From an uncultured Desulfovibrio sp. (GTDB lineage Bacteria; Desulfobacterota; Desulfovibrionia; Desulfovibrionales; Desulfovibrionaceae), in the NCBI GenBank assembly GCA_944327285.1, contig CALVHG010000019.1, positions 1 through 41,757 on the forward strand: a DNA stretch of 41,757 nt, in the 5' to 3' direction. Below are positions 1 through 41,757 of this stretch, piece after piece; the stretch's first letter is position 1, and each line of letters opens with the position of its first letter. The notes under the pieces were generated by a model. That model saw only the letters and a program-made list of their open reading frames with translations, did no database searches and had not been told where the DNA came from. Position numbers and translations under genes: made by a program.

Positions 1-195
1 GGGGGAAGGGAAACCCCTCATCTCTGCTGTCGATGCCCGTAGCTTTCTTCGTCGCAACGGGCACGGCCTGCGGCCGCTATTCGGTCGCTGCTCGCGCGAG
101 AGGGCCCAGCCTTTCCAACGGAAAGACGCTCTGGTAAACCTTCCCCCCAAGCCCCCCATCCCTTCCCCAGCGCGCTTTTTCAGGGGGCGCGGGGG
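1..195 (-). repeat. G-rich dispersed repeat B, copy 1 (reverse)
   Basis: Read on the minus strand, this shares its start (AAAAAGCGCGCTGGGGAAGG, ending near 190) and its G-run core with copies at about 2584-2663 and 6984-7102. Its far end (1-19) is the same GGGAAGGG/CCCCTC block that closes the other copies. The middle contains a TTTCCGTTGGAAA hairpin also present in copy 3, plus extra sequence that the others lack. No gene is supported in 1-348. The runs of four or more G could form quadruplexes; that is inference. Confidence 0.6.
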
Positions 196-303
196 TATGC
201 GGCAAGTGGTTATATGGAATCCTTGGGCTTTGTTATCAGAGAGCGTTTCAACCCCCTGTCCTGCCAGATTCAGGCGGAAATATCATCGACCGGATTTTGA
301 CCA

Positions 304-338
304 CAAAAAAAGCCCCGGAGCCTTGCGGCTTCGGGGCT
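304..338 (-). terminator. Rho-independent terminator of tRNA-Met copy 1
   Basis: On the minus strand a GC-rich hairpin (AGCCCCG...CGGGGCT) is followed by a run of seven T. It begins about 10 bases after the tRNA 3' end. Confidence 0.85.
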
Positions 339-348
339 TTTACTTTCC

Positions 349-425
349 TGGTAGCAAGGGAGGGATTTGAACCCCCGACACTGCGGGTATGAACCGCATG
401 CTCTGACCAACTGAGCTACCTTGCC
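349..425 (-). tRNA. tRNA-Met (CAT), copy 1
   Basis: A 77-nt cloverleaf on the minus strand. The acceptor stem is GGCAAGG paired with CCTTGCT (G-U at the first pair), the anticodon stem is TGCGG/CCGCA around the loop TTCATAC, the T-arm is GGGGGTTCAAATCCC-like, and the 3' CCA is encoded. CAT is read as elongator methionine because the initiator hallmarks (unpaired first base, GGG/CCC anticodon stem) are absent. A CAT tRNA-Ile that is lysidine-modified cannot be excluded by eye. It is identical to the copy at 780-856. Confidence 0.93.
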
Positions 426-455
426 ATGTTTCGTTGCTCTCAGCAACGAAAGAGA

Positions 456-484
456 GATATACGCAAGAGATGCGCTCTGGTCAA
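456..484 (-). promoter_or_regulatory. sigma70-type promoter of tRNA-Met copy 1
   Basis: On the minus strand: -35 TTGACC, 17-bp spacer, -10 TATATC, with a start expected about 20 bases before the mature tRNA. A small hairpin (TTCGTTGCT/AGCAACGAA) lies in the 5' leader. Confidence 0.75.
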
Positions 485-529
485 GCAAAAACTTTGACGA
501 ATCTGCTTTTTTGCGGGGGACGCGATAAA

Positions 530-649
530 AAAGGAAAACGCGAGGCGGTGACATAGCGCTGCCAGGCTAAAATTGAGCGGAAAAACAGCGCTTTTTTCCG
601 CAAAACGACAGGCCCTATGGTTTCGCGTTTCAAACTGAAATTACTCCAG
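530..649 (+). repeat. Dispersed multi-hairpin repeat A, copy 1 (degenerate)
   Basis: Shares with the other copies the blocks GAGCGGAAAAAC, TTTTTTCCGCAAAACGACAGG, CCTATGGTTT and CGTTTCAAACTGAAAT. The first stem and the outer ends are worn. It fills the space between the two tRNA-Met units, and no gene is supported in 426-779. Confidence 0.65.
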
Positions 650-737
650 CCGTCTGTCGGGTGAATGAGGGCGAATACGCAGCCCCCCTGCCCCGTTTAT
701 TTGCGGGCCGAATGTTTTTCGGTCGGATTTTCGACAC

Positions 738-769
738 AAAAAACCCCGGAGCCTTGCGGGCTTCGGGGC
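738..769 (-). terminator. Rho-independent terminator of tRNA-Met copy 2
   Basis: Minus-strand hairpin CCCCGAAG...CTCCGGGG followed by TTTTTT. It is homologous to the terminator of copy 1, so the tRNA and terminator were duplicated together. Confidence 0.8.
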
Positions 770-779
770 TATTGTTTTC

Positions 780-856
780 TGGTAGCAAGGGAGGGATTTG
801 AACCCCCGACACTGCGGGTATGAACCGCATGCTCTGACCAACTGAGCTACCTTGCC
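780..856 (-). tRNA. tRNA-Met (CAT), copy 2
   Basis: Base-for-base identical to the tRNA at 349-425 over 77 nt, including the encoded CCA. Flanking similarity extends into the downstream terminator but not into the promoter, which points to a local duplication with independent promoters. Confidence 0.93.
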
Positions 857-883
857 GTGCGTCGCTCATCAGCGATAGGGAGG

Positions 884-912
884 TATATAGCGAACGTCGC
901 GTCGCTTGGCAA
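884..912 (-). promoter_or_regulatory. sigma70-type promoter of tRNA-Met copy 2
   Basis: Minus strand: -35 TTGCCA, 17-bp spacer, -10 TATATA, placed about 28 bases before the mature tRNA 5' end. Confidence 0.8.
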
Positions 913-921
913 GCATTTTTT

Positions 922-1716
922 TTAGTTCACCATAAAAATATAGACCAGCGGCGCGAGAATCAGCCGATAGATGGCGAAGGGAATCAGCGTCATGCGGCTT
1001 ACCAGCGCGATAAAGACCTTGATGGCCAGCAGCGCGGAAAGGAAGGATCCAATCATGCCGATGGCAAAGAAAGGCGCGTCCGCAGCGCTGAGCAGATGCC
1101 AGCTCTTCAGCAGGTCATAGCCCGTGGCGGCAACCATAATGGGCACGGCCGCAATGAAGGAATATTCGGCGGCCAGCGAGCGTTTTGCGCCAAGCAGCAT
1201 ACCGCCCATGATAGTGGAAGCGGAACGGGAAAATCCGGGCCACAGCGCAAGGCACTGGAAGCAGCCGATGCCAAGAGCCAGTTTGGGGGTCATTTCGTCG
1301 AGCGTCACATAACGCGGCGTGTGCGGGCGCTTTTCCACCACGATCATGATGACGGCCCCCACAGCCAGAGCGCACAGCACGGAAAAAGGCGTGAACAGGT
1401 GCTTGATGGTGGAATGCAGCAGCAGACCCAGAACGCAGGCCGGCAGGGAGGTCAGCATGAGCAGGCCGATACCCCGCAGGCCGGAAAAGGCAACGCCGGG
1501 CGTCGGTTTGAGCAGGCCCCAGAAGCGATTCCAGTACAGGACGACCACGGCCATGATGGCCCCCAGCTGGATGACGACCTGAAAGGTGGCCGCCTTATCG
1601 CCGGAAAAGCCGAGCAGATCGCCCGCAAGAATGAGATGCCCGGACGACGATACGGGCAGAAATTCCGTCAGTCCTTCCACAATGCTGAGAATAACGGCGG
1701 TCAACCATGAATCCAT
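922..1716 (-). CDS. uppP: Undecaprenyl-diphosphatase UppP (BacA family)
   Basis: 264 aa, the normal length for the family. This integral inner-membrane enzyme dephosphorylates undecaprenyl diphosphate to recycle the lipid carrier for peptidoglycan and O-antigen synthesis; loss of the carrier pool is what bacitracin exploits. The N-terminal motif EGLTEFLPVSSSGHL (residues 14-28) and the second conserved loop PGFSRSAST are the family's active-site signatures, and the rest is a series of hydrophobic helices. Start ATG at 1716 follows AAGGAACAGAACT. It stands alone on the minus strand, ending about 65 bases before the tRNA-Met promoter. Nothing unusual is seen. Confidence 0.96.
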   Translation of the reverse strand: MDSWLTAVILSIVEGLTEFLPVSSSGHLILAGDLLGFSGDKAATFQVVIQLGAIMAVVVLYWNRFWGLLKPTPGVAFSGLRGIGLLMLTSLPACVLGLLLHSTIKHLFTPFSVLCALAVGAVIMIVVEKRPHTPRYVTLDEMTPKLALGIGCFQCLALWPGFSRSASTIMGGMLLGAKRSLAAEYSFIAAVPIMVAATGYDLLKSWHLLSAADAPFFAIGMIGSFLSALLAIKVFIALVSRMTLIPFAIYRLILAPLVYIFMVN

Positions 1717-1798
1717 AGTTCTGTTCCTTGGGAGTCCTTTGCGTCTGCGGCGGCGATTGCCAAAAAAAAGCGCTTCGCCTACCCTTGAATAACATCAT

Positions 1799-1932
1799 AA
1801 AGCGTTTTGCCGTTGGAAAAGGCAAAATGCGAACGGCGGCACAGCGCCGCCCGGCCTGAAGTGAATTTTTCCGCGAAACGACAGGCCGTATGATTTGAAA
1901 CGCGAAGCATTTCAAGCTGAAAATGTTCCAAA
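1799..1932 (+). repeat. Dispersed repeat A, copy 2
   Basis: Contains GCGGCACAGCGCCGCC, the TTTTTCCGCGAAACGACAGG block, GCCGTATG and the final GCGAAGCATTTCAAGCTGAAAATG. It lacks one arm of the third hairpin. It ends at the Shine-Dalgarno sequence of the small gene at 1943. Confidence 0.75.
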
Positions 1933-1942
1933 GGAGAAGCTC

Positions 1943-2128
1943 ATGTCTGAAAGTCTGGTATCCAGAAACGAACTTGTCCGACGCGCGGCCGCTTATATTG
2001 CGGAAGAGCGGACCGCACACCCTGAAAAATCCCTCTCCGCCCTGCTCGATGAGGCGGGCATGCGTTTCAACCTGACGCCGCTGGACGCGGCCGCGCTGGA
2101 GCGTATTTTTCAGGAAGAACGAAGCTGA
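1943..2128 (+). CDS. Small hypothetical protein (61 aa)
   Basis: Not recognised as a named family. The start ATG at 1943 is chosen because AAGGAG lies 6 bases upstream; an in-frame ATG 48 bases earlier lies inside the repeat and has no ribosome site. The product (MSESLVSRNELVRRAAAY...) is predicted to be wholly helical, mildly acidic, with no Cys, no membrane segment and no signal peptide. It has repeat A copies on both sides (1799-1932 and 2165-2305) and no gene partner on its strand. A small regulatory or adaptor protein is possible, but no function is claimed. Confidence 0.65.
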   Translation: MSESLVSRNELVRRAAAYIAEERTAHPEKSLSALLDEAGMRFNLTPLDAAALERIFQEERS

Positions 2129-2164
2129 TTGCCGTCGGCGGAGTACGCCGGGGCTGTCGGGAAT

Positions 2165-2305
2165 AGAGCGTTGCACCTTTGAAAAGGGTTAACGCGAGGC
2201 GGACAGCGCCGCCCGGCCAAAGTGAGCGGAAAAACGCGCTTTTTCCGCGAAACGACAGGCCGTATGGTTTGAAACGCGCAGCGTTTCAAACTGAAATTGC
2301 TCTAG
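2165..2305 (+). repeat. Dispersed repeat A, copy 3
   Basis: Near-complete copy. It starts TAGAGCG and ends TTGCTCTAG, so the ends are inverted (TAGAGC/GCTCTA). Internal stems GGCGG/CCGCC, GCGGAAAAA/TTTTTCCGC and GTTTGAAACGCG/GCGTTTCAAAC are visible. Confidence 0.85.
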
Positions 2306-2583
2306 GATACGAAAAACACGGGGAAGAAGAGGAAAGCGGCTTTTTACAGACAAAAGGTCTTTCCCCTTCTTCCCCGTCGGCATTCAGAGTTCAGCGCGGG
2401 AGAAGGGAAACGCGCCGGGGCCTGTCTCACAATTTCCCATGCAGTTTTCCAGGCAAAGCGGAAACAGCGGTGTTCCGGAAGGATATTCTTCGGCAGCCCT
2501 TCCTGTCTTTTTTATGCTGCCGGGGGACGGTTGTCGGAGAAACAGCCTTCGTGCTTCCGATCCTTTCCATCCTCCCGATAAAA
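2306..2583. other. Intergenic region with a long perfect-looking stem
   Basis: No gene is supported between the repeats. The notable element is an inverted repeat: ACGGGGAAGAAGAGGAAAG (2318-2336) against CTTTCCCCTTCTTCCCCGT (2359-2377), a ~19-bp stem with one mismatch and a ~22-base loop. No T-run follows it on either strand, so it is not a classic terminator. The remainder holds nothing I can name. Confidence 0.5.
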
Positions 2584-2663
2584 GCGCGCTGGGGAAAGGA
2601 TGGGGGCTTGGGGGGGAAGGGAAACCCCTCTGCTAGCGTGAGAGGTGTTTCCCTTCCCCCCAA
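2584..2663 (+). repeat. G-rich dispersed repeat B, copy 2 (short form)
   Basis: Begins AAAGCGCGCTGGGGAAAGG and runs into GGGGGGGAAGGGAAACCCCTC, then back through AGAGGTGTTTCCCTTCCCCC. The two halves form a hairpin of about 20 bp. It lies just past the 3' end of metG. Confidence 0.7.
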
Positions 2664-2677
2664 AAAAAGCGAACTCG

Positions 2678-4624
2678 CTAGGCAATATTGCTGCCGTCGG
2701 GCATGACGTCCGCGGGTTGCAGCAGGCAGAGCTTGCCGTCTTTTTCGGCGGTCAGCACCATGCCGCAGGAAACCAGCCCCCGGATTTTGCGGGGAGCAAG
2801 GTTCAGCACGGCGCAAACCTGCTTTCCGATGAGGTCCTGCGGCTTGTAGTATTCGGCAAGGCCGGAAAGTATCTGACGCAGCTGCCCTTCGCCAAAGTCG
2901 ATTTCAAGACGCAGGATGCGATCCGCGTCAGGGTGCTTTTCGGCATTGCGGACGGTTCCCACCCGCAGATCGACGGCCTTGAAGTGATCGAAGCTGATTT
3001 CCCCGGCGGGTGCGGGCGCTTCGGCCGGAGCTTTCTTTTCCTTCTTGGCCTTCTTTTCCTTGGCGGGCGCAGCCTCGGCAGGCGCGGGCATATCACGGCG
3101 CGGGAAAAGGTTAGACGAAGCGGCCAGGGCGGTTCCCGGAGCCAGAAGAGTAAAGTCGTCTATTTCCGCCTCCAGAGAGGGAACCGGGGAGCCGTTGTCG
3201 GCGACATCCTGCCCAAGCTGGCGCAGCAGGGTTATGGAGGCCTGAGGCATGACCGGCCAGACGCAGACGGCAACTTTGCGCATGGCCGTCAGCAGCACCT
3301 GCATGACGGTGCCGAGGCGGAGCATATCGCCCTGCTTGTGCAGAGCCCAGGGCGCCTGCGCGTCAACATATTTGTTAAGAGCGCGCACCAGCTCCCAGAG
3401 GGATTCCAGCGCCTGCGAGAACTGGACGTTGCCGAAAAGCTGACGGAAATTGCGCAGCGCGTTGGCGGCAAGCTCCGCAATGGCCTTGTCGTCTTCGGTG
3501 AGCGGCCCGGCTTCGGGAACCTTGCTGTCGCAGTATTTGGCGCACATGGAAAGAACGCGGCTGAACAGGTTGCCGAGATCGTTGGCCAGATCAGCATTGG
3601 TGCGGCTAATGAAGCCCTCTTCGCTGAAGCTGGCGTCGGACCCGAAGTGCATTTCCCGCAGAAGGAAATAGCGGAAGGCGTCCTGCCCGAAGCGCTGGCA
3701 CATATCCACGGGATCGACGACGTTCCCCAGAGATTTTGACATCTTGGTATCGCGCACAAGCCAGTAGCCGTGCACGTTCAGCCGTTTGTAGAGGGGCATG
3801 CCGGCAGCCTTGAGCATGGTCGGCCAGAAGATGCCGTGGGGCTTGAGAATGTCCTTGGCGACAAGGTGTTCGCCCGGCCAGTAGCGGGCGTAATCGCCTT
3901 CGGGCCAGCCAAGGGCGCTGATATAGTTGAGCAGCGCGTCAAACCAGACATAACAGACATAGTCCTTGTCAAACGGCAATTCGATGCCCCAGGACAGGCG
4001 CGACTTGGGGCGGGAGATGCAGAGGTCTTCCAGACCACCGGAATCAATCATGCCGAGCAGCTCGTTCCGGTAGCGCTCCGGCCGGATGAAGTCGGGATTC
4101 TTCTCGATATGTTCGCGCAGCCAGGGAAGATACTTCGACATTTTGAAGAAGTAGTTCTTCTCGCTGATAAATTCCGGCTTGGTAAGATGCTGCGGGCACA
4201 GACCGTTTTCCAGTTCCTTTTCCGTATAGAAGCGTTCGCAGCCGTAGCAGTAATGGCCGCCGAACTCCCCGAAATAGATGTCGCCGGCATCATAGACCTT
4301 CTGCAGGAAGCGCTGCACGGCCTTGATATGCTGCTCGTCGGTAGTTCTCACAAAACGATCGTTGGCAATGCCCAGCTGGGGCCAGAGGCTCTGAAAGCGG
4401 GCGCTGATGCCGTCCACAAACTCTTTGGGCGTTTTGCCTTCCTTTTCGGCGGCCTGCACGATCTTGTCGCCATGTTCGTCGGTGCCGGTAAGAAAGAGCG
4501 TGTCTTCCCCCGAAAGTTTATGGTAACGGGCCAGGGCGTCCGCAACCACGGTCGTATAGGCGTGTCCGAGGTGCGGCTTGGCATTGACGTAATAAATCGG
4601 CGTTGTGACGAAATAGGAGTTCAT
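2678..4624 (-). CDS. metG: Methionyl-tRNA synthetase (with C-terminal tRNA-binding domain)
   Basis: 648 aa. Charges tRNA-Met with methionine in the cytoplasm (class I synthetase). Visible: class I motif HLGH (18-21), single zinc knuckle C126-C129...C143-H146 (Thermus-type CPxH rather than a two-knuckle insert), KMSKS (294-298), helical anticodon-binding domain, a Lys/Ala/Pro-rich linker (about 515-545) and a C-terminal OB-fold EMAP/Trbp111-type domain starting near FKAVDLRVGTV, which normally dimerises the enzyme and holds tRNA. Start ATG 4624 follows AAGGAACCCTG; a 75-codon upstream extension in frame runs through repeat A copy 4 and is rejected. It sits downstream of ricT on the same strand with the repeat between them. 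Confidence 0.97.
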   Translation of the reverse strand: MNSYFVTTPIYYVNAKPHLGHAYTTVVADALARYHKLSGEDTLFLTGTDEHGDKIVQAAEKEGKTPKEFVDGISARFQSLWPQLGIANDRFVRTTDEQHIKAVQRFLQKVYDAGDIYFGEFGGHYCYGCERFYTEKELENGLCPQHLTKPEFISEKNYFFKMSKYLPWLREHIEKNPDFIRPERYRNELLGMIDSGGLEDLCISRPKSRLSWGIELPFDKDYVCYVWFDALLNYISALGWPEGDYARYWPGEHLVAKDILKPHGIFWPTMLKAAGMPLYKRLNVHGYWLVRDTKMSKSLGNVVDPVDMCQRFGQDAFRYFLLREMHFGSDASFSEEGFISRTNADLANDLGNLFSRVLSMCAKYCDSKVPEAGPLTEDDKAIAELAANALRNFRQLFGNVQFSQALESLWELVRALNKYVDAQAPWALHKQGDMLRLGTVMQVLLTAMRKVAVCVWPVMPQASITLLRQLGQDVADNGSPVPSLEAEIDDFTLLAPGTALAASSNLFPRRDMPAPAEAAPAKEKKAKKEKKAPAEAPAPAGEISFDHFKAVDLRVGTVRNAEKHPDADRILRLEIDFGEGQLRQILSGLAEYYKPQDLIGKQVCAVLNLAPRKIRGLVSCGMVLTAEKDGKLCLLQPADVMPDGSNIA

Positions 4625-4718
4625 CAGGGTTCCTTTTTGTCTGAAAAACACGCTTCTCCAGGAGGCGCGGGTTGATTCGGGGAGGGGCCGGATCTGGAAA
4701 AGCCGCCCTGCCCTTCTT

Positions 4719-4863
4719 AAAGCGTTTTTAGTTTGAAACGCGTTGCGTTTCAAACCATACGGTCTGTCGTTTCGCGGAAAAAACGCATTTTTCCGCTCAC
4801 TTTTGGCCGGGCGGCTCTGTGCTGCCGTCTCGCGATCCGCCTTTTTCAATGACGCATCGCTCT
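4719..4863 (-). repeat. Dispersed repeat A, copy 4 (reverse)
   Basis: Reverse orientation: the outer end CTAGAGCGATGCGTC coincides with the stop codon of ricT (4862-4864), and the block CGTTTCAAACCATACGGTCTGTCG matches the other copies. It separates ricT from metG. Confidence 0.85.
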
Positions 4864-5944
4864 AGTCCGTCGTTTCGGGCGATACGGCGGGGGGCGCTGT
4901 CGGAGCTTCGCTCCGGTTTTCCCCTTCCTGACGCGGCTTGCGCTTGCGTTTACGCTTGCCGCGGCCTTGCCCCTCTTCCGACGGCGGTGGCGGAGCCGTT
5001 TCCTTTTCTACTTCGGCGGGCAGCATGTCGGCAAACAGGGCCGGATCATCGACGCTGTCCGGCGTTACGGAGACAACCAGCAGTCCGTCGCCTGTCTGGG
5101 GCTTGGGAGCGGCCTTGGCCGTTGTCTGCTTCGGCCCTTCGGGTCGGTAGGACTCCAGCGCCTGCCATTCGTCGAGCGTGAGCTCCATTTCTTCGTTGTT
5201 TTCCGTGATGACGGAAATGCTGTTGCGGAACATGTTGGCGCGAAGCACCTTCATGCTGCCTTTCTTGGTCTGATATTTCTTGCCCAGACGCGGGCAGGAG
5301 CGGTGAAACTGATCGTAGTTTTCCTGCTCGTAGGAAAGGCAGCAGAGCAACCGGCCGCAAATGCCGGAAATTTTGGCGGGATTAAGAAAGAGATTCTGCT
5401 CCTTGGCCATGCGGATGGTGACGGGAGCGAATTTACGCAGATAGCGGCGGCAGCAGCAGACCATGCCGCAATTGCCCACGGCGCCGATCATCTGCGTTTC
5501 GTGGCGCACGCCAATCTGGCGCAATTCGATGCGGGCCCGGTACTGATGCACAAGGTCTTTGACGAGCTCGCGGAAATCGATGCGGGCCGGGGCCGTGAAA
5601 TAGAAGATGAATTTGCTGCGGTCAAAAAAGACCTCGACATCCACCAGCTTCATGTCCAGATGGCGGTTGCGGATGCAGCGTCGGCAGAATTCGGCGGCTT
5701 CGAGCGAGATTTCCTTGTTGGCCTGGAGCTGGGCCTTGTCTTCGTCCGTTGTGCCGCGAATGATGGCGGGCAGCTCGTCTTCCGCGATGCCGGGAGGCGG
5801 CGCGGGACAGACGCAGACGATTTCGCCCAGGGCTTCCCCCTGTTCGAGGGGGGCAAAGACCATATCGCCGCGTTGCAGATGTTCGGGGCCGAGATAGTAG
5901 CTTGTCTGGTCGAGGGAATGAAAGCGAAGACCGTATATGGGCAT
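4862..5944 (-). CDS. ricT: RicT/YaaT-like PSP1-domain protein
   Basis: 360 aa. PSP1 C-terminal domain family; in Bacillus the homologue YaaT/RicT works with RicA and RicF, a complex binding Fe-S clusters and affecting RNA maturation. The family signature is clear: MPIYGLRF start, a GD(x)V-type barrel, and Cys-rich motifs CGMVCCCRRYL and CGRLLCCLSYE. The last ~70 residues are a low-complexity tail, acidic/Pro-rich then very basic (GKRKRKRKPRQ), suggesting RNA contact (inference). Start ATG 5944 is chosen on family length; a GTG 111 bases upstream is possible, and neither has a strong ribosome site. Its stop codon lies within repeat A copy 4. Neighbouring metG is a frequent partner of this family. 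Confidence 0.88.
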   Translation of the reverse strand: MPIYGLRFHSLDQTSYYLGPEHLQRGDMVFAPLEQGEALGEIVCVCPAPPPGIAEDELPAIIRGTTDEDKAQLQANKEISLEAAEFCRRCIRNRHLDMKLVDVEVFFDRSKFIFYFTAPARIDFRELVKDLVHQYRARIELRQIGVRHETQMIGAVGNCGMVCCCRRYLRKFAPVTIRMAKEQNLFLNPAKISGICGRLLCCLSYEQENYDQFHRSCPRLGKKYQTKKGSMKVLRANMFRNSISVITENNEEMELTLDEWQALESYRPEGPKQTTAKAAPKPQTGDGLLVVSVTPDSVDDPALFADMLPAEVEKETAPPPPSEEGQGRGKRKRKRKPRQEGENRSEAPTAPPAVSPETTD

Positions 5945-6200
5945 GGTATATGCGAGCGCCGCCGGGGCGGCAGGAAAGACGTTGTCGGCATCGGAAAGCG
6001 TTCGGGAAGGTGCGGACCACAGTCCGCAGGGCCGGACATTTTTTATTCCGCGCACAGGGAACTTCTATCTTTGGATATATCGTCGCTGCTGTCAATGTCA
6101 GAGCCTTTCCCGGCTTGCCTTCCTTGTCGCTCTGCCCTACCCTGATAACGGTCATGGATGGCCGCCGTTTCCCTTTTCCACCAAGACAAAAGGATGAATC

Positions 6201-6746
6201 ATGATTTCCAGAGACGAGGCGTTGGCATTGCTGGCGGAGCACGGCGTTCAGGGCAGCCTGTTGCAGCACTCCCTGGCTTCGGAAGCCGTCATGAAGGCGC
6301 TGGCTGAACATTTTGGCGAGGATGCGGAGCTTTGGGGGCTGACCGGCCTGCTGCACGACGTGGACTATCCCGCGACGGAGCAGACGCCCGAAAAGCATGG
6401 CAAGGAAGGCGCCGCGCTTCTGGCTGGCAAGCTGCCCGACGAAGCCTGCGCCGCTATTGAAGCCCATAACGGCGAATATACGGGACGGCAGCCGCAGTCC
6501 CGTTTTGATTATGCCCTGCGCTGTGGCGAAACCGTCACCGGCATCATTGCGGCGGCCGCCCTGCTGCGCCCCACGGGCTATGACGGCATGGAGCCCAAAA
6601 GCATCAAGAAAAAGATGAAGGACAAGGCCTTTGCCGCCAGCGTCAACCGGGAGACCATCAAGGAATGCGCGCAGGCCGGGCTGGAACTGGATGTCTTTCT
6701 GGGGCTGGCCATCAGGGCCATGTCGGCCCTGCCAGCCGCGCATTAG
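6201..6746 (+). CDS. HD-domain protein (putative phosphohydrolase)
   Basis: 181 aa. HD superfamily metal-dependent phosphohydrolases act on nucleotides or cyclic dinucleotides; the substrate here is unknown. The sequence shows a first His (residue 23, LLQHSLASE), the HD pair in LLHDVDYP (52-53), a following EKHG and an EAHN, spaced as in the compact one-domain HD proteins related to YedJ/YpgQ-type HDIG-like hydrolases. No membrane segment. ATG 6201 is preceded by AAAAGGATGAATC. It is divergent from ricT, with 256 bases between. The stop codon TAG is formed by the first bases of repeat A copy 5. Confidence 0.85.
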   Translation: MISRDEALALLAEHGVQGSLLQHSLASEAVMKALAEHFGEDAELWGLTGLLHDVDYPATEQTPEKHGKEGAALLAGKLPDEACAAIEAHNGEYTGRQPQSRFDYALRCGETVTGIIAAAALLRPTGYDGMEPKSIKKKMKDKAFAASVNRETIKECAQAGLELDVFLGLAIRAMSALPAAH

Positions 6747-6892
6747 AGCGTTTCAACTTTGAAAAAGGTGAAACGCGGGGCGGCGGCACAGCGCCGCCCG
6801 GCCCAAAGTGAGCGGAAAAACCGCGCTTTTTCCGCGAAACGACAGGCCGTATGGTTTGGAATGCGAAGCATTTCAAACTGAAAATGCTCTAG
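6745..6892 (+). repeat. Dispersed repeat A, copy 5 (best preserved)
   Basis: Best full-length example: ends TAGAGCG...ATGCTCTAGA. Four consecutive hairpins are seen: GCGTTTCA/TGAAACGC; GGCGGCG/CGCCGCC; GCGGAAAAAC/GCTTTTTCCGC; and TTTGGAATGCG/GCATTTCAAA. The left end supplies the stop codon of the HD gene. Confidence 0.9.
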
Positions 6893-6983
6893 AAATAGTA
6901 GTATAATTTTTACAAGTTTCTCAGATAAATAGAGCATGCTGGCTACGCATGCCCATAAAGAATACTGGCCGCATACTCCCCAC

Positions 6984-7102
6984 GGCTCTGAAAAAGCGCG
7001 CTGGGGAAGGGATGGGGGGCCTGGGGGGGAAGGATTACCAGAACGCCTTTCCGTTGGAAAGGCTGGGCCCTCTCGCGCGCAGAGGGGGGTCCCTTCCCCC
7101 CG
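6984..7102 (+). repeat. G-rich dispersed repeat B, copy 3
   Basis: Starts GAAAAAGCGCGCTGGGGAAG, carries GGGATGGGGGGC and GGGGGGAAGG, the TTTCCGTTGGAAA hairpin, GGCTGGGCCCTCTCGCGCG, and ends in TCCCTTCCCCCC. It lies directly upstream of the phosphofructokinase start, so it is likely within its leader or promoter region. Confidence 0.7.
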
Positions 7103-7132
7103 GAAGAACCATTGAAAACGGGGGAACAGTCA

Positions 7133-8440
7133 ATGAGCACAGCAACGCTGGACACAAGCATTTCCATTCTGGGGCCGCAGAAGATTCCGTCGCATCTGCC
7201 TTATCGTACCTGGGCGGACGATCATCCCATCATTCCGTTGTATCTGGATGCGGAAGTTAGCGAAGACGCGCCCGGCGGCATTGTGGAACTGGAGGCGGCA
7301 GGCCCGCGGCAGCATCTGTATTTTGACCCCACCAGGGCCAAGTGCGCCATTGTGACGTGCGGCGGGCTCTGCCCCGGCCTTAACGACGTTATTCGCGCCA
7401 TCGTCATGGAAGCCTACCATGCCTATAATGTTCCGGCCGTCATGGGCATCCGCTACGGGCTGGAAGGCTTCATTCAGCGTTACGGGCATCTGCCCATGGA
7501 GCTGACGCCGGCCAACGTGACGGATATTCACCGTTTCGGCGGCACCATCCTCGGCTCCTCGCGCGGGCCGCAATCGGCCGAGGAAATTGTGGACAGCCTT
7601 GAGCGCAGCAATATCAGCGTGCTTTTCGTCATCGGCGGCGACGGCTCCATGAAGGCGGCGCTGTCCATCAGCCGGGAAATCCGCAATCGCGGCCTGCGCA
7701 TCGGCGTTATCGGCATCCCCAAGACCATTGACAACGACATCAATTTCATTCCCCAGTCCTTCGGCTTTGACACCGCCGTCGGCAAGGCCACCGAGGCCAT
7801 TGAATGCGCGCATACCGAAGCCAGCGGCATGCCCAACGGCATCGGCCTTGTCAAACTGATGGGCCGGGAGTCCGGCTTCATTGCGGCGCAGGCCACGCTG
7901 GCGCTCAAGCAGGTCAACTTTACCCTCGTGCCTGAAGCTCCCTTTGAGCTGGAAGGGGATTCCGGGCTGCTTCCGGCGCTGGAACAGCGCCTGAAGTCCC
8001 GCGGGCATGCCGTGATCGTCGTGGCCGAAGGCGCGGGACAGCATCTGATGGAGCATCGCAGCAACGCCACCGACGCTTCGGGAAACGCGGTGCTCGGCGA
8101 TGTGGCCGATCTGCTGCGGGGGGCCATTGCCGATTACATGAAGCGGCGCGGCATCGCCTACAATCTTAAGTATATTGATCCCAGCTACATGATCCGATCC
8201 GTTCCGGCGACGTCCACGGACAAGGTCTATTGCGGCTTCCTGGGACAGCATGCGGTGCATGCGGCCATGGCCGGGCGCACCGATATGGTTGTCTGCAAAA
8301 TTCAGGAGCGCTTCGTCCATCTGCCGCTGGAACTGGTGACGCGGCGTCGCCGCAAGCTGGACGTGCATTCCGAGCTGTGGCGGGCTGTTCTGGAATCCAC
8401 AGGACAGGGCATGATGTACGGCATGCTGCCGCAGGAGTAA
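7133..8440 (+). CDS. pfkA: 6-phosphofructokinase (ATP-type with GGDG/PKTIDND active site)
   Basis: 435 aa. Phosphorylates fructose 6-phosphate in glycolysis. Motifs: glycine-rich CGGLCPGLNDVIR (76-88), GGDG (168-171), catalytic PKTIDND (196-202), then MGRESG and the substrate loop. GGDG marks ATP use, whereas the Lys in PKTIDND is shared with pyrophosphate enzymes; this combination is known from the long 'clade X' ATP enzymes of plants, trypanosomes and some bacteria. The ~70-residue N-terminal extension also fits that group. ATG 7133 is preceded by GGGGGAACAG; a TTG 21 bases earlier is the alternative. The stop is 4 bases before addA, so the three genes probably share a transcript. Confidence 0.92.
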   Translation: MSTATLDTSISILGPQKIPSHLPYRTWADDHPIIPLYLDAEVSEDAPGGIVELEAAGPRQHLYFDPTRAKCAIVTCGGLCPGLNDVIRAIVMEAYHAYNVPAVMGIRYGLEGFIQRYGHLPMELTPANVTDIHRFGGTILGSSRGPQSAEEIVDSLERSNISVLFVIGGDGSMKAALSISREIRNRGLRIGVIGIPKTIDNDINFIPQSFGFDTAVGKATEAIECAHTEASGMPNGIGLVKLMGRESGFIAAQATLALKQVNFTLVPEAPFELEGDSGLLPALEQRLKSRGHAVIVVAEGAGQHLMEHRSNATDASGNAVLGDVADLLRGAIADYMKRRGIAYNLKYIDPSYMIRSVPATSTDKVYCGFLGQHAVHAAMAGRTDMVVCKIQERFVHLPLELVTRRRRKLDVHSELWRAVLESTGQGMMYGMLPQE

Positions 8441-8444
8441 TTCG

Positions 8445-11400
8445 ATGGCGCGTCTTTCGCAGATCAAGGCATCGGCCGGTTCCGGCAAGACCTACACCCT
8501 GACCCGTCTTTTCCTGCAGCGCCTGGCGGCTTCATCGCGGCACGTCGCGGGCAAAGCGCCCGCCTGCGCCTGGGAGGTTCCCGTGCGGGACGGCGAAACG
8601 GGCTGGGGCGAGATCATGGCCATTACCTTTACCAATGCCGCGGCCCGTGAAATGCGGGAGCGCGTCATCGAAACCCTCAAGCGCATTGCCCTGGGAGAAA
8701 AAGAACGGGACGTTCCCCTGACGCAGGCGGAAGCCCGTTGCCGGGTGGACGATATTCTGCGGGACCTGGGCCGTCTCAATATCCGCACCATCGACAGCCT
8801 GCTGCATCTGATTGTCCGCTCCGCGGCGCTGGAGCTGCGTCTGCCGCCGGACTTCGAGCCGGTCTTTTCCTCCCGCGACGCCCTGGCCCCCTATCTTGAT
8901 CTGCTGTTGCAGCAGGCGTGGAACGGCGATCCCGCCTATGAGGAACGGCGGGAACGCCTGCGTTCCATTTTTTCCACGCTGGTCAGATACCGGGACAAAA
9001 AAGGCTTTCTGGCGGGAAACACCCTGTCTCAGAGCATTTTCGCCCTGCTGGATGACGCTCTGCGGGGCGCGTATGACAACGTCTGCTCGACGGACGAGGT
9101 CATTGCTCTGGTGGAAGACTGCCGTTCGCGCATTCTGACATCGGCGGCGGTCCTGCTGCGCGGCATGTCGCCGGATGTCTATTTGAAAAATGCGCTCAAG
9201 GCGATGGAAAATCCTCTGCCGAAGAACAAGGAACCGTCCGCCTATCTTTTTAAGGACAGTCTGCTGGATCTGATGAAGGCTGCCGCGCGCAGGGAAGGCG
9301 TCGTTCCCGAAGCCTCGCTGCTGCGGGCCTACGATACGCTGCGGCAGGCTCTGTCGGAAAAGGTCATTGTCGATGCCGCCGTGGCGCGCGCGCCTTTTAT
9401 TGATCTGGCGCGTCCTCTGGCGCGGGCCTACATGAGCAACATACAGGAAGAAGGGCGCGTTCCGGCCGTGCTGGTGCCGGACCTGGCGGCCCAGATTCTC
9501 GACAGCCCCGGCGGCGTGCCCGCCGAACTGTGCCGCCTGGGAACGCGCCTCTCCCACTTCTTTGTGGACGAGTTTCAGGATACCAGCCGCGAGCAGTGGC
9601 AGGCCCTGAAACCGCTGATTATCGAAGCGCTGTCGCGCGGGGGCTCCCTGACATGGGTCGGCGACGTCAAGCAGGCTATCTACGGCTGGCGCGGGGGCGA
9701 CGCGACCCTGTTTGACGAGGTGCTGGAAGACCCGCAGCTGCGGGCGCTGGAGCCGCAGCCGGAACAAAAGAATCTGCCCTGCAACTGGCGCAGCCGGCGC
9801 GTCATCGTGGAGCATAACAACGCGCTCTTTGCCGGGCTGGAACAGGAAAACACGGCCCGCGCCGCCATGACCGCCCTGCTGGGAGAAAGCATTCCCGAAG
9901 AATTTCTTTCCGAGGCTGTCAGGCGCGTAACCAGAGCCTTTGCGGGAGCGGCGCAGCGCGTTCCCGACGGCGCGGAACGGGACGGCGGCTTTGTGCGGAC
10001 GCGCTGCCTGCATGCCGCCAATAAAAAGGAGCTGGACGAGCTTGTTTTGCAGGAAACGATCGGACTTCTGCGCAACACCGGAACGCGGTATGCGTGGGCG
10101 GATATTCTTGTGCTGGTCCGCGCCAACAAGGAAGCCGCCACGCTGGTGCGGGCGCTGACGGAAGCGGGCATTCCCGTCATAACGGAAAACAGCCTGCTGC
10201 TTGCCGCGCATCCGCTCGTCCGCCAGACGGTGGCTTTTCTGTCCTTCCTGAGCTCTCCGGCGGACGATGTGGCATTCTGGACGGTTGTTGCCGGCAGTAT
10301 CGTGCAGCAGCTGCCCGGCATGCCCTTTGACTGGCAGTCCCTGCACGACTGGTGCGTGAGCCGCAACCATGAGCAGCCCCTGTCCGCGCAGTTTCAGCGG
10401 CAATGGCCCGATATCTGGCGTCGGCTGTTTGCGCCCTTCCTGTCGCAGGCCGGCCTGATGACGCCCTATGACATTGTGCGGGAATGGTATCTGCTCTGTC
10501 AGGTGGAACGGCGCTATCCCGGAGATGCCGTTTTTGTGCGGCGTTTTCTGGAAGTCGTGCACGCCGCGGAGGATGCCGGGGCTGGCTGTCTGCCGCTTTT
10601 CCTGCAGCACTGGGGAGAATTTGGCGTTACGGAACAAATTCCCATGCCCGAAGGGCTGGACGCCGTGCGCATTATGACCATCCACAAATCCAAGGGGCTG
10701 GAAGCCCCCGTCGTCATCGTGCCCTGGCTGATGAGTTCGACCAGAGTTTCCAATGCCGTGCAGACCACGGTTGCCGGACGGGAAGTGTCCGTGGCCAATA
10801 TCAAGGCGCTGGGAGCGCCTTATTATGAGGAGCTGATCCGGCAGACCTGCGAAAGCCTTAATCAGATGTACGTGGCGTTTACCCGCGCCCGCGAGGAATT
10901 GCACATCTTCCATACCACGACGGACACGGCCAAAAAAGCCACTATCTGCAAGGGCCTCGACGTGCTCTGGCAGGCTGCGGGTCTGACGCCTCCCTACAGC
11001 TGCGGCTGTCAGGCGGCGTCCGTGTCTTCCGTGTCCGCAGGACAGGCTGCCCTGCCTGATATGCCCGAAGCGCTGCCCGGACGGGAGCTGCCTCCCGCCG
11101 GGGAATGGCGGCCCATGCAGTGGCTGCCGCAGCTCAAGGTTTTTCGCAATCCTTTGGAAGAACTTCGTTTTCGTCCCAAGGATCGCGGCGTTCTCTTTCA
11201 TGCCTGTCTGGAACATCTGGACTGTTCCGGCGACGCGGCGCAGGACGCGGCCCGCGCTGTCGCCCGCGTGCGGACGCTCGCGGCGCCGGCCGCCAGAGAG
11301 GCGCTTGACGAGGGCCTGGGCGCGTCTTTGGAGGAATCCGTCAGCTGGTGTCTTACGCAGAGCGATCTGCCCCGCTGGCTGGAACACGGCGTCCCGGAAC

Positions 11401-11702
11401 AGCCGCTGATGAGCGCTGACGGCGCGGAACTGCGCGCCGACCTGCTGGTGCGCGAGCCGTGGGGAATGCTGATTGTGGATTACAAGACAGGCGAAGACCG
11501 CCCTGCGTATGAAGCGCAAATGCGGCGCTATCTGGCCTGCCTGCCGGAACAGGAACAGGCCGCGGCCTGCGCGCTGCTGATTTTTGTGGATTTGCGACGT
11601 TTCAAGGCCGTGGGCTTGCGGGCCAGTTCCGAGCTGGAATCTGACTATCGGGCAGCCCTGCAGGCCGTGCGGAAGCAGTGCGGACAAGGAGAACGCGCAT
11701 GA
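8445..11702 (+). CDS. addA: UvrD/RecB-family helicase-nuclease, AddA type
   Basis: 1085 aa. Helicase-nuclease subunit that processes double-strand ends for RecA-dependent repair. Walker A ASAGSGKTYTL (9-19), Walker B-type FFVDEFQDTS (about 372-381), GDVKQAIYGWRGGD, CNWRS, and motif V/VI region IHKSKGLEAP (about 745) and YVAFTRAREEL are all present. The C-terminus carries a RecB-like nuclease: FHACLEHL (about 917), ADLLV, then IVDYKTG (about 1010), giving the PD-(D/E)XK residues. ATG 8445 follows the pfk stop by 4 bases with a poor ribosome site, so it may be coupled. The stop overlaps the addB start as ATGA. Confidence 0.92.
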   Translation: MARLSQIKASAGSGKTYTLTRLFLQRLAASSRHVAGKAPACAWEVPVRDGETGWGEIMAITFTNAAAREMRERVIETLKRIALGEKERDVPLTQAEARCRVDDILRDLGRLNIRTIDSLLHLIVRSAALELRLPPDFEPVFSSRDALAPYLDLLLQQAWNGDPAYEERRERLRSIFSTLVRYRDKKGFLAGNTLSQSIFALLDDALRGAYDNVCSTDEVIALVEDCRSRILTSAAVLLRGMSPDVYLKNALKAMENPLPKNKEPSAYLFKDSLLDLMKAAARREGVVPEASLLRAYDTLRQALSEKVIVDAAVARAPFIDLARPLARAYMSNIQEEGRVPAVLVPDLAAQILDSPGGVPAELCRLGTRLSHFFVDEFQDTSREQWQALKPLIIEALSRGGSLTWVGDVKQAIYGWRGGDATLFDEVLEDPQLRALEPQPEQKNLPCNWRSRRVIVEHNNALFAGLEQENTARAAMTALLGESIPEEFLSEAVRRVTRAFAGAAQRVPDGAERDGGFVRTRCLHAANKKELDELVLQETIGLLRNTGTRYAWADILVLVRANKEAATLVRALTEAGIPVITENSLLLAAHPLVRQTVAFLSFLSSPADDVAFWTVVAGSIVQQLPGMPFDWQSLHDWCVSRNHEQPLSAQFQRQWPDIWRRLFAPFLSQAGLMTPYDIVREWYLLCQVERRYPGDAVFVRRFLEVVHAAEDAGAGCLPLFLQHWGEFGVTEQIPMPEGLDAVRIMTIHKSKGLEAPVVIVPWLMSSTRVSNAVQTTVAGREVSVANIKALGAPYYEELIRQTCESLNQMYVAFTRAREELHIFHTTTDTAKKATICKGLDVLWQAAGLTPPYSCGCQAASVSSVSAGQAALPDMPEALPGRELPPAGEWRPMQWLPQLKVFRNPLEELRFRPKDRGVLFHACLEHLDCSGDAAQDAARAVARVRTLAAPAAREALDEGLGASLEESVSWCLTQSDLPRWLEHGVPEQPLMSADGAELRADLLVREPWGMLIVDYKTGEDRPAYEAQMRRYLACLPEQEQAAACALLIFVDLRRFKAVGLRASSELESDYRAALQAVRKQCGQGERA

Positions 11703-14641
11703 GCGGCGATATTTTTTTGTTTCCCTGGGGACGTCCCTTCCTGCCGGCGCTGCGAGATTTCATGGATGATCCTGAGCGCCGTCGTTTGCAGACTCTGCTG
11801 ATCGTGCCCCATCGGCGGCCCTGGCGCTACCTTCAGGAACTGTATGCGGAAAACCCCGAAGGGGGGCGCATCCTGCCGAAAATGCTTACCATGACGGAAG
11901 TTTTTCGGACATGGCGCGCCATTCTGCCGCCGATGCCCCTGCGCGAAGCCAATATGCTTGACTGCGTGGCCCTGCTCCATGACTGCATCCGGGCCCTGTC
12001 GCCGGAAGACGAGGGGCTGGAGCGTCTCTTTTCCGCCATGCCGATGGAGCGCTTTTTTCCGTGGGGCGTGCGCCTCGCCGGACTTCTGGAGGAGATGTTC
12101 GGCCAGTGCGTAGACGTGCAGGATCTGCCCTATGCGGAAGAGGAGGTTTCGCCGCATGCCGCCGCGCTGCTGGGGGCGCTGGGCCGTATTGGCGCGGCCT
12201 ATCTGGAGGCACTTGAAGCCCGCCGCTGGTCAACGCCCGGTCTTGACGCCATGCTGGCGGCGCGGCACGCGGATCGGATTCCCCCTCTGCTCGCCCCTTC
12301 CGGGGATCGCGCCGTCATTATCGCCGGTTTCTTTCAGCTGACGGCAACAGAAGACGCGGTGCTCCGGGCGTTATGGGAACAAGGCGCGGATGTCTGCCTG
12401 CATACCGATCCGGCGCTGGCGGCTCCGGGGGACAATCCCCCCTGCCACTGGGCCTGCCGGGAGCATGCGCAATGGTTGCGCCAGTGGCGCGCGGAAGCCC
12501 GAATTCGGGATGTTCCCGGAGAGGACGCCAGCCCGCAATGGCATTTTTTTGCAGGCTATGACGCCCATTCGCAGCTCAAGGAAGTCGGCGCGCGTCTGCA
12601 AGGCAGGGAAGCCAACGGAGAATCCACGGCCGTCGTGCTGGGCGACGGCGGGCTGCTGCTGCCCCTGCTGCACGAGCTGCCCGAAAAAAATGTAAATATA
12701 TCTATGGGTTATCCTCTGGAGCGGACGCCGCTGTATCAGCTGCTGGACAGTCTGCTGCGCCTGCAGGAGCGGGAAAACGCCGCGGAAGGCGGCCAGTATT
12801 ACTGGCGCGCTTTGCAGGCTGTGTTCTCCCATCCCTATCTGGGCCTGCTGCGTCCGGCGGAAGCGCCCGACGACGCCTCTCTGCGTCCGGTGCTTTTTGC
12901 GCTGGACAGACAGCTTCGACGCGGACGGCGTTTTGTGTCGCCTCAGGATTTGATAGCTTCCGTAGCCGAAGGGGACGAGGAGACGCAAGCCCTGCTGTGT
13001 CTGCTTGTCGAGCGGCTGGTTACGGCATTTGCCGCTATCTCGACCACGGCGGACATGGCCGCCGCCATCGAGGGCGTGTGCGCCCTGCTGCTGGAATACG
13101 GTCAGGATATCTGGGCCGGGTATCCGCTGGACGCGGAAGCCCTGTACCGCGTCATGCAGAAGGTGCTTCCGGTGCTGCGCGACAACGCGCTGGCCGAACG
13201 GCCGCTGACGGCGGTGCAGCTGCGCGGCATCACGCGCGAAGTCCTCCGGCAGGAACGCATCCCCTTTGAGGCGGATCCGCTGAGCGGGGTGCAGGTTCTC
13301 GGCATGCTGGAAACGCGCCTGCTGCATTTTGATCATGTGCATATTCTGGAAGCCACGGACGACAGATTGCCGGGGCAGCCCGCCCAGGATGTGCTGCTGC
13401 CGGACAGTCTGCGTCCGCTCATTGGCCTGCCGGACAACCGCCGCCGCGAACTGATTATGGCGCACAATCTCTACCGCCTGTGCGCCTCAGCCCGGCATGT
13501 CACCTTCTACTGGCAGGAAGGTTCCATGCAGTCGGCGCTGTTCGACGGCAAGAAGTGCCGCAGCCGCTTTGTGGAACAGACCGTCTGGCAGGAGGAATTG
13601 CGTCGGAAACAGCTGCTGAAACCCGGCGACGGCCTTCTGGATATAGCGTCCTGTGCGGTGCGGCCTTTTGCCGCGTCCTCTCCCACGCTGGCCCGTAGCG
13701 CGGAGCTGGCCGCAGCTATGGAACACTGGCTGGATGCCTCGCCCCTGTCGCCGACGCATCTCGACGCCTATCTGCGCTGCCCGCTGCGTTTTGTCTGGAC
13801 GCATCTGTGCGGTCTGCGCGATCAGGACACCGTGAACGAAGGCGACGATCCCGCCGCCATCGGCAGTCTGCTGCACGGCGTCCTGCAACAGACCTTCCGC
13901 CCCTATGAAAATAAAACGCTGCCCGCCAGCGACGAGGAAAAACGGGCGCTGCTGCGCAGCATGAACGACTGCTTTCAGGAGCAGGTCAAAGAAAAGCAGC
14001 TGCAGCAGCTTCTGCCCCCGGACAGTCTCGCCATGCTGCTGGCGGCCGTTCCTCTGCGATTCGAGGCCTTTGTGAAAGCTCTGCCCGGCCCTTCTGTTCT
14101 GCTTGGCGTGGAGCAGAAAATCGAGGCGTCGCTGGTGCTGCGCAGCGGGGAACATCGTTTTTATGGCATCATGGACCGTCTGGATCGCCGAAACGGGGCC
14201 ATTCATATCATCGATTACAAGACCGGCTCCATCGCGCTGGAAGGGAGCGCGTTCTGGGAGGAAAGCGCTCTGTTTGAGCGCATGGCCGCGCTGGAAGACA
14301 GCGACGACGCCTCGGACGGGGACGCCGTGCTTGCCGAAGTGCGGGCCCTTGTACCCAGCGTTCAGCTGCTCTGCTATCTTGCCATGGCCCGGTCGCGCGG
14401 CATCACTCCTCTGGCCAACGCCGCCTGCGTGGAATTGCGCGACAGCGGTGAAGAACGCCGTCTGCTGGACGCGGAAGCGGCTGCGGCTACGGACATGAAC
14501 GTTATTATTGATCGCTGCGAGGATGTGCTTTCCTTTCTCGTCTGGCATATGCGCTATGCGCCTTCCTTTACCGCCAATGCGGGCGGGCATTGCGCCTATT
14601 GTCCCTTGAAGGAACTCTGTTCGCCTCCAGAGCATGGTTAG
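11699..14641 (+). CDS. addB: PD-(D/E)XK nuclease, AddB type
   Basis: 980 aa. Partner of AddA: an inactivated helicase-like N-terminal part plus a nuclease that cuts the other strand. Visible near the C-terminus are YLRCPLRF (C694), GSLLHGVLQ, GIMDRLDR and IIDYKTGS (about 835-842), and a terminal CAYCPLKELC (C965, C968, C974). One Cys before the nuclease plus three after it is the AddB iron-sulfur staple. ATG 11699 overlaps the addA stop (ATGA) and has AGGAGA upstream, a typical coupled start; a GTG 21 bases earlier is rejected. The stop lies at the edge of repeat A copy 6. Confidence 0.92.
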   Translation: MSGDIFLFPWGRPFLPALRDFMDDPERRRLQTLLIVPHRRPWRYLQELYAENPEGGRILPKMLTMTEVFRTWRAILPPMPLREANMLDCVALLHDCIRALSPEDEGLERLFSAMPMERFFPWGVRLAGLLEEMFGQCVDVQDLPYAEEEVSPHAAALLGALGRIGAAYLEALEARRWSTPGLDAMLAARHADRIPPLLAPSGDRAVIIAGFFQLTATEDAVLRALWEQGADVCLHTDPALAAPGDNPPCHWACREHAQWLRQWRAEARIRDVPGEDASPQWHFFAGYDAHSQLKEVGARLQGREANGESTAVVLGDGGLLLPLLHELPEKNVNISMGYPLERTPLYQLLDSLLRLQERENAAEGGQYYWRALQAVFSHPYLGLLRPAEAPDDASLRPVLFALDRQLRRGRRFVSPQDLIASVAEGDEETQALLCLLVERLVTAFAAISTTADMAAAIEGVCALLLEYGQDIWAGYPLDAEALYRVMQKVLPVLRDNALAERPLTAVQLRGITREVLRQERIPFEADPLSGVQVLGMLETRLLHFDHVHILEATDDRLPGQPAQDVLLPDSLRPLIGLPDNRRRELIMAHNLYRLCASARHVTFYWQEGSMQSALFDGKKCRSRFVEQTVWQEELRRKQLLKPGDGLLDIASCAVRPFAASSPTLARSAELAAAMEHWLDASPLSPTHLDAYLRCPLRFVWTHLCGLRDQDTVNEGDDPAAIGSLLHGVLQQTFRPYENKTLPASDEEKRALLRSMNDCFQEQVKEKQLQQLLPPDSLAMLLAAVPLRFEAFVKALPGPSVLLGVEQKIEASLVLRSGEHRFYGIMDRLDRRNGAIHIIDYKTGSIALEGSAFWEESALFERMAALEDSDDASDGDAVLAEVRALVPSVQLLCYLAMARSRGITPLANAACVELRDSGEERRLLDAEAAAATDMNVIIDRCEDVLSFLVWHMRYAPSFTANAGGHCAYCPLKELCSPPEHG

Positions 14642-14773
14642 TTTGAACCGCTCTGCGCTTTTCAAACCGTCCGGTCTGTTGTTTTGCGGAGAAAGCACGG
14701 CTTTTCCGCTCATCCCAGGCCGGACGGCGTCGTGCCGCCGCTTCGTGTTTTGTCTTTTTCAGAGCCAAGACGT
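14636..14773 (-). repeat. Dispersed repeat A, copy 6 (reverse, degenerate)
   Basis: Reads GTTTGAACCGC, TTTTCAAACCGTCCGGTCTGT, GCGGAGAAAGCACGGCTTTTCCGC and GCCGGACGGC: the same order of stems as the others, with several point changes. It begins at the addB stop codon. Confidence 0.7.
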
Positions 14774-14785
14774 TTATGACGTTGC

Positions 14786-14827
14786 AAAGGAGACAGGTCG
14801 GGAAAAGTTCCCTCTCTGTCTCCTTTT
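14786..14827 (+). terminator. Terminator of the pfk-addA-addB operon
   Basis: AAAGGAGACAG (14786-14796) pairs with CTGTCTCCTTT, with a nested GGGAA/TTCCC stem, then TTTTG. It is placed after repeat A copy 6 at the end of the plus-strand operon. Confidence 0.75.
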
Positions 14828-15144
14828 GTTTGTGGAGCGCGTTTTTTTGGCGTGGTTTTTGCGAAGTTGTTTTGTTGGATTGTTGTTGATGTAGTGTGTG
14901 TTTTTGTTAGTTTACATAACTTTGATTATGACTTTTCATTGACGCATCGAAGATACGAATTTATCATGTAATATAATGAATTTATTAAAATTATTTTGAA
15001 GCATGCCGTGCGCTTCTCTCAAAATTTTGATACTCCGCTCCGTAAAAAACATAAGACTGGTGGGAGGCCCAAGAGCGGCTCACAGAAACCCCTGCTCTCG
15101 TCAGCCAAAAAGGCTCCCCTCCCCCCAGCTTCCTATGGAAAAAC
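14828..15144. other. T-rich convergent intergenic region, no gene
   Basis: Between the ends of addB (plus) and sbcC (minus). The first half is strikingly T/G-rich on the plus strand (TTTTTTTGGCG, GTTGTTTTGTTGG), then AT-rich around 14930-15000. No open frame with a ribosome site is found, and no clear sbcC terminator beyond a weak AGCC-A5-GGCT hairpin near 15107. Confidence 0.45.
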
Positions 15145-18100
15145 CTAATTCGCGCTGGAACAACCGGCCCCTTCCAGACGGCTCCGCCCTCCCGCTTCGG
15201 GAATAACGGCTATCTGCGCGGAAATACGTTCGCGCAAGGCCGGAACATGCGAAATAATACCAATCAGCGTGCCTTCCTGGCGCAGCTGCGACAAGACGGA
15301 CAGCGCCGCGTCCAGCGCGTCTTCATCCAGCGTGCCGAAGCCCTCGTCCAGAAACAGGGATTCTATTTTTATGGAATGTCCTGTCATGCGGGAAAGCCCC
15401 AGCGCAAGCGCAAGGCTGACCAGAAAGCTTTCGCCGCCGGAAAGATTCCTGGCGGAACGGCACTCTCCCGCCTGGTAGTTGTCCATGACCTGAAATTCCA
15501 GATGTCGGGTCTGATCCGCCAGCAGCACATATCTGTCGGAAAGCTCACGCAGCCGCCTGTTGGCATGCGCCAGCAAACGTTTGAAGGTAAGGCCCTGCAC
15601 AAACTTGCGATAGGTCTTGCCTTCCGCCGCGCCAATCAGCGCGTCCAGAGCCTGCCAGCGTTGATACTCCTTTTCTCGCAAGGCAATTTCGGCAAAGGTT
15701 CTGGCCTGCTCCTCCCGTTGCCGCGCCGCGGCTTCCAGAGTCTGACGGCAGGCTCCCAGACGCTGCAGCGCCAGATTCAGGGAGTCCTGCACGCCCGCGG
15801 CCTGCACGCGCAGGGCCGGCAAATCCAACGGCGTTCTCTTGTCCCGCCGTGTTTCAAACAGGCGTTTCCGCGTCTCCTCCAGCCCTGTGTGCGCGCTCCC
15901 CCGCCGCATGCGCAGGTCGTCCAGACGCGCCTGCCAGATGCCGCGCTCCTCCTCGTTCAGCAGAGCATTGCGGGCATCTTCCTCTCGCGCAAAATCGCGC
16001 TTCCGCAGGCAGTTCCGCAAGGCGTCCTCCGCAGCGCTCTGATCCCGGCGGCAGGCTTCCGCGGCGCGCAGCCGATCCTCCAGACTTTTCTGAAGTACAA
16101 GGCGGCGCTGCTCGGCATCCGCATGCTGACGGACCGTCTCTTCGAGATGCCGTTCGGCCTGCGTCACGGTCTCGCGCAGCGAGTCCTCTTCCGCCGCCGG
16201 ATCCGGGCCCACGCCGAGCGTCCGGCGCTCTTCCCGCTGTTGCTCCAACTTTTTCTCCGCGTTTTCCAGCGCCGCGGCGTGCTGTCGGGACGCAGCCGCG
16301 TCATGGGCGCAGAGCTCGTCGAGATGTTCTTTTTTCTGCGTCAGCAGCAGACTTTTCTGCCGCAATTCTTCGCCCTGTCGCACAGTAGCCAGGCGACAGG
16401 CGGAGCGACGCTCCAAATCCTCAACCTGCCTGGCCAGCAGCTCCGGTATAAAATCCGGCTGTACGCCGTAGGGCGCAAGAGCAGCCGAACACGTCTCCCG
16501 CGCTTTTTCCAGAGCTGTCCGGACCTCTGCCAGCTCCACACGGCGACGCTGCGCGTCATTTTGGGCGGACTGCGCGCGGAGCTCCGCGTTTTTTTCCTCC
16601 AGCACGGCCTGCGCGACGTATTCATCCGCCCGGCGCGCGGCAGCCTCAACGCCCTGCATCTGCTCCTTCCTGCGGCGCACTTCCAGAATAATCTTCCGGC
16701 AGACATCCTGCCGCTGCCGACAACGCGCCGCTTCCTCCTCAATGCGCTGCGCGGAACATCCGTTCGCCAGCGTCGGCAGGCTGGCGGCGGCTTCCGTCCG
16801 CATGAGCTCCATACGTTCCCGCAAGGTCGTTTCCTGGCGCAGACTTTCCTGAATCCTGGATTCCGCCTGCTGCGTCTGCTCGTCAATTCGGGCCAGGTCC
16901 GTCCGCATGGCGGCGACGCTTCCCCGATACTGCTCTACGATTTTTTCCTGTTCGGTCATGCGCTCGCGGGCCCTGTCGGGCTCAATAAGTACACCCGCGG
17001 CATAGGGATGCTCCAGCGAGCCGCAGAGGGGGCAGGGTTCGCCGTCGTGCAGATGCTGCCGCGCCTGCTCGTAGGTGCTGACGGCCTGCTGGTACAGATA
17101 CACTTCCTTGAGCAGCTCTTCTTCCCGTTGCGCCGCCGCGAGGCGTTCCGCTTCGAGCTCCAGCGATGCGCACAGAGCTTCCCGACGCGCCGCGAGCTCC
17201 TGACGCCGCCGCGCATGCGCTTCCTGCCGCGCCGCCGTTGCCGCCAGCTCTTTCTGAAGCTCTCCCCACGATTCCAGCAGCCGCAGCAATTCCGCGGAAC
17301 GACCCTCTTCTTCCAGCCACGCTTCCGCGCTTTTTCCTTCAAGTATTACTTGAAGTTCACGCTCCAGCGCCGCGAGTCGCTGCCGCTCCCCTTCCTGCCG
17401 CCGGACAGCTGCCTCCCGCTGTTGTCCGGCGCAGAGGAGCTGTTGTTCCGCGTTCTTTGCATTCTGCGCGGCTGTATCCGCCAGCTCGCGGAACTTCAGC
17501 CAGCGTTCGCGGAGTTCTTCCGCGTTGGCGCAGGTCTGCCGCAGGCGCGGCAATTCCTGCGGCAACGCCGCGTCAGCGGCGGAAGCCAGAAGAGCGGCGT
17601 CATTTTCCTCGCTGCGCCGCGCCAGCTCCGTCAGTTCTGCCGCAAGGGATTGCGCCGCTTTCAGACGTTCGGTCGCCTGCGCCTGCGCGGAGACCAGAAG
17701 TCCCTGCGCCTCGCGCACCCGCTGTTCCTGTGCGGCAATCAGGACGTCCTTCTGCCGCGCCACCTGCAAGACGGGCAAACGCTGCTCCGCTTCGGCGCGA
17801 ACGCGCGCGACGGCGGCCTGAGCTTCCGCCATGCCGCGCTGCCCCTCCCGCAATTTTTCGTCCAGCTCCGCGAGCGTCAGCCGCTCCGAGGCGCAGGCCG
17901 CTTCCTGCTGGCGCAGATTTTCCCGGCAGCGTTCCGCGTCATGGATTGCGTCCAGACACTGACGCGCGTCCGCATCCCTTTCCAGCCGCAGCTCTTGTTC
18001 TTTCAGGTCGGCGCGCTCTCGATCAAGACGGCGCAGCTCCTCTTCCTTCCGGCGAATCTCGTCCCGGTACGCTCGCAGATTCTCCCGCCAGCGAATATTC

Positions 18101-18825
18101 TCCTTAATCTCGTCAGCCATACGCCGCAAATCCGCTTCCGAGCGCAGAATTTCGTCAATTTCCCTGCGACAGTCCTCTTCCTGTTCGGGCGAGACCAGAC
18201 GCAGGCCCTCGACGCTTTCCCGCAGCGTCGCCAGTTCCTGACGGGCCCGGCTGCATCGTTCGTGCACGCGCGCGGAAATCCGGCTGTAGATTTCCGTGCC
18301 GGTAATTTTTTCTAGAATAGAGGAGCGCTCGTCGGCGGAACTCTGTAAAAAAGCCGCGAAATCCCCCTGCGCCAACAGCACGGCTCGCGTGAAGCGGGCA
18401 AAATCCATCCCCGTGAGCTCTTCGACCCTGCGCGCCACGCCCTTCATGGAGCTTTCCAGCACCTTGTCCCCGCAGGTCAGTTCATGCTTCGGGTCCTGCA
18501 ATTCCCCGGAAGGCTTTTTCCGGGCCCGACGCTGGCTCCAGTGACACCGAAACTCGCCCGCGCCGGTCGCAAACAGCACTTCCGCAAAGCACTCTCCCGT
18601 CTGGCGCGACATAATCTCGTTACCGCTCTTCTTCACATTGGGCAGACGCGGCGTGCGTCCGTACAGGGCAAGGCAGACGGCGTCCAGAATCGTCGTTTTC
18701 CCCGCCCCCGTAGGCCCGGTAATGGCAAACAGCCCCTGAGCTTCGTAGTCCGGATGACGCAGATCAATGGACCACTCCCCCGCAAGGGAATTTAAATTCA
18801 TGAAACGGATGGCAAGAATTTTCAC
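15145..18825 (-). CDS. sbcC: SbcC/Rad50-like exonuclease ATPase subunit
   Basis: 1226 aa. SMC-type ATPase that, with SbcD, opens and cuts hairpins and protein-blocked DNA ends. N-terminal Walker A GPTGAGKTTILD (37-48), two very long Arg/Glu/Gln-rich coiled coils, a zinc-hook CPLC at about 597-600 for dimerisation, and C-terminal signature NLSGGESFLVSLALALGLS with Walker B LFLDEGFGTLD. Start GTG 18825 is chosen because GGAGGA lies just upstream and the protein then begins VKILAIRFMNLNSL as in homologues; a longer frame overlapping sbcD is rejected. It lies 63 bases downstream of sbcD in one operon, facing addAB. Confidence 0.95.
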   Translation of the reverse strand: MKILAIRFMNLNSLAGEWSIDLRHPDYEAQGLFAITGPTGAGKTTILDAVCLALYGRTPRLPNVKKSGNEIMSRQTGECFAEVLFATGAGEFRCHWSQRRARKKPSGELQDPKHELTCGDKVLESSMKGVARRVEELTGMDFARFTRAVLLAQGDFAAFLQSSADERSSILEKITGTEIYSRISARVHERCSRARQELATLRESVEGLRLVSPEQEEDCRREIDEILRSEADLRRMADEIKENIRWRENLRAYRDEIRRKEEELRRLDRERADLKEQELRLERDADARQCLDAIHDAERCRENLRQQEAACASERLTLAELDEKLREGQRGMAEAQAAVARVRAEAEQRLPVLQVARQKDVLIAAQEQRVREAQGLLVSAQAQATERLKAAQSLAAELTELARRSEENDAALLASAADAALPQELPRLRQTCANAEELRERWLKFRELADTAAQNAKNAEQQLLCAGQQREAAVRRQEGERQRLAALERELQVILEGKSAEAWLEEEGRSAELLRLLESWGELQKELAATAARQEAHARRRQELAARREALCASLELEAERLAAAQREEELLKEVYLYQQAVSTYEQARQHLHDGEPCPLCGSLEHPYAAGVLIEPDRARERMTEQEKIVEQYRGSVAAMRTDLARIDEQTQQAESRIQESLRQETTLRERMELMRTEAAASLPTLANGCSAQRIEEEAARCRQRQDVCRKIILEVRRRKEQMQGVEAAARRADEYVAQAVLEEKNAELRAQSAQNDAQRRRVELAEVRTALEKARETCSAALAPYGVQPDFIPELLARQVEDLERRSACRLATVRQGEELRQKSLLLTQKKEHLDELCAHDAAASRQHAAALENAEKKLEQQREERRTLGVGPDPAAEEDSLRETVTQAERHLEETVRQHADAEQRRLVLQKSLEDRLRAAEACRRDQSAAEDALRNCLRKRDFAREEDARNALLNEEERGIWQARLDDLRMRRGSAHTGLEETRKRLFETRRDKRTPLDLPALRVQAAGVQDSLNLALQRLGACRQTLEAAARQREEQARTFAEIALREKEYQRWQALDALIGAAEGKTYRKFVQGLTFKRLLAHANRRLRELSDRYVLLADQTRHLEFQVMDNYQAGECRSARNLSGGESFLVSLALALGLSRMTGHSIKIESLFLDEGFGTLDEDALDAALSVLSQLRQEGTLIGIISHVPALRERISAQIAVIPEAGGRSRLEGAGCSSAN

Positions 18826-18888
18826 AGCGTCCTCCGCTCCGCATACCGCCGACAGCGCAGCGAGCGGAAAAGCCGCCATGACGCGCAA

Positions 18889-20124
18889 TCAGGCCATAAC
18901 ATCTTCTTCCTCCAGCTCGCGCAGCACTTCCGCGTAGGTTTGTCGCAATTCCGGGCGCATGTCCGGCGCGATTTCGTGCGCCTCCATGCACAGCTCAAAC
19001 ACGTCGCGCTCATCAAGTTGCGCCAGCTCGGCGCTTTCCTCAACGGAAAGGCCGGGCAGATCGCGGGCGGCGCGCTGATTCTTGATCCGCAGGACCTCCA
19101 GACGGGTGCCGCTCACGGCCTCTTCCACACGATGCCGGAGATCTCCAATCAATTCCTCGCCTTCATAAACAATTTCCAGCCATGCAGACATATCCGCCAT
19201 GCTCAGAGCGGAAAGCCGGCCGGCAATGGTCGTCCAGTCGCCGCGGATCTGTTCAATATGTTGAAACACGGGCACAGGGAGCAGCTCCACCTCGGCCTCT
19301 CTGCCCTCTTCCAGACCAATCAGACAGACGCTCTTCCGCTGTCCGGCCTCGCCGAAACCCATAGGCAGCGGCGAGCCGCTGTAACGGCAATGCTCCATGC
19401 CGCCCACTTTCTGGGGCACGTGCAGATGGCCCAGAGCCACATACGTCATCCAGGACGGAAATATGTCGGCGCCGATATGCGCCAGCGAGCCGACATAGAG
19501 CTCCCGCACGCCGTCCCCTTCCAGCACCGTTCCGCCCGCGGCAAAGAGATGCCCCGTCATCACGACGGGAAGCCGTCCCCCCAGCTCTTCCCGCACATGC
19601 CGCGCATGCCCGGCAACGACATCATAATGACGGCGAATCCCCTGCAACAGACTGGCGATCTTGTCGTCGAGACTCTCCCCCGCGCTGACGCTGCGTATTT
19701 CCCGATCCCGCAGATACGGAACGGCGCAGACAATGAGTTCGGGCGTGTCCTGCGCATCCTTGAGAACAAGCACTTCCTCTTCCGGGCTTTTCCCGAAACC
19801 CACAACATGCACATGCATGGCCTTGAGCAGAGCGCGAGGCGCTTCCAGAAAGGAAGGAGAGTCATGGTTGCCTGCCGTGACGATCACATGACGGCAGGAT
19901 GACGTCGTGGCCACAGTATGCAGAAAACCGTAATAGAGCTCCTGCGCTCGATTGCTCGGCGTCGTGGTGTCAAAAATATCTCCCGCCACAACGACCGCCG
20001 CGATCTGTCTTTCCCGCACGACCTTCGCCAGCCAGTTAAGAAAGAGCTGGCTTTCCTCATAACGGGAACGTCCGTACAGCTGGCGTCCCAGATGCCAGTC
20101 GGATGTATGAAGTATGTGCAGCAT
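18889..20124 (-). CDS. sbcD: SbcD/Mre11-like nuclease subunit
   Basis: 411 aa. Calcineurin-like metallophosphoesterase subunit of SbcCD. Motif I DWHLGR follows MLHILHTS at the N-terminus, motif II is GDIFDT, motif III AGNHDSPSF, and later GHLF and GHLHVPQ complete the di-metal site. Normal family length. ATG 20124 has GAGGAAGCG directly upstream; an upstream in-frame ATG lies in repeat A copy 7 and is rejected. First gene of the sbcD-sbcC operon. Confidence 0.95.
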   Translation of the reverse strand: MLHILHTSDWHLGRQLYGRSRYEESQLFLNWLAKVVRERQIAAVVVAGDIFDTTTPSNRAQELYYGFLHTVATTSSCRHVIVTAGNHDSPSFLEAPRALLKAMHVHVVGFGKSPEEEVLVLKDAQDTPELIVCAVPYLRDREIRSVSAGESLDDKIASLLQGIRRHYDVVAGHARHVREELGGRLPVVMTGHLFAAGGTVLEGDGVRELYVGSLAHIGADIFPSWMTYVALGHLHVPQKVGGMEHCRYSGSPLPMGFGEAGQRKSVCLIGLEEGREAEVELLPVPVFQHIEQIRGDWTTIAGRLSALSMADMSAWLEIVYEGEELIGDLRHRVEEAVSGTRLEVLRIKNQRAARDLPGLSVEESAELAQLDERDVFELCMEAHEIAPDMRPELRQTYAEVLRELEEEDVMA

Positions 20125-20139
20125 CGCTTCCTCACAGGC

Positions 20140-20283
20140 ATTTTCAGTTTGCAACGCTGTGCGTTTTAAACCATACGGGCTGTCGTGTTACGAAAAAACG
20201 CTGTTTTTCCGCTCGCTTTTGGCCGGGCGGCGCTATGCCGCCGCCGCATGTTTTACCTTTTTCAGAGGTAAAGCACGCTAAGA
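20140..20283 (-). repeat. Dispersed repeat A, copy 7 (reverse)
   Basis: Contains ATTTTCAGTTTGCAACGC, TTTAAACCATACGGGCTGTCG, CGCTGTTTTTCCGCTCGC, GGCCGGGCGGCG and CTTTTTCAGAGG. It lies between the divergent starts of sbcD and the DsbA-like gene, hence in their shared upstream region. Confidence 0.8.
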
Positions 20284-20385
20284 GCCGTTGGGACTCAATC
20301 CGTCCGCCCGCAGGCGGCACAACAGGCTTGCCCTGCGCGTCGGATTCGCCTATTGCAAAAAAAACACAGTGATAAGGAACAAAAA

Positions 20386-21102
20386 ATGCATCTGCTGTAC
20401 ATTACCGACGTCTTTTGTCCCTGGTGCTACGGGTTTATTCCCGTCATGCGTCGTCTGACCCGCGACCATCCATCCCTGCCGGTCAGGGTTCTGGGCGGCA
20501 ATCTCGTGGAAAGCCCGCAGCGCATTTCCGAGATGCTGGAAGAGCATCCTACCCTTCCGGCCTTTTTCGAGCGGCTCGAACAGACGACCGGGCAGACAAC
20601 AGCACGCTTTCGTGAGCTTGTCAAAGCCTCCTCTAACGGCGATCAGAACTGGCTGATGCATTCCGCCGCCATGAACTTACCGCTCGCGGCCCTGCGGCGG
20701 CTGGCTCCGGGGCATGAGCTTGAGCAGATGGAAGCATTTGAGGAGGGTTTCTACGGCGAGGCGCGGGATGTCATGGCGTCGGACTTCTGGAACAGTGTCG
20801 CCGCGCGCTGGGACGTCTCTCAGGCCCAGTTGCAGACTGCGCTTCACGACCCCGCGGTGCGGCAGACCGCGGAAAAGGACGCGCGCACCGCCGCGGACAT
20901 CATGGGCGAGCTCTGCCTCTACCCGACGCTCTATCTCGCGCAGGGAGCCCGGAGGACGCTGCTTGCCAGAGGATACGTTCCCTATGAGCGCGTCAAAGAC
21001 GCTCTTGAGGCGGCCCTTTCCGACGCCGCGCCGGAGGCGGTCTTCCCCGAAGGAGCCGCTTGCGGGATTGACGGATGCTGCGACATGAAGACGACCGACT
21101 GA
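20386..21102 (+). CDS. DsbA-family (thioredoxin-fold) protein
   Basis: 238 aa. Thioredoxin-fold oxidoreductase with the active-site motif CPWC (C11-C14) right after the first strand (MHLLYITDVF), then GGNLV, a helical insertion and a C-terminal thioredoxin strand (LCLYPTLYLAQGA). This is the cytoplasmic DsbA/FrnE-like type, since there is no signal peptide. ATG 20386 is preceded by AAGGAACAAAAA; an earlier in-frame start has no support. A Cys cluster (CGIDGCC) at the extreme C-terminus is an oddity that could bind metal (inference). The substrate is unknown. Confidence 0.85.
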   Translation: MHLLYITDVFCPWCYGFIPVMRRLTRDHPSLPVRVLGGNLVESPQRISEMLEEHPTLPAFFERLEQTTGQTTARFRELVKASSNGDQNWLMHSAAMNLPLAALRRLAPGHELEQMEAFEEGFYGEARDVMASDFWNSVAARWDVSQAQLQTALHDPAVRQTAEKDARTAADIMGELCLYPTLYLAQGARRTLLARGYVPYERVKDALEAALSDAAPEAVFPEGAACGIDGCCDMKTTD

Positions 21103-21232
21103 GGAATCTCGCGGGCAAAAAAACACATCCCCCTAATAAAAAAGAAAAAAAGCGTCGATATTTCAGATTATAAAATAATCTTTTGTCAGCAGGGCAAATT
21201 CCCTCCAACGATTTTCACAAAAGGATCACATA

Positions 21233-22971
21233 GTGAAGCTGTCTACACAAATTGGCTCCAGCATGAGCATTCTCGCGGCACTCGTCATTATTATGGGAAG
21301 TTTTCTGCTATACCAGATGCAAAAACTTAATGACGCAACCGCCGTCATCTCCACATCTCGTCTTCCCATCATAACGGCTATGGGAACCATCAATACGTCT
21401 GTAGCCGATTACCGACGTCTTCAATTTGTGCATATCTTATCTACAAATCCAGAACAGATTAAGCGCATTGAAAAATTACTCGCACAAGAGCGCGTCAGGC
21501 TTGAAGGGCCATCGCGCATGTAAAAAATAGCTTGCAGACTCCCGGAGGCAGAAAACTTTTTGCGGAAGTCATAGAGACCAGCGCCACGTTCTTTGAAGGC
21601 AGCAAGCGCCTGCGGATGGTGGCAAATGAAGGCAACAAGGAGGAAGCGCGGGCATTGCTGTTTGGAGAGACGAAAAAATATTTTGAAGCTCTCCGCAGCG
21701 CCATCGACAAAAATATTGCCGCCGTCCAGAACGTCTCTCATGATCTGGCGGCCGAGGCCGACGATCTCTTTCATTTCTCCCGTCAAAGCGGTATAATTCT
21801 TATTCTCGTTGCTCTGCTGACGTCTGCCGGGCTGACATTTCTTATTGTCCGCCACGTCGGCAAACTGCTCGGCAAGGACCCGTCCGAATTGCAGGCAATT
21901 GCCCAGCGCGTTGTCAACGGCGACTATGCCATTGACGACGGCAAGGCAAAAGCCGGCGTCTATGCCTCCATTGTCAGCATGGTTGACGCGCTGAAAAACA
22001 ATATAGACGCCGCCCGGCGCGAATCTGAAAATGCGCGTCAGCAGACCGCCAAGGCGGAAGAGGCTGTTGCCCGCGCGGAAGAAGCGCAAAAGCAGGCGCA
22101 GAGCAAGAGCGCGGCCATGATTTCCATTGCCGATCGTCTGGCCTCCATGAGCGAAGTCATGGCGTCGGCGTCTTCGCAGCTGGCGGAACGGATCAGCCAG
22201 GCGGATCAGGCCACCCAGGAATCCTCCACCCGCCTGAGCGATGCCGCGGCCGCCATCAGTCAGATGAACGCTTCCGTCAGCGAAGTTGCCTCCAACGCCT
22301 CTTCTGCCGCCCAGGCGTCGACGGAAACCAAGGAAAAGGCCGAAGCCGGCGCCCATATCGTAGAAAAAGTGGTGCACAGCATCGAGGATATATATCAGGT
22401 CAGCACAGCCCTGAAAAAAGATATGGAACAGCTCAACGCCCACGCGCAGGCCATTAACGATATTATGGTCGTCATCTCCGACATAGCGGATCAGACCAAC
22501 CTGCTGGCCCTCAATGCCGCTATCGAAGCCGCGCGCGCAGGGGAAGCCGGACGGGGCTTCGCCGTGGTTGCCGACGAAGTCCGGAAGCTCGCGGAAAAAA
22601 CCATGTCCTCCACTCAGGACGTCGCCGCCGCCATCCGGGCCATCCAGGGCAGCACGGAACAAAGCGTTCGCGCTATGGAAGCCGTCGCGCAAAAGGTGGG
22701 GGAAGCAAACCAGTATGCCAGCGACTCCGGCAAGGCCCTTCAGGCAATCGTGGCGACAGTCGAAAACGCCGCTATGCAAGTTCATGCTATAGCCACAGCC
22801 AGCGAGGAGCAGTCCGCCGCCAGCGAAGAGATCAATCACGGCGTCATGGAAGTAGACAACATGGCCCGGCAGAATCTCGACGCCATGAATCAGGCCGCGC
22901 AGGCAGTGCAGCAGCTTGTCAATCAGGCAGGCACGCTTAACGCTCTTGTGCATGAGCTGCGCGAGGCCTAA
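21233..22971 (+). pseudogene. Methyl-accepting chemotaxis protein, frameshifted
   Basis: Membrane chemoreceptor. The N-terminal frame (GTG 21233 after AAAAGGATCAC) gives a TM helix and the start of a four-helix-bundle sensor domain, then stops at 21523. The next frame picks up seamlessly ([15 protein letters not shown]...), with a second TM ([19 protein letters not shown]), a HAMP-like linker and a full signalling domain containing the hairpin tip [20 protein letters not shown]. Restoring one G in the GGG near 21507 joins them as [13 protein letters not shown]. No CheR-binding pentapeptide ends the protein. Broken gene, phase variant or sequencing error: the sequence alone cannot tell. Confidence 0.85.
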
Positions 22972-23105
22972 GGCGAGCCTCCCGGCACAAGAACAGACGC
23001 GACAACGGCAATGACGCTCTCTGAACCGCTCCGCAACGATGCGCCCGGCCCGCGCCGCGACGCGCAAGCGGCAAGGCTCGACGGAAAAAGTTCAAGACAG
23101 AGGGA

Positions 23106-23134
23106 TTGACGTTCGCCACGATAGAGGATAAAAG
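23106..23134 (+). promoter_or_regulatory. Promoter of tRNA-Val
   Basis: TTGACG, 17-bp spacer, TAAAAG, with the mature tRNA beginning 16 bases later. Confidence 0.6.
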
Positions 23135-23149
23135 CAACCTGCATTCATC

Positions 23150-23225
23150 GGGCAGTTAGCTCAGCTGGTTGAGCACCGCCCTTACAAGGCGGGGGCCACA
23201 GGTTCAAGCCCTGTACTGCCCACCA
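23150..23225 (+). tRNA. tRNA-Val (TAC); prophage attachment site
   Basis: 76 nt with acceptor stem GGGCAGT/ACTGCCC, anticodon loop CTTACAA (anticodon TAC), T-arm ACAGGTTCAAGCCCTGT, and encoded CCA. The phage integrase gene reads antisense into it and stops in the anticodon loop, so the tRNA 3' half probably serves as the attL core and the phage restores the tRNA end (inference). Confidence 0.95.
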
Positions 23226-24356
23226 ATGAAATCAAAGGGTTATGGCTTCGGTCATAATCCTTTTTTATTTGTGCACATGGCGGTGTACACATCCGCGCAC
23301 ACGCGCCCCTGACCGTTGCAGACGGGATGGCCTCGATGGCCTCCATTTTCTGCTCATTACAGACGTGCTGGTAATGGCGCATCACCATAACCGGAGAGCT
23401 GTGCCCCATGAGCACGGCGACAGTGCCGTAATCCGCACCTGCGCGAATGGCTTCCGTGGCAAAGGCGTGGCGCAGATCATAAGGCCTGATATGCCTTGTG
23501 ATGCCGGCGCGCCGCAACGCGGCTTTCCAGGCCGTCATAATGCGCTGCACGGGCTTCCCCGATAGTGGATCACATACTCCATCCCAGCCAGCCGATCAGT
23601 TTCCCGCCACTCCTGCAGGAGAGAAAACAGCGCATGCTGAATGGGAATCTCCCGCCACAGCTGCCGCGCCCCCTTTCTGGCATTCGGCACGCGGATAATG
23701 CCCGCAGGAATATCGACGTCTGACCAGAGCAGCCTGAGCAGCTCGCTCTGCCCCACGCGCATACCGAAATTGAACCCCAGCACAATGACTCGTCTGATAT
23801 GATCCGGAGCGACCGCAAACAGGCGAGAAACCTCTTCTTGCGTCGGGGGAACGTATCTGGCATGCTCCTCCTGCGCTATGCTGGGAAATGTCGGCAAATG
23901 CTCAATCAAACCCTGCCGGTGTGCCCATGCCATTGCGGCACGAATAATGCCAAGCTTGCGTCGAACGGTTGTCCCCTTATTTCCCGAAGCGGACAACCGT
24001 TCCTGTATCTGTCTGAGCAGGGGCATGTCGATGCGCTCTACTTCCGTCGAGCCAAAGGCAGCCAAAAGCCCCTTGACGGCAAAGAGTGTCCGCTCCAGAT
24101 TGGAGAGCGCCAGATTCCTTTCCTTCAAATACAGGTACAGCACAGATTCCAGCGTATGCGGCTGGGTCTGCCCGGCTGTCTCCTCCTGTCGCAGAAAAAA
24201 CTCGCGCTCATATTTCAGCCGATACAGCATGAGCGCGTCGAGCTTCTCTGCTTCCTTCCTTGTTGCGCATGCCTTGCTTTCACGCCGTTGCGTAAAAGGA
24301 TTATTCCAATAAACAATGAAGGGACTTTTCCGTCCCTTCACTTCCCTGATTGCCAT
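23182..24356 (-). pseudogene. int: Tyrosine recombinase / phage integrase, frameshifted
   Basis: Catalyses integration at tRNA-Val. The first frame (ATG 24356, AGGAGG upstream) holds the SAM-like DNA-binding domain and the first half of the catalytic domain, with GMRVGQSELLRL carrying the first Arg. It ends at 23535. The second frame (to 23182) has RPYDLRHAFAT (Arg-His box), GHSSP and the nucleophile region MRHYQHV. The frames join perfectly (YRGKPVQRIM) if the run GGGG at 23557-23560 (CCCC on the plus strand) regains one G. The C-terminus overlaps tRNA-Val by 44 bp. As sequenced, the active-site Tyr is separated from the rest, so the prophage could not move by itself. Confidence 0.88.
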
Positions 24357-24368
24357 GCCGCACGCCTC

Positions 24369-24668
24369 CTATTGCAGGGTGTGCTCCCTGTTGAACTCGG
24401 CATACAAATCAGCCGCGGACTTGCCCCGTATGGGACCGGGCATAGCCTTGCGTCCGATTTGCCGAGATATGGCCTGAGCCTCAGCGTGCAATGTGTCCGC
24501 CAACTGGATAACGGACGTGGTGCGCCAGCGCAAGCCGTTGCTTCTTCCCCGGCCCATATCGACAGGCTTGATGCCATGCTCCCGCAAAAGCTCCAGAGCG
24601 CGCGTCTCAGATATCCCCAAAATATTTTTCAGTTCTCGCGTGCGTAAAAATAACGGATATTGCGACAT
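24369..24668 (-). CDS. Excisionase-like / HTH DNA-binding protein
   Basis: 99 aa. An N-terminal winged-HTH of AlpA/excisionase style (RTRELKNILGISETRALELL, residues about 9-28), a basic segment GRGRSNGLRW, then a helical tail. ATG 24668 has AAAGGAG 6 bases upstream. It lies 12 bases before integrase on the same strand, the classic xis-int order, so a directionality factor is the best guess. A general phage regulator is the alternative. Confidence 0.65.
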   Translation of the reverse strand: MSQYPLFLRTRELKNILGISETRALELLREHGIKPVDMGRGRSNGLRWRTTSVIQLADTLHAEAQAISRQIGRKAMPGPIRGKSAADLYAEFNREHTLQ

Positions 24669-24727
24669 ACTATGCTCCTTTGACCATGTAACAGAGAATC
24701 TTTCCCCTGACGGACGGCACGGCGAAC

Positions 24728-25231
24728 TCATCTTGATATCTCCATGTAAATTGTCGTCCCCAGCTCGTCGCAGCCGGGACACAGCTGCGTCATATCGTCG
24801 GCAAGCTCGTCCATCAGGCGGTTGAGCCTCTGCCAGTCCGGTTTGGGATTGCCGCCGTTCGCGGTTTTGTGCGTGACCGCAGGAGCGGTGCAGAGCGCGT
24901 CGCACACAAGAGCGCCGATGGCCACAACGAATGCGCCCATCATCCGCGGGGTTTCTGCCTTGTCCATTGTCCTGCATTTCTCCAGATGCCTGTCGAGCTG
25001 CTCCGCCTGCGCTTCGATTTCTCTCCGCGCTCCGGCGGATGCTTTCCAGCCGACTATGGCCTTGCCGCATTCCGCGTGCCGCCTGGCGATGCGCTGCATC
25101 CGGTTCTTCCATTCCGGGCCCCAGCAAGCCATGATCGGGGCGAGATAGCATAAAAAAATAGCCGTGACCTTGAGGGCCACGGCCGCCTTGCGAAATTGCA
25201 CCCCTCGCGCGGGGTAACGATAGCTAGTCAT
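24728..25231 (-). CDS. Phage membrane protein, unknown function
   Basis: 167 aa, not recognised. A hydrophobic helix near the N-terminus (VALKVTAIFLCYLAPIMACW), a charged helical stretch (about 40-90) and a second hydrophobic helix (MMGAFVVAIGALVCDALC), then a C-terminal part with CPGC. The predicted topology is two TM segments with a coiled middle. ATG 25231 has AGGAG upstream. Overlaps the upstream gene by 8 bases in the leftward early operon. Confidence 0.6.
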   Translation of the reverse strand: MTSYRYPARGVQFRKAAVALKVTAIFLCYLAPIMACWGPEWKNRMQRIARRHAECGKAIVGWKASAGARREIEAQAEQLDRHLEKCRTMDKAETPRMMGAFVVAIGALVCDALCTAPAVTHKTANGGNPKPDWQRLNRLMDELADDMTQLCPGCDELGTTIYMEISR

Positions 25232-25463
25232 CGTTTCGCTCCTGCGCCGCTGTCTCCTTTTCAGGGGAGGCTGATACTTCATCATTATTTTCTTTTTTCT
25301 TCTCAATCCTTTTACTTTTTTCATATGAAGTTTGATAAAGCACCGGGATTAACAGCAGGGAAAGTAACAACAAAGTTTTCCCGTTATATACCAACCACGC
25401 TATCCATCCAGACAGTATAAGCAATCCGACATTTATTATCCCAGCGTATGTAAAAACGCTCAT
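25224..25463 (-). CDS. Small phage membrane protein, unknown function
   Basis: 79 aa. Two closely spaced hydrophobic helices (GIINVGLLILSGWIAWLVY and LLLLSLLLIPVLY), then a highly charged C-terminal tail rich in Lys and Glu. This layout resembles small holin-like or inner-membrane phage proteins, but its place in the early operon argues against a lysis role. ATG 25463 has GAGGAG upstream. It overlaps the gene before it by 4 bases (ATGA). Confidence 0.6.
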   Translation of the reverse strand: MSVFTYAGIINVGLLILSGWIAWLVYNGKTLLLLSLLLIPVLYQTSYEKSKRIEKKKENNDEVSASPEKETAAQERNDD

Positions 25464-26011
25464 GTCCAAATCTCCTCTTTTGCGCTCCTGTGCCGCCGAA
25501 CTTCTGCTATGAGGGCAAGGACAACGGCGGGATTCGCCGCAGCAACATATCGCGCATTTCTCCCGGCTTGTCCGGGGGCGTACTTCCTGCGAACGTCCTT
25601 TTCTGTCGCTGGCAACTGGCGTTCTTCCGGCTCTACCATATTGCTGTTCATGGCCATGAGTACCCATATTTCACCGTCAATCAGACCGTAAACATCATGC
25701 CAACCGCTACAAACCTGACCACCAAGAATTTCTTGCGAGTTTCCATATGTGGCCCACGGGCCCGGCGTCGCCTCCCCTGCCAGCTTTTCCAGCGCGTCAA
25801 GCTGGGCATCGGGGAGCGACTCAACCTTGCGCGGGAGCGCGTTCCAGTATTTCGCAGCCCTGTCCTCGTCACCTAACTTTTCTGGCCCGCGCATCAGGCA
25901 ATGACTACAAACGACATAGTGCCGCTCTCCAACGGCATTAAATCCTATGCCCAGGTCAGTTCCCCCGCAGTACGGGCATGGTTTCAGCTCAATTTCCCTT
26001 TTCTTGTCCAT
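25460..26011 (-). CDS. Lar-type zinc-ribbon protein with Ea22-like tail
   Basis: 183 aa. The N-terminus KPCPYCGG...CSHC...AAKYWNALPR is the pattern of the Lar restriction-alleviation family (Rac prophage Lar modulates EcoKI). The second half has LEKLAGEATPGPW, typical of ead/Ea22-like phage proteins, so this is a fusion of two common early-phage modules. ATG 26011 lies within the end of the upstream Lar-like gene (23-base overlap), with a purine-rich GGGGGAAAAGAG before it. Role in anti-restriction is by family only. Confidence 0.7.
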   Translation of the reverse strand: MDKKREIELKPCPYCGGTDLGIGFNAVGERHYVVCSHCLMRGPEKLGDEDRAAKYWNALPRKVESLPDAQLDALEKLAGEATPGPWATYGNSQEILGGQVCSGWHDVYGLIDGEIWVLMAMNSNMVEPEERQLPATEKDVRRKYAPGQAGRNARYVAAANPAVVLALIAEVRRHRSAKEEIWT

Positions 26012-26513
26012 CGCTCTTTTCCCCCTGCGTTTCCTGCTTTGCCCATTTTCGGAGACACGCGATGCACGGCCAGTCCTTCTCCGCGCACTCTCCGTAGGGA
26101 TCGAACTTCTCCCCATCTCCGGGACAGGGAACGCCAGAACGGTGCAGGTGTTCCGCGAGCCAGTCGGCCTCCCTGTTGAGCCGCTCCATGTCCTCGTGCC
26201 GGGGCAGTGCGTTCCACGCCTTCACGGCGGCATCAGCGGATTCCTTCACAGGTCCGTGCATCCAGCAGCCCATAGTCGGACAGGCGACATACGCGGATGC
26301 TTCATGCTCCATAAGTCTGACTTCTGGTTCGCCGCAATGCGGGCAGGGCCTGAGTCTGACTTTCGGAGCTTCTCCAAGCAACGCGCACTTCTTGCAGCAG
26401 GCTTTGCCTTCGCCATCAATTTGCCAGCCCTTGTCCCGGGCTACGTCCAGCAGGTTGTCCGTACCCTGCAAGGTTGCGCCGCAGCTGCGGCAGACAAGGC
26501 TTATCGTTCCCAT
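25989..26513 (-). CDS. Lar-type zinc-ribbon protein (second copy, extra Cys clusters)
   Basis: 174 aa. The central RPCPHCGEPEVRL...CPTMGCWMHGPVKESADAAVKAWNALPR matches the Lar pattern. Upstream of it lies an additional four-Cys ribbon (CRSCG...CCKKC), and at the end a further C-rich stretch (CAEKDWPCIACLRKW). Three possible metal sites in one small protein is unusual. ATG 26513 has GGAGGGAAAA directly upstream. It is tandem with the other Lar-like gene. Confidence 0.7.
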   Translation of the reverse strand: MGTISLVCRSCGATLQGTDNLLDVARDKGWQIDGEGKACCKKCALLGEAPKVRLRPCPHCGEPEVRLMEHEASAYVACPTMGCWMHGPVKESADAAVKAWNALPRHEDMERLNREADWLAEHLHRSGVPCPGDGEKFDPYGECAEKDWPCIACLRKWAKQETQGEKSDGQEKGN

Positions 26514-26522
26514 TTTTCCCTC

Positions 26523-27145
26523 CTATTTCCCAAAATGCTGCAAATAGTCCTGCCAGTAGGCGTCGGCGCTGGCGTGGAGCCGCGCGCTTTTTCCCTGCGA
26601 GGCATGCGCCTGCCACCAGCTTCTGGCCGCATGCTCAAAAGCGCGCCAGATACCGGGCCAGCGCCGCATGCTCTCCTGTCTCTGCCTGACGGCTCCCGGC
26701 GTAGAGCCAAGGATAAAGGGACAGATCACACAGCCCACTCTGCGGAACCCCTCGTCGTACAGCGGGGGACAGGAAAGGCCCAGAGCCTCCACGGCTTCCC
26801 ACACCGCCCATTCCGGCCAGGAGAAAATCGGCTTGTAGGGGGCGGGCCGTAGCGCCGAACCCCTTCCCACATGCTCATGCGCGGATACAGCCAGACGACC
26901 TCCGGGTATTCGCGCCTGATGTGCCGCACCACTTCCGGCGGGTCTATGCGCGTGCAGCTGTAGAAGGCTGTATGGCGAACGCCCGCAAGACGGCACAGTG
27001 CAAGCGTGACAATGCTGTCTTTTCCCCCGGAAAACCCGACAAAAAAGCCTTCCGGCGGTTCATGCTCCCGCAGGAAGGCCACGCTTTCCCTGATATAGTC
27101 GCCCAGCTCAAAGCCCGGCAGAGCTGCCTGCCGCAGTAGTGTCAT
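26523..27145 (-). pseudogene. PP-loop / PAPS reductase-like phage protein, frameshifted
   Basis: The N-terminal frame (ATG 27145) shows VGFSGGKDSIVTLAL, the SGGxDS PP-loop that binds ATP or adenylyl groups, and YPEVVWLYPR. After GVRRYG the frame is lost. The next frame continues with PYKPIFSWPEWAVWEAVEALGL and CVICPF to the stop at 26523. Adding one C to the C5 run at 26838-26842 (GGGGG on the plus strand) restores a ~207-residue protein. Such phage proteins resemble PAPS reductase and the DndC/DpdC nucleotide-modifying families. Starts as ATGA overlap with the gene upstream. Function unproven. Confidence 0.75.
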
Positions 27146-27618
27146 GGTTCATCCTCCCGGCATCTGGCTGATGTGGGCCCGTCCCGCCGCGCCTGCCGCA
27201 GTTCTTCCGGCGTCAACTCCCGCACGTCCTCGCAGCGGGCAAGGCGGTTGCCGTCCAGCCAGACATACCAGCGGCCGTCGATGCCAAGGTGGGGCGGCGT
27301 CTTTGTCCATGCCATGCCGCAGCACAGCTCGTCGTCATCTCCCTGCCAGTGGGCGTAAACCCTCGTGCCGGGCTGGATGTCCGGGGGCGGCGGGGGCGGC
27401 GTGCCGCCGATAAGGTCAGTCAGCAAGACCGCCAGCGCCGCGGGGGAAAAGGCCGTATACTTGCCGTCGGGGCTGTGCCATTTTCTGTTTATCTGTACGC
27501 GGTACAGCCCGGCGTCCTCATTTTGCGCCGAAAACAGCGCAAAATCGTACAAGGAAATGCGCGTCATTTTGCTGCGTATATTGAGCAAAATTGACGCGCA
27601 TTTCTTTCTCTGCTCCAT
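27142..27618 (-). CDS. Phage hypothetical protein with Pro6 linker
   Basis: 158 aa, not recognised. The N-terminal ~75 residues look like a small alpha/beta domain, then GGTPPPPPP as a hinge, then a beta-rich domain (TRVYAHWQGDD..., WYVWLDGNRL) reminiscent of SH3-like folds. ATG 27618 has GGAGG at a slightly long distance. Between RecT-like and PP-loop genes, with ATGA overlap to the latter. Confidence 0.55.
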   Translation of the reverse strand: MEQRKKCASILLNIRSKMTRISLYDFALFSAQNEDAGLYRVQINRKWHSPDGKYTAFSPAALAVLLTDLIGGTPPPPPPDIQPGTRVYAHWQGDDDELCCGMAWTKTPPHLGIDGRWYVWLDGNRLARCEDVRELTPEELRQARRDGPTSARCREDEP

Positions 27619-27621
27619 GCC

Positions 27622-28761
27622 CTATGCCTCCCTTTCCGGGCAGCCGTTGCGCTGGCCGCAGGCATTGCAGACGGTTTCGACTACGCGCTCATCCGTTCGG
27701 GGACAAAGGACAGTCCGCACGGCATCTTCCTGCGGCGTGGGCTGCGGCTGTTCAGCCGCGGCGGTCTGCGCAGCAAGTCGTTCTTCCGCCTGCCGCCTCA
27801 TGCGCTTGCAGTCCGTGATCGTCCACTTGTCGCGCGGCTTACCGCCCGCCGCCCATCTGATGGCGGCATCATCCATGCCCGCATCCCGGCAGAGCTGTTC
27901 CGTTTCCGCGCGCAGGGCTTCCAGTTCCGCCTCCTTCCGGCGCTTTTCGGCTTCCTTGTCGGCAACGGCCTGCGCGTCCTGTTCCATCGGGGCCGGAGCA
28001 GGAGCCGGGGCCGCTTCCTGCGGCTGTGTCAGCGGGGCTTCGGCGGGCTGGTCGTCCTGCGCGGCCTCGACGTGTTGGGGCTGTTCCACCTGCGCCGCAA
28101 TCTGCGCCGTAGTGATGGTCGGGGCCGCCTCCTCTGCGGCAGGGGCAAAGGAGCCGTCCGCCTGCCGCACATAGTCCACGGCGTCCTGTTCTTCTTCCGC
28201 CGTGCGCAGACCCATAGCAATTTCAGGCGCGTAGACATTCACAAACCACGCGGCGGCGCGGTAGCGCAGCATCTGTTCCGGCATGGTATGCCACTTGCTG
28301 CCGGTCTTGTTGAACCAGCCTTCTTTTTTGGCAAGGCCGATGGTGATGAGGGGGCCTTCCAGTTTTTCCCCTGTCGCCAGCTCCACAGCGCAGGCACGGC
28401 AGCCCCATGCGTCCGTGTTTTCCTGCCCCTGAAAAACATAGCGCAGCGCGGAAAAACGTCCGCTCTGATTCAGCGTGGCGATCAGAAACTTTGCCGACCA
28501 TGCCGGTGTTCCATGAACATCGTAAAGATTCTGCATGACCATCAGAGGATTGGCGTTCATCCGCAGAGCCATGTCCATGGCAATGGCCGCGCTGCCGAGG
28601 TTTGCTTCCCCTCTGTAGGACTTCGGGACAATGGGAGACATCGTGACCATACGGGCCATGCGTTGCAGGGCCTCGAATCCGGCAATGGTATCGAAACCGA
28701 CGCGCACGGCTGCGGGGGCGGACTGCGCATTCAGGGTGGCAAGCGTCGTCAACTGGGTCAT
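27622..28761 (-). CDS. RecT-like single-strand annealing protein
   Basis: 379 aa. The N-terminal ~190 residues (FEALQRMARMVTMSPIVPKSYRG...MNANPLMVMQNLYDVHGTPAWSA..., MLRYRAAAWFVN) match what I know of phage recombinases annotated RecT: annealing of single strands during phage recombination. The middle is an Ala/Glu/Gln/Pro-rich linker (about 225-285). The C-terminus has a charged helix and a four-Cys cluster (CPRT...CNACGQRNGCP). ATG 28761 has GGAGG upstream, 4 bases after the exonuclease stop. Pairing with that exonuclease supports a Red/RecET-type module. A distinct annealase family is possible. Confidence 0.65.
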   Translation of the reverse strand: MTQLTTLATLNAQSAPAAVRVGFDTIAGFEALQRMARMVTMSPIVPKSYRGEANLGSAAIAMDMALRMNANPLMVMQNLYDVHGTPAWSAKFLIATLNQSGRFSALRYVFQGQENTDAWGCRACAVELATGEKLEGPLITIGLAKKEGWFNKTGSKWHTMPEQMLRYRAAAWFVNVYAPEIAMGLRTAEEEQDAVDYVRQADGSFAPAAEEAAPTITTAQIAAQVEQPQHVEAAQDDQPAEAPLTQPQEAAPAPAPAPMEQDAQAVADKEAEKRRKEAELEALRAETEQLCRDAGMDDAAIRWAAGGKPRDKWTITDCKRMRRQAEERLAAQTAAAEQPQPTPQEDAVRTVLCPRTDERVVETVCNACGQRNGCPEREA

Positions 28762-28765
28762 GGCA

Positions 28766-29562
28766 TTACCTCCACCGGCAGGTTGCGTATGCCGGGCAAT
28801 AATTGGGGTGACAGGTCTGGGAGCGGGGATTGCCGTAAAAGCGGCCGGCATGCAGCAGGGCGGCGGCATGATGCAGCAGGCCGGGGGAATCGACATCGCC
28901 TACCAGCCGGGCACGGGCGTTTTCCACCGTGCCGGAGCCGGCGCGCTGCCCTTTGGCGGTCTTGCCCGCCTGCAGACCGAGGATATGGGCCGGGGCCGTG
29001 ATGCGCACGCCGTAGCTGGCGGCCGCCAGCAGCTCATACACGCCGAGCTGGGCGGCATGGCCGGTCGTCCTGCCACGGCGCTCTTGCCTGTCTTGATGTC
29101 CGCGATGCCGTAACCAAGAATCGGATCGCGATAGATGCGGTCTGTCGTTCCGGTCAGGACAAGGCCCACATCCTCAATCACGAGGGCCTCGCAAGAGGCC
29201 TCGACCGCCGCCCAGTCGTATTCCGGCGACACCTGCTCGCAGTAGAGACGGCAGAGGTCGATGCCGATCTTTTCCACGTCGGCGGGCTGCATGTCGCCGC
29301 TCCAGTCCACGTCAACGGTGCGGGCCTCCTCTCTGGCTGCATCTGCCACAATGCCCGCCGCGTCGTCAAAAGAAATCGGCTCGCCGTTGATGACGGCCTG
29401 ATCGAAGGCCGCCGCCCCGGCGTGGACGGCATGGCCAAGCACGGCGCCCGGCCCGGAGGGCAGGCGCAGCCCGCGAAGGTGCTTTGCTTCCCAGCGGGCG
29501 GGACAGTCGAAAAGGTCCGCCAGCGAACTGGCGCGGATGGCGATAACATCAGGCATGGGCAT
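28766..29562 (-). pseudogene. PD-(D/E)XK exonuclease (RecB/Cas4-like), frameshifted
   Basis: The first frame (ATG 29562) shows IRASSLADLFDCPARWEAKHL, GAVLGHAVHAG (the G-x-x-H motif), GTTDRIYRDP and IADIKTGK, the catalytic D...K of the superfamily. The frame breaks after that. The other frame continues HAAQLGVYELLAAA...LQAGKTAKGQ and ends in a Cys pair (C in NYCPAYATC) at 28766. Restoring one base at GGCC (~29059) joins them. With Cys in CPARW and the C-terminal Cys residues it may carry an Fe-S cluster like Cas4/AddB (inference). Partner of the RecT-like gene 4 bases downstream. Confidence 0.78.
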
Positions 29563-29770
29563 GGAAATGTCTCCTTTCATCCGCGCAGCGGAGCATGCAG
29601 AAGAAAGTTGCAGCCCTGGCGACCATTTCCGCAGGATGCGGAACGCGCCCAAGAATGGCGCGCAGGGACTGAAACGCCGTTACGACGCACCATGTAAACA
29701 ACGATGCCGTCGCGGTATCTGCCCTGAAGGCAAAGGACGCCCCATTGAACGTAAACACATACTTCTTCAT
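29549..29770 (-). CDS. Small phage protein (73 aa)
   Basis: Not recognised. MKKYVFTFNGASFAF start, a moderately hydrophobic middle (SLFTWCVVTAFQSL) and a Cys/His-rich end (FFCMLRCADERRHFHAHA). ATG 29770 has GAGAGG just upstream and overlaps the stop of the 33-aa gene before it. Its end overlaps the exonuclease start by 14 bases. Compact packing supports real translation. Confidence 0.5.
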   Translation of the reverse strand: MKKYVFTFNGASFAFRADTATASLFTWCVVTAFQSLRAILGRVPHPAEMVARAATFFCMLRCADERRHFHAHA

Positions 29771-29868
29771 ATCCTCTCCAGAGACTGAAAAACCGCCAGC
29801 ATCAGAAAGATGCCGACGGTTGCAAACCAGCCCCGCCAGTTGGTGCGGGGAGAAATTTCGCGCCACAT
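29767..29868 (-). CDS. Microprotein with one TM segment (33 aa)
   Basis: Starts at ATG 29868 with AAAGGAG 6 bases upstream. The product opens MWREISPRTNWRGW and continues with a hydrophobic stretch FATVGIFLMLAVF before SLERI. Its stop TGA overlaps the ATG of the next gene. It is the first gene of the leftward early operon after the terminator at 29987-30017. Unknown function. Confidence 0.5.
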   Translation of the reverse strand: MWREISPRTNWRGWFATVGIFLMLAVFQSLERI

Positions 29869-29986
29869 GCGCTCTCCTTTCCCGCGCTCCGGCAGCCTGC
29901 GGCACATGCCAGTCGATTCCCAATAAACCGGAGCGCGGGCGGTTGCGATGATGCGCCCCGATGGCGCGGGAAAATTTAGAAAAATG

Positions 29987-30017
29987 AAAAAACCGGCCCA
30001 GGTTGCCCCAGGGCCGG
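29987..30017 (-). terminator. Rho-independent terminator (minus strand)
   Basis: CCGGCCC (29993-29999) pairs with GGGCCGG (30011-30017). On the minus strand it is followed by TTTTTTCATTTTT. It would separate the gene at 30143-30535 from the early operon, so the operon needs its own promoter between 29869 and 29986, where none is obvious. Confidence 0.7.
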
Positions 30018-30066
30018 GCCTCCTGTATGAAGGGTAGAGGTAGACCCCTTAATCAAGAGAAATCTT

Positions 30067-30318
30067 ATGAAAAATGAGACGATTGAGCTTATTGACGAAA
30101 AAATTGACCATCTTTATGCAATGCAGATGGCAGGGTACTCAACTATTTGTGGGCTTCTTCTTGCCCAGTTGAAACAAAATTCATTTGGCCGAGCACTGTC
30201 CAATGACGAACTTGAGGAATGTCTACTTTTGGGGAAGAAGGTGCTTGCTGATTCATACCTTGAAAGCTTGCAGGCCCGTCAAGCTTCCGGTCAAAATAGA
30301 CGTCCCAAAAACGTCTAA
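30067..30318 (+). CDS. Small hypothetical protein (83 aa)
   Basis: Helical product (MKNETIELIDEKIDHLYAMQ...), AT-rich compared with neighbours, and on the opposite strand to its surroundings. Ribosome site weak (AAGAGAAATCTT). Its last third overlaps, antisense, the minus-strand frame at 30143-30535. Protein-like composition favours coding on this strand over 30067-30300. Not recognised. Confidence 0.45.
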   Translation: MKNETIELIDEKIDHLYAMQMAGYSTICGLLLAQLKQNSFGRALSNDELEECLLLGKKVLADSYLESLQARQASGQNRRPKNV

Positions 30319-30535
30319 ATGTTTCGTTCTTCATTCCCTGGCGCTCCTCGCCCAGCTCCGGCGAAGCTGCATCAACGCCATGAATGGAAAAGCATACGGT
30401 GATGGCGGTAGATGCCACACTGGGCTTTCCCTCCTCATCCAAACAGACCGAACAGGACAGCGTATCAAACGGGCCGCAATGTGTCTGCACGACTACGTCC
30501 TGCAATAACTGAACAAGTTCTTGCAACGTCATCAT
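30143..30535 (-). CDS. Phage hypothetical protein (antisense overlap)
   Basis: About 130 aa from ATG 30535 (GGAGAGG directly upstream; ATGATG). The first ~80 residues (MMTLQELVQLLQDVVVQTHC...) look like a genuine folded protein. The last ~45 look like antisense noise from the gene at 30067-30318, so the true end may be near 30300 or the frame may be shifted. A 10-bp hairpin lies just before the ribosome site. Unknown function. Confidence 0.45.
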   Translation of the reverse strand: MMTLQELVQLLQDVVVQTHCGPFDTLSCSVCLDEEGKPSVASTAITVCFSIHGVDAASPELGEERQGMKNETFRRFWDVYFDRKLDGPASFQGMNQQAPSSPKVDIPQVRHWTVLGQMNFVSTGQEEAHK

Positions 30536-30551
30536 CCTCTCCATAGCAAAG

Positions 30552-30580
30552 CGCCCGGCGAGCGGTTCGCCGGGCGGCTT
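30552..30580 (+). terminator. Strong hairpin, possible terminator or leader structure
   Basis: CGCCCGGCGA (30552-30561) pairs perfectly with TCGCCGGGCG (30567-30576), followed on the plus strand by GCTTTAAA. Read on the minus strand it lies immediately upstream of the ribosome site of the gene starting at 30535 and could modulate its translation. Confidence 0.4.
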
Positions 30581-30729
30581 TAAAAGCATTTACATGTTGC
30601 CGAACTCTTTTGCCGGTTGTCACCCGGTGGGTTAGTCACCTCCCCAGAACCTACCGCCGACCTCTCGGCCACGGCCTCACAGCTCCTCGCCTTTACGCGG
30701 CCAGCTTTTCTCCGTTGGCAAGAAATTTT

Positions 30730-30780
30730 TGCACAATTTTTGTGCATTAGTAAATTTGAAATTGCACAATTTTTGTGCAA
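30730..30780. promoter_or_regulatory. Pair of identical palindromic operators
   Basis: TGCACAATTTTTGTGCA occurs at 30730-30746 and again at 30763-30779, 33 bp apart (about three helical turns). The spacing and perfect identity suggest cooperative binding by a dimeric regulator, most simply the HTH protein encoded at 30831-31112. They lie just beyond that gene's terminator, where a leftward promoter for 30535 and onward is expected. Confidence 0.7.
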
Positions 30781-30790
30781 ATAAACTTCT

Positions 30791-30815
30791 AAAAAAGGCC
30801 GCATTTTGTGCGGCC
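30791..30815 (-). terminator. Terminator of the small HTH regulator gene
   Basis: GGCCGC/GCGGCC hairpin followed on the minus strand by TTTTTT, 15 bases after the stop codon of the gene at 30831. Confidence 0.75.
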
Positions 30816-30830
30816 TGATAAAAAATTGAC

Positions 30831-31112
30831 CTAAAGGTCATTTGCTTCCAGGGCTTTGCTTAAAACTCGCGCAGGGTCCACACCAAGAGGATAGCAAAGG
30901 CGTACGAAGTCGGAGATACAGAGTTTCTGCGGATGTCCGTTGGCTTGCGGCTTCTTAAGATTCTGTATCTTACGACGACCATTTACCGTTCCCTGAAAAG
31001 CCGCTTCTCCCCACTTTTCATCCGTCAGCCCGCGTTCTCTCTTGATAGCGTCGAGGTGTTGCAGGATATCTCGCTCGATCTTCACAGCGGTTCCTTCGTC
31101 TACTGCGTTCAT
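30831..31112 (-). CDS. Small HTH regulator (phage repressor-like)
   Basis: 93 aa. Not a textbook XRE sequence, but the layout fits: an N-terminal helix (IERDILQHLDAIKRERGL), a helix-turn-helix-like TDEKWGEAAFQGTVNGRRKIQNL, then CISDFVRLCYPLGVDPARVLSKAL, a pattern common in small Cro/C1-type phage regulators. ATG 31112 has GGGAGG upstream. Monocistronic: own terminator, two perfect palindromes downstream and a degenerate one in its upstream region. Probably an autoregulated repressor of leftward early transcription (inference). Confidence 0.7.
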   Translation of the reverse strand: MNAVDEGTAVKIERDILQHLDAIKRERGLTDEKWGEAAFQGTVNGRRKIQNLKKPQANGHPQKLCISDFVRLCYPLGVDPARVLSKALEANDL

Positions 31113-31189
31113 GTGGCCTCCCTATTTTTTGGCCGGGAGTATAGCCCAAAATGCTGCCTCCATCATGGTCTAATTATTTTCTTGACTCA

Positions 31190-31206
31190 AGCACAAATTT
31201 TGGGCA
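31190..31206. promoter_or_regulatory. Degenerate third operator upstream of the HTH regulator
   Basis: AGCACAAATTTTGGGCA matches the 30730/30763 palindrome at 14 of 17 positions. It lies about 78 bases before the regulator's start codon, a position fitting autoregulation. Confidence 0.5.
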
Positions 31207-31401
31207 AGCATCAACCAAGAAAGGGACGGTCAGCCGCCCCGGTTCTTCGACAATCAGCCCCGATGAACCCGCAGCCGACGCCGCGCCGTGGTAGCTCCCG
31301 AACGCCGCCGGATGAACAGGGGGAGGGATGCCGGATGGAATCCGGTCGCGCCCGGACGCCGGTCTGGAGCAGGGCGCGAAACCCCGTATCCATGATGCAA
31401 A
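31207..31401. other. Intergenic region, no gene supported
   Basis: GC-rich, between the regulator promoter region and the hairpin at 31402. Short open frames exist on both strands but have no ribosome site or protein-like composition. It may be the 5' part of the transcript ending at 31483. Confidence 0.35.
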
Positions 31402-31448
31402 GCCCGGCAACTGGAAGCCAGTATAAAAACTGGCCCCTGTTGCCGGGC
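31402..31448 (+). ncRNA. Candidate structured small RNA (nested hairpin)
   Basis: GCCCGGCAAC (31402-31411) pairs perfectly with GTTGCCGGGC (31439-31448), and inside it CCAGT (31418-31422) pairs with ACTGG (31429-31433) around ATAAAA. An intrinsic terminator follows within 9 bases, and no coding frame covers it. The combination fits the 3' end of a small plus-strand RNA. Strand is assigned from the T-run only. Confidence 0.4.
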
Positions 31449-31451
31449 ATG

Positions 31452-31483
31452 AAAAAGGCCCCTTTACGGGGCCTTTGTTTTTT
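31452..31483 (+). terminator. Bidirectional intrinsic terminator
   Basis: GGCCCC/GGGGCC hairpin with TTTGTTTTTT on the plus side and CTTTTTC on the minus side. Serves the possible plus RNA and the minus-strand DUF2442/DUF4160 pair. Confidence 0.8.
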
Positions 31484-31501
31484 GTGGGGTGCTCACATCT
31501 C

Positions 31502-31750
31502 TCAGGCGACCTGCCGAGGTTCGCGCGTCATGTCGCCGCGTCCTTCCAGCAGACCCTGCACCGAAATATCTTCGTCCAGCTCTTCCCAGTGAATGCCTAA
31601 GGCACTCAGCTCAAAGGCTTCACGCTGTGCGGGGCTGGCTTCCAGAAGTCGGGGAAACCACGCCAGAGGCACGCCAATGGTACGCGCATCCGAAAGCTCA
31701 ACCCAAAGCGAAGCCTCATCAAACCAGACTTTCTTAGGCGAAATAGTCAT
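31502..31750 (-). CDS. DUF2442-domain protein
   Basis: 82 aa. Family pattern: a beta-rich N-terminus (SPKKVWFDEASLWVELSDARTIGVPLAWFPRLL) then AQREAFELSALGIHWEELDEDISVQGLLEG, the typical DUF2442 ending. ATG 31750 has GGGAG upstream and overlaps the end of the DUF4160 gene by 17 bases. The pair is common in bacterial genomes and mobile elements and is often suspected to be a toxin-antitoxin-like unit; that is not shown here. Confidence 0.85.
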   Translation of the reverse strand: MTISPKKVWFDEASLWVELSDARTIGVPLAWFPRLLEASPAQREAFELSALGIHWEELDEDISVQGLLEGRGDMTREPRQVA

Positions 31751-31976
31751 TATACGCTCCCGTAAAAATTTCGGCATGTTCCCTTACCATCTCGCAAATC
31801 CGGCGCAACTCCTGTGCGGAGAAGCCAACGCTCAGCAAGACACCGTAAGGCTCCTTCAGAGAAATCTTGGCTTCGCCGTCAGGACTGCGCACATGGATGT
31901 GCGGAGCCTTGGTAGGGTTTCCCTCATTGGAGTAAAAGAAAAAGCGGTACTGCCCTTTTTTGAGAATCGTCGGCAT
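31734..31976 (-). CDS. DUF4160-domain protein
   Basis: 80 aa. MPTILKKGQYRFFFYSNEG then EPPHIHV-like APHIHVRSPDGEAKI, and SAQELRRICEMVREH, the full DUF4160 pattern. ATG 31976 has GGGAGAGAAGC upstream; longer in-frame starts lack support. First gene of the DUF4160-DUF2442 pair, accessory cargo of the prophage. Confidence 0.87.
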   Translation of the reverse strand: MPTILKKGQYRFFFYSNEGNPTKAPHIHVRSPDGEAKISLKEPYGVLLSVGFSAQELRRICEMVREHAEIFTGAYNDYFA

Positions 31977-32094
31977 GCTTCTCTCCCTGCAATTCTTTAA
32001 CAAACCGGCCCCGTATCCGTCCATATGCCGTTCCTCATCCATTCCCGCCGCCGAAGCGAGTCGGCGAAGGTCAGAAATCGGAAAATAGAGCAAT

Positions 32095-32117
32095 AAAAAA
32101 GGCCCCGCGAGGGGCCC
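32095..32117 (-). terminator. Terminator of the protease unit
   Basis: GGCCCC-GCGA-GGGGCC hairpin followed on the minus strand by TTTTTTATTG, about 25 bases after the stop codon at 32141. Confidence 0.8.
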
Positions 32118-32140
32118 TGAATAAGAGGCAAAGAATCATT

Positions 32141-33029
32141 TTAATTTGATTTGAAGTTAAAAAGTCCTATTCCGTTATGATTTTCTATCGCTTTTGTTAT
32201 CATTCCACCGCTTAAAGTATGCATAAATGCATGATGCACTGTCAGCACAAGGTCCTGAAGTGTCTGATCAGATTCAAGATGCGCTATTTTTAATCCTGCA
32301 TCTTCACATTCTTCTACAGTAATATGCTTATCATGATCTTGAGTATGACCTGTATCTGTAAACTTTTTAATCACATTATTCGCATTATCTTCAGCACTAT
32401 CTGTATCAAAAAACATATTTTCCATAAGCCAGCATTTTACTAATTCTTCTGTTCGTTGACATGCAAAACTACAACTATTTAGGAAGGTAGGATGATATTT
32501 TCCAAAAAGGGATGCTGGCAGGTTCTGCTTTCGCGGAACTAATAGCATGTGTAAATTCTTCCAAAACACGAATAGCTGATAATCCATTTACCTGAGGATC
32601 AAAGGGGCCTAAACAGGACTGTTTTCCCATTACGATTTCTTTGCATGCACAAGAAATCATAGTACCTGCTGACATGGCAATTTGCGGAATGATGGCCCGA
32701 ATATTATTCCCGAATTTACTTTTAAGATAATGAACAATCTGCTCCGCAGAAGAAATAGAACCTCCGGGAGTATGTAAAATCAAATCTAAACCTTTACTAC
32801 AATCAAGATTATGAATTGTAGCCATAAATCCATTCATATCCATATCATTGATATCAATTCCGGTAACAGGTCCTGACTGTAACCATCCAGAATAATATGC
32901 AATGATATTTCTATGAGTATGCTCATAGAGCTTTAATAAATATTTGCGCCGAACAGTATCAGCACTACTTTCTTTAGGGCGAGCTCCCTCTGATTGAATT
33001 TCTTCAAGAACCTTATCCCAACTTGGCAT
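32141..33029 (-). pseudogene. ClpP/SDH-fold serine protease-like protein, frameshifted
   Basis: The first frame (ATG 33029, GGAGAG upstream) shows a Clp/crotonase fold: LDLILHTPGGSISSAEQIVHYL, then IAMSAGTMISCACKEIVMG with the candidate nucleophile Ser, and GPFDPQ. This is the serine dehydrogenase proteinase (SDH/SppA-like) pattern. It ends early near 32475; another frame continues (YHPTFLNSC..., ...HTLSGGMITKAIENHNGIGLF) to 32141. The break is near the TTTT at 32498-32501 (AAAA in sense). Full length would be about 296 aa. The gene is AT-rich and looks recently acquired. Confidence 0.72.
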
Positions 33030-33231
33030 TCGTACTCTCCGGCGCAACAGAATTTGAGCTAGATATCGTGCAGGATGGGGTAAGCGCAGAACATATTGTA
33101 AAGTATCCTACTCCAGCGGTCTGAAGCGGGTGCGCCTGCTGGTTCTCGCCAGATTTCGCGCCCTCAAGACCAAGCAGACGAAGTCCCTCTGCGAAAAACT
33201 CAGATGACTTTTTTTGCGAGGAAGTACTCAT
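33013..33231 (-). CDS. Small hypothetical protein (72 aa) before the protease gene
   Basis: ATG 33231 has AGGAGAG upstream. The N-terminus is SSQKKSSEFFAEGLRLLGLEG; the rest is low-complexity Ser/Thr/Gly with three Cys. Overlaps the protease start by 17 bases, so probably co-translated. Not recognised. Confidence 0.5.
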   Translation of the reverse strand: MSTSSQKKSSEFFAEGLRLLGLEGAKSGENQQAHPLQTAGVGYFTICSALTPSCTISSSNSVAPESTNAKLG

Positions 33232-33273
33232 CACACTCTCCTGTAGTTCTATCTGCACACCGTAAAGTTCATT

Positions 33274-33300
33274 ATTATATCGGGCGCACCTTTTTTTCAA
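33274..33300 (-). promoter_or_regulatory. Probable promoter of the protease unit
   Basis: Minus strand: TTGAAA, 15-bp spacer, TATAAT (perfect -10), about 43 bases before the start at 33231. A perfect TTCAAG-A5-CTTGAA palindrome at 33303-33319 touches its upstream side and may be an operator. Confidence 0.5.
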
Positions 33301-33319
33301 TATTCAAGAAAAACTTGAA

Positions 33320-33660
33320 GTTTTCACAGTCCTAAAAAAGGTCGCGCATCGGCCCAGTGGCATTCCCCACCTTTGCATGTCCGGGAGTTGTCCCGGCTTT
33401 TTCGGCGTCGTCATGCTGTCCGGCTCTACGGCTCACACTAGCGCCCCCGTGCGGTCTGCCCGCGTCTGAACCGACTTTTTGCGCGGTAGTCGTTCCTCTC
33501 GATGCCCTCTTCCCTGTGCTTCGTGTGCTTTCCCGCTCCCTAGGGCTTGCGGCTATCCTGCACCCGGTACTCGTGAGGTCGAAACGACCTGCGGCTTGCG
33601 GCACTCCGCCCCGTGGGGCTTGTTCCCCGCCGCCCGGCCGTCCCGTGCGTCGTGAGCCCA
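33320..33660. other. GC-rich structured region without a convincing gene
   Basis: Sharp GC-rich island between AT-rich flanks. It has small hairpins (CCGGGA/TCCCGG with a T-run at 33381-33402, GGTCG-AAA-CGACC near 33576, CCCC-GT-GGGG near 33611). Both strands happen to be open for over 110 codons, but neither frame has a ribosome site or a known domain. A structured RNA, an origin/oriT-like region or a relic are options. Confidence 0.35.
33381..33402 (+). terminator. Intrinsic terminator-like hairpin
   Basis: CCGGGA-GTTG-TCCCGG followed by CTTTTT on the plus strand. No plus-strand gene precedes it, so the transcript it would end is unknown. Confidence 0.5.
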
Positions 33661-33663
33661 AAA

Positions 33664-33744
33664 TACGAGAAAATATCGTATTGTTCAAGAAAAAAATACG
33701 ATATTTTTTCGTAGAAAGAAGAAAAGAACTACGATATTATCGTA
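33664..33744. promoter_or_regulatory. Three phased palindromic operators (TACGA...TCGTA)
   Basis: TACGAGAAAATATCGTA (33664-33680), TACGATATTTTTTCGTA (33697-33713) and TACGATATTATCGTA (33730-33744). Centres are about 33 and 32 bp apart. The same motif occurs once in the repressor/Cro intergenic region (35813-35829). They lie 105-185 bases before the small membrane protein gene. Confidence 0.75.
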
Positions 33745-33848
33745 GAAAGATTGGCTTCGTAGGAATGTGAAGAGATCTCATGAGGGTATCTAGAGATATA
33801 AAAAAACTACAGATGTAGGCTTACAAATGGATTGATAAGGAAATAATA

Positions 33849-34088
33849 ATGCCCAGCGAATATTTATTAATATTATGGATGGTACTGCTGGCGCTTTCTC
33901 GACTTGAAAATCGTCAAGGGCGTGACATCTTTGGATTCTGGATGTCTGCTCTTATAGCTTTATCCCGCATCCTCTGGAATATTTATGTGCAAACAAAAAG
34001 CTTAGAAATAACTCTCCTTACTTTTTTATGTATCCTTCTTATCGCTTTGATTCTGTATGTAACAATCAAAGAGATGCAATTGCGGTAA
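33849..34088 (+). CDS. Small multi-TM membrane protein in operator-controlled unit
   Basis: 79 aa, not recognised. Two to three hydrophobic helices (MPSEYLLILWMVLLALSRL, a middle FWMSALIALSRILWNIY, and LLTFLCILLIALILYVTI) with a short charged tail. ATG 33849 has AAGGAAATAATA upstream. AT-rich, alone on the plus strand among minus-strand genes, and preceded by three operators of the repressor motif. A superinfection-exclusion or lysogenic-conversion protein is a reasonable guess, no more. Confidence 0.65.
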   Translation: MPSEYLLILWMVLLALSRLENRQGRDIFGFWMSALIALSRILWNIYVQTKSLEITLLTFLCILLIALILYVTIKEMQLR

Positions 34089-34094
34089 AAACTA

Positions 34095-35282
34095 CTATGC
34101 CCCTTTATCTTCCTTGCTTTTGATAAGCGCTTCTGCAGCCGGTTGGCCAACAGATAGAATCAATCGCTCTACAAGCTCAAAGGGAGTTCCAACATCTTCA
34201 ATCTTTTTATCTATAGCTGAGCTTGGATTACGAAACACAGCATGGCGAAAACCTTCATTAAGATTTTTTACAGCATCTTTTCCATAGATTTCTTCATGTT
34301 CTCTGACTTCCTTACATAACCCAACATATGTCATTGCGGCTGTATACTTATGCGCATATTCTTCATAAATACGTTGATTTTGGTGTGATTTTTTAGCTGA
34401 TAAAGTTGCCAGAAAAGCTAATGGCGCTTCCAAGCTGAGTAGTTTTAAAAAGTTGACAAGTGTGAGCTGATCCTTAATTCAAAATATGGTATTAAGAAAG
34501 CCTCCCTCCATATAGAATAGACTAGCAACAATTACAATTATCGCAATAGTCGCATATGATATAAGAAGGTGTATCGTAGCAGTAGATTTACGCTTTTTCA
34601 TTTCATCGGCAAAAGCCTTTGCTATGCCAACAGCACTGGCCTCAGGAAGTAATGATTCAATATTTCTTTTAATATCATTATAATTTGATTGAATATACTC
34701 TTTAAACTCTTTAAAATCTTTGTCGTATCCACCAAGCTGAACAGTAAATCTTTCCTCCTGTGCCTTTATAAATTTATCTAATGATTCAAGATAAGAAGCA
34801 TGTTGTTTTCTTTGATTTAAAAGTTCACTATTAAATTCTTGCAAATGACGCGTTATCAGATTCTCAAAACGAGCATTATTATGTATCTCAATTTGCCGCC
34901 TACGTATTTCATGTTGTTTAAGAAGTTCCTCGTTCTGTGCAGAAAGATTGTATTTACTATCTTGCTGGTCACGAATTTCTTGCTTTATCTTCATATGCTT
35001 ATGAAGATAGTCAGCTAGTTCACTTTTTAAATTACTATCAATTTTTGTATCATGTAAAAGTTCATCCAAAACAACGCACAACGCATTATATGTTAAAGTT
35101 TTATTTTTTATACTTGATACTATTGAACGCTTTCTAATTGGAGTTATAGAATCACATCGGTTAACAAAATCAATAAGAATCGTTTCTAGAGCAGAAATTC
35201 CTTGAATATTTTCTTTTGAAATTGTTGCTGTCTGTTCGTTTAATTCCGATGATAATTTATCCCCTTTATCTTCATCTGACAT
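34095..35282 (-). pseudogene. Coiled-coil membrane protein interrupted by an in-frame TGA
   Basis: ATG 35282 (AAAGGAAATATC upstream) opens a 267-codon frame: helical domain, long coiled coil (about 85-200, rich in Gln/Glu/Lys), then a TM helix (LLISYATIAIIVIVASLFYM) ending at a TGA (34479-34481). The SAME frame continues for 128 codons with a second hydrophobic segment (VNFLKLLSLEAPLAFLATLS) and a helical C-terminal domain (HQNQRIYEEYAHKYTAAM...). The second part fits the first as one ~395-residue protein with a TM hairpin. AT-rich. It may also be two polypeptides. Not assigned to a named family. Confidence 0.65.
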
Positions 35283-35392
35283 GATATTTCCTTTTTTTAC
35301 ATAAAAGTTAAAATTATTGCTTCAACTCTATCGGAGGTGTGCTCGTCTTAAATGTAGACAATGCCTTTGCGCGTTGCACATCTAAAAAATTC

Positions 35393-35755
35393 TCAACGGG
35401 CATTGCTGCAAGCTGCTGGGGCGGAGTTTTCTTTGGAAGAACAGGCTTGAGAGGGGGAAAGTGGCGCGGGAGCCTTACCAACCTTGGTAAGCGGCATACC
35501 AATACCTAAAATCTGCCCCTCAACCATGCCACAGAGGGCAGATAAAGAGATTCCCAATACCTGTGCCATACTGTAGGCATCGCGAATTGTAAGCTTTTGT
35601 GGTGAATCTCCATTCCTCATCGCCTGCCAGGTTCTAAAGGCAGCCTTTTTATATGGCCATGCTTGTTCCGCCACAGGTTTGTGCTTCAGGCCACGACTCT
35701 CAATGATAGCCGCCAGAGTTTCAACCATGGCGCGCTCGAAATCTATATTATCCAT
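35393..35755 (-). CDS. XRE-type phage repressor (C-terminus possibly frameshifted)
   Basis: 120 aa. N-terminal HTH domain (ERAMVETLAAIIESRGLKHKPVAEQAW, then RDAYSMAQVLGISLSALCGMVEG) typical of XRE/CI-like repressors. After GKAPAPLS the frame ends soon. One extra C in the C5 run at 35453-35457 (GGGGG on plus) would instead give a Pro-rich tail ending TPPIELKQ at 35314, about 147 aa; this longer version reads better. Divergent from the Cro-like gene at 35851, with the TACGA...TCGTA palindrome between. No autoprotease domain is seen, so induction would not be by LexA-style cleavage. Confidence 0.75.
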   Translation of the reverse strand: MDNIDFERAMVETLAAIIESRGLKHKPVAEQAWPYKKAAFRTWQAMRNGDSPQKLTIRDAYSMAQVLGISLSALCGMVEGQILGIGMPLTKVGKAPAPLSPSQACSSKENSAPAACSNAR

Positions 35756-35812
35756 GTTGTTACCATGCCAATGCTTACGAGAAAATCAATCAGTAAAATT
35801 TTCCTTGTTTAA

Positions 35813-35829
35813 TACGATTTTTTTTCGTA
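35813..35829. promoter_or_regulatory. Operator of the repressor/Cro switch
   Basis: TACGATTTTTTTTCGTA lies 22 bases before the Cro-like start codon. A related half-site (TACGAGAAAA) is at about 35776, nearer the repressor start. Same motif as the array at 33664-33744. Confidence 0.7.
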
Positions 35830-35850
35830 TTTAGAAGAAGGAGGCGATTC

Positions 35851-36081
35851 ATGGAAGAATCTTTGAAAAACGCGTTTGAGATTCTCTGTCGCAGATTTGG
35901 AAATCACGGAAAGGCAGCCAAGGCATTGGGTTTTACTCGCGATCATTATTGTGCGCTGCGCAATGGTCGAGCCAAAATCCCTCGTCGAACGGCTGAGTAT
36001 ATCCTTTTAAAAGCTAATGAGTTGGAGCAAACATCTCTGGAAATTCATTGTTCTCAGACCTTATGCGAAACGCCCCGATAG
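35851..36081 (+). CDS. Cro-like HTH regulator
   Basis: 76 aa. A compact HTH: FEILCRRFGNHGKAAKALGFTRDHYCALRNGRAKIPRRTAEYIL, with the recognition helix near TRDHYCALRNG. ATG 35851 has AAGGAGG upstream. First gene of the rightward operon, divergent from the repressor, as Cro is in lambda-like phages. It likely competes for the same operator (inference). Confidence 0.75.
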   Translation: MEESLKNAFEILCRRFGNHGKAAKALGFTRDHYCALRNGRAKIPRRTAEYILLKANELEQTSLEIHCSQTLCETPR

Positions 36082-36362
36082 CAGTGGGTACAGTGGAAGA
36101 CGCTCCCGTACACTCTGCCGGGGACTGCGACAGACAATCTTGCCAGCAAAAAAATTTGGATGCCCGCAGAGGTGATGACGGCCACAAGCCAGTGCGCGCC
36201 CCGAAGATGCGCCCGCAGATACACAGATTTTTCAGCCATGCGCCAGCATGCCCCGAAGGCGGCACGGCGTCATGGTCCAAACAGAAGGCGGCGTGAGGCT
36301 ATGGGAAAGAGAAAGGAAGCAAATGAACGGCGCAGCGACGCTGACACCGTTGAGGACGAATC
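36082..36362. other. Stretch with only weak small frames
   Basis: Plus-strand frames at 36063-36296 (77 aa from ATG 36063) and 36160-36384 (74 aa, ending in an acidic ERRSDADTVEDES) are open, and the second has GAGGT before an internal ATG at 36175. Neither has a domain or clear ribosome site. One may be a real small phage gene; given the frameshifts nearby, either could be fragments. Confidence 0.35.
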
Positions 36363-36912
36363 ATGCCCGACTACGAAACCATGAGCGCACAGGACCACTG
36401 CTCCACGCCAAGGACGTTTCCGGCCTGACGGCAGACGAGATTGCCCGGAGGGCGGGGTGAGTCCGCATATTCTGCGGCGCTACTTCAAGGCCACGGAACC
36501 GGAGTATCTGCCGGGGCTGGAGCGGATTCCGGCCCTGTGCCGCGCCATGGGCAATCTTGTGTTGCTGCACTGGTTGGAATCCAGGTGCGCCGCCCTGCGC
36601 CCCGCTCTGCCCAGCGCGGGGAACCGCGCCGACGTGCTGACCGCCGTGGCGCGGGCGGGCGCAAGTCTCGGCGATGTGCAGCGCGCGCTGGCCGACAGCG
36701 AGAACGGCGGCATCACGCCCGCCTGTGCCCGCGAGCTGCGCGGCCTGCTGCGCGACGTGATTACCGATTGCGAACGCGCGCAGGGCATGCTGCACGCGCA
36801 GGCCAGAGCCAGGGACATGACCGAGGCCGCGCCGCTGTTTTCACTGGATCCGGACGGCACGGCCGCCGCACAGGCGCGGCGGCCGTGGTGGCGCTTCTGG
36901 GAGCGGCGATGA
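36363..36912 (+). pseudogene. CII-like phage regulator, two frameshifts
   Basis: Three frames each carry a piece: MPDYETMSAQD (from ATG 36363, GAGG upstream), LLHAKDVSGLTADEIARRAG (HTH), and VSPHILRRYFKATEPEYLPGLERIPALCRAMGN onward to the stop at 36912. Restoring one base near 36397 and one G in GGGG at 36454-36457 joins them into ~180 aa: HTH plus a helical oligomerisation part, like CII/YmfL-type regulators. As sequenced, the third frame could only start from a GTG at 36457 without HTH. Stop overlaps an ATG (ATGA). Confidence 0.65.
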
Positions 36913-37007
36913 GGCGCGTCATTCCCTTTGCCTGCGCGCAGGCGCTCAGGCAGGCGCGCAACTGGGGACGACGCGCGGCAGTTTTGCTGGAAGGAGGAAA
37001 AACTACG

Positions 37008-37265
37008 ATGCCGACGACCATCCGTTTTGACTGGCCGTACAGCGCGGAACGCGCCGCGTCCTGCGTGGGCGCACCGCATGCCGTGTTTTTCTGGCAACAC
37101 GGCAGCAACGTCTACGTTGTGGCCCCGGAAGACGGCGTGCCGCGCGTCATGGATGCCCGATCCTTTCGGGAAGTCTATGTGCCGGAGCATCTCTGTCCGC
37201 CCGCGGTACGGGAACAGCGCTTTGCCGATATGCCCAGCTTTGCCCGCTGGCGTGCGGGGAGGTAG
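37008..37265 (+). CDS. Phage hypothetical protein (85 aa)
   Basis: Not recognised. A beta-rich small protein (TTIRFDWPYSAERAASC..., AVFFWQHGSNVYVVAPEDG). ATG 37008 has AAGGAGG upstream. An in-frame ATG at 36909 that overlaps the previous stop (ATGA) with GGGAG before it is a real alternative, giving 118 aa. It ends 2 bases before the methyltransferase start. Confidence 0.6.
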   Translation: MPTTIRFDWPYSAERAASCVGAPHAVFFWQHGSNVYVVAPEDGVPRVMDARSFREVYVPEHLCPPAVREQRFADMPSFARWRAGR

Positions 37266-37267
37266 CC

Positions 37268-38749
37268 GTGCGCTACCTGTCCGTATGTTCAGGAATAGAG
37301 GCCGCGAGCGTCGCATGGGCTCCGCTGGGATTTTCCCCCGTGGCGTTTGCGGAGGTCGAGCCGTTCCCCTGCGCGGTTCTGGCCCGACACTATCCCGATG
37401 TGCCAAACCTCGGCGACATGACCATGATTGACGGCTCCTCTTTGCGCGGACGTGTGCATGTGCTTGTAGGCGGCACGCCCTGCCAGTCATTTTCCGTGGC
37501 CGGGCTGCGGAGAGGGCTGGATGACGAACGAGGCAATCTTGCCCTTGAATTTGCGAGGCTGGCGGATGAGTGCAATCCAGCTTTCATTGTTTGGGAAAAT
37601 GTCCCCGGAGTTCTCTCCGACAGGGGAAACGCTTTCGGATGCCTTCTGGCAGCACTGGCCGGCGAAAATGTGCCGCTTCTCCCGCCAGGGGGAAGATGGA
37701 CGGACTCTGGTTATGTGCTTGGACCCGGCAGGACAATCGCGTGGCGCATCCTTGATGCCCAATATTTCGGCCTGGCCCAACGCCGCCGCCGTGTCTTCCT
37801 TGTCGCATGTCCTTGCGGAGGAGCCGATCCCCGAAAGGTTCTTTTTGAGTTCGGCGGCCTGCGCCGGGATACTCCGCCGAGCCGCGAAAAGGGGCAGGAC
37901 ATTACCCAGGCTCTTGCAAGAAGCCTTGGAACGGGAGGCCCGGACGACAACCGGGCGCAGGGGGGATTCTACGTCCCCCAGGTTGTAGAGCAGGCCATGT
38001 CCTGCAAGTGGAGCAAGGGCACTTCCGGCCCGGCCGGCGACGAACATCACAACCTGATTGCCGGGCCCCTGAACTGCCGGCCGTATGCCGACAATGTCGC
38101 GCAGGAATCACGCCTTGCCCTTGCGGTGCGCACGGCCCAGACCTCGGCAAACGGATGCGGCGTAGCGGCTGGACTATCCCATACGCTGGACGGAGCAAAC
38201 GGACAGGCAATCCTTTCTTTTCACGGTTCTCAAGACCCCGATGTGTCGAAGGACGTAACGCATCCTCTTGGCCGTAATCAGGGGCGGGAAACCTGCATTG
38301 CCATACAGGCCGGCGCTGTACGTGAGAATCCGCAATCCGGCCCCCAGGGGAGGGGATACCGCGAAGACGGTCTGGCCTACACGCTTGAAGCCCGGGCCGA
38401 AGTGCAAGCCCTGGCAGTACAGCAGAATCAGTCTGGTGACATCCGGCATAGCGACGTCGCCTATACTTTGGGAACCACCACCAGCCCGAGCGGTCGTAAT
38501 ACTCCCATGATACAAACGATACAAACAGAGCTGAGAGTGCGCCGTCTCACTCCTCTGGAATGCGAACGTCTGCAAGGCTTCCCCGATCACTATACCCGCA
38601 TCGCCTGGCGTGGAAAAAGCGCTGAGAACTGTCCCGACGCCCCGCGATACAAGGCCCTTGGCAACTCGATGGCCGTGCCCGTCATGCGCTGGATCGGAAA
38701 ACGCATTCTCATGGCGGACAAGCTGATGTCGGCATCCGTGGAGGTATGA
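37268..38749 (+). CDS. dcm: DNA cytosine-5 methyltransferase (phage Dcm type)
   Basis: 493 aa, GTG start directly after the upstream stop. Methylates cytosine C5 in DNA using S-adenosylmethionine. Motif I LSVCSGIEAASVAW, motif IV GGTPCQSFS with catalytic Cys, motif VI WENVPGV, motif VIII AQRRRRVFLVA, motif IX/X RRLTPLECERLQGFPDHY and ALGNSMAVPVM. Between VIII and IX lies a ~200-residue region built of repeated S/T-x-x-L-(x)3-5-G units (SHTLDGANG, THPLGRNQG, AYTLEARAE, AYTLGTTTS) in place of a usual target-recognition domain. No cognate restriction enzyme is nearby: an orphan phage enzyme, likely for evading host restriction. A second gene lies inside in the +1 frame. Confidence 0.95.
   Translation: MRYLSVCSGIEAASVAWAPLGFSPVAFAEVEPFPCAVLARHYPDVPNLGDMTMIDGSSLRGRVHVLVGGTPCQSFSVAGLRRGLDDERGNLALEFARLADECNPAFIVWENVPGVLSDRGNAFGCLLAALAGENVPLLPPGGRWTDSGYVLGPGRTIAWRILDAQYFGLAQRRRRVFLVACPCGGADPRKVLFEFGGLRRDTPPSREKGQDITQALARSLGTGGPDDNRAQGGFYVPQVVEQAMSCKWSKGTSGPAGDEHHNLIAGPLNCRPYADNVAQESRLALAVRTAQTSANGCGVAAGLSHTLDGANGQAILSFHGSQDPDVSKDVTHPLGRNQGRETCIAIQAGAVRENPQSGPQGRGYREDGLAYTLEARAEVQALAVQQNQSGDIRHSDVAYTLGTTTSPSGRNTPMIQTIQTELRVRRLTPLECERLQGFPDHYTRIAWRGKSAENCPDAPRYKALGNSMAVPVMRWIGKRILMADKLMSASVEV
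37521..37988 (+). CDS. Overlapping phage gene inside dcm (+1 frame)
   Basis: 155 aa from ATG 37521 (GGAGAGG upstream), or from ATG 37566 with GAGG upstream. It lies wholly within the methyltransferase gene. Its sequence is not random: MSAIQLSLFGKMSPEF, MPNISAWPNAA, SLSHVLAEEPIPERFFLS and ACAGILRRAAKRGRTLP follow a pattern I know from many phage and prophage proteins (LSLFGKTSPE..., SLSDVLETGxxPxRFFLS, GILRRAxRRGK). At the same DNA the main frame keeps methyltransferase motifs VI and VIII. Dual coding is therefore likely. Function unknown. Confidence 0.6.
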   Translation: MTNEAILPLNLRGWRMSAIQLSLFGKMSPEFSPTGETLSDAFWQHWPAKMCRFSRQGEDGRTLVMCLDPAGQSRGASLMPNISAWPNAAAVSSLSHVLAEEPIPERFFLSSAACAGILRRAAKRGRTLPRLLQEALEREARTTTGRRGDSTSPRL

Positions 38750-39944
38750 GTATGGCGCGCTATCGCAAAATATCCCCCTGCATCTGGAATGACGCCAAGG
38801 TGCGCGGCCTGTCGGACAAGGGCAAGCTGACGCTGTTCCTGCTGCTCACGCATCCCACTATGACAAGCCTCGGCGCGCTGCGCGCCAACATTCCCGGTCT
38901 GGCCTGCGAGCTCGGCTGGAAGATGTCGGTTTTTGCCCGCGCCTTCCGCGAGCTGCTGGACTGCGGCATGGCCCGGCAGGATGCCGACGCGCAGCTGATC
39001 TGGTTCCCCAAATTCCTGAAACACAACGCGCCGGAGTCGCCCAACGTGGTGCGCGGCTGGGCCGCGGCCTTTGAGGAGCTGCCGGAATGTCCCCTGAAGC
39101 TGGATGTGCTGGCGGGCGCATGGGCGACGCTGGCGGCGTTTGGCGAAGGTTTCCGCGACGCCTTCCGGGAAGTCTTCGGAGAGATTCTGCCGAAGCCTTG
39201 CGAAAAGCCTTCGGCAAGCCTTCCCGAAAGCCTTTCCGAAGGCTTCCGCCAGCCCTGCCCGAATCAAGAACAAGAACAAGAACAAGAGCAGAATAACCCC
39301 CCTCTCCCCTGACGTCTTCCCGTAAGCCGGACAATACGCGCAGGGGGGAGGAGCACGGCCCGGCGGCGCAGCCCGTCATGGCTTCGGGGAAGGCTTGCGC
39401 CGGGGCTGACGCAAGCCTTGCCGAACCCCTGCCGGAAACGACGACCGAAGACCGGCCCGCTCCCCGGCGGCAGGGGCCGCCCAGAACCGACTGCCCCGGC
39501 AAGGGGCATCCTCAGCGGGCGGCCTTTCTCTCCTGCTGGCAGGTCTACCCCGTGAAGCAGGGCGAGGAAGAAGCGTGGCGGGAGTGGATGCGCCTGTACG
39601 CCAACGGCACGCTGGAACAGCCGCACATCATCCGCGACAAGATTCTGGAGCTGACGGCCTGCGACAGCCGCTGGCAGCGCGGCAAGATTCCGACCTTCGC
39701 ACGCTGGCTCAACGGCAAACGCTGGAACGACGAGCCGTTCACGGAAAACGGCCTGCCGCCCGCCGAAAGCGCGACACAAACGGCCTGCCGCGCCCCCACG
39801 GTGTTCCAGCAGCGTTTGCAGGAACGCCAGAGCATGCTTGCCACACTGCACAGGGAGAACGACGAAGGAGAACACGATGAAGACCATGATTGCCGACGCG
39901 CTGCTGCGCATGACGCTGCTGTTCGACAAGCCGCTGCTGGCTAA
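38746..39944 (+). pseudogene. Phage replication protein (DnaD/replisome-organiser-like), frameshifted
   Basis: The first frame (ATG 38746 overlapping the dcm stop as ATGA; a second ATG 6 bases on) has an N-terminal winged-helix-like domain (RYRKISPCIWNDAKVRGLSDKG..., LGALRANIPGLACELGW), a variable linker and an EQEQEQEQ run, stopping at 39312. Adding one C to the C6 run at 39297-39302 carries it on through RKPDNTRRGEE into the second frame, with FLSCWQVYPVKQGEEEAWREW...GKIPTFARWLNGKRWNDE, the usual C-terminal domain of such proteins. The end overlaps the next gene by 68 bases. Probably loads or recruits the host helicase at the phage origin (inference). Confidence 0.72.
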
Positions 39945-40293
39945 CGAGCTGGATATTCTCGCTGACATGTTCCTCGAAGCCCTGCGGGATGAATCGCCCC
40001 GCGCCGTCAGGGCCGCCTTTGCCGCCTGGCGCCGGGAAGGCCGTCGGATGCCCTTCCCCGCGGACATTATCGACCGTCTGCCCTCCTGCCGCGCGGCGCT
40101 GTCCGCAGCGGCGGCACAGCCCGAAAGCGACGACACCACGCACACACCGGGCTATCCCAGCTTTCTTGCCGCGCGCCGTCGCGGCGATGATGAGGCGCTC
40201 GCCAGACTGGAACAAACCTACGGCAAGGATGCCATGCGCCGCTTTGAAACCATGCTCGCGGGCGTCGTGGAAGCCTGCGACGTGCGGCAGTAA
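39877..40293 (+). CDS. Phage replication-associated protein (helicase-loader-like, tentative)
   Basis: 138 aa. Helical (MKTMIADALLRMTLLFDKPL...), with AFAAWRREGRRMPFPADIIDRL, a motif seen in small phage proteins that pair with replication organisers and load or inhibit the helicase. ATG 39877 has AAGGAGAACACG upstream. Position after the replication gene supports the idea. Not certain. Confidence 0.55.
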   Translation: MKTMIADALLRMTLLFDKPLLANELDILADMFLEALRDESPRAVRAAFAAWRREGRRMPFPADIIDRLPSCRAALSAAAAQPESDDTTHTPGYPSFLAARRRGDDEALARLEQTYGKDAMRRFETMLAGVVEACDVRQ

Positions 40294-40306
40294 ACGGGAG
40301 GAACGC

Positions 40307-40567
40307 ATGATTGTGGAAATTCGTATTCCGGCGGCGACGACGCTGCCCCGCACCATTGCCCGCACGGGCGACGGCATTTCGCAGGCCTGCAATCTGTTGC
40401 AGGGGCGCGGTCTGGACAGGACGCAAATTCGCGTGCACGGCTACCGGCTGCGCCGCGACAGGGACAAGACGGGCGTCAAAATCCAGCTTGTCTATCGCGT
40501 CGCGCCGGACACCATGCCGGGGGATGTCTGGAGCCGCAAACCGGAGCGCGTGCTCATTGTGGGGTAA
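40307..40567 (+). CDS. Phage hypothetical protein (86 aa)
   Basis: Not recognised. A beta-rich start (MIVEIRIPAATTLPRTIA), a basic middle (RLRRDRDKTG) and a C-terminal strand (ERVLIVG). ATG 40307 has GGGAGGAACGC upstream, 13 bases after the previous stop and 3 bases before the next start. Placed between replication and terminase genes, where Holliday-junction or NinX-like genes often sit, but no such motif is seen. Confidence 0.6.
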   Translation: MIVEIRIPAATTLPRTIARTGDGISQACNLLQGRGLDRTQIRVHGYRLRRDRDKTGVKIQLVYRVAPDTMPGDVWSRKPERVLIVG

Positions 40568-40570
40568 GGC

Positions 40571-41122
40571 ATGGCCCGCCTGACTGACGAGCAATGGAAA
40601 CAGGCCCGCTCCATGCACGAGGTGCGCGGCGTGTCGCTGGGGGAGATTGCCAAGAGCTTTGGCGTGGCCACCTCCAGCGTCTCGCGGCGCGCAAGGGCCG
40701 AGGGCTGGACGCAAGGCAAAATGCAAGACCTTGTGGAGCGGAAAGTGGCGGCTGCCAAGGAAATGCACGCCGTGGAAACGCAAATGCAAGACCTGCCCTT
40801 GCATTTTCGCATGACGATTGAGGAAACCGTGCAGGAACGGCTCACCGCCGAGGGGCTGCTCGCCCGGTTTGACGCGACGCTGGCCCGCAAGGGGGCGCTC
40901 CTGGCGCAGGCGGCCGTCACCCCGGAGGAACTGGAAATGCTCTCCCGCGTGAGCCGCAACATCAGGCCGCAGGCGGAACGCCCGTCGCAAACCACGGTCA
41001 ACGTCACCCAGCAGCAGGCGGCCTCGGCACAGGCGGCGCTTTCTCCCCGCGACGCGCTGGCGGAAATCGTGCGCCAGTCCGCCGGGGAGTACGACGAAGA
41101 CGGACAGGAGCGGCGGGCATGA
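40571..41122 (+). CDS. Terminase small subunit-like protein
   Basis: 183 aa. An N-terminal HTH (RGVSLGEIAKSFGVATSSVSRRARAEGW, about 19-45) for pac/cos binding, then a long helical region and an Ala/Gln-rich C-terminus. ATG 40571; stop overlaps the large subunit start as ATGA, the usual coupling of the pair. Assignment rests on HTH plus position. Confidence 0.72.
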   Translation: MARLTDEQWKQARSMHEVRGVSLGEIAKSFGVATSSVSRRARAEGWTQGKMQDLVERKVAAAKEMHAVETQMQDLPLHFRMTIEETVQERLTAEGLLARFDATLARKGALLAQAAVTPEELEMLSRVSRNIRPQAERPSQTTVNVTQQQAASAQAALSPRDALAEIVRQSAGEYDEDGQERRA

Positions 41123-41757
41123 CGGCGCTTTTGCCGACGCTGGAAGAATTTTTCGTGGCGCATGGCTATGCCGTGCGCGCGCCGCGTCGCGTACTGCCCT
41201 TTCATCGCCGCATCTTCCGGGCGCTGACGCGCTGGGTTACGGCGTCTCTGCCGGGCGGCAGGCGCAATCTGGCCATCTGCATGCCGCCGCGCCACGGCAA
41301 GACCTTCATCGCCCGCGATCTGGTGGCCTGGGGACTGGCCGTCTGGCCGGACAGCGAATGGATTTACACCTCCTGCTCCGCGAAGCTCGCCATTGCCCAG
41401 ACCGTGGCCATACGCGCCGCCGTCAGCGCCGACTGGTACAGAACCGCCTTTCCCTATGTGGGCGTGCTGCCCGGCAAGGGACGACAGGATCAGTTCTCCA
41501 CGCCCGCGGGCGGTTCCGTCTACGGCGTGGGCGTGGGCGGAACCATCACCGGTTTCGGCGCGGGCAAGAAGCGCCGCGAGTTCGGCGGCGGCATCGTCAT
41601 CGACGACCCCTTGCAGGCCAAGGACGCCTATTCCGAAGCCGTGCGCGAAAGCTGCAATCTCTGGTACTCCCAGACGCTCTACTCGCGCCGCAACGCCGAC
41701 GCCACGCCCGTGCTGCTCATCATGCAGCGTCTGCACGAGCGTGACCTTGTGGGCTAT
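41119..41757 (+). CDS. Terminase large subunit (partial, runs off window)
   Basis: 213 codons visible, no stop before the window end. DNA-packaging ATPase-nuclease. Walker A MPPRHGKT (55-62), Walker B GIVIDDP (158-164), and the coupling region MQRLHERDL. The nuclease half lies beyond the window. ATG 41119 overlaps the small subunit stop. Confidence 0.92.
   Translation, partial: MTALLPTLEEFFVAHGYAVRAPRRVLPFHRRIFRALTRWVTASLPGGRRNLAICMPPRHGKTFIARDLVAWGLAVWPDSEWIYTSCSAKLAIAQTVAIRAAVSADWYRTAFPYVGVLPGKGRQDQFSTPAGGSVYGVGVGGTITGFGAGKKRREFGGGIVIDDPLQAKDAYSEAVRESCNLWYSQTLYSRRNADATPVLLIMQRLHERDLVGY

Follow-up and report, generated by a model that had tools for sequence, protein, structure and literature searches.

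The closest described counterpart of the arrangement reported here is the ShiLan element, an out-of-frame HNH endonuclease in mycobacteriophage DNA methylases. ShiLan is an insertion that is absent from uninvaded methylases, encodes an HNH homing endonuclease and has no detectable ribosome site (PMC11855218). Work on the bacterial sliding clamp provides a second point of comparison. One review places the clamp-binding consensus, QL(S/D)LF, at the C-terminus and mentions Dnmt1-PCNA coupling, which is eukaryotic and involves a single polypeptide, as well as the clamp-binding toxin SocB (PMC9690074).

We analyzed a 41,757-nucleotide stretch of DNA from an uncultured Desulfovibrio sp. (contig CALVHG010000019.1; the window), in which a phage cytosine methyltransferase gene, dcm, very probably contains a second gene, translated and under selection, in its +1 reading frame. 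This assessment, which derives from sequence comparisons, applies to the gene and does not extend to the clamp-related role discussed below. As in ShiLan (PMC11855218), a phage DNA methylase gene appears to conceal a second protein in a different frame. In contrast to ShiLan, the present open reading frame (ORF) lies across the core of the methylase (motifs VI and VIII, and motif IV as well in an architecture that we call type II) and has a start codon with a Shine-Dalgarno (SD) sequence. A ShiLan-type insertion was set aside, the ORF overlying Dcm core motifs VI and VIII, as was an HNH endonuclease domain, given that searches of Pfam, PHROG and NCBIfam with the +1 protein (read from 37521) gave nothing at E <= 1. 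The features needed for what follows, in window coordinates, are:

37268..38749, + strand: dcm, putative C5-cytosine DNA methyltransferase, 493 aa, GTG start, frame 0 (PF00145, phrog_116, TIGR00675, motifs)
37521..37565, + strand: upstream +1 extension of the originally proposed ORF, not conserved (+1 stop in relatives L176 and L177)
37555..37558, + strand: GAGG, probable SD sequence, 7 nt before ATG 37566 (sequence; excess of start plus SD in relatives)
37566..37988, + strand: nested +1-frame gene, 140 aa (start supported by relatives; homologues; selection evidence)
37578..37592, + strand: QLSLF, N-terminal motif of the +1 protein resembling a sliding-clamp-binding motif (sequence; enrichment in relatives)
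37797..37895, + strand: C-terminal part of the +1 protein, SLSHVL...RFFLSSAACAGILRRAAKRG (best conserved; confidently predicted helical)
36457..36912, + strand: CII-like transcription activator gene, context (phrog_101, E 4.4e-10)
38746..39312, + strand: DnaD-like helicase loader/replication gene directly downstream of dcm, context (phrog_1701, E 2e-12)

By domain and motif content, the frame-0 product is a putative C5-cytosine DNA methyltransferase (PF00145, E 8.3e-43; phrog_116, E 4e-89; TIGR00675, E 1.5e-41). It contains what we take to be motifs I, IV, VI (WENVPG, 37592–37609), VIII (QRRRR, 37778–37792), IX and X. A prior sequence-only reading of this DNA had proposed that the main frame keeps motifs VI and VIII over the bases it shares with the +1 frame, and this is borne out. 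The gene order is CII-like gene, short ORF, dcm and DnaD-like helicase-loader gene; because the latter adjoins dcm, the dcm/+1 pair lies beside replication functions. Elsewhere in the window are genes for a helicase-like protein (8445–11702, + strand; phrog_1967, E 5.6e-40) and a RecT-like annealing protein (27622–28896, − strand; phrog_561, E 1.5e-59).

The 155-codon +1 ORF originally proposed (37521–37988) is present with the peptides quoted for it, lies entirely within dcm (37268–38749) and belongs to a frame that is open from 37470. Its start at 37521 was rejected, as in both L176 and L177 the stretch corresponding to 37521–37566 is interrupted by a +1 stop. From the position of 37566 their +1 proteins run on as MSAIQLSLFGK and MSQTQLSLFGK, respectively, and the best database match (P0001) likewise begins MSQTQLSLFGK. 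Since the 37521 start is not conserved and relatives begin at 37566, we take the gene as 37566–37988, encoding 140 aa. The claim that the ORF has its own ribosome site holds in amended form: an AG-rich stretch does precede ATG 37521, but that start is not conserved, and we place the site at GAGG 37555–37558. The nested gene therefore has a predicted start and ribosome site of its own. Its QLSLF is an exact match to the clamp-binding consensus (PMC9690074), but here the putative clamp motif is N-terminal.

We measured the +1 frame against codon shuffles (100 per locus) in which the methylase protein sequence and codon usage are both preserved. Openness alone is not significant in the window, where the +1 frame is open for 172 codons (shuffle mean 114, maximum 187 in 100 shuffles). 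The score to the +1-family profile, by comparison, is 206 bits against a shuffle mean of 61 and a maximum of 102; a shuffle mean of this size indicates that part of the +1 likeness is a shadow of the methylase motifs and the remainder is not. Homologues that keep dcm without the +1 feature were sought among 80 viral loci fetched with an alignment of dcm residues 1–84, which lie outside the ORF. These were the best 80 of at least 593, and the query alignment was built from loci chosen by their +1 protein plus the window, so the set is blind to the overlapping DNA and is not a random sample of methylases. Four loci that run off their contigs (L105, L126, L146 and L155) were dropped. All 76 tested scored above all 100 of their own shuffles for the +1 family (observed mean 132, minimum 87; null mean 24). 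The same check on eight phage methylases picked by methylase alone from the list of named phages gave a divided result, with five beating all 200 shuffles and three (L292, L294 and L295) failing to do so. Thus, the nested feature is widespread among phage methylases without being universal. In a set selected by the +1 protein itself (the best 80 of 114 loci), the methylase frame is free of stops over the match in 80/80, and the third frame has at least one stop in 80/80.

Among 70 non-redundant members (71 of 77 loci kept, the window excluded from the comparison), the chance that the same residue is encoded by a different codon is 0.65 in dcm codons 1–50, 0.19 in codons 191–220 and 0.62 in codons 415–490. 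Column medians fall from a background of 0.641 to 0.491 in codons 101–140, 0.414 in codons 141–175 and 0.153 in codons 176–220 (p 5e-18); just downstream of the overlap, in codons 231–300, the median is 0.696 and suppression is absent. The suppression is stronger in the +1-chosen set (58 non-redundant of 75 loci), at 0.22 in codons 101–240 versus 0.51 and 0.50 outside. Close relatives of the window show the effect in pairwise comparisons: third-position differences from L176 number 22/123 in the overlap and 90/147 outside (p 3e-13), and those from L177 number 32/123 and 92/150 (p 6e-9). Three locus pairs (L083/L175, L084/L176 and L087/L178) are not independent, as their identical figures probably mean that each pair is one locus.

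In dcm codons 191–220, amino-acid identity is 0.717 in the +1 frame versus 0.421 in Dcm, and the third codon position is less variable than the first in 24/30 columns, compared with 1/50 in codons 1–50. In codons 101–175, third positions are more variable than first positions (0.495 vs 0.286; 7/75 columns reversed) and +1 identity is 0.44; because the methylase phase prevails there, the N-terminal half of the +1 protein appears to be weakly or moderately constrained. One DNA segment is thus under two protein constraints, and in one part the recognized frame is the looser one. The proposal that this stretch encodes two conserved, selected proteins is upheld by the shuffles, the suppression and the phase, including the predicted lowering of synonymous change, which is strong in the overlap, absent in codons 231–300 and accompanied by reversed codon-position variability in codons 191–220. 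On these comparisons, selection acts on both frames.

The nested genes fall into two architectures. In type I (the window, phage P1 and most of the +1-chosen set), the +1 gene starts near dcm codon 97–104; in type II (Mycobacterium phage Lucky2013 and most of the set chosen by the dcm N-terminus), it starts near codon 50–64, covers motif IV as well and often shows AAGGAGTGG before TTG or ATG. A start with an SD sequence was counted at 25 of 40 non-redundant loci for the type I site (shuffle mean 2.3, maximum 8) and 42 of 66 for the type II site (shuffle mean 10.6, maximum 20), versus 0/40 and 0/66 in frame +2 controls. Suppression in codons 53–84 is seen in the set that is mostly type II (median 0.405, p 5e-6), whereas the mostly type I set lacks it (median 0.511, p 0.37), as two architectures predict.

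Shortly after the predicted start, many members carry Q-L-(S/T/D)-(L/M/F)-(F/W) or a near variant, often QL(S/T)(L/M)F. This motif, newly recognized here, follows the start at both dcm positions. It occurs in 27/40 loci at the type I site (shuffle mean 0.3, maximum 2) and 43/66 at the type II site (shuffle mean 1.2, maximum 4), and control stretches contain it in 2/40, 1/66 and 0/66. In 195 database proteins of the family, a collection in which relatives were kept unthinned and starts are those chosen by gene callers, the motif is found among the first 14 residues in 85 (permuted mean 0.9, maximum 5) and elsewhere in 2. The motif is not dictated by the methylase alone, since its two sites lie over different dcm codons. 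It is absent from P1 (MQLTTNG) and from Streptococcus phage Javan105.

The sequence-only reading spoke of a recognizable phage family; the +1 protein does not belong to a family described in Pfam, PHROG or NCBIfam. It nevertheless has many relatives. The window protein matches 254 database proteins at E <= 1e-3, and a profile of distant members matches at least 6719 database clusters at that threshold (among 7999 scored), of which the 120 listed contain no Pfam domain and are mostly nameless. By tblastn, 150 records in a collection of named phages match, including Vibrio, Mycobacterium, Caulobacter, Escherichia (P1, P7), Pseudomonas, Ruminococcus and Streptococcus phages. PADLOC returned no family for the window protein at E <= 0.01; P0113 had a weak match to a PADLOC type II methylase (E 0.0028). 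Matches in BFVD were a protein named cytosine methyltransferase (E 3.8e-4) and an uncharacterized protein of Mycobacterium phage Thibault (E 3.9e-3). PHROG 16143 (139 aa, named DNA methyltransferase) shows weak matches to 8 of the 10 family members compared with it (best 7.1e-12), whereas it does not match the window protein at E <= 1; its name seems borrowed from the overlapping gene. Both PHROG 16143 and BFVD A0A8S5LZA8, likewise named DNA methyltransferase, match the +1 family, suggesting that part of the family may bear the name of the overlapping gene in error. A literature search of titles and abstract openings, with subscription journals mostly outside its scope, found no description of the nested gene.

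We fetched 17 named phage loci and ran 200 shuffles on each of 13 (L091, L092, L093 and L286 were left out). The family score exceeds all shuffles in 10 of the 13, including P1, Lucky2013, Streptococcus phages Javan105 and Javan240, Lactococcus phage D7893 and Vibrio phage S4-7; Javan240, D7893 and S4-7, at 30–39 bits, are likely family members. Loci that do not exceed their shuffles are those of Arthrobacter phage Juno112, a Klebsiella phage and Gordonia phage Phinally. Open length is above all shuffles in 5/13 and unremarkable in 8/13. In P1, the dmt gene contains an intact +1 ORF of 157 codons (L090 2947–3420; AF234173.1 66728–67201) with GGAG 7 nt before its ATG, which is not among the 40 features annotated for that stretch. 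Juno112 has two overlapping genes in different frames, both named DNA methyltransferase (L292 611–1210 and 972–1769), and no member of the +1 family.

The phrase "phage gene embedded in the methyltransferase", taken to mean a gene that moved in, finds no support, as we found no stand-alone copy among the loci examined. Distant +1 proteins served as queries, and the best 80 of 583 loci plus nine named phages were examined; all 89 have a methylase match. In 87 of the 89, the methylase frame is open and matching over the +1 match, and in two (L206 and L210) it has stops. Nor is a separate gene for the +1 protein annotated in the nine named phage regions, P1 included (L090–L093, L284–L288). In four overlapping sets of 80 viral loci, which share contigs (L008/L171 and L232/L371 at the least), the methylase frame is continuous over the +1 match in 304/320; of the others, 10 have a split methylase frame, 2 have stops and 4 have no +1 match. 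Two loci (L260 and L267) sorted as overlapping among the 89 and as split under the stricter sort of the 320. The +1 profile match is itself interrupted by a stop at 8, 17, 21 and 20 loci in the four sets.

Since no stand-alone copy occurs among the loci examined, the nested gene most likely arose in place. An AlphaFold2 model of the +1 protein (94 sequences) has a mean pLDDT of 71, with ten-residue blocks at 87–97 for residues 91–130, 75–84 for residues 31–50 and 50–68 for the rest; helices are predicted at residues 79–84, 96–109 and 115–129. The PDB yielded no sequence match and no convincing fold match. By hhalign, 30 columns of the C-terminal segment of the +1 protein align to a segment that, in ordinary C5 methylases, lies in frame after motif VIII (P 0.005 and 0.009; probability 7 and 4%); here the segment is in the +1 frame. 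Among related bacterial methylases (L174–L203), none has the displaced segment in frame 0. The alignment suggests that an old deletion or frameshift may have displaced the C-terminal segment and that a new upstream start then came into use, which would explain both the in-place origin and the likeness.

Could the +1 likeness be a mere shadow of conserved methylase motifs over an untranslated frame? Motifs VI and VIII do dictate part of the +1 peptide, and Dcm-keeping shuffles of the window still average 61 bits. However, all 76 N-terminus-chosen loci exceed all of their shuffles, the post-start motif overlies two different dcm positions, and both the synonymous suppression and the reversed codon phase in codons 191–220 contradict a shadow, making it very improbable. 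The suppression might instead come from an RNA or DNA element, as any overlapping element lowers synonymous change. Such an element is not expected to produce the +1 codon phase that the constraint displays, nor does it fit the preservation of +1 amino acids above frame-0 ones in codons 191–220, and we find it scarcely credible.

Another possible source of the +1 sequence is ribosomal frameshifting, with the N-terminal half of Dcm fused to the C-terminal part of the +1 sequence as the main product. PF00145 is found in 13 of the best 120 database homologues; in 12 the N-terminal part of Dcm leads into +1 sequence, and in P0094 alone the order is reversed, with +1 sequence leading into the C-terminal part of Dcm. 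The dcm frame is split in 10/320 viral loci, and Faecalibacterium phage FP_Toutatis (L286) encodes a Dcm/+1 join. In that phage, an annotated N-terminal methylase part runs into +1 C-terminal sequence (2317–2922) and the C-terminal part is a separate CDS (2964–3728); the joined CDS is either a natural join of two frames or a sequencing error. More generally, joined forms may be genomic frameshifts or sequencing errors, and the conserved internal start with its SD sequence, together with an N-terminal motif tied to that start, argues for independent initiation; frameshifting as the main source of the +1 sequence is improbable.

For the nested gene as an independently initiated unit, we propose that ribosomes on phage mRNA would begin Dcm at GTG 37268 and, from a second start within the gene at ATG 37566, would also produce the 140-aa +1-frame protein, internal initiation being inferred from the conserved start and the SD sequence. 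In the small protein, a QLSLF peptide at the N-terminus would be followed by a less certain middle region and then by a confidently predicted C-terminal helical domain. By analogy with known clamp binders, the QLSLF-like motif may bind the clamp. The peptide would then dock on the bacterial sliding clamp and carry the C-terminal domain to the replication fork, where it could work with Dcm on new phage DNA or alter the host's use of the clamp. We offer this docking scheme tentatively, as possible but somewhat short of an even prospect; our best guess is that the +1 protein is a replication-fork accessory protein made together with the methylase. We give an even chance to a real nested protein whose QLxLF-like peptide is not for the clamp and which acts as a Dcm partner, regulator or anti-restriction factor. 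The +1 protein is found only with methylases in the loci examined, the motif is short and missing in P1 and Javan105, and the C-terminal domain, not the peptide, is best conserved. Set against these points are the enrichment of the motif at two sites (27/40 and 43/66), its placement in the first 14 residues in 85 of the 195 unthinned database proteins (elsewhere in 2) and the replication-gene neighbor in the window.

If docking occurs, the pair would be a phage counterpart of Dnmt1-PCNA coupling split over two reading frames. Dnmt1-PCNA (PMC9690074) would be its analogue in function only if the +1 protein connects Dcm with the clamp, and any contact between the +1 protein and Dcm is hypothetical here. 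In its broadest form, the idea is that an old gene inside the cytosine methylases of proteobacterial, actinobacterial and firmicute phages encodes a sliding-clamp-docking protein, so that one segment makes both a DNA-modifying enzyme and a factor that brings the enzyme, or a competing activity, to the fork, with a C-terminal domain that may be the methylase's former post-motif-VIII segment displaced by an old frameshift. We regard this full account as doubtful. The motif offers a direct test, clamp binding, of why phages keep the nested gene.

The same genome has a second dcm (L082/L198; C161, about 2303–3307, minus strand) that is 47% identical to the window dcm over codons 100–222. It also has +1-family sequence, without the 45-codon type I start region and with the look of type II. 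Near-identical relatives of the window dcm (L083, L175) share 98–100% identity over codons 1–222 and 97% over codons 421–490. Between these, in codons 240–420 (~37985–38527), just 78 codons align, at 73% identity, as if the recognition domain had been swapped.
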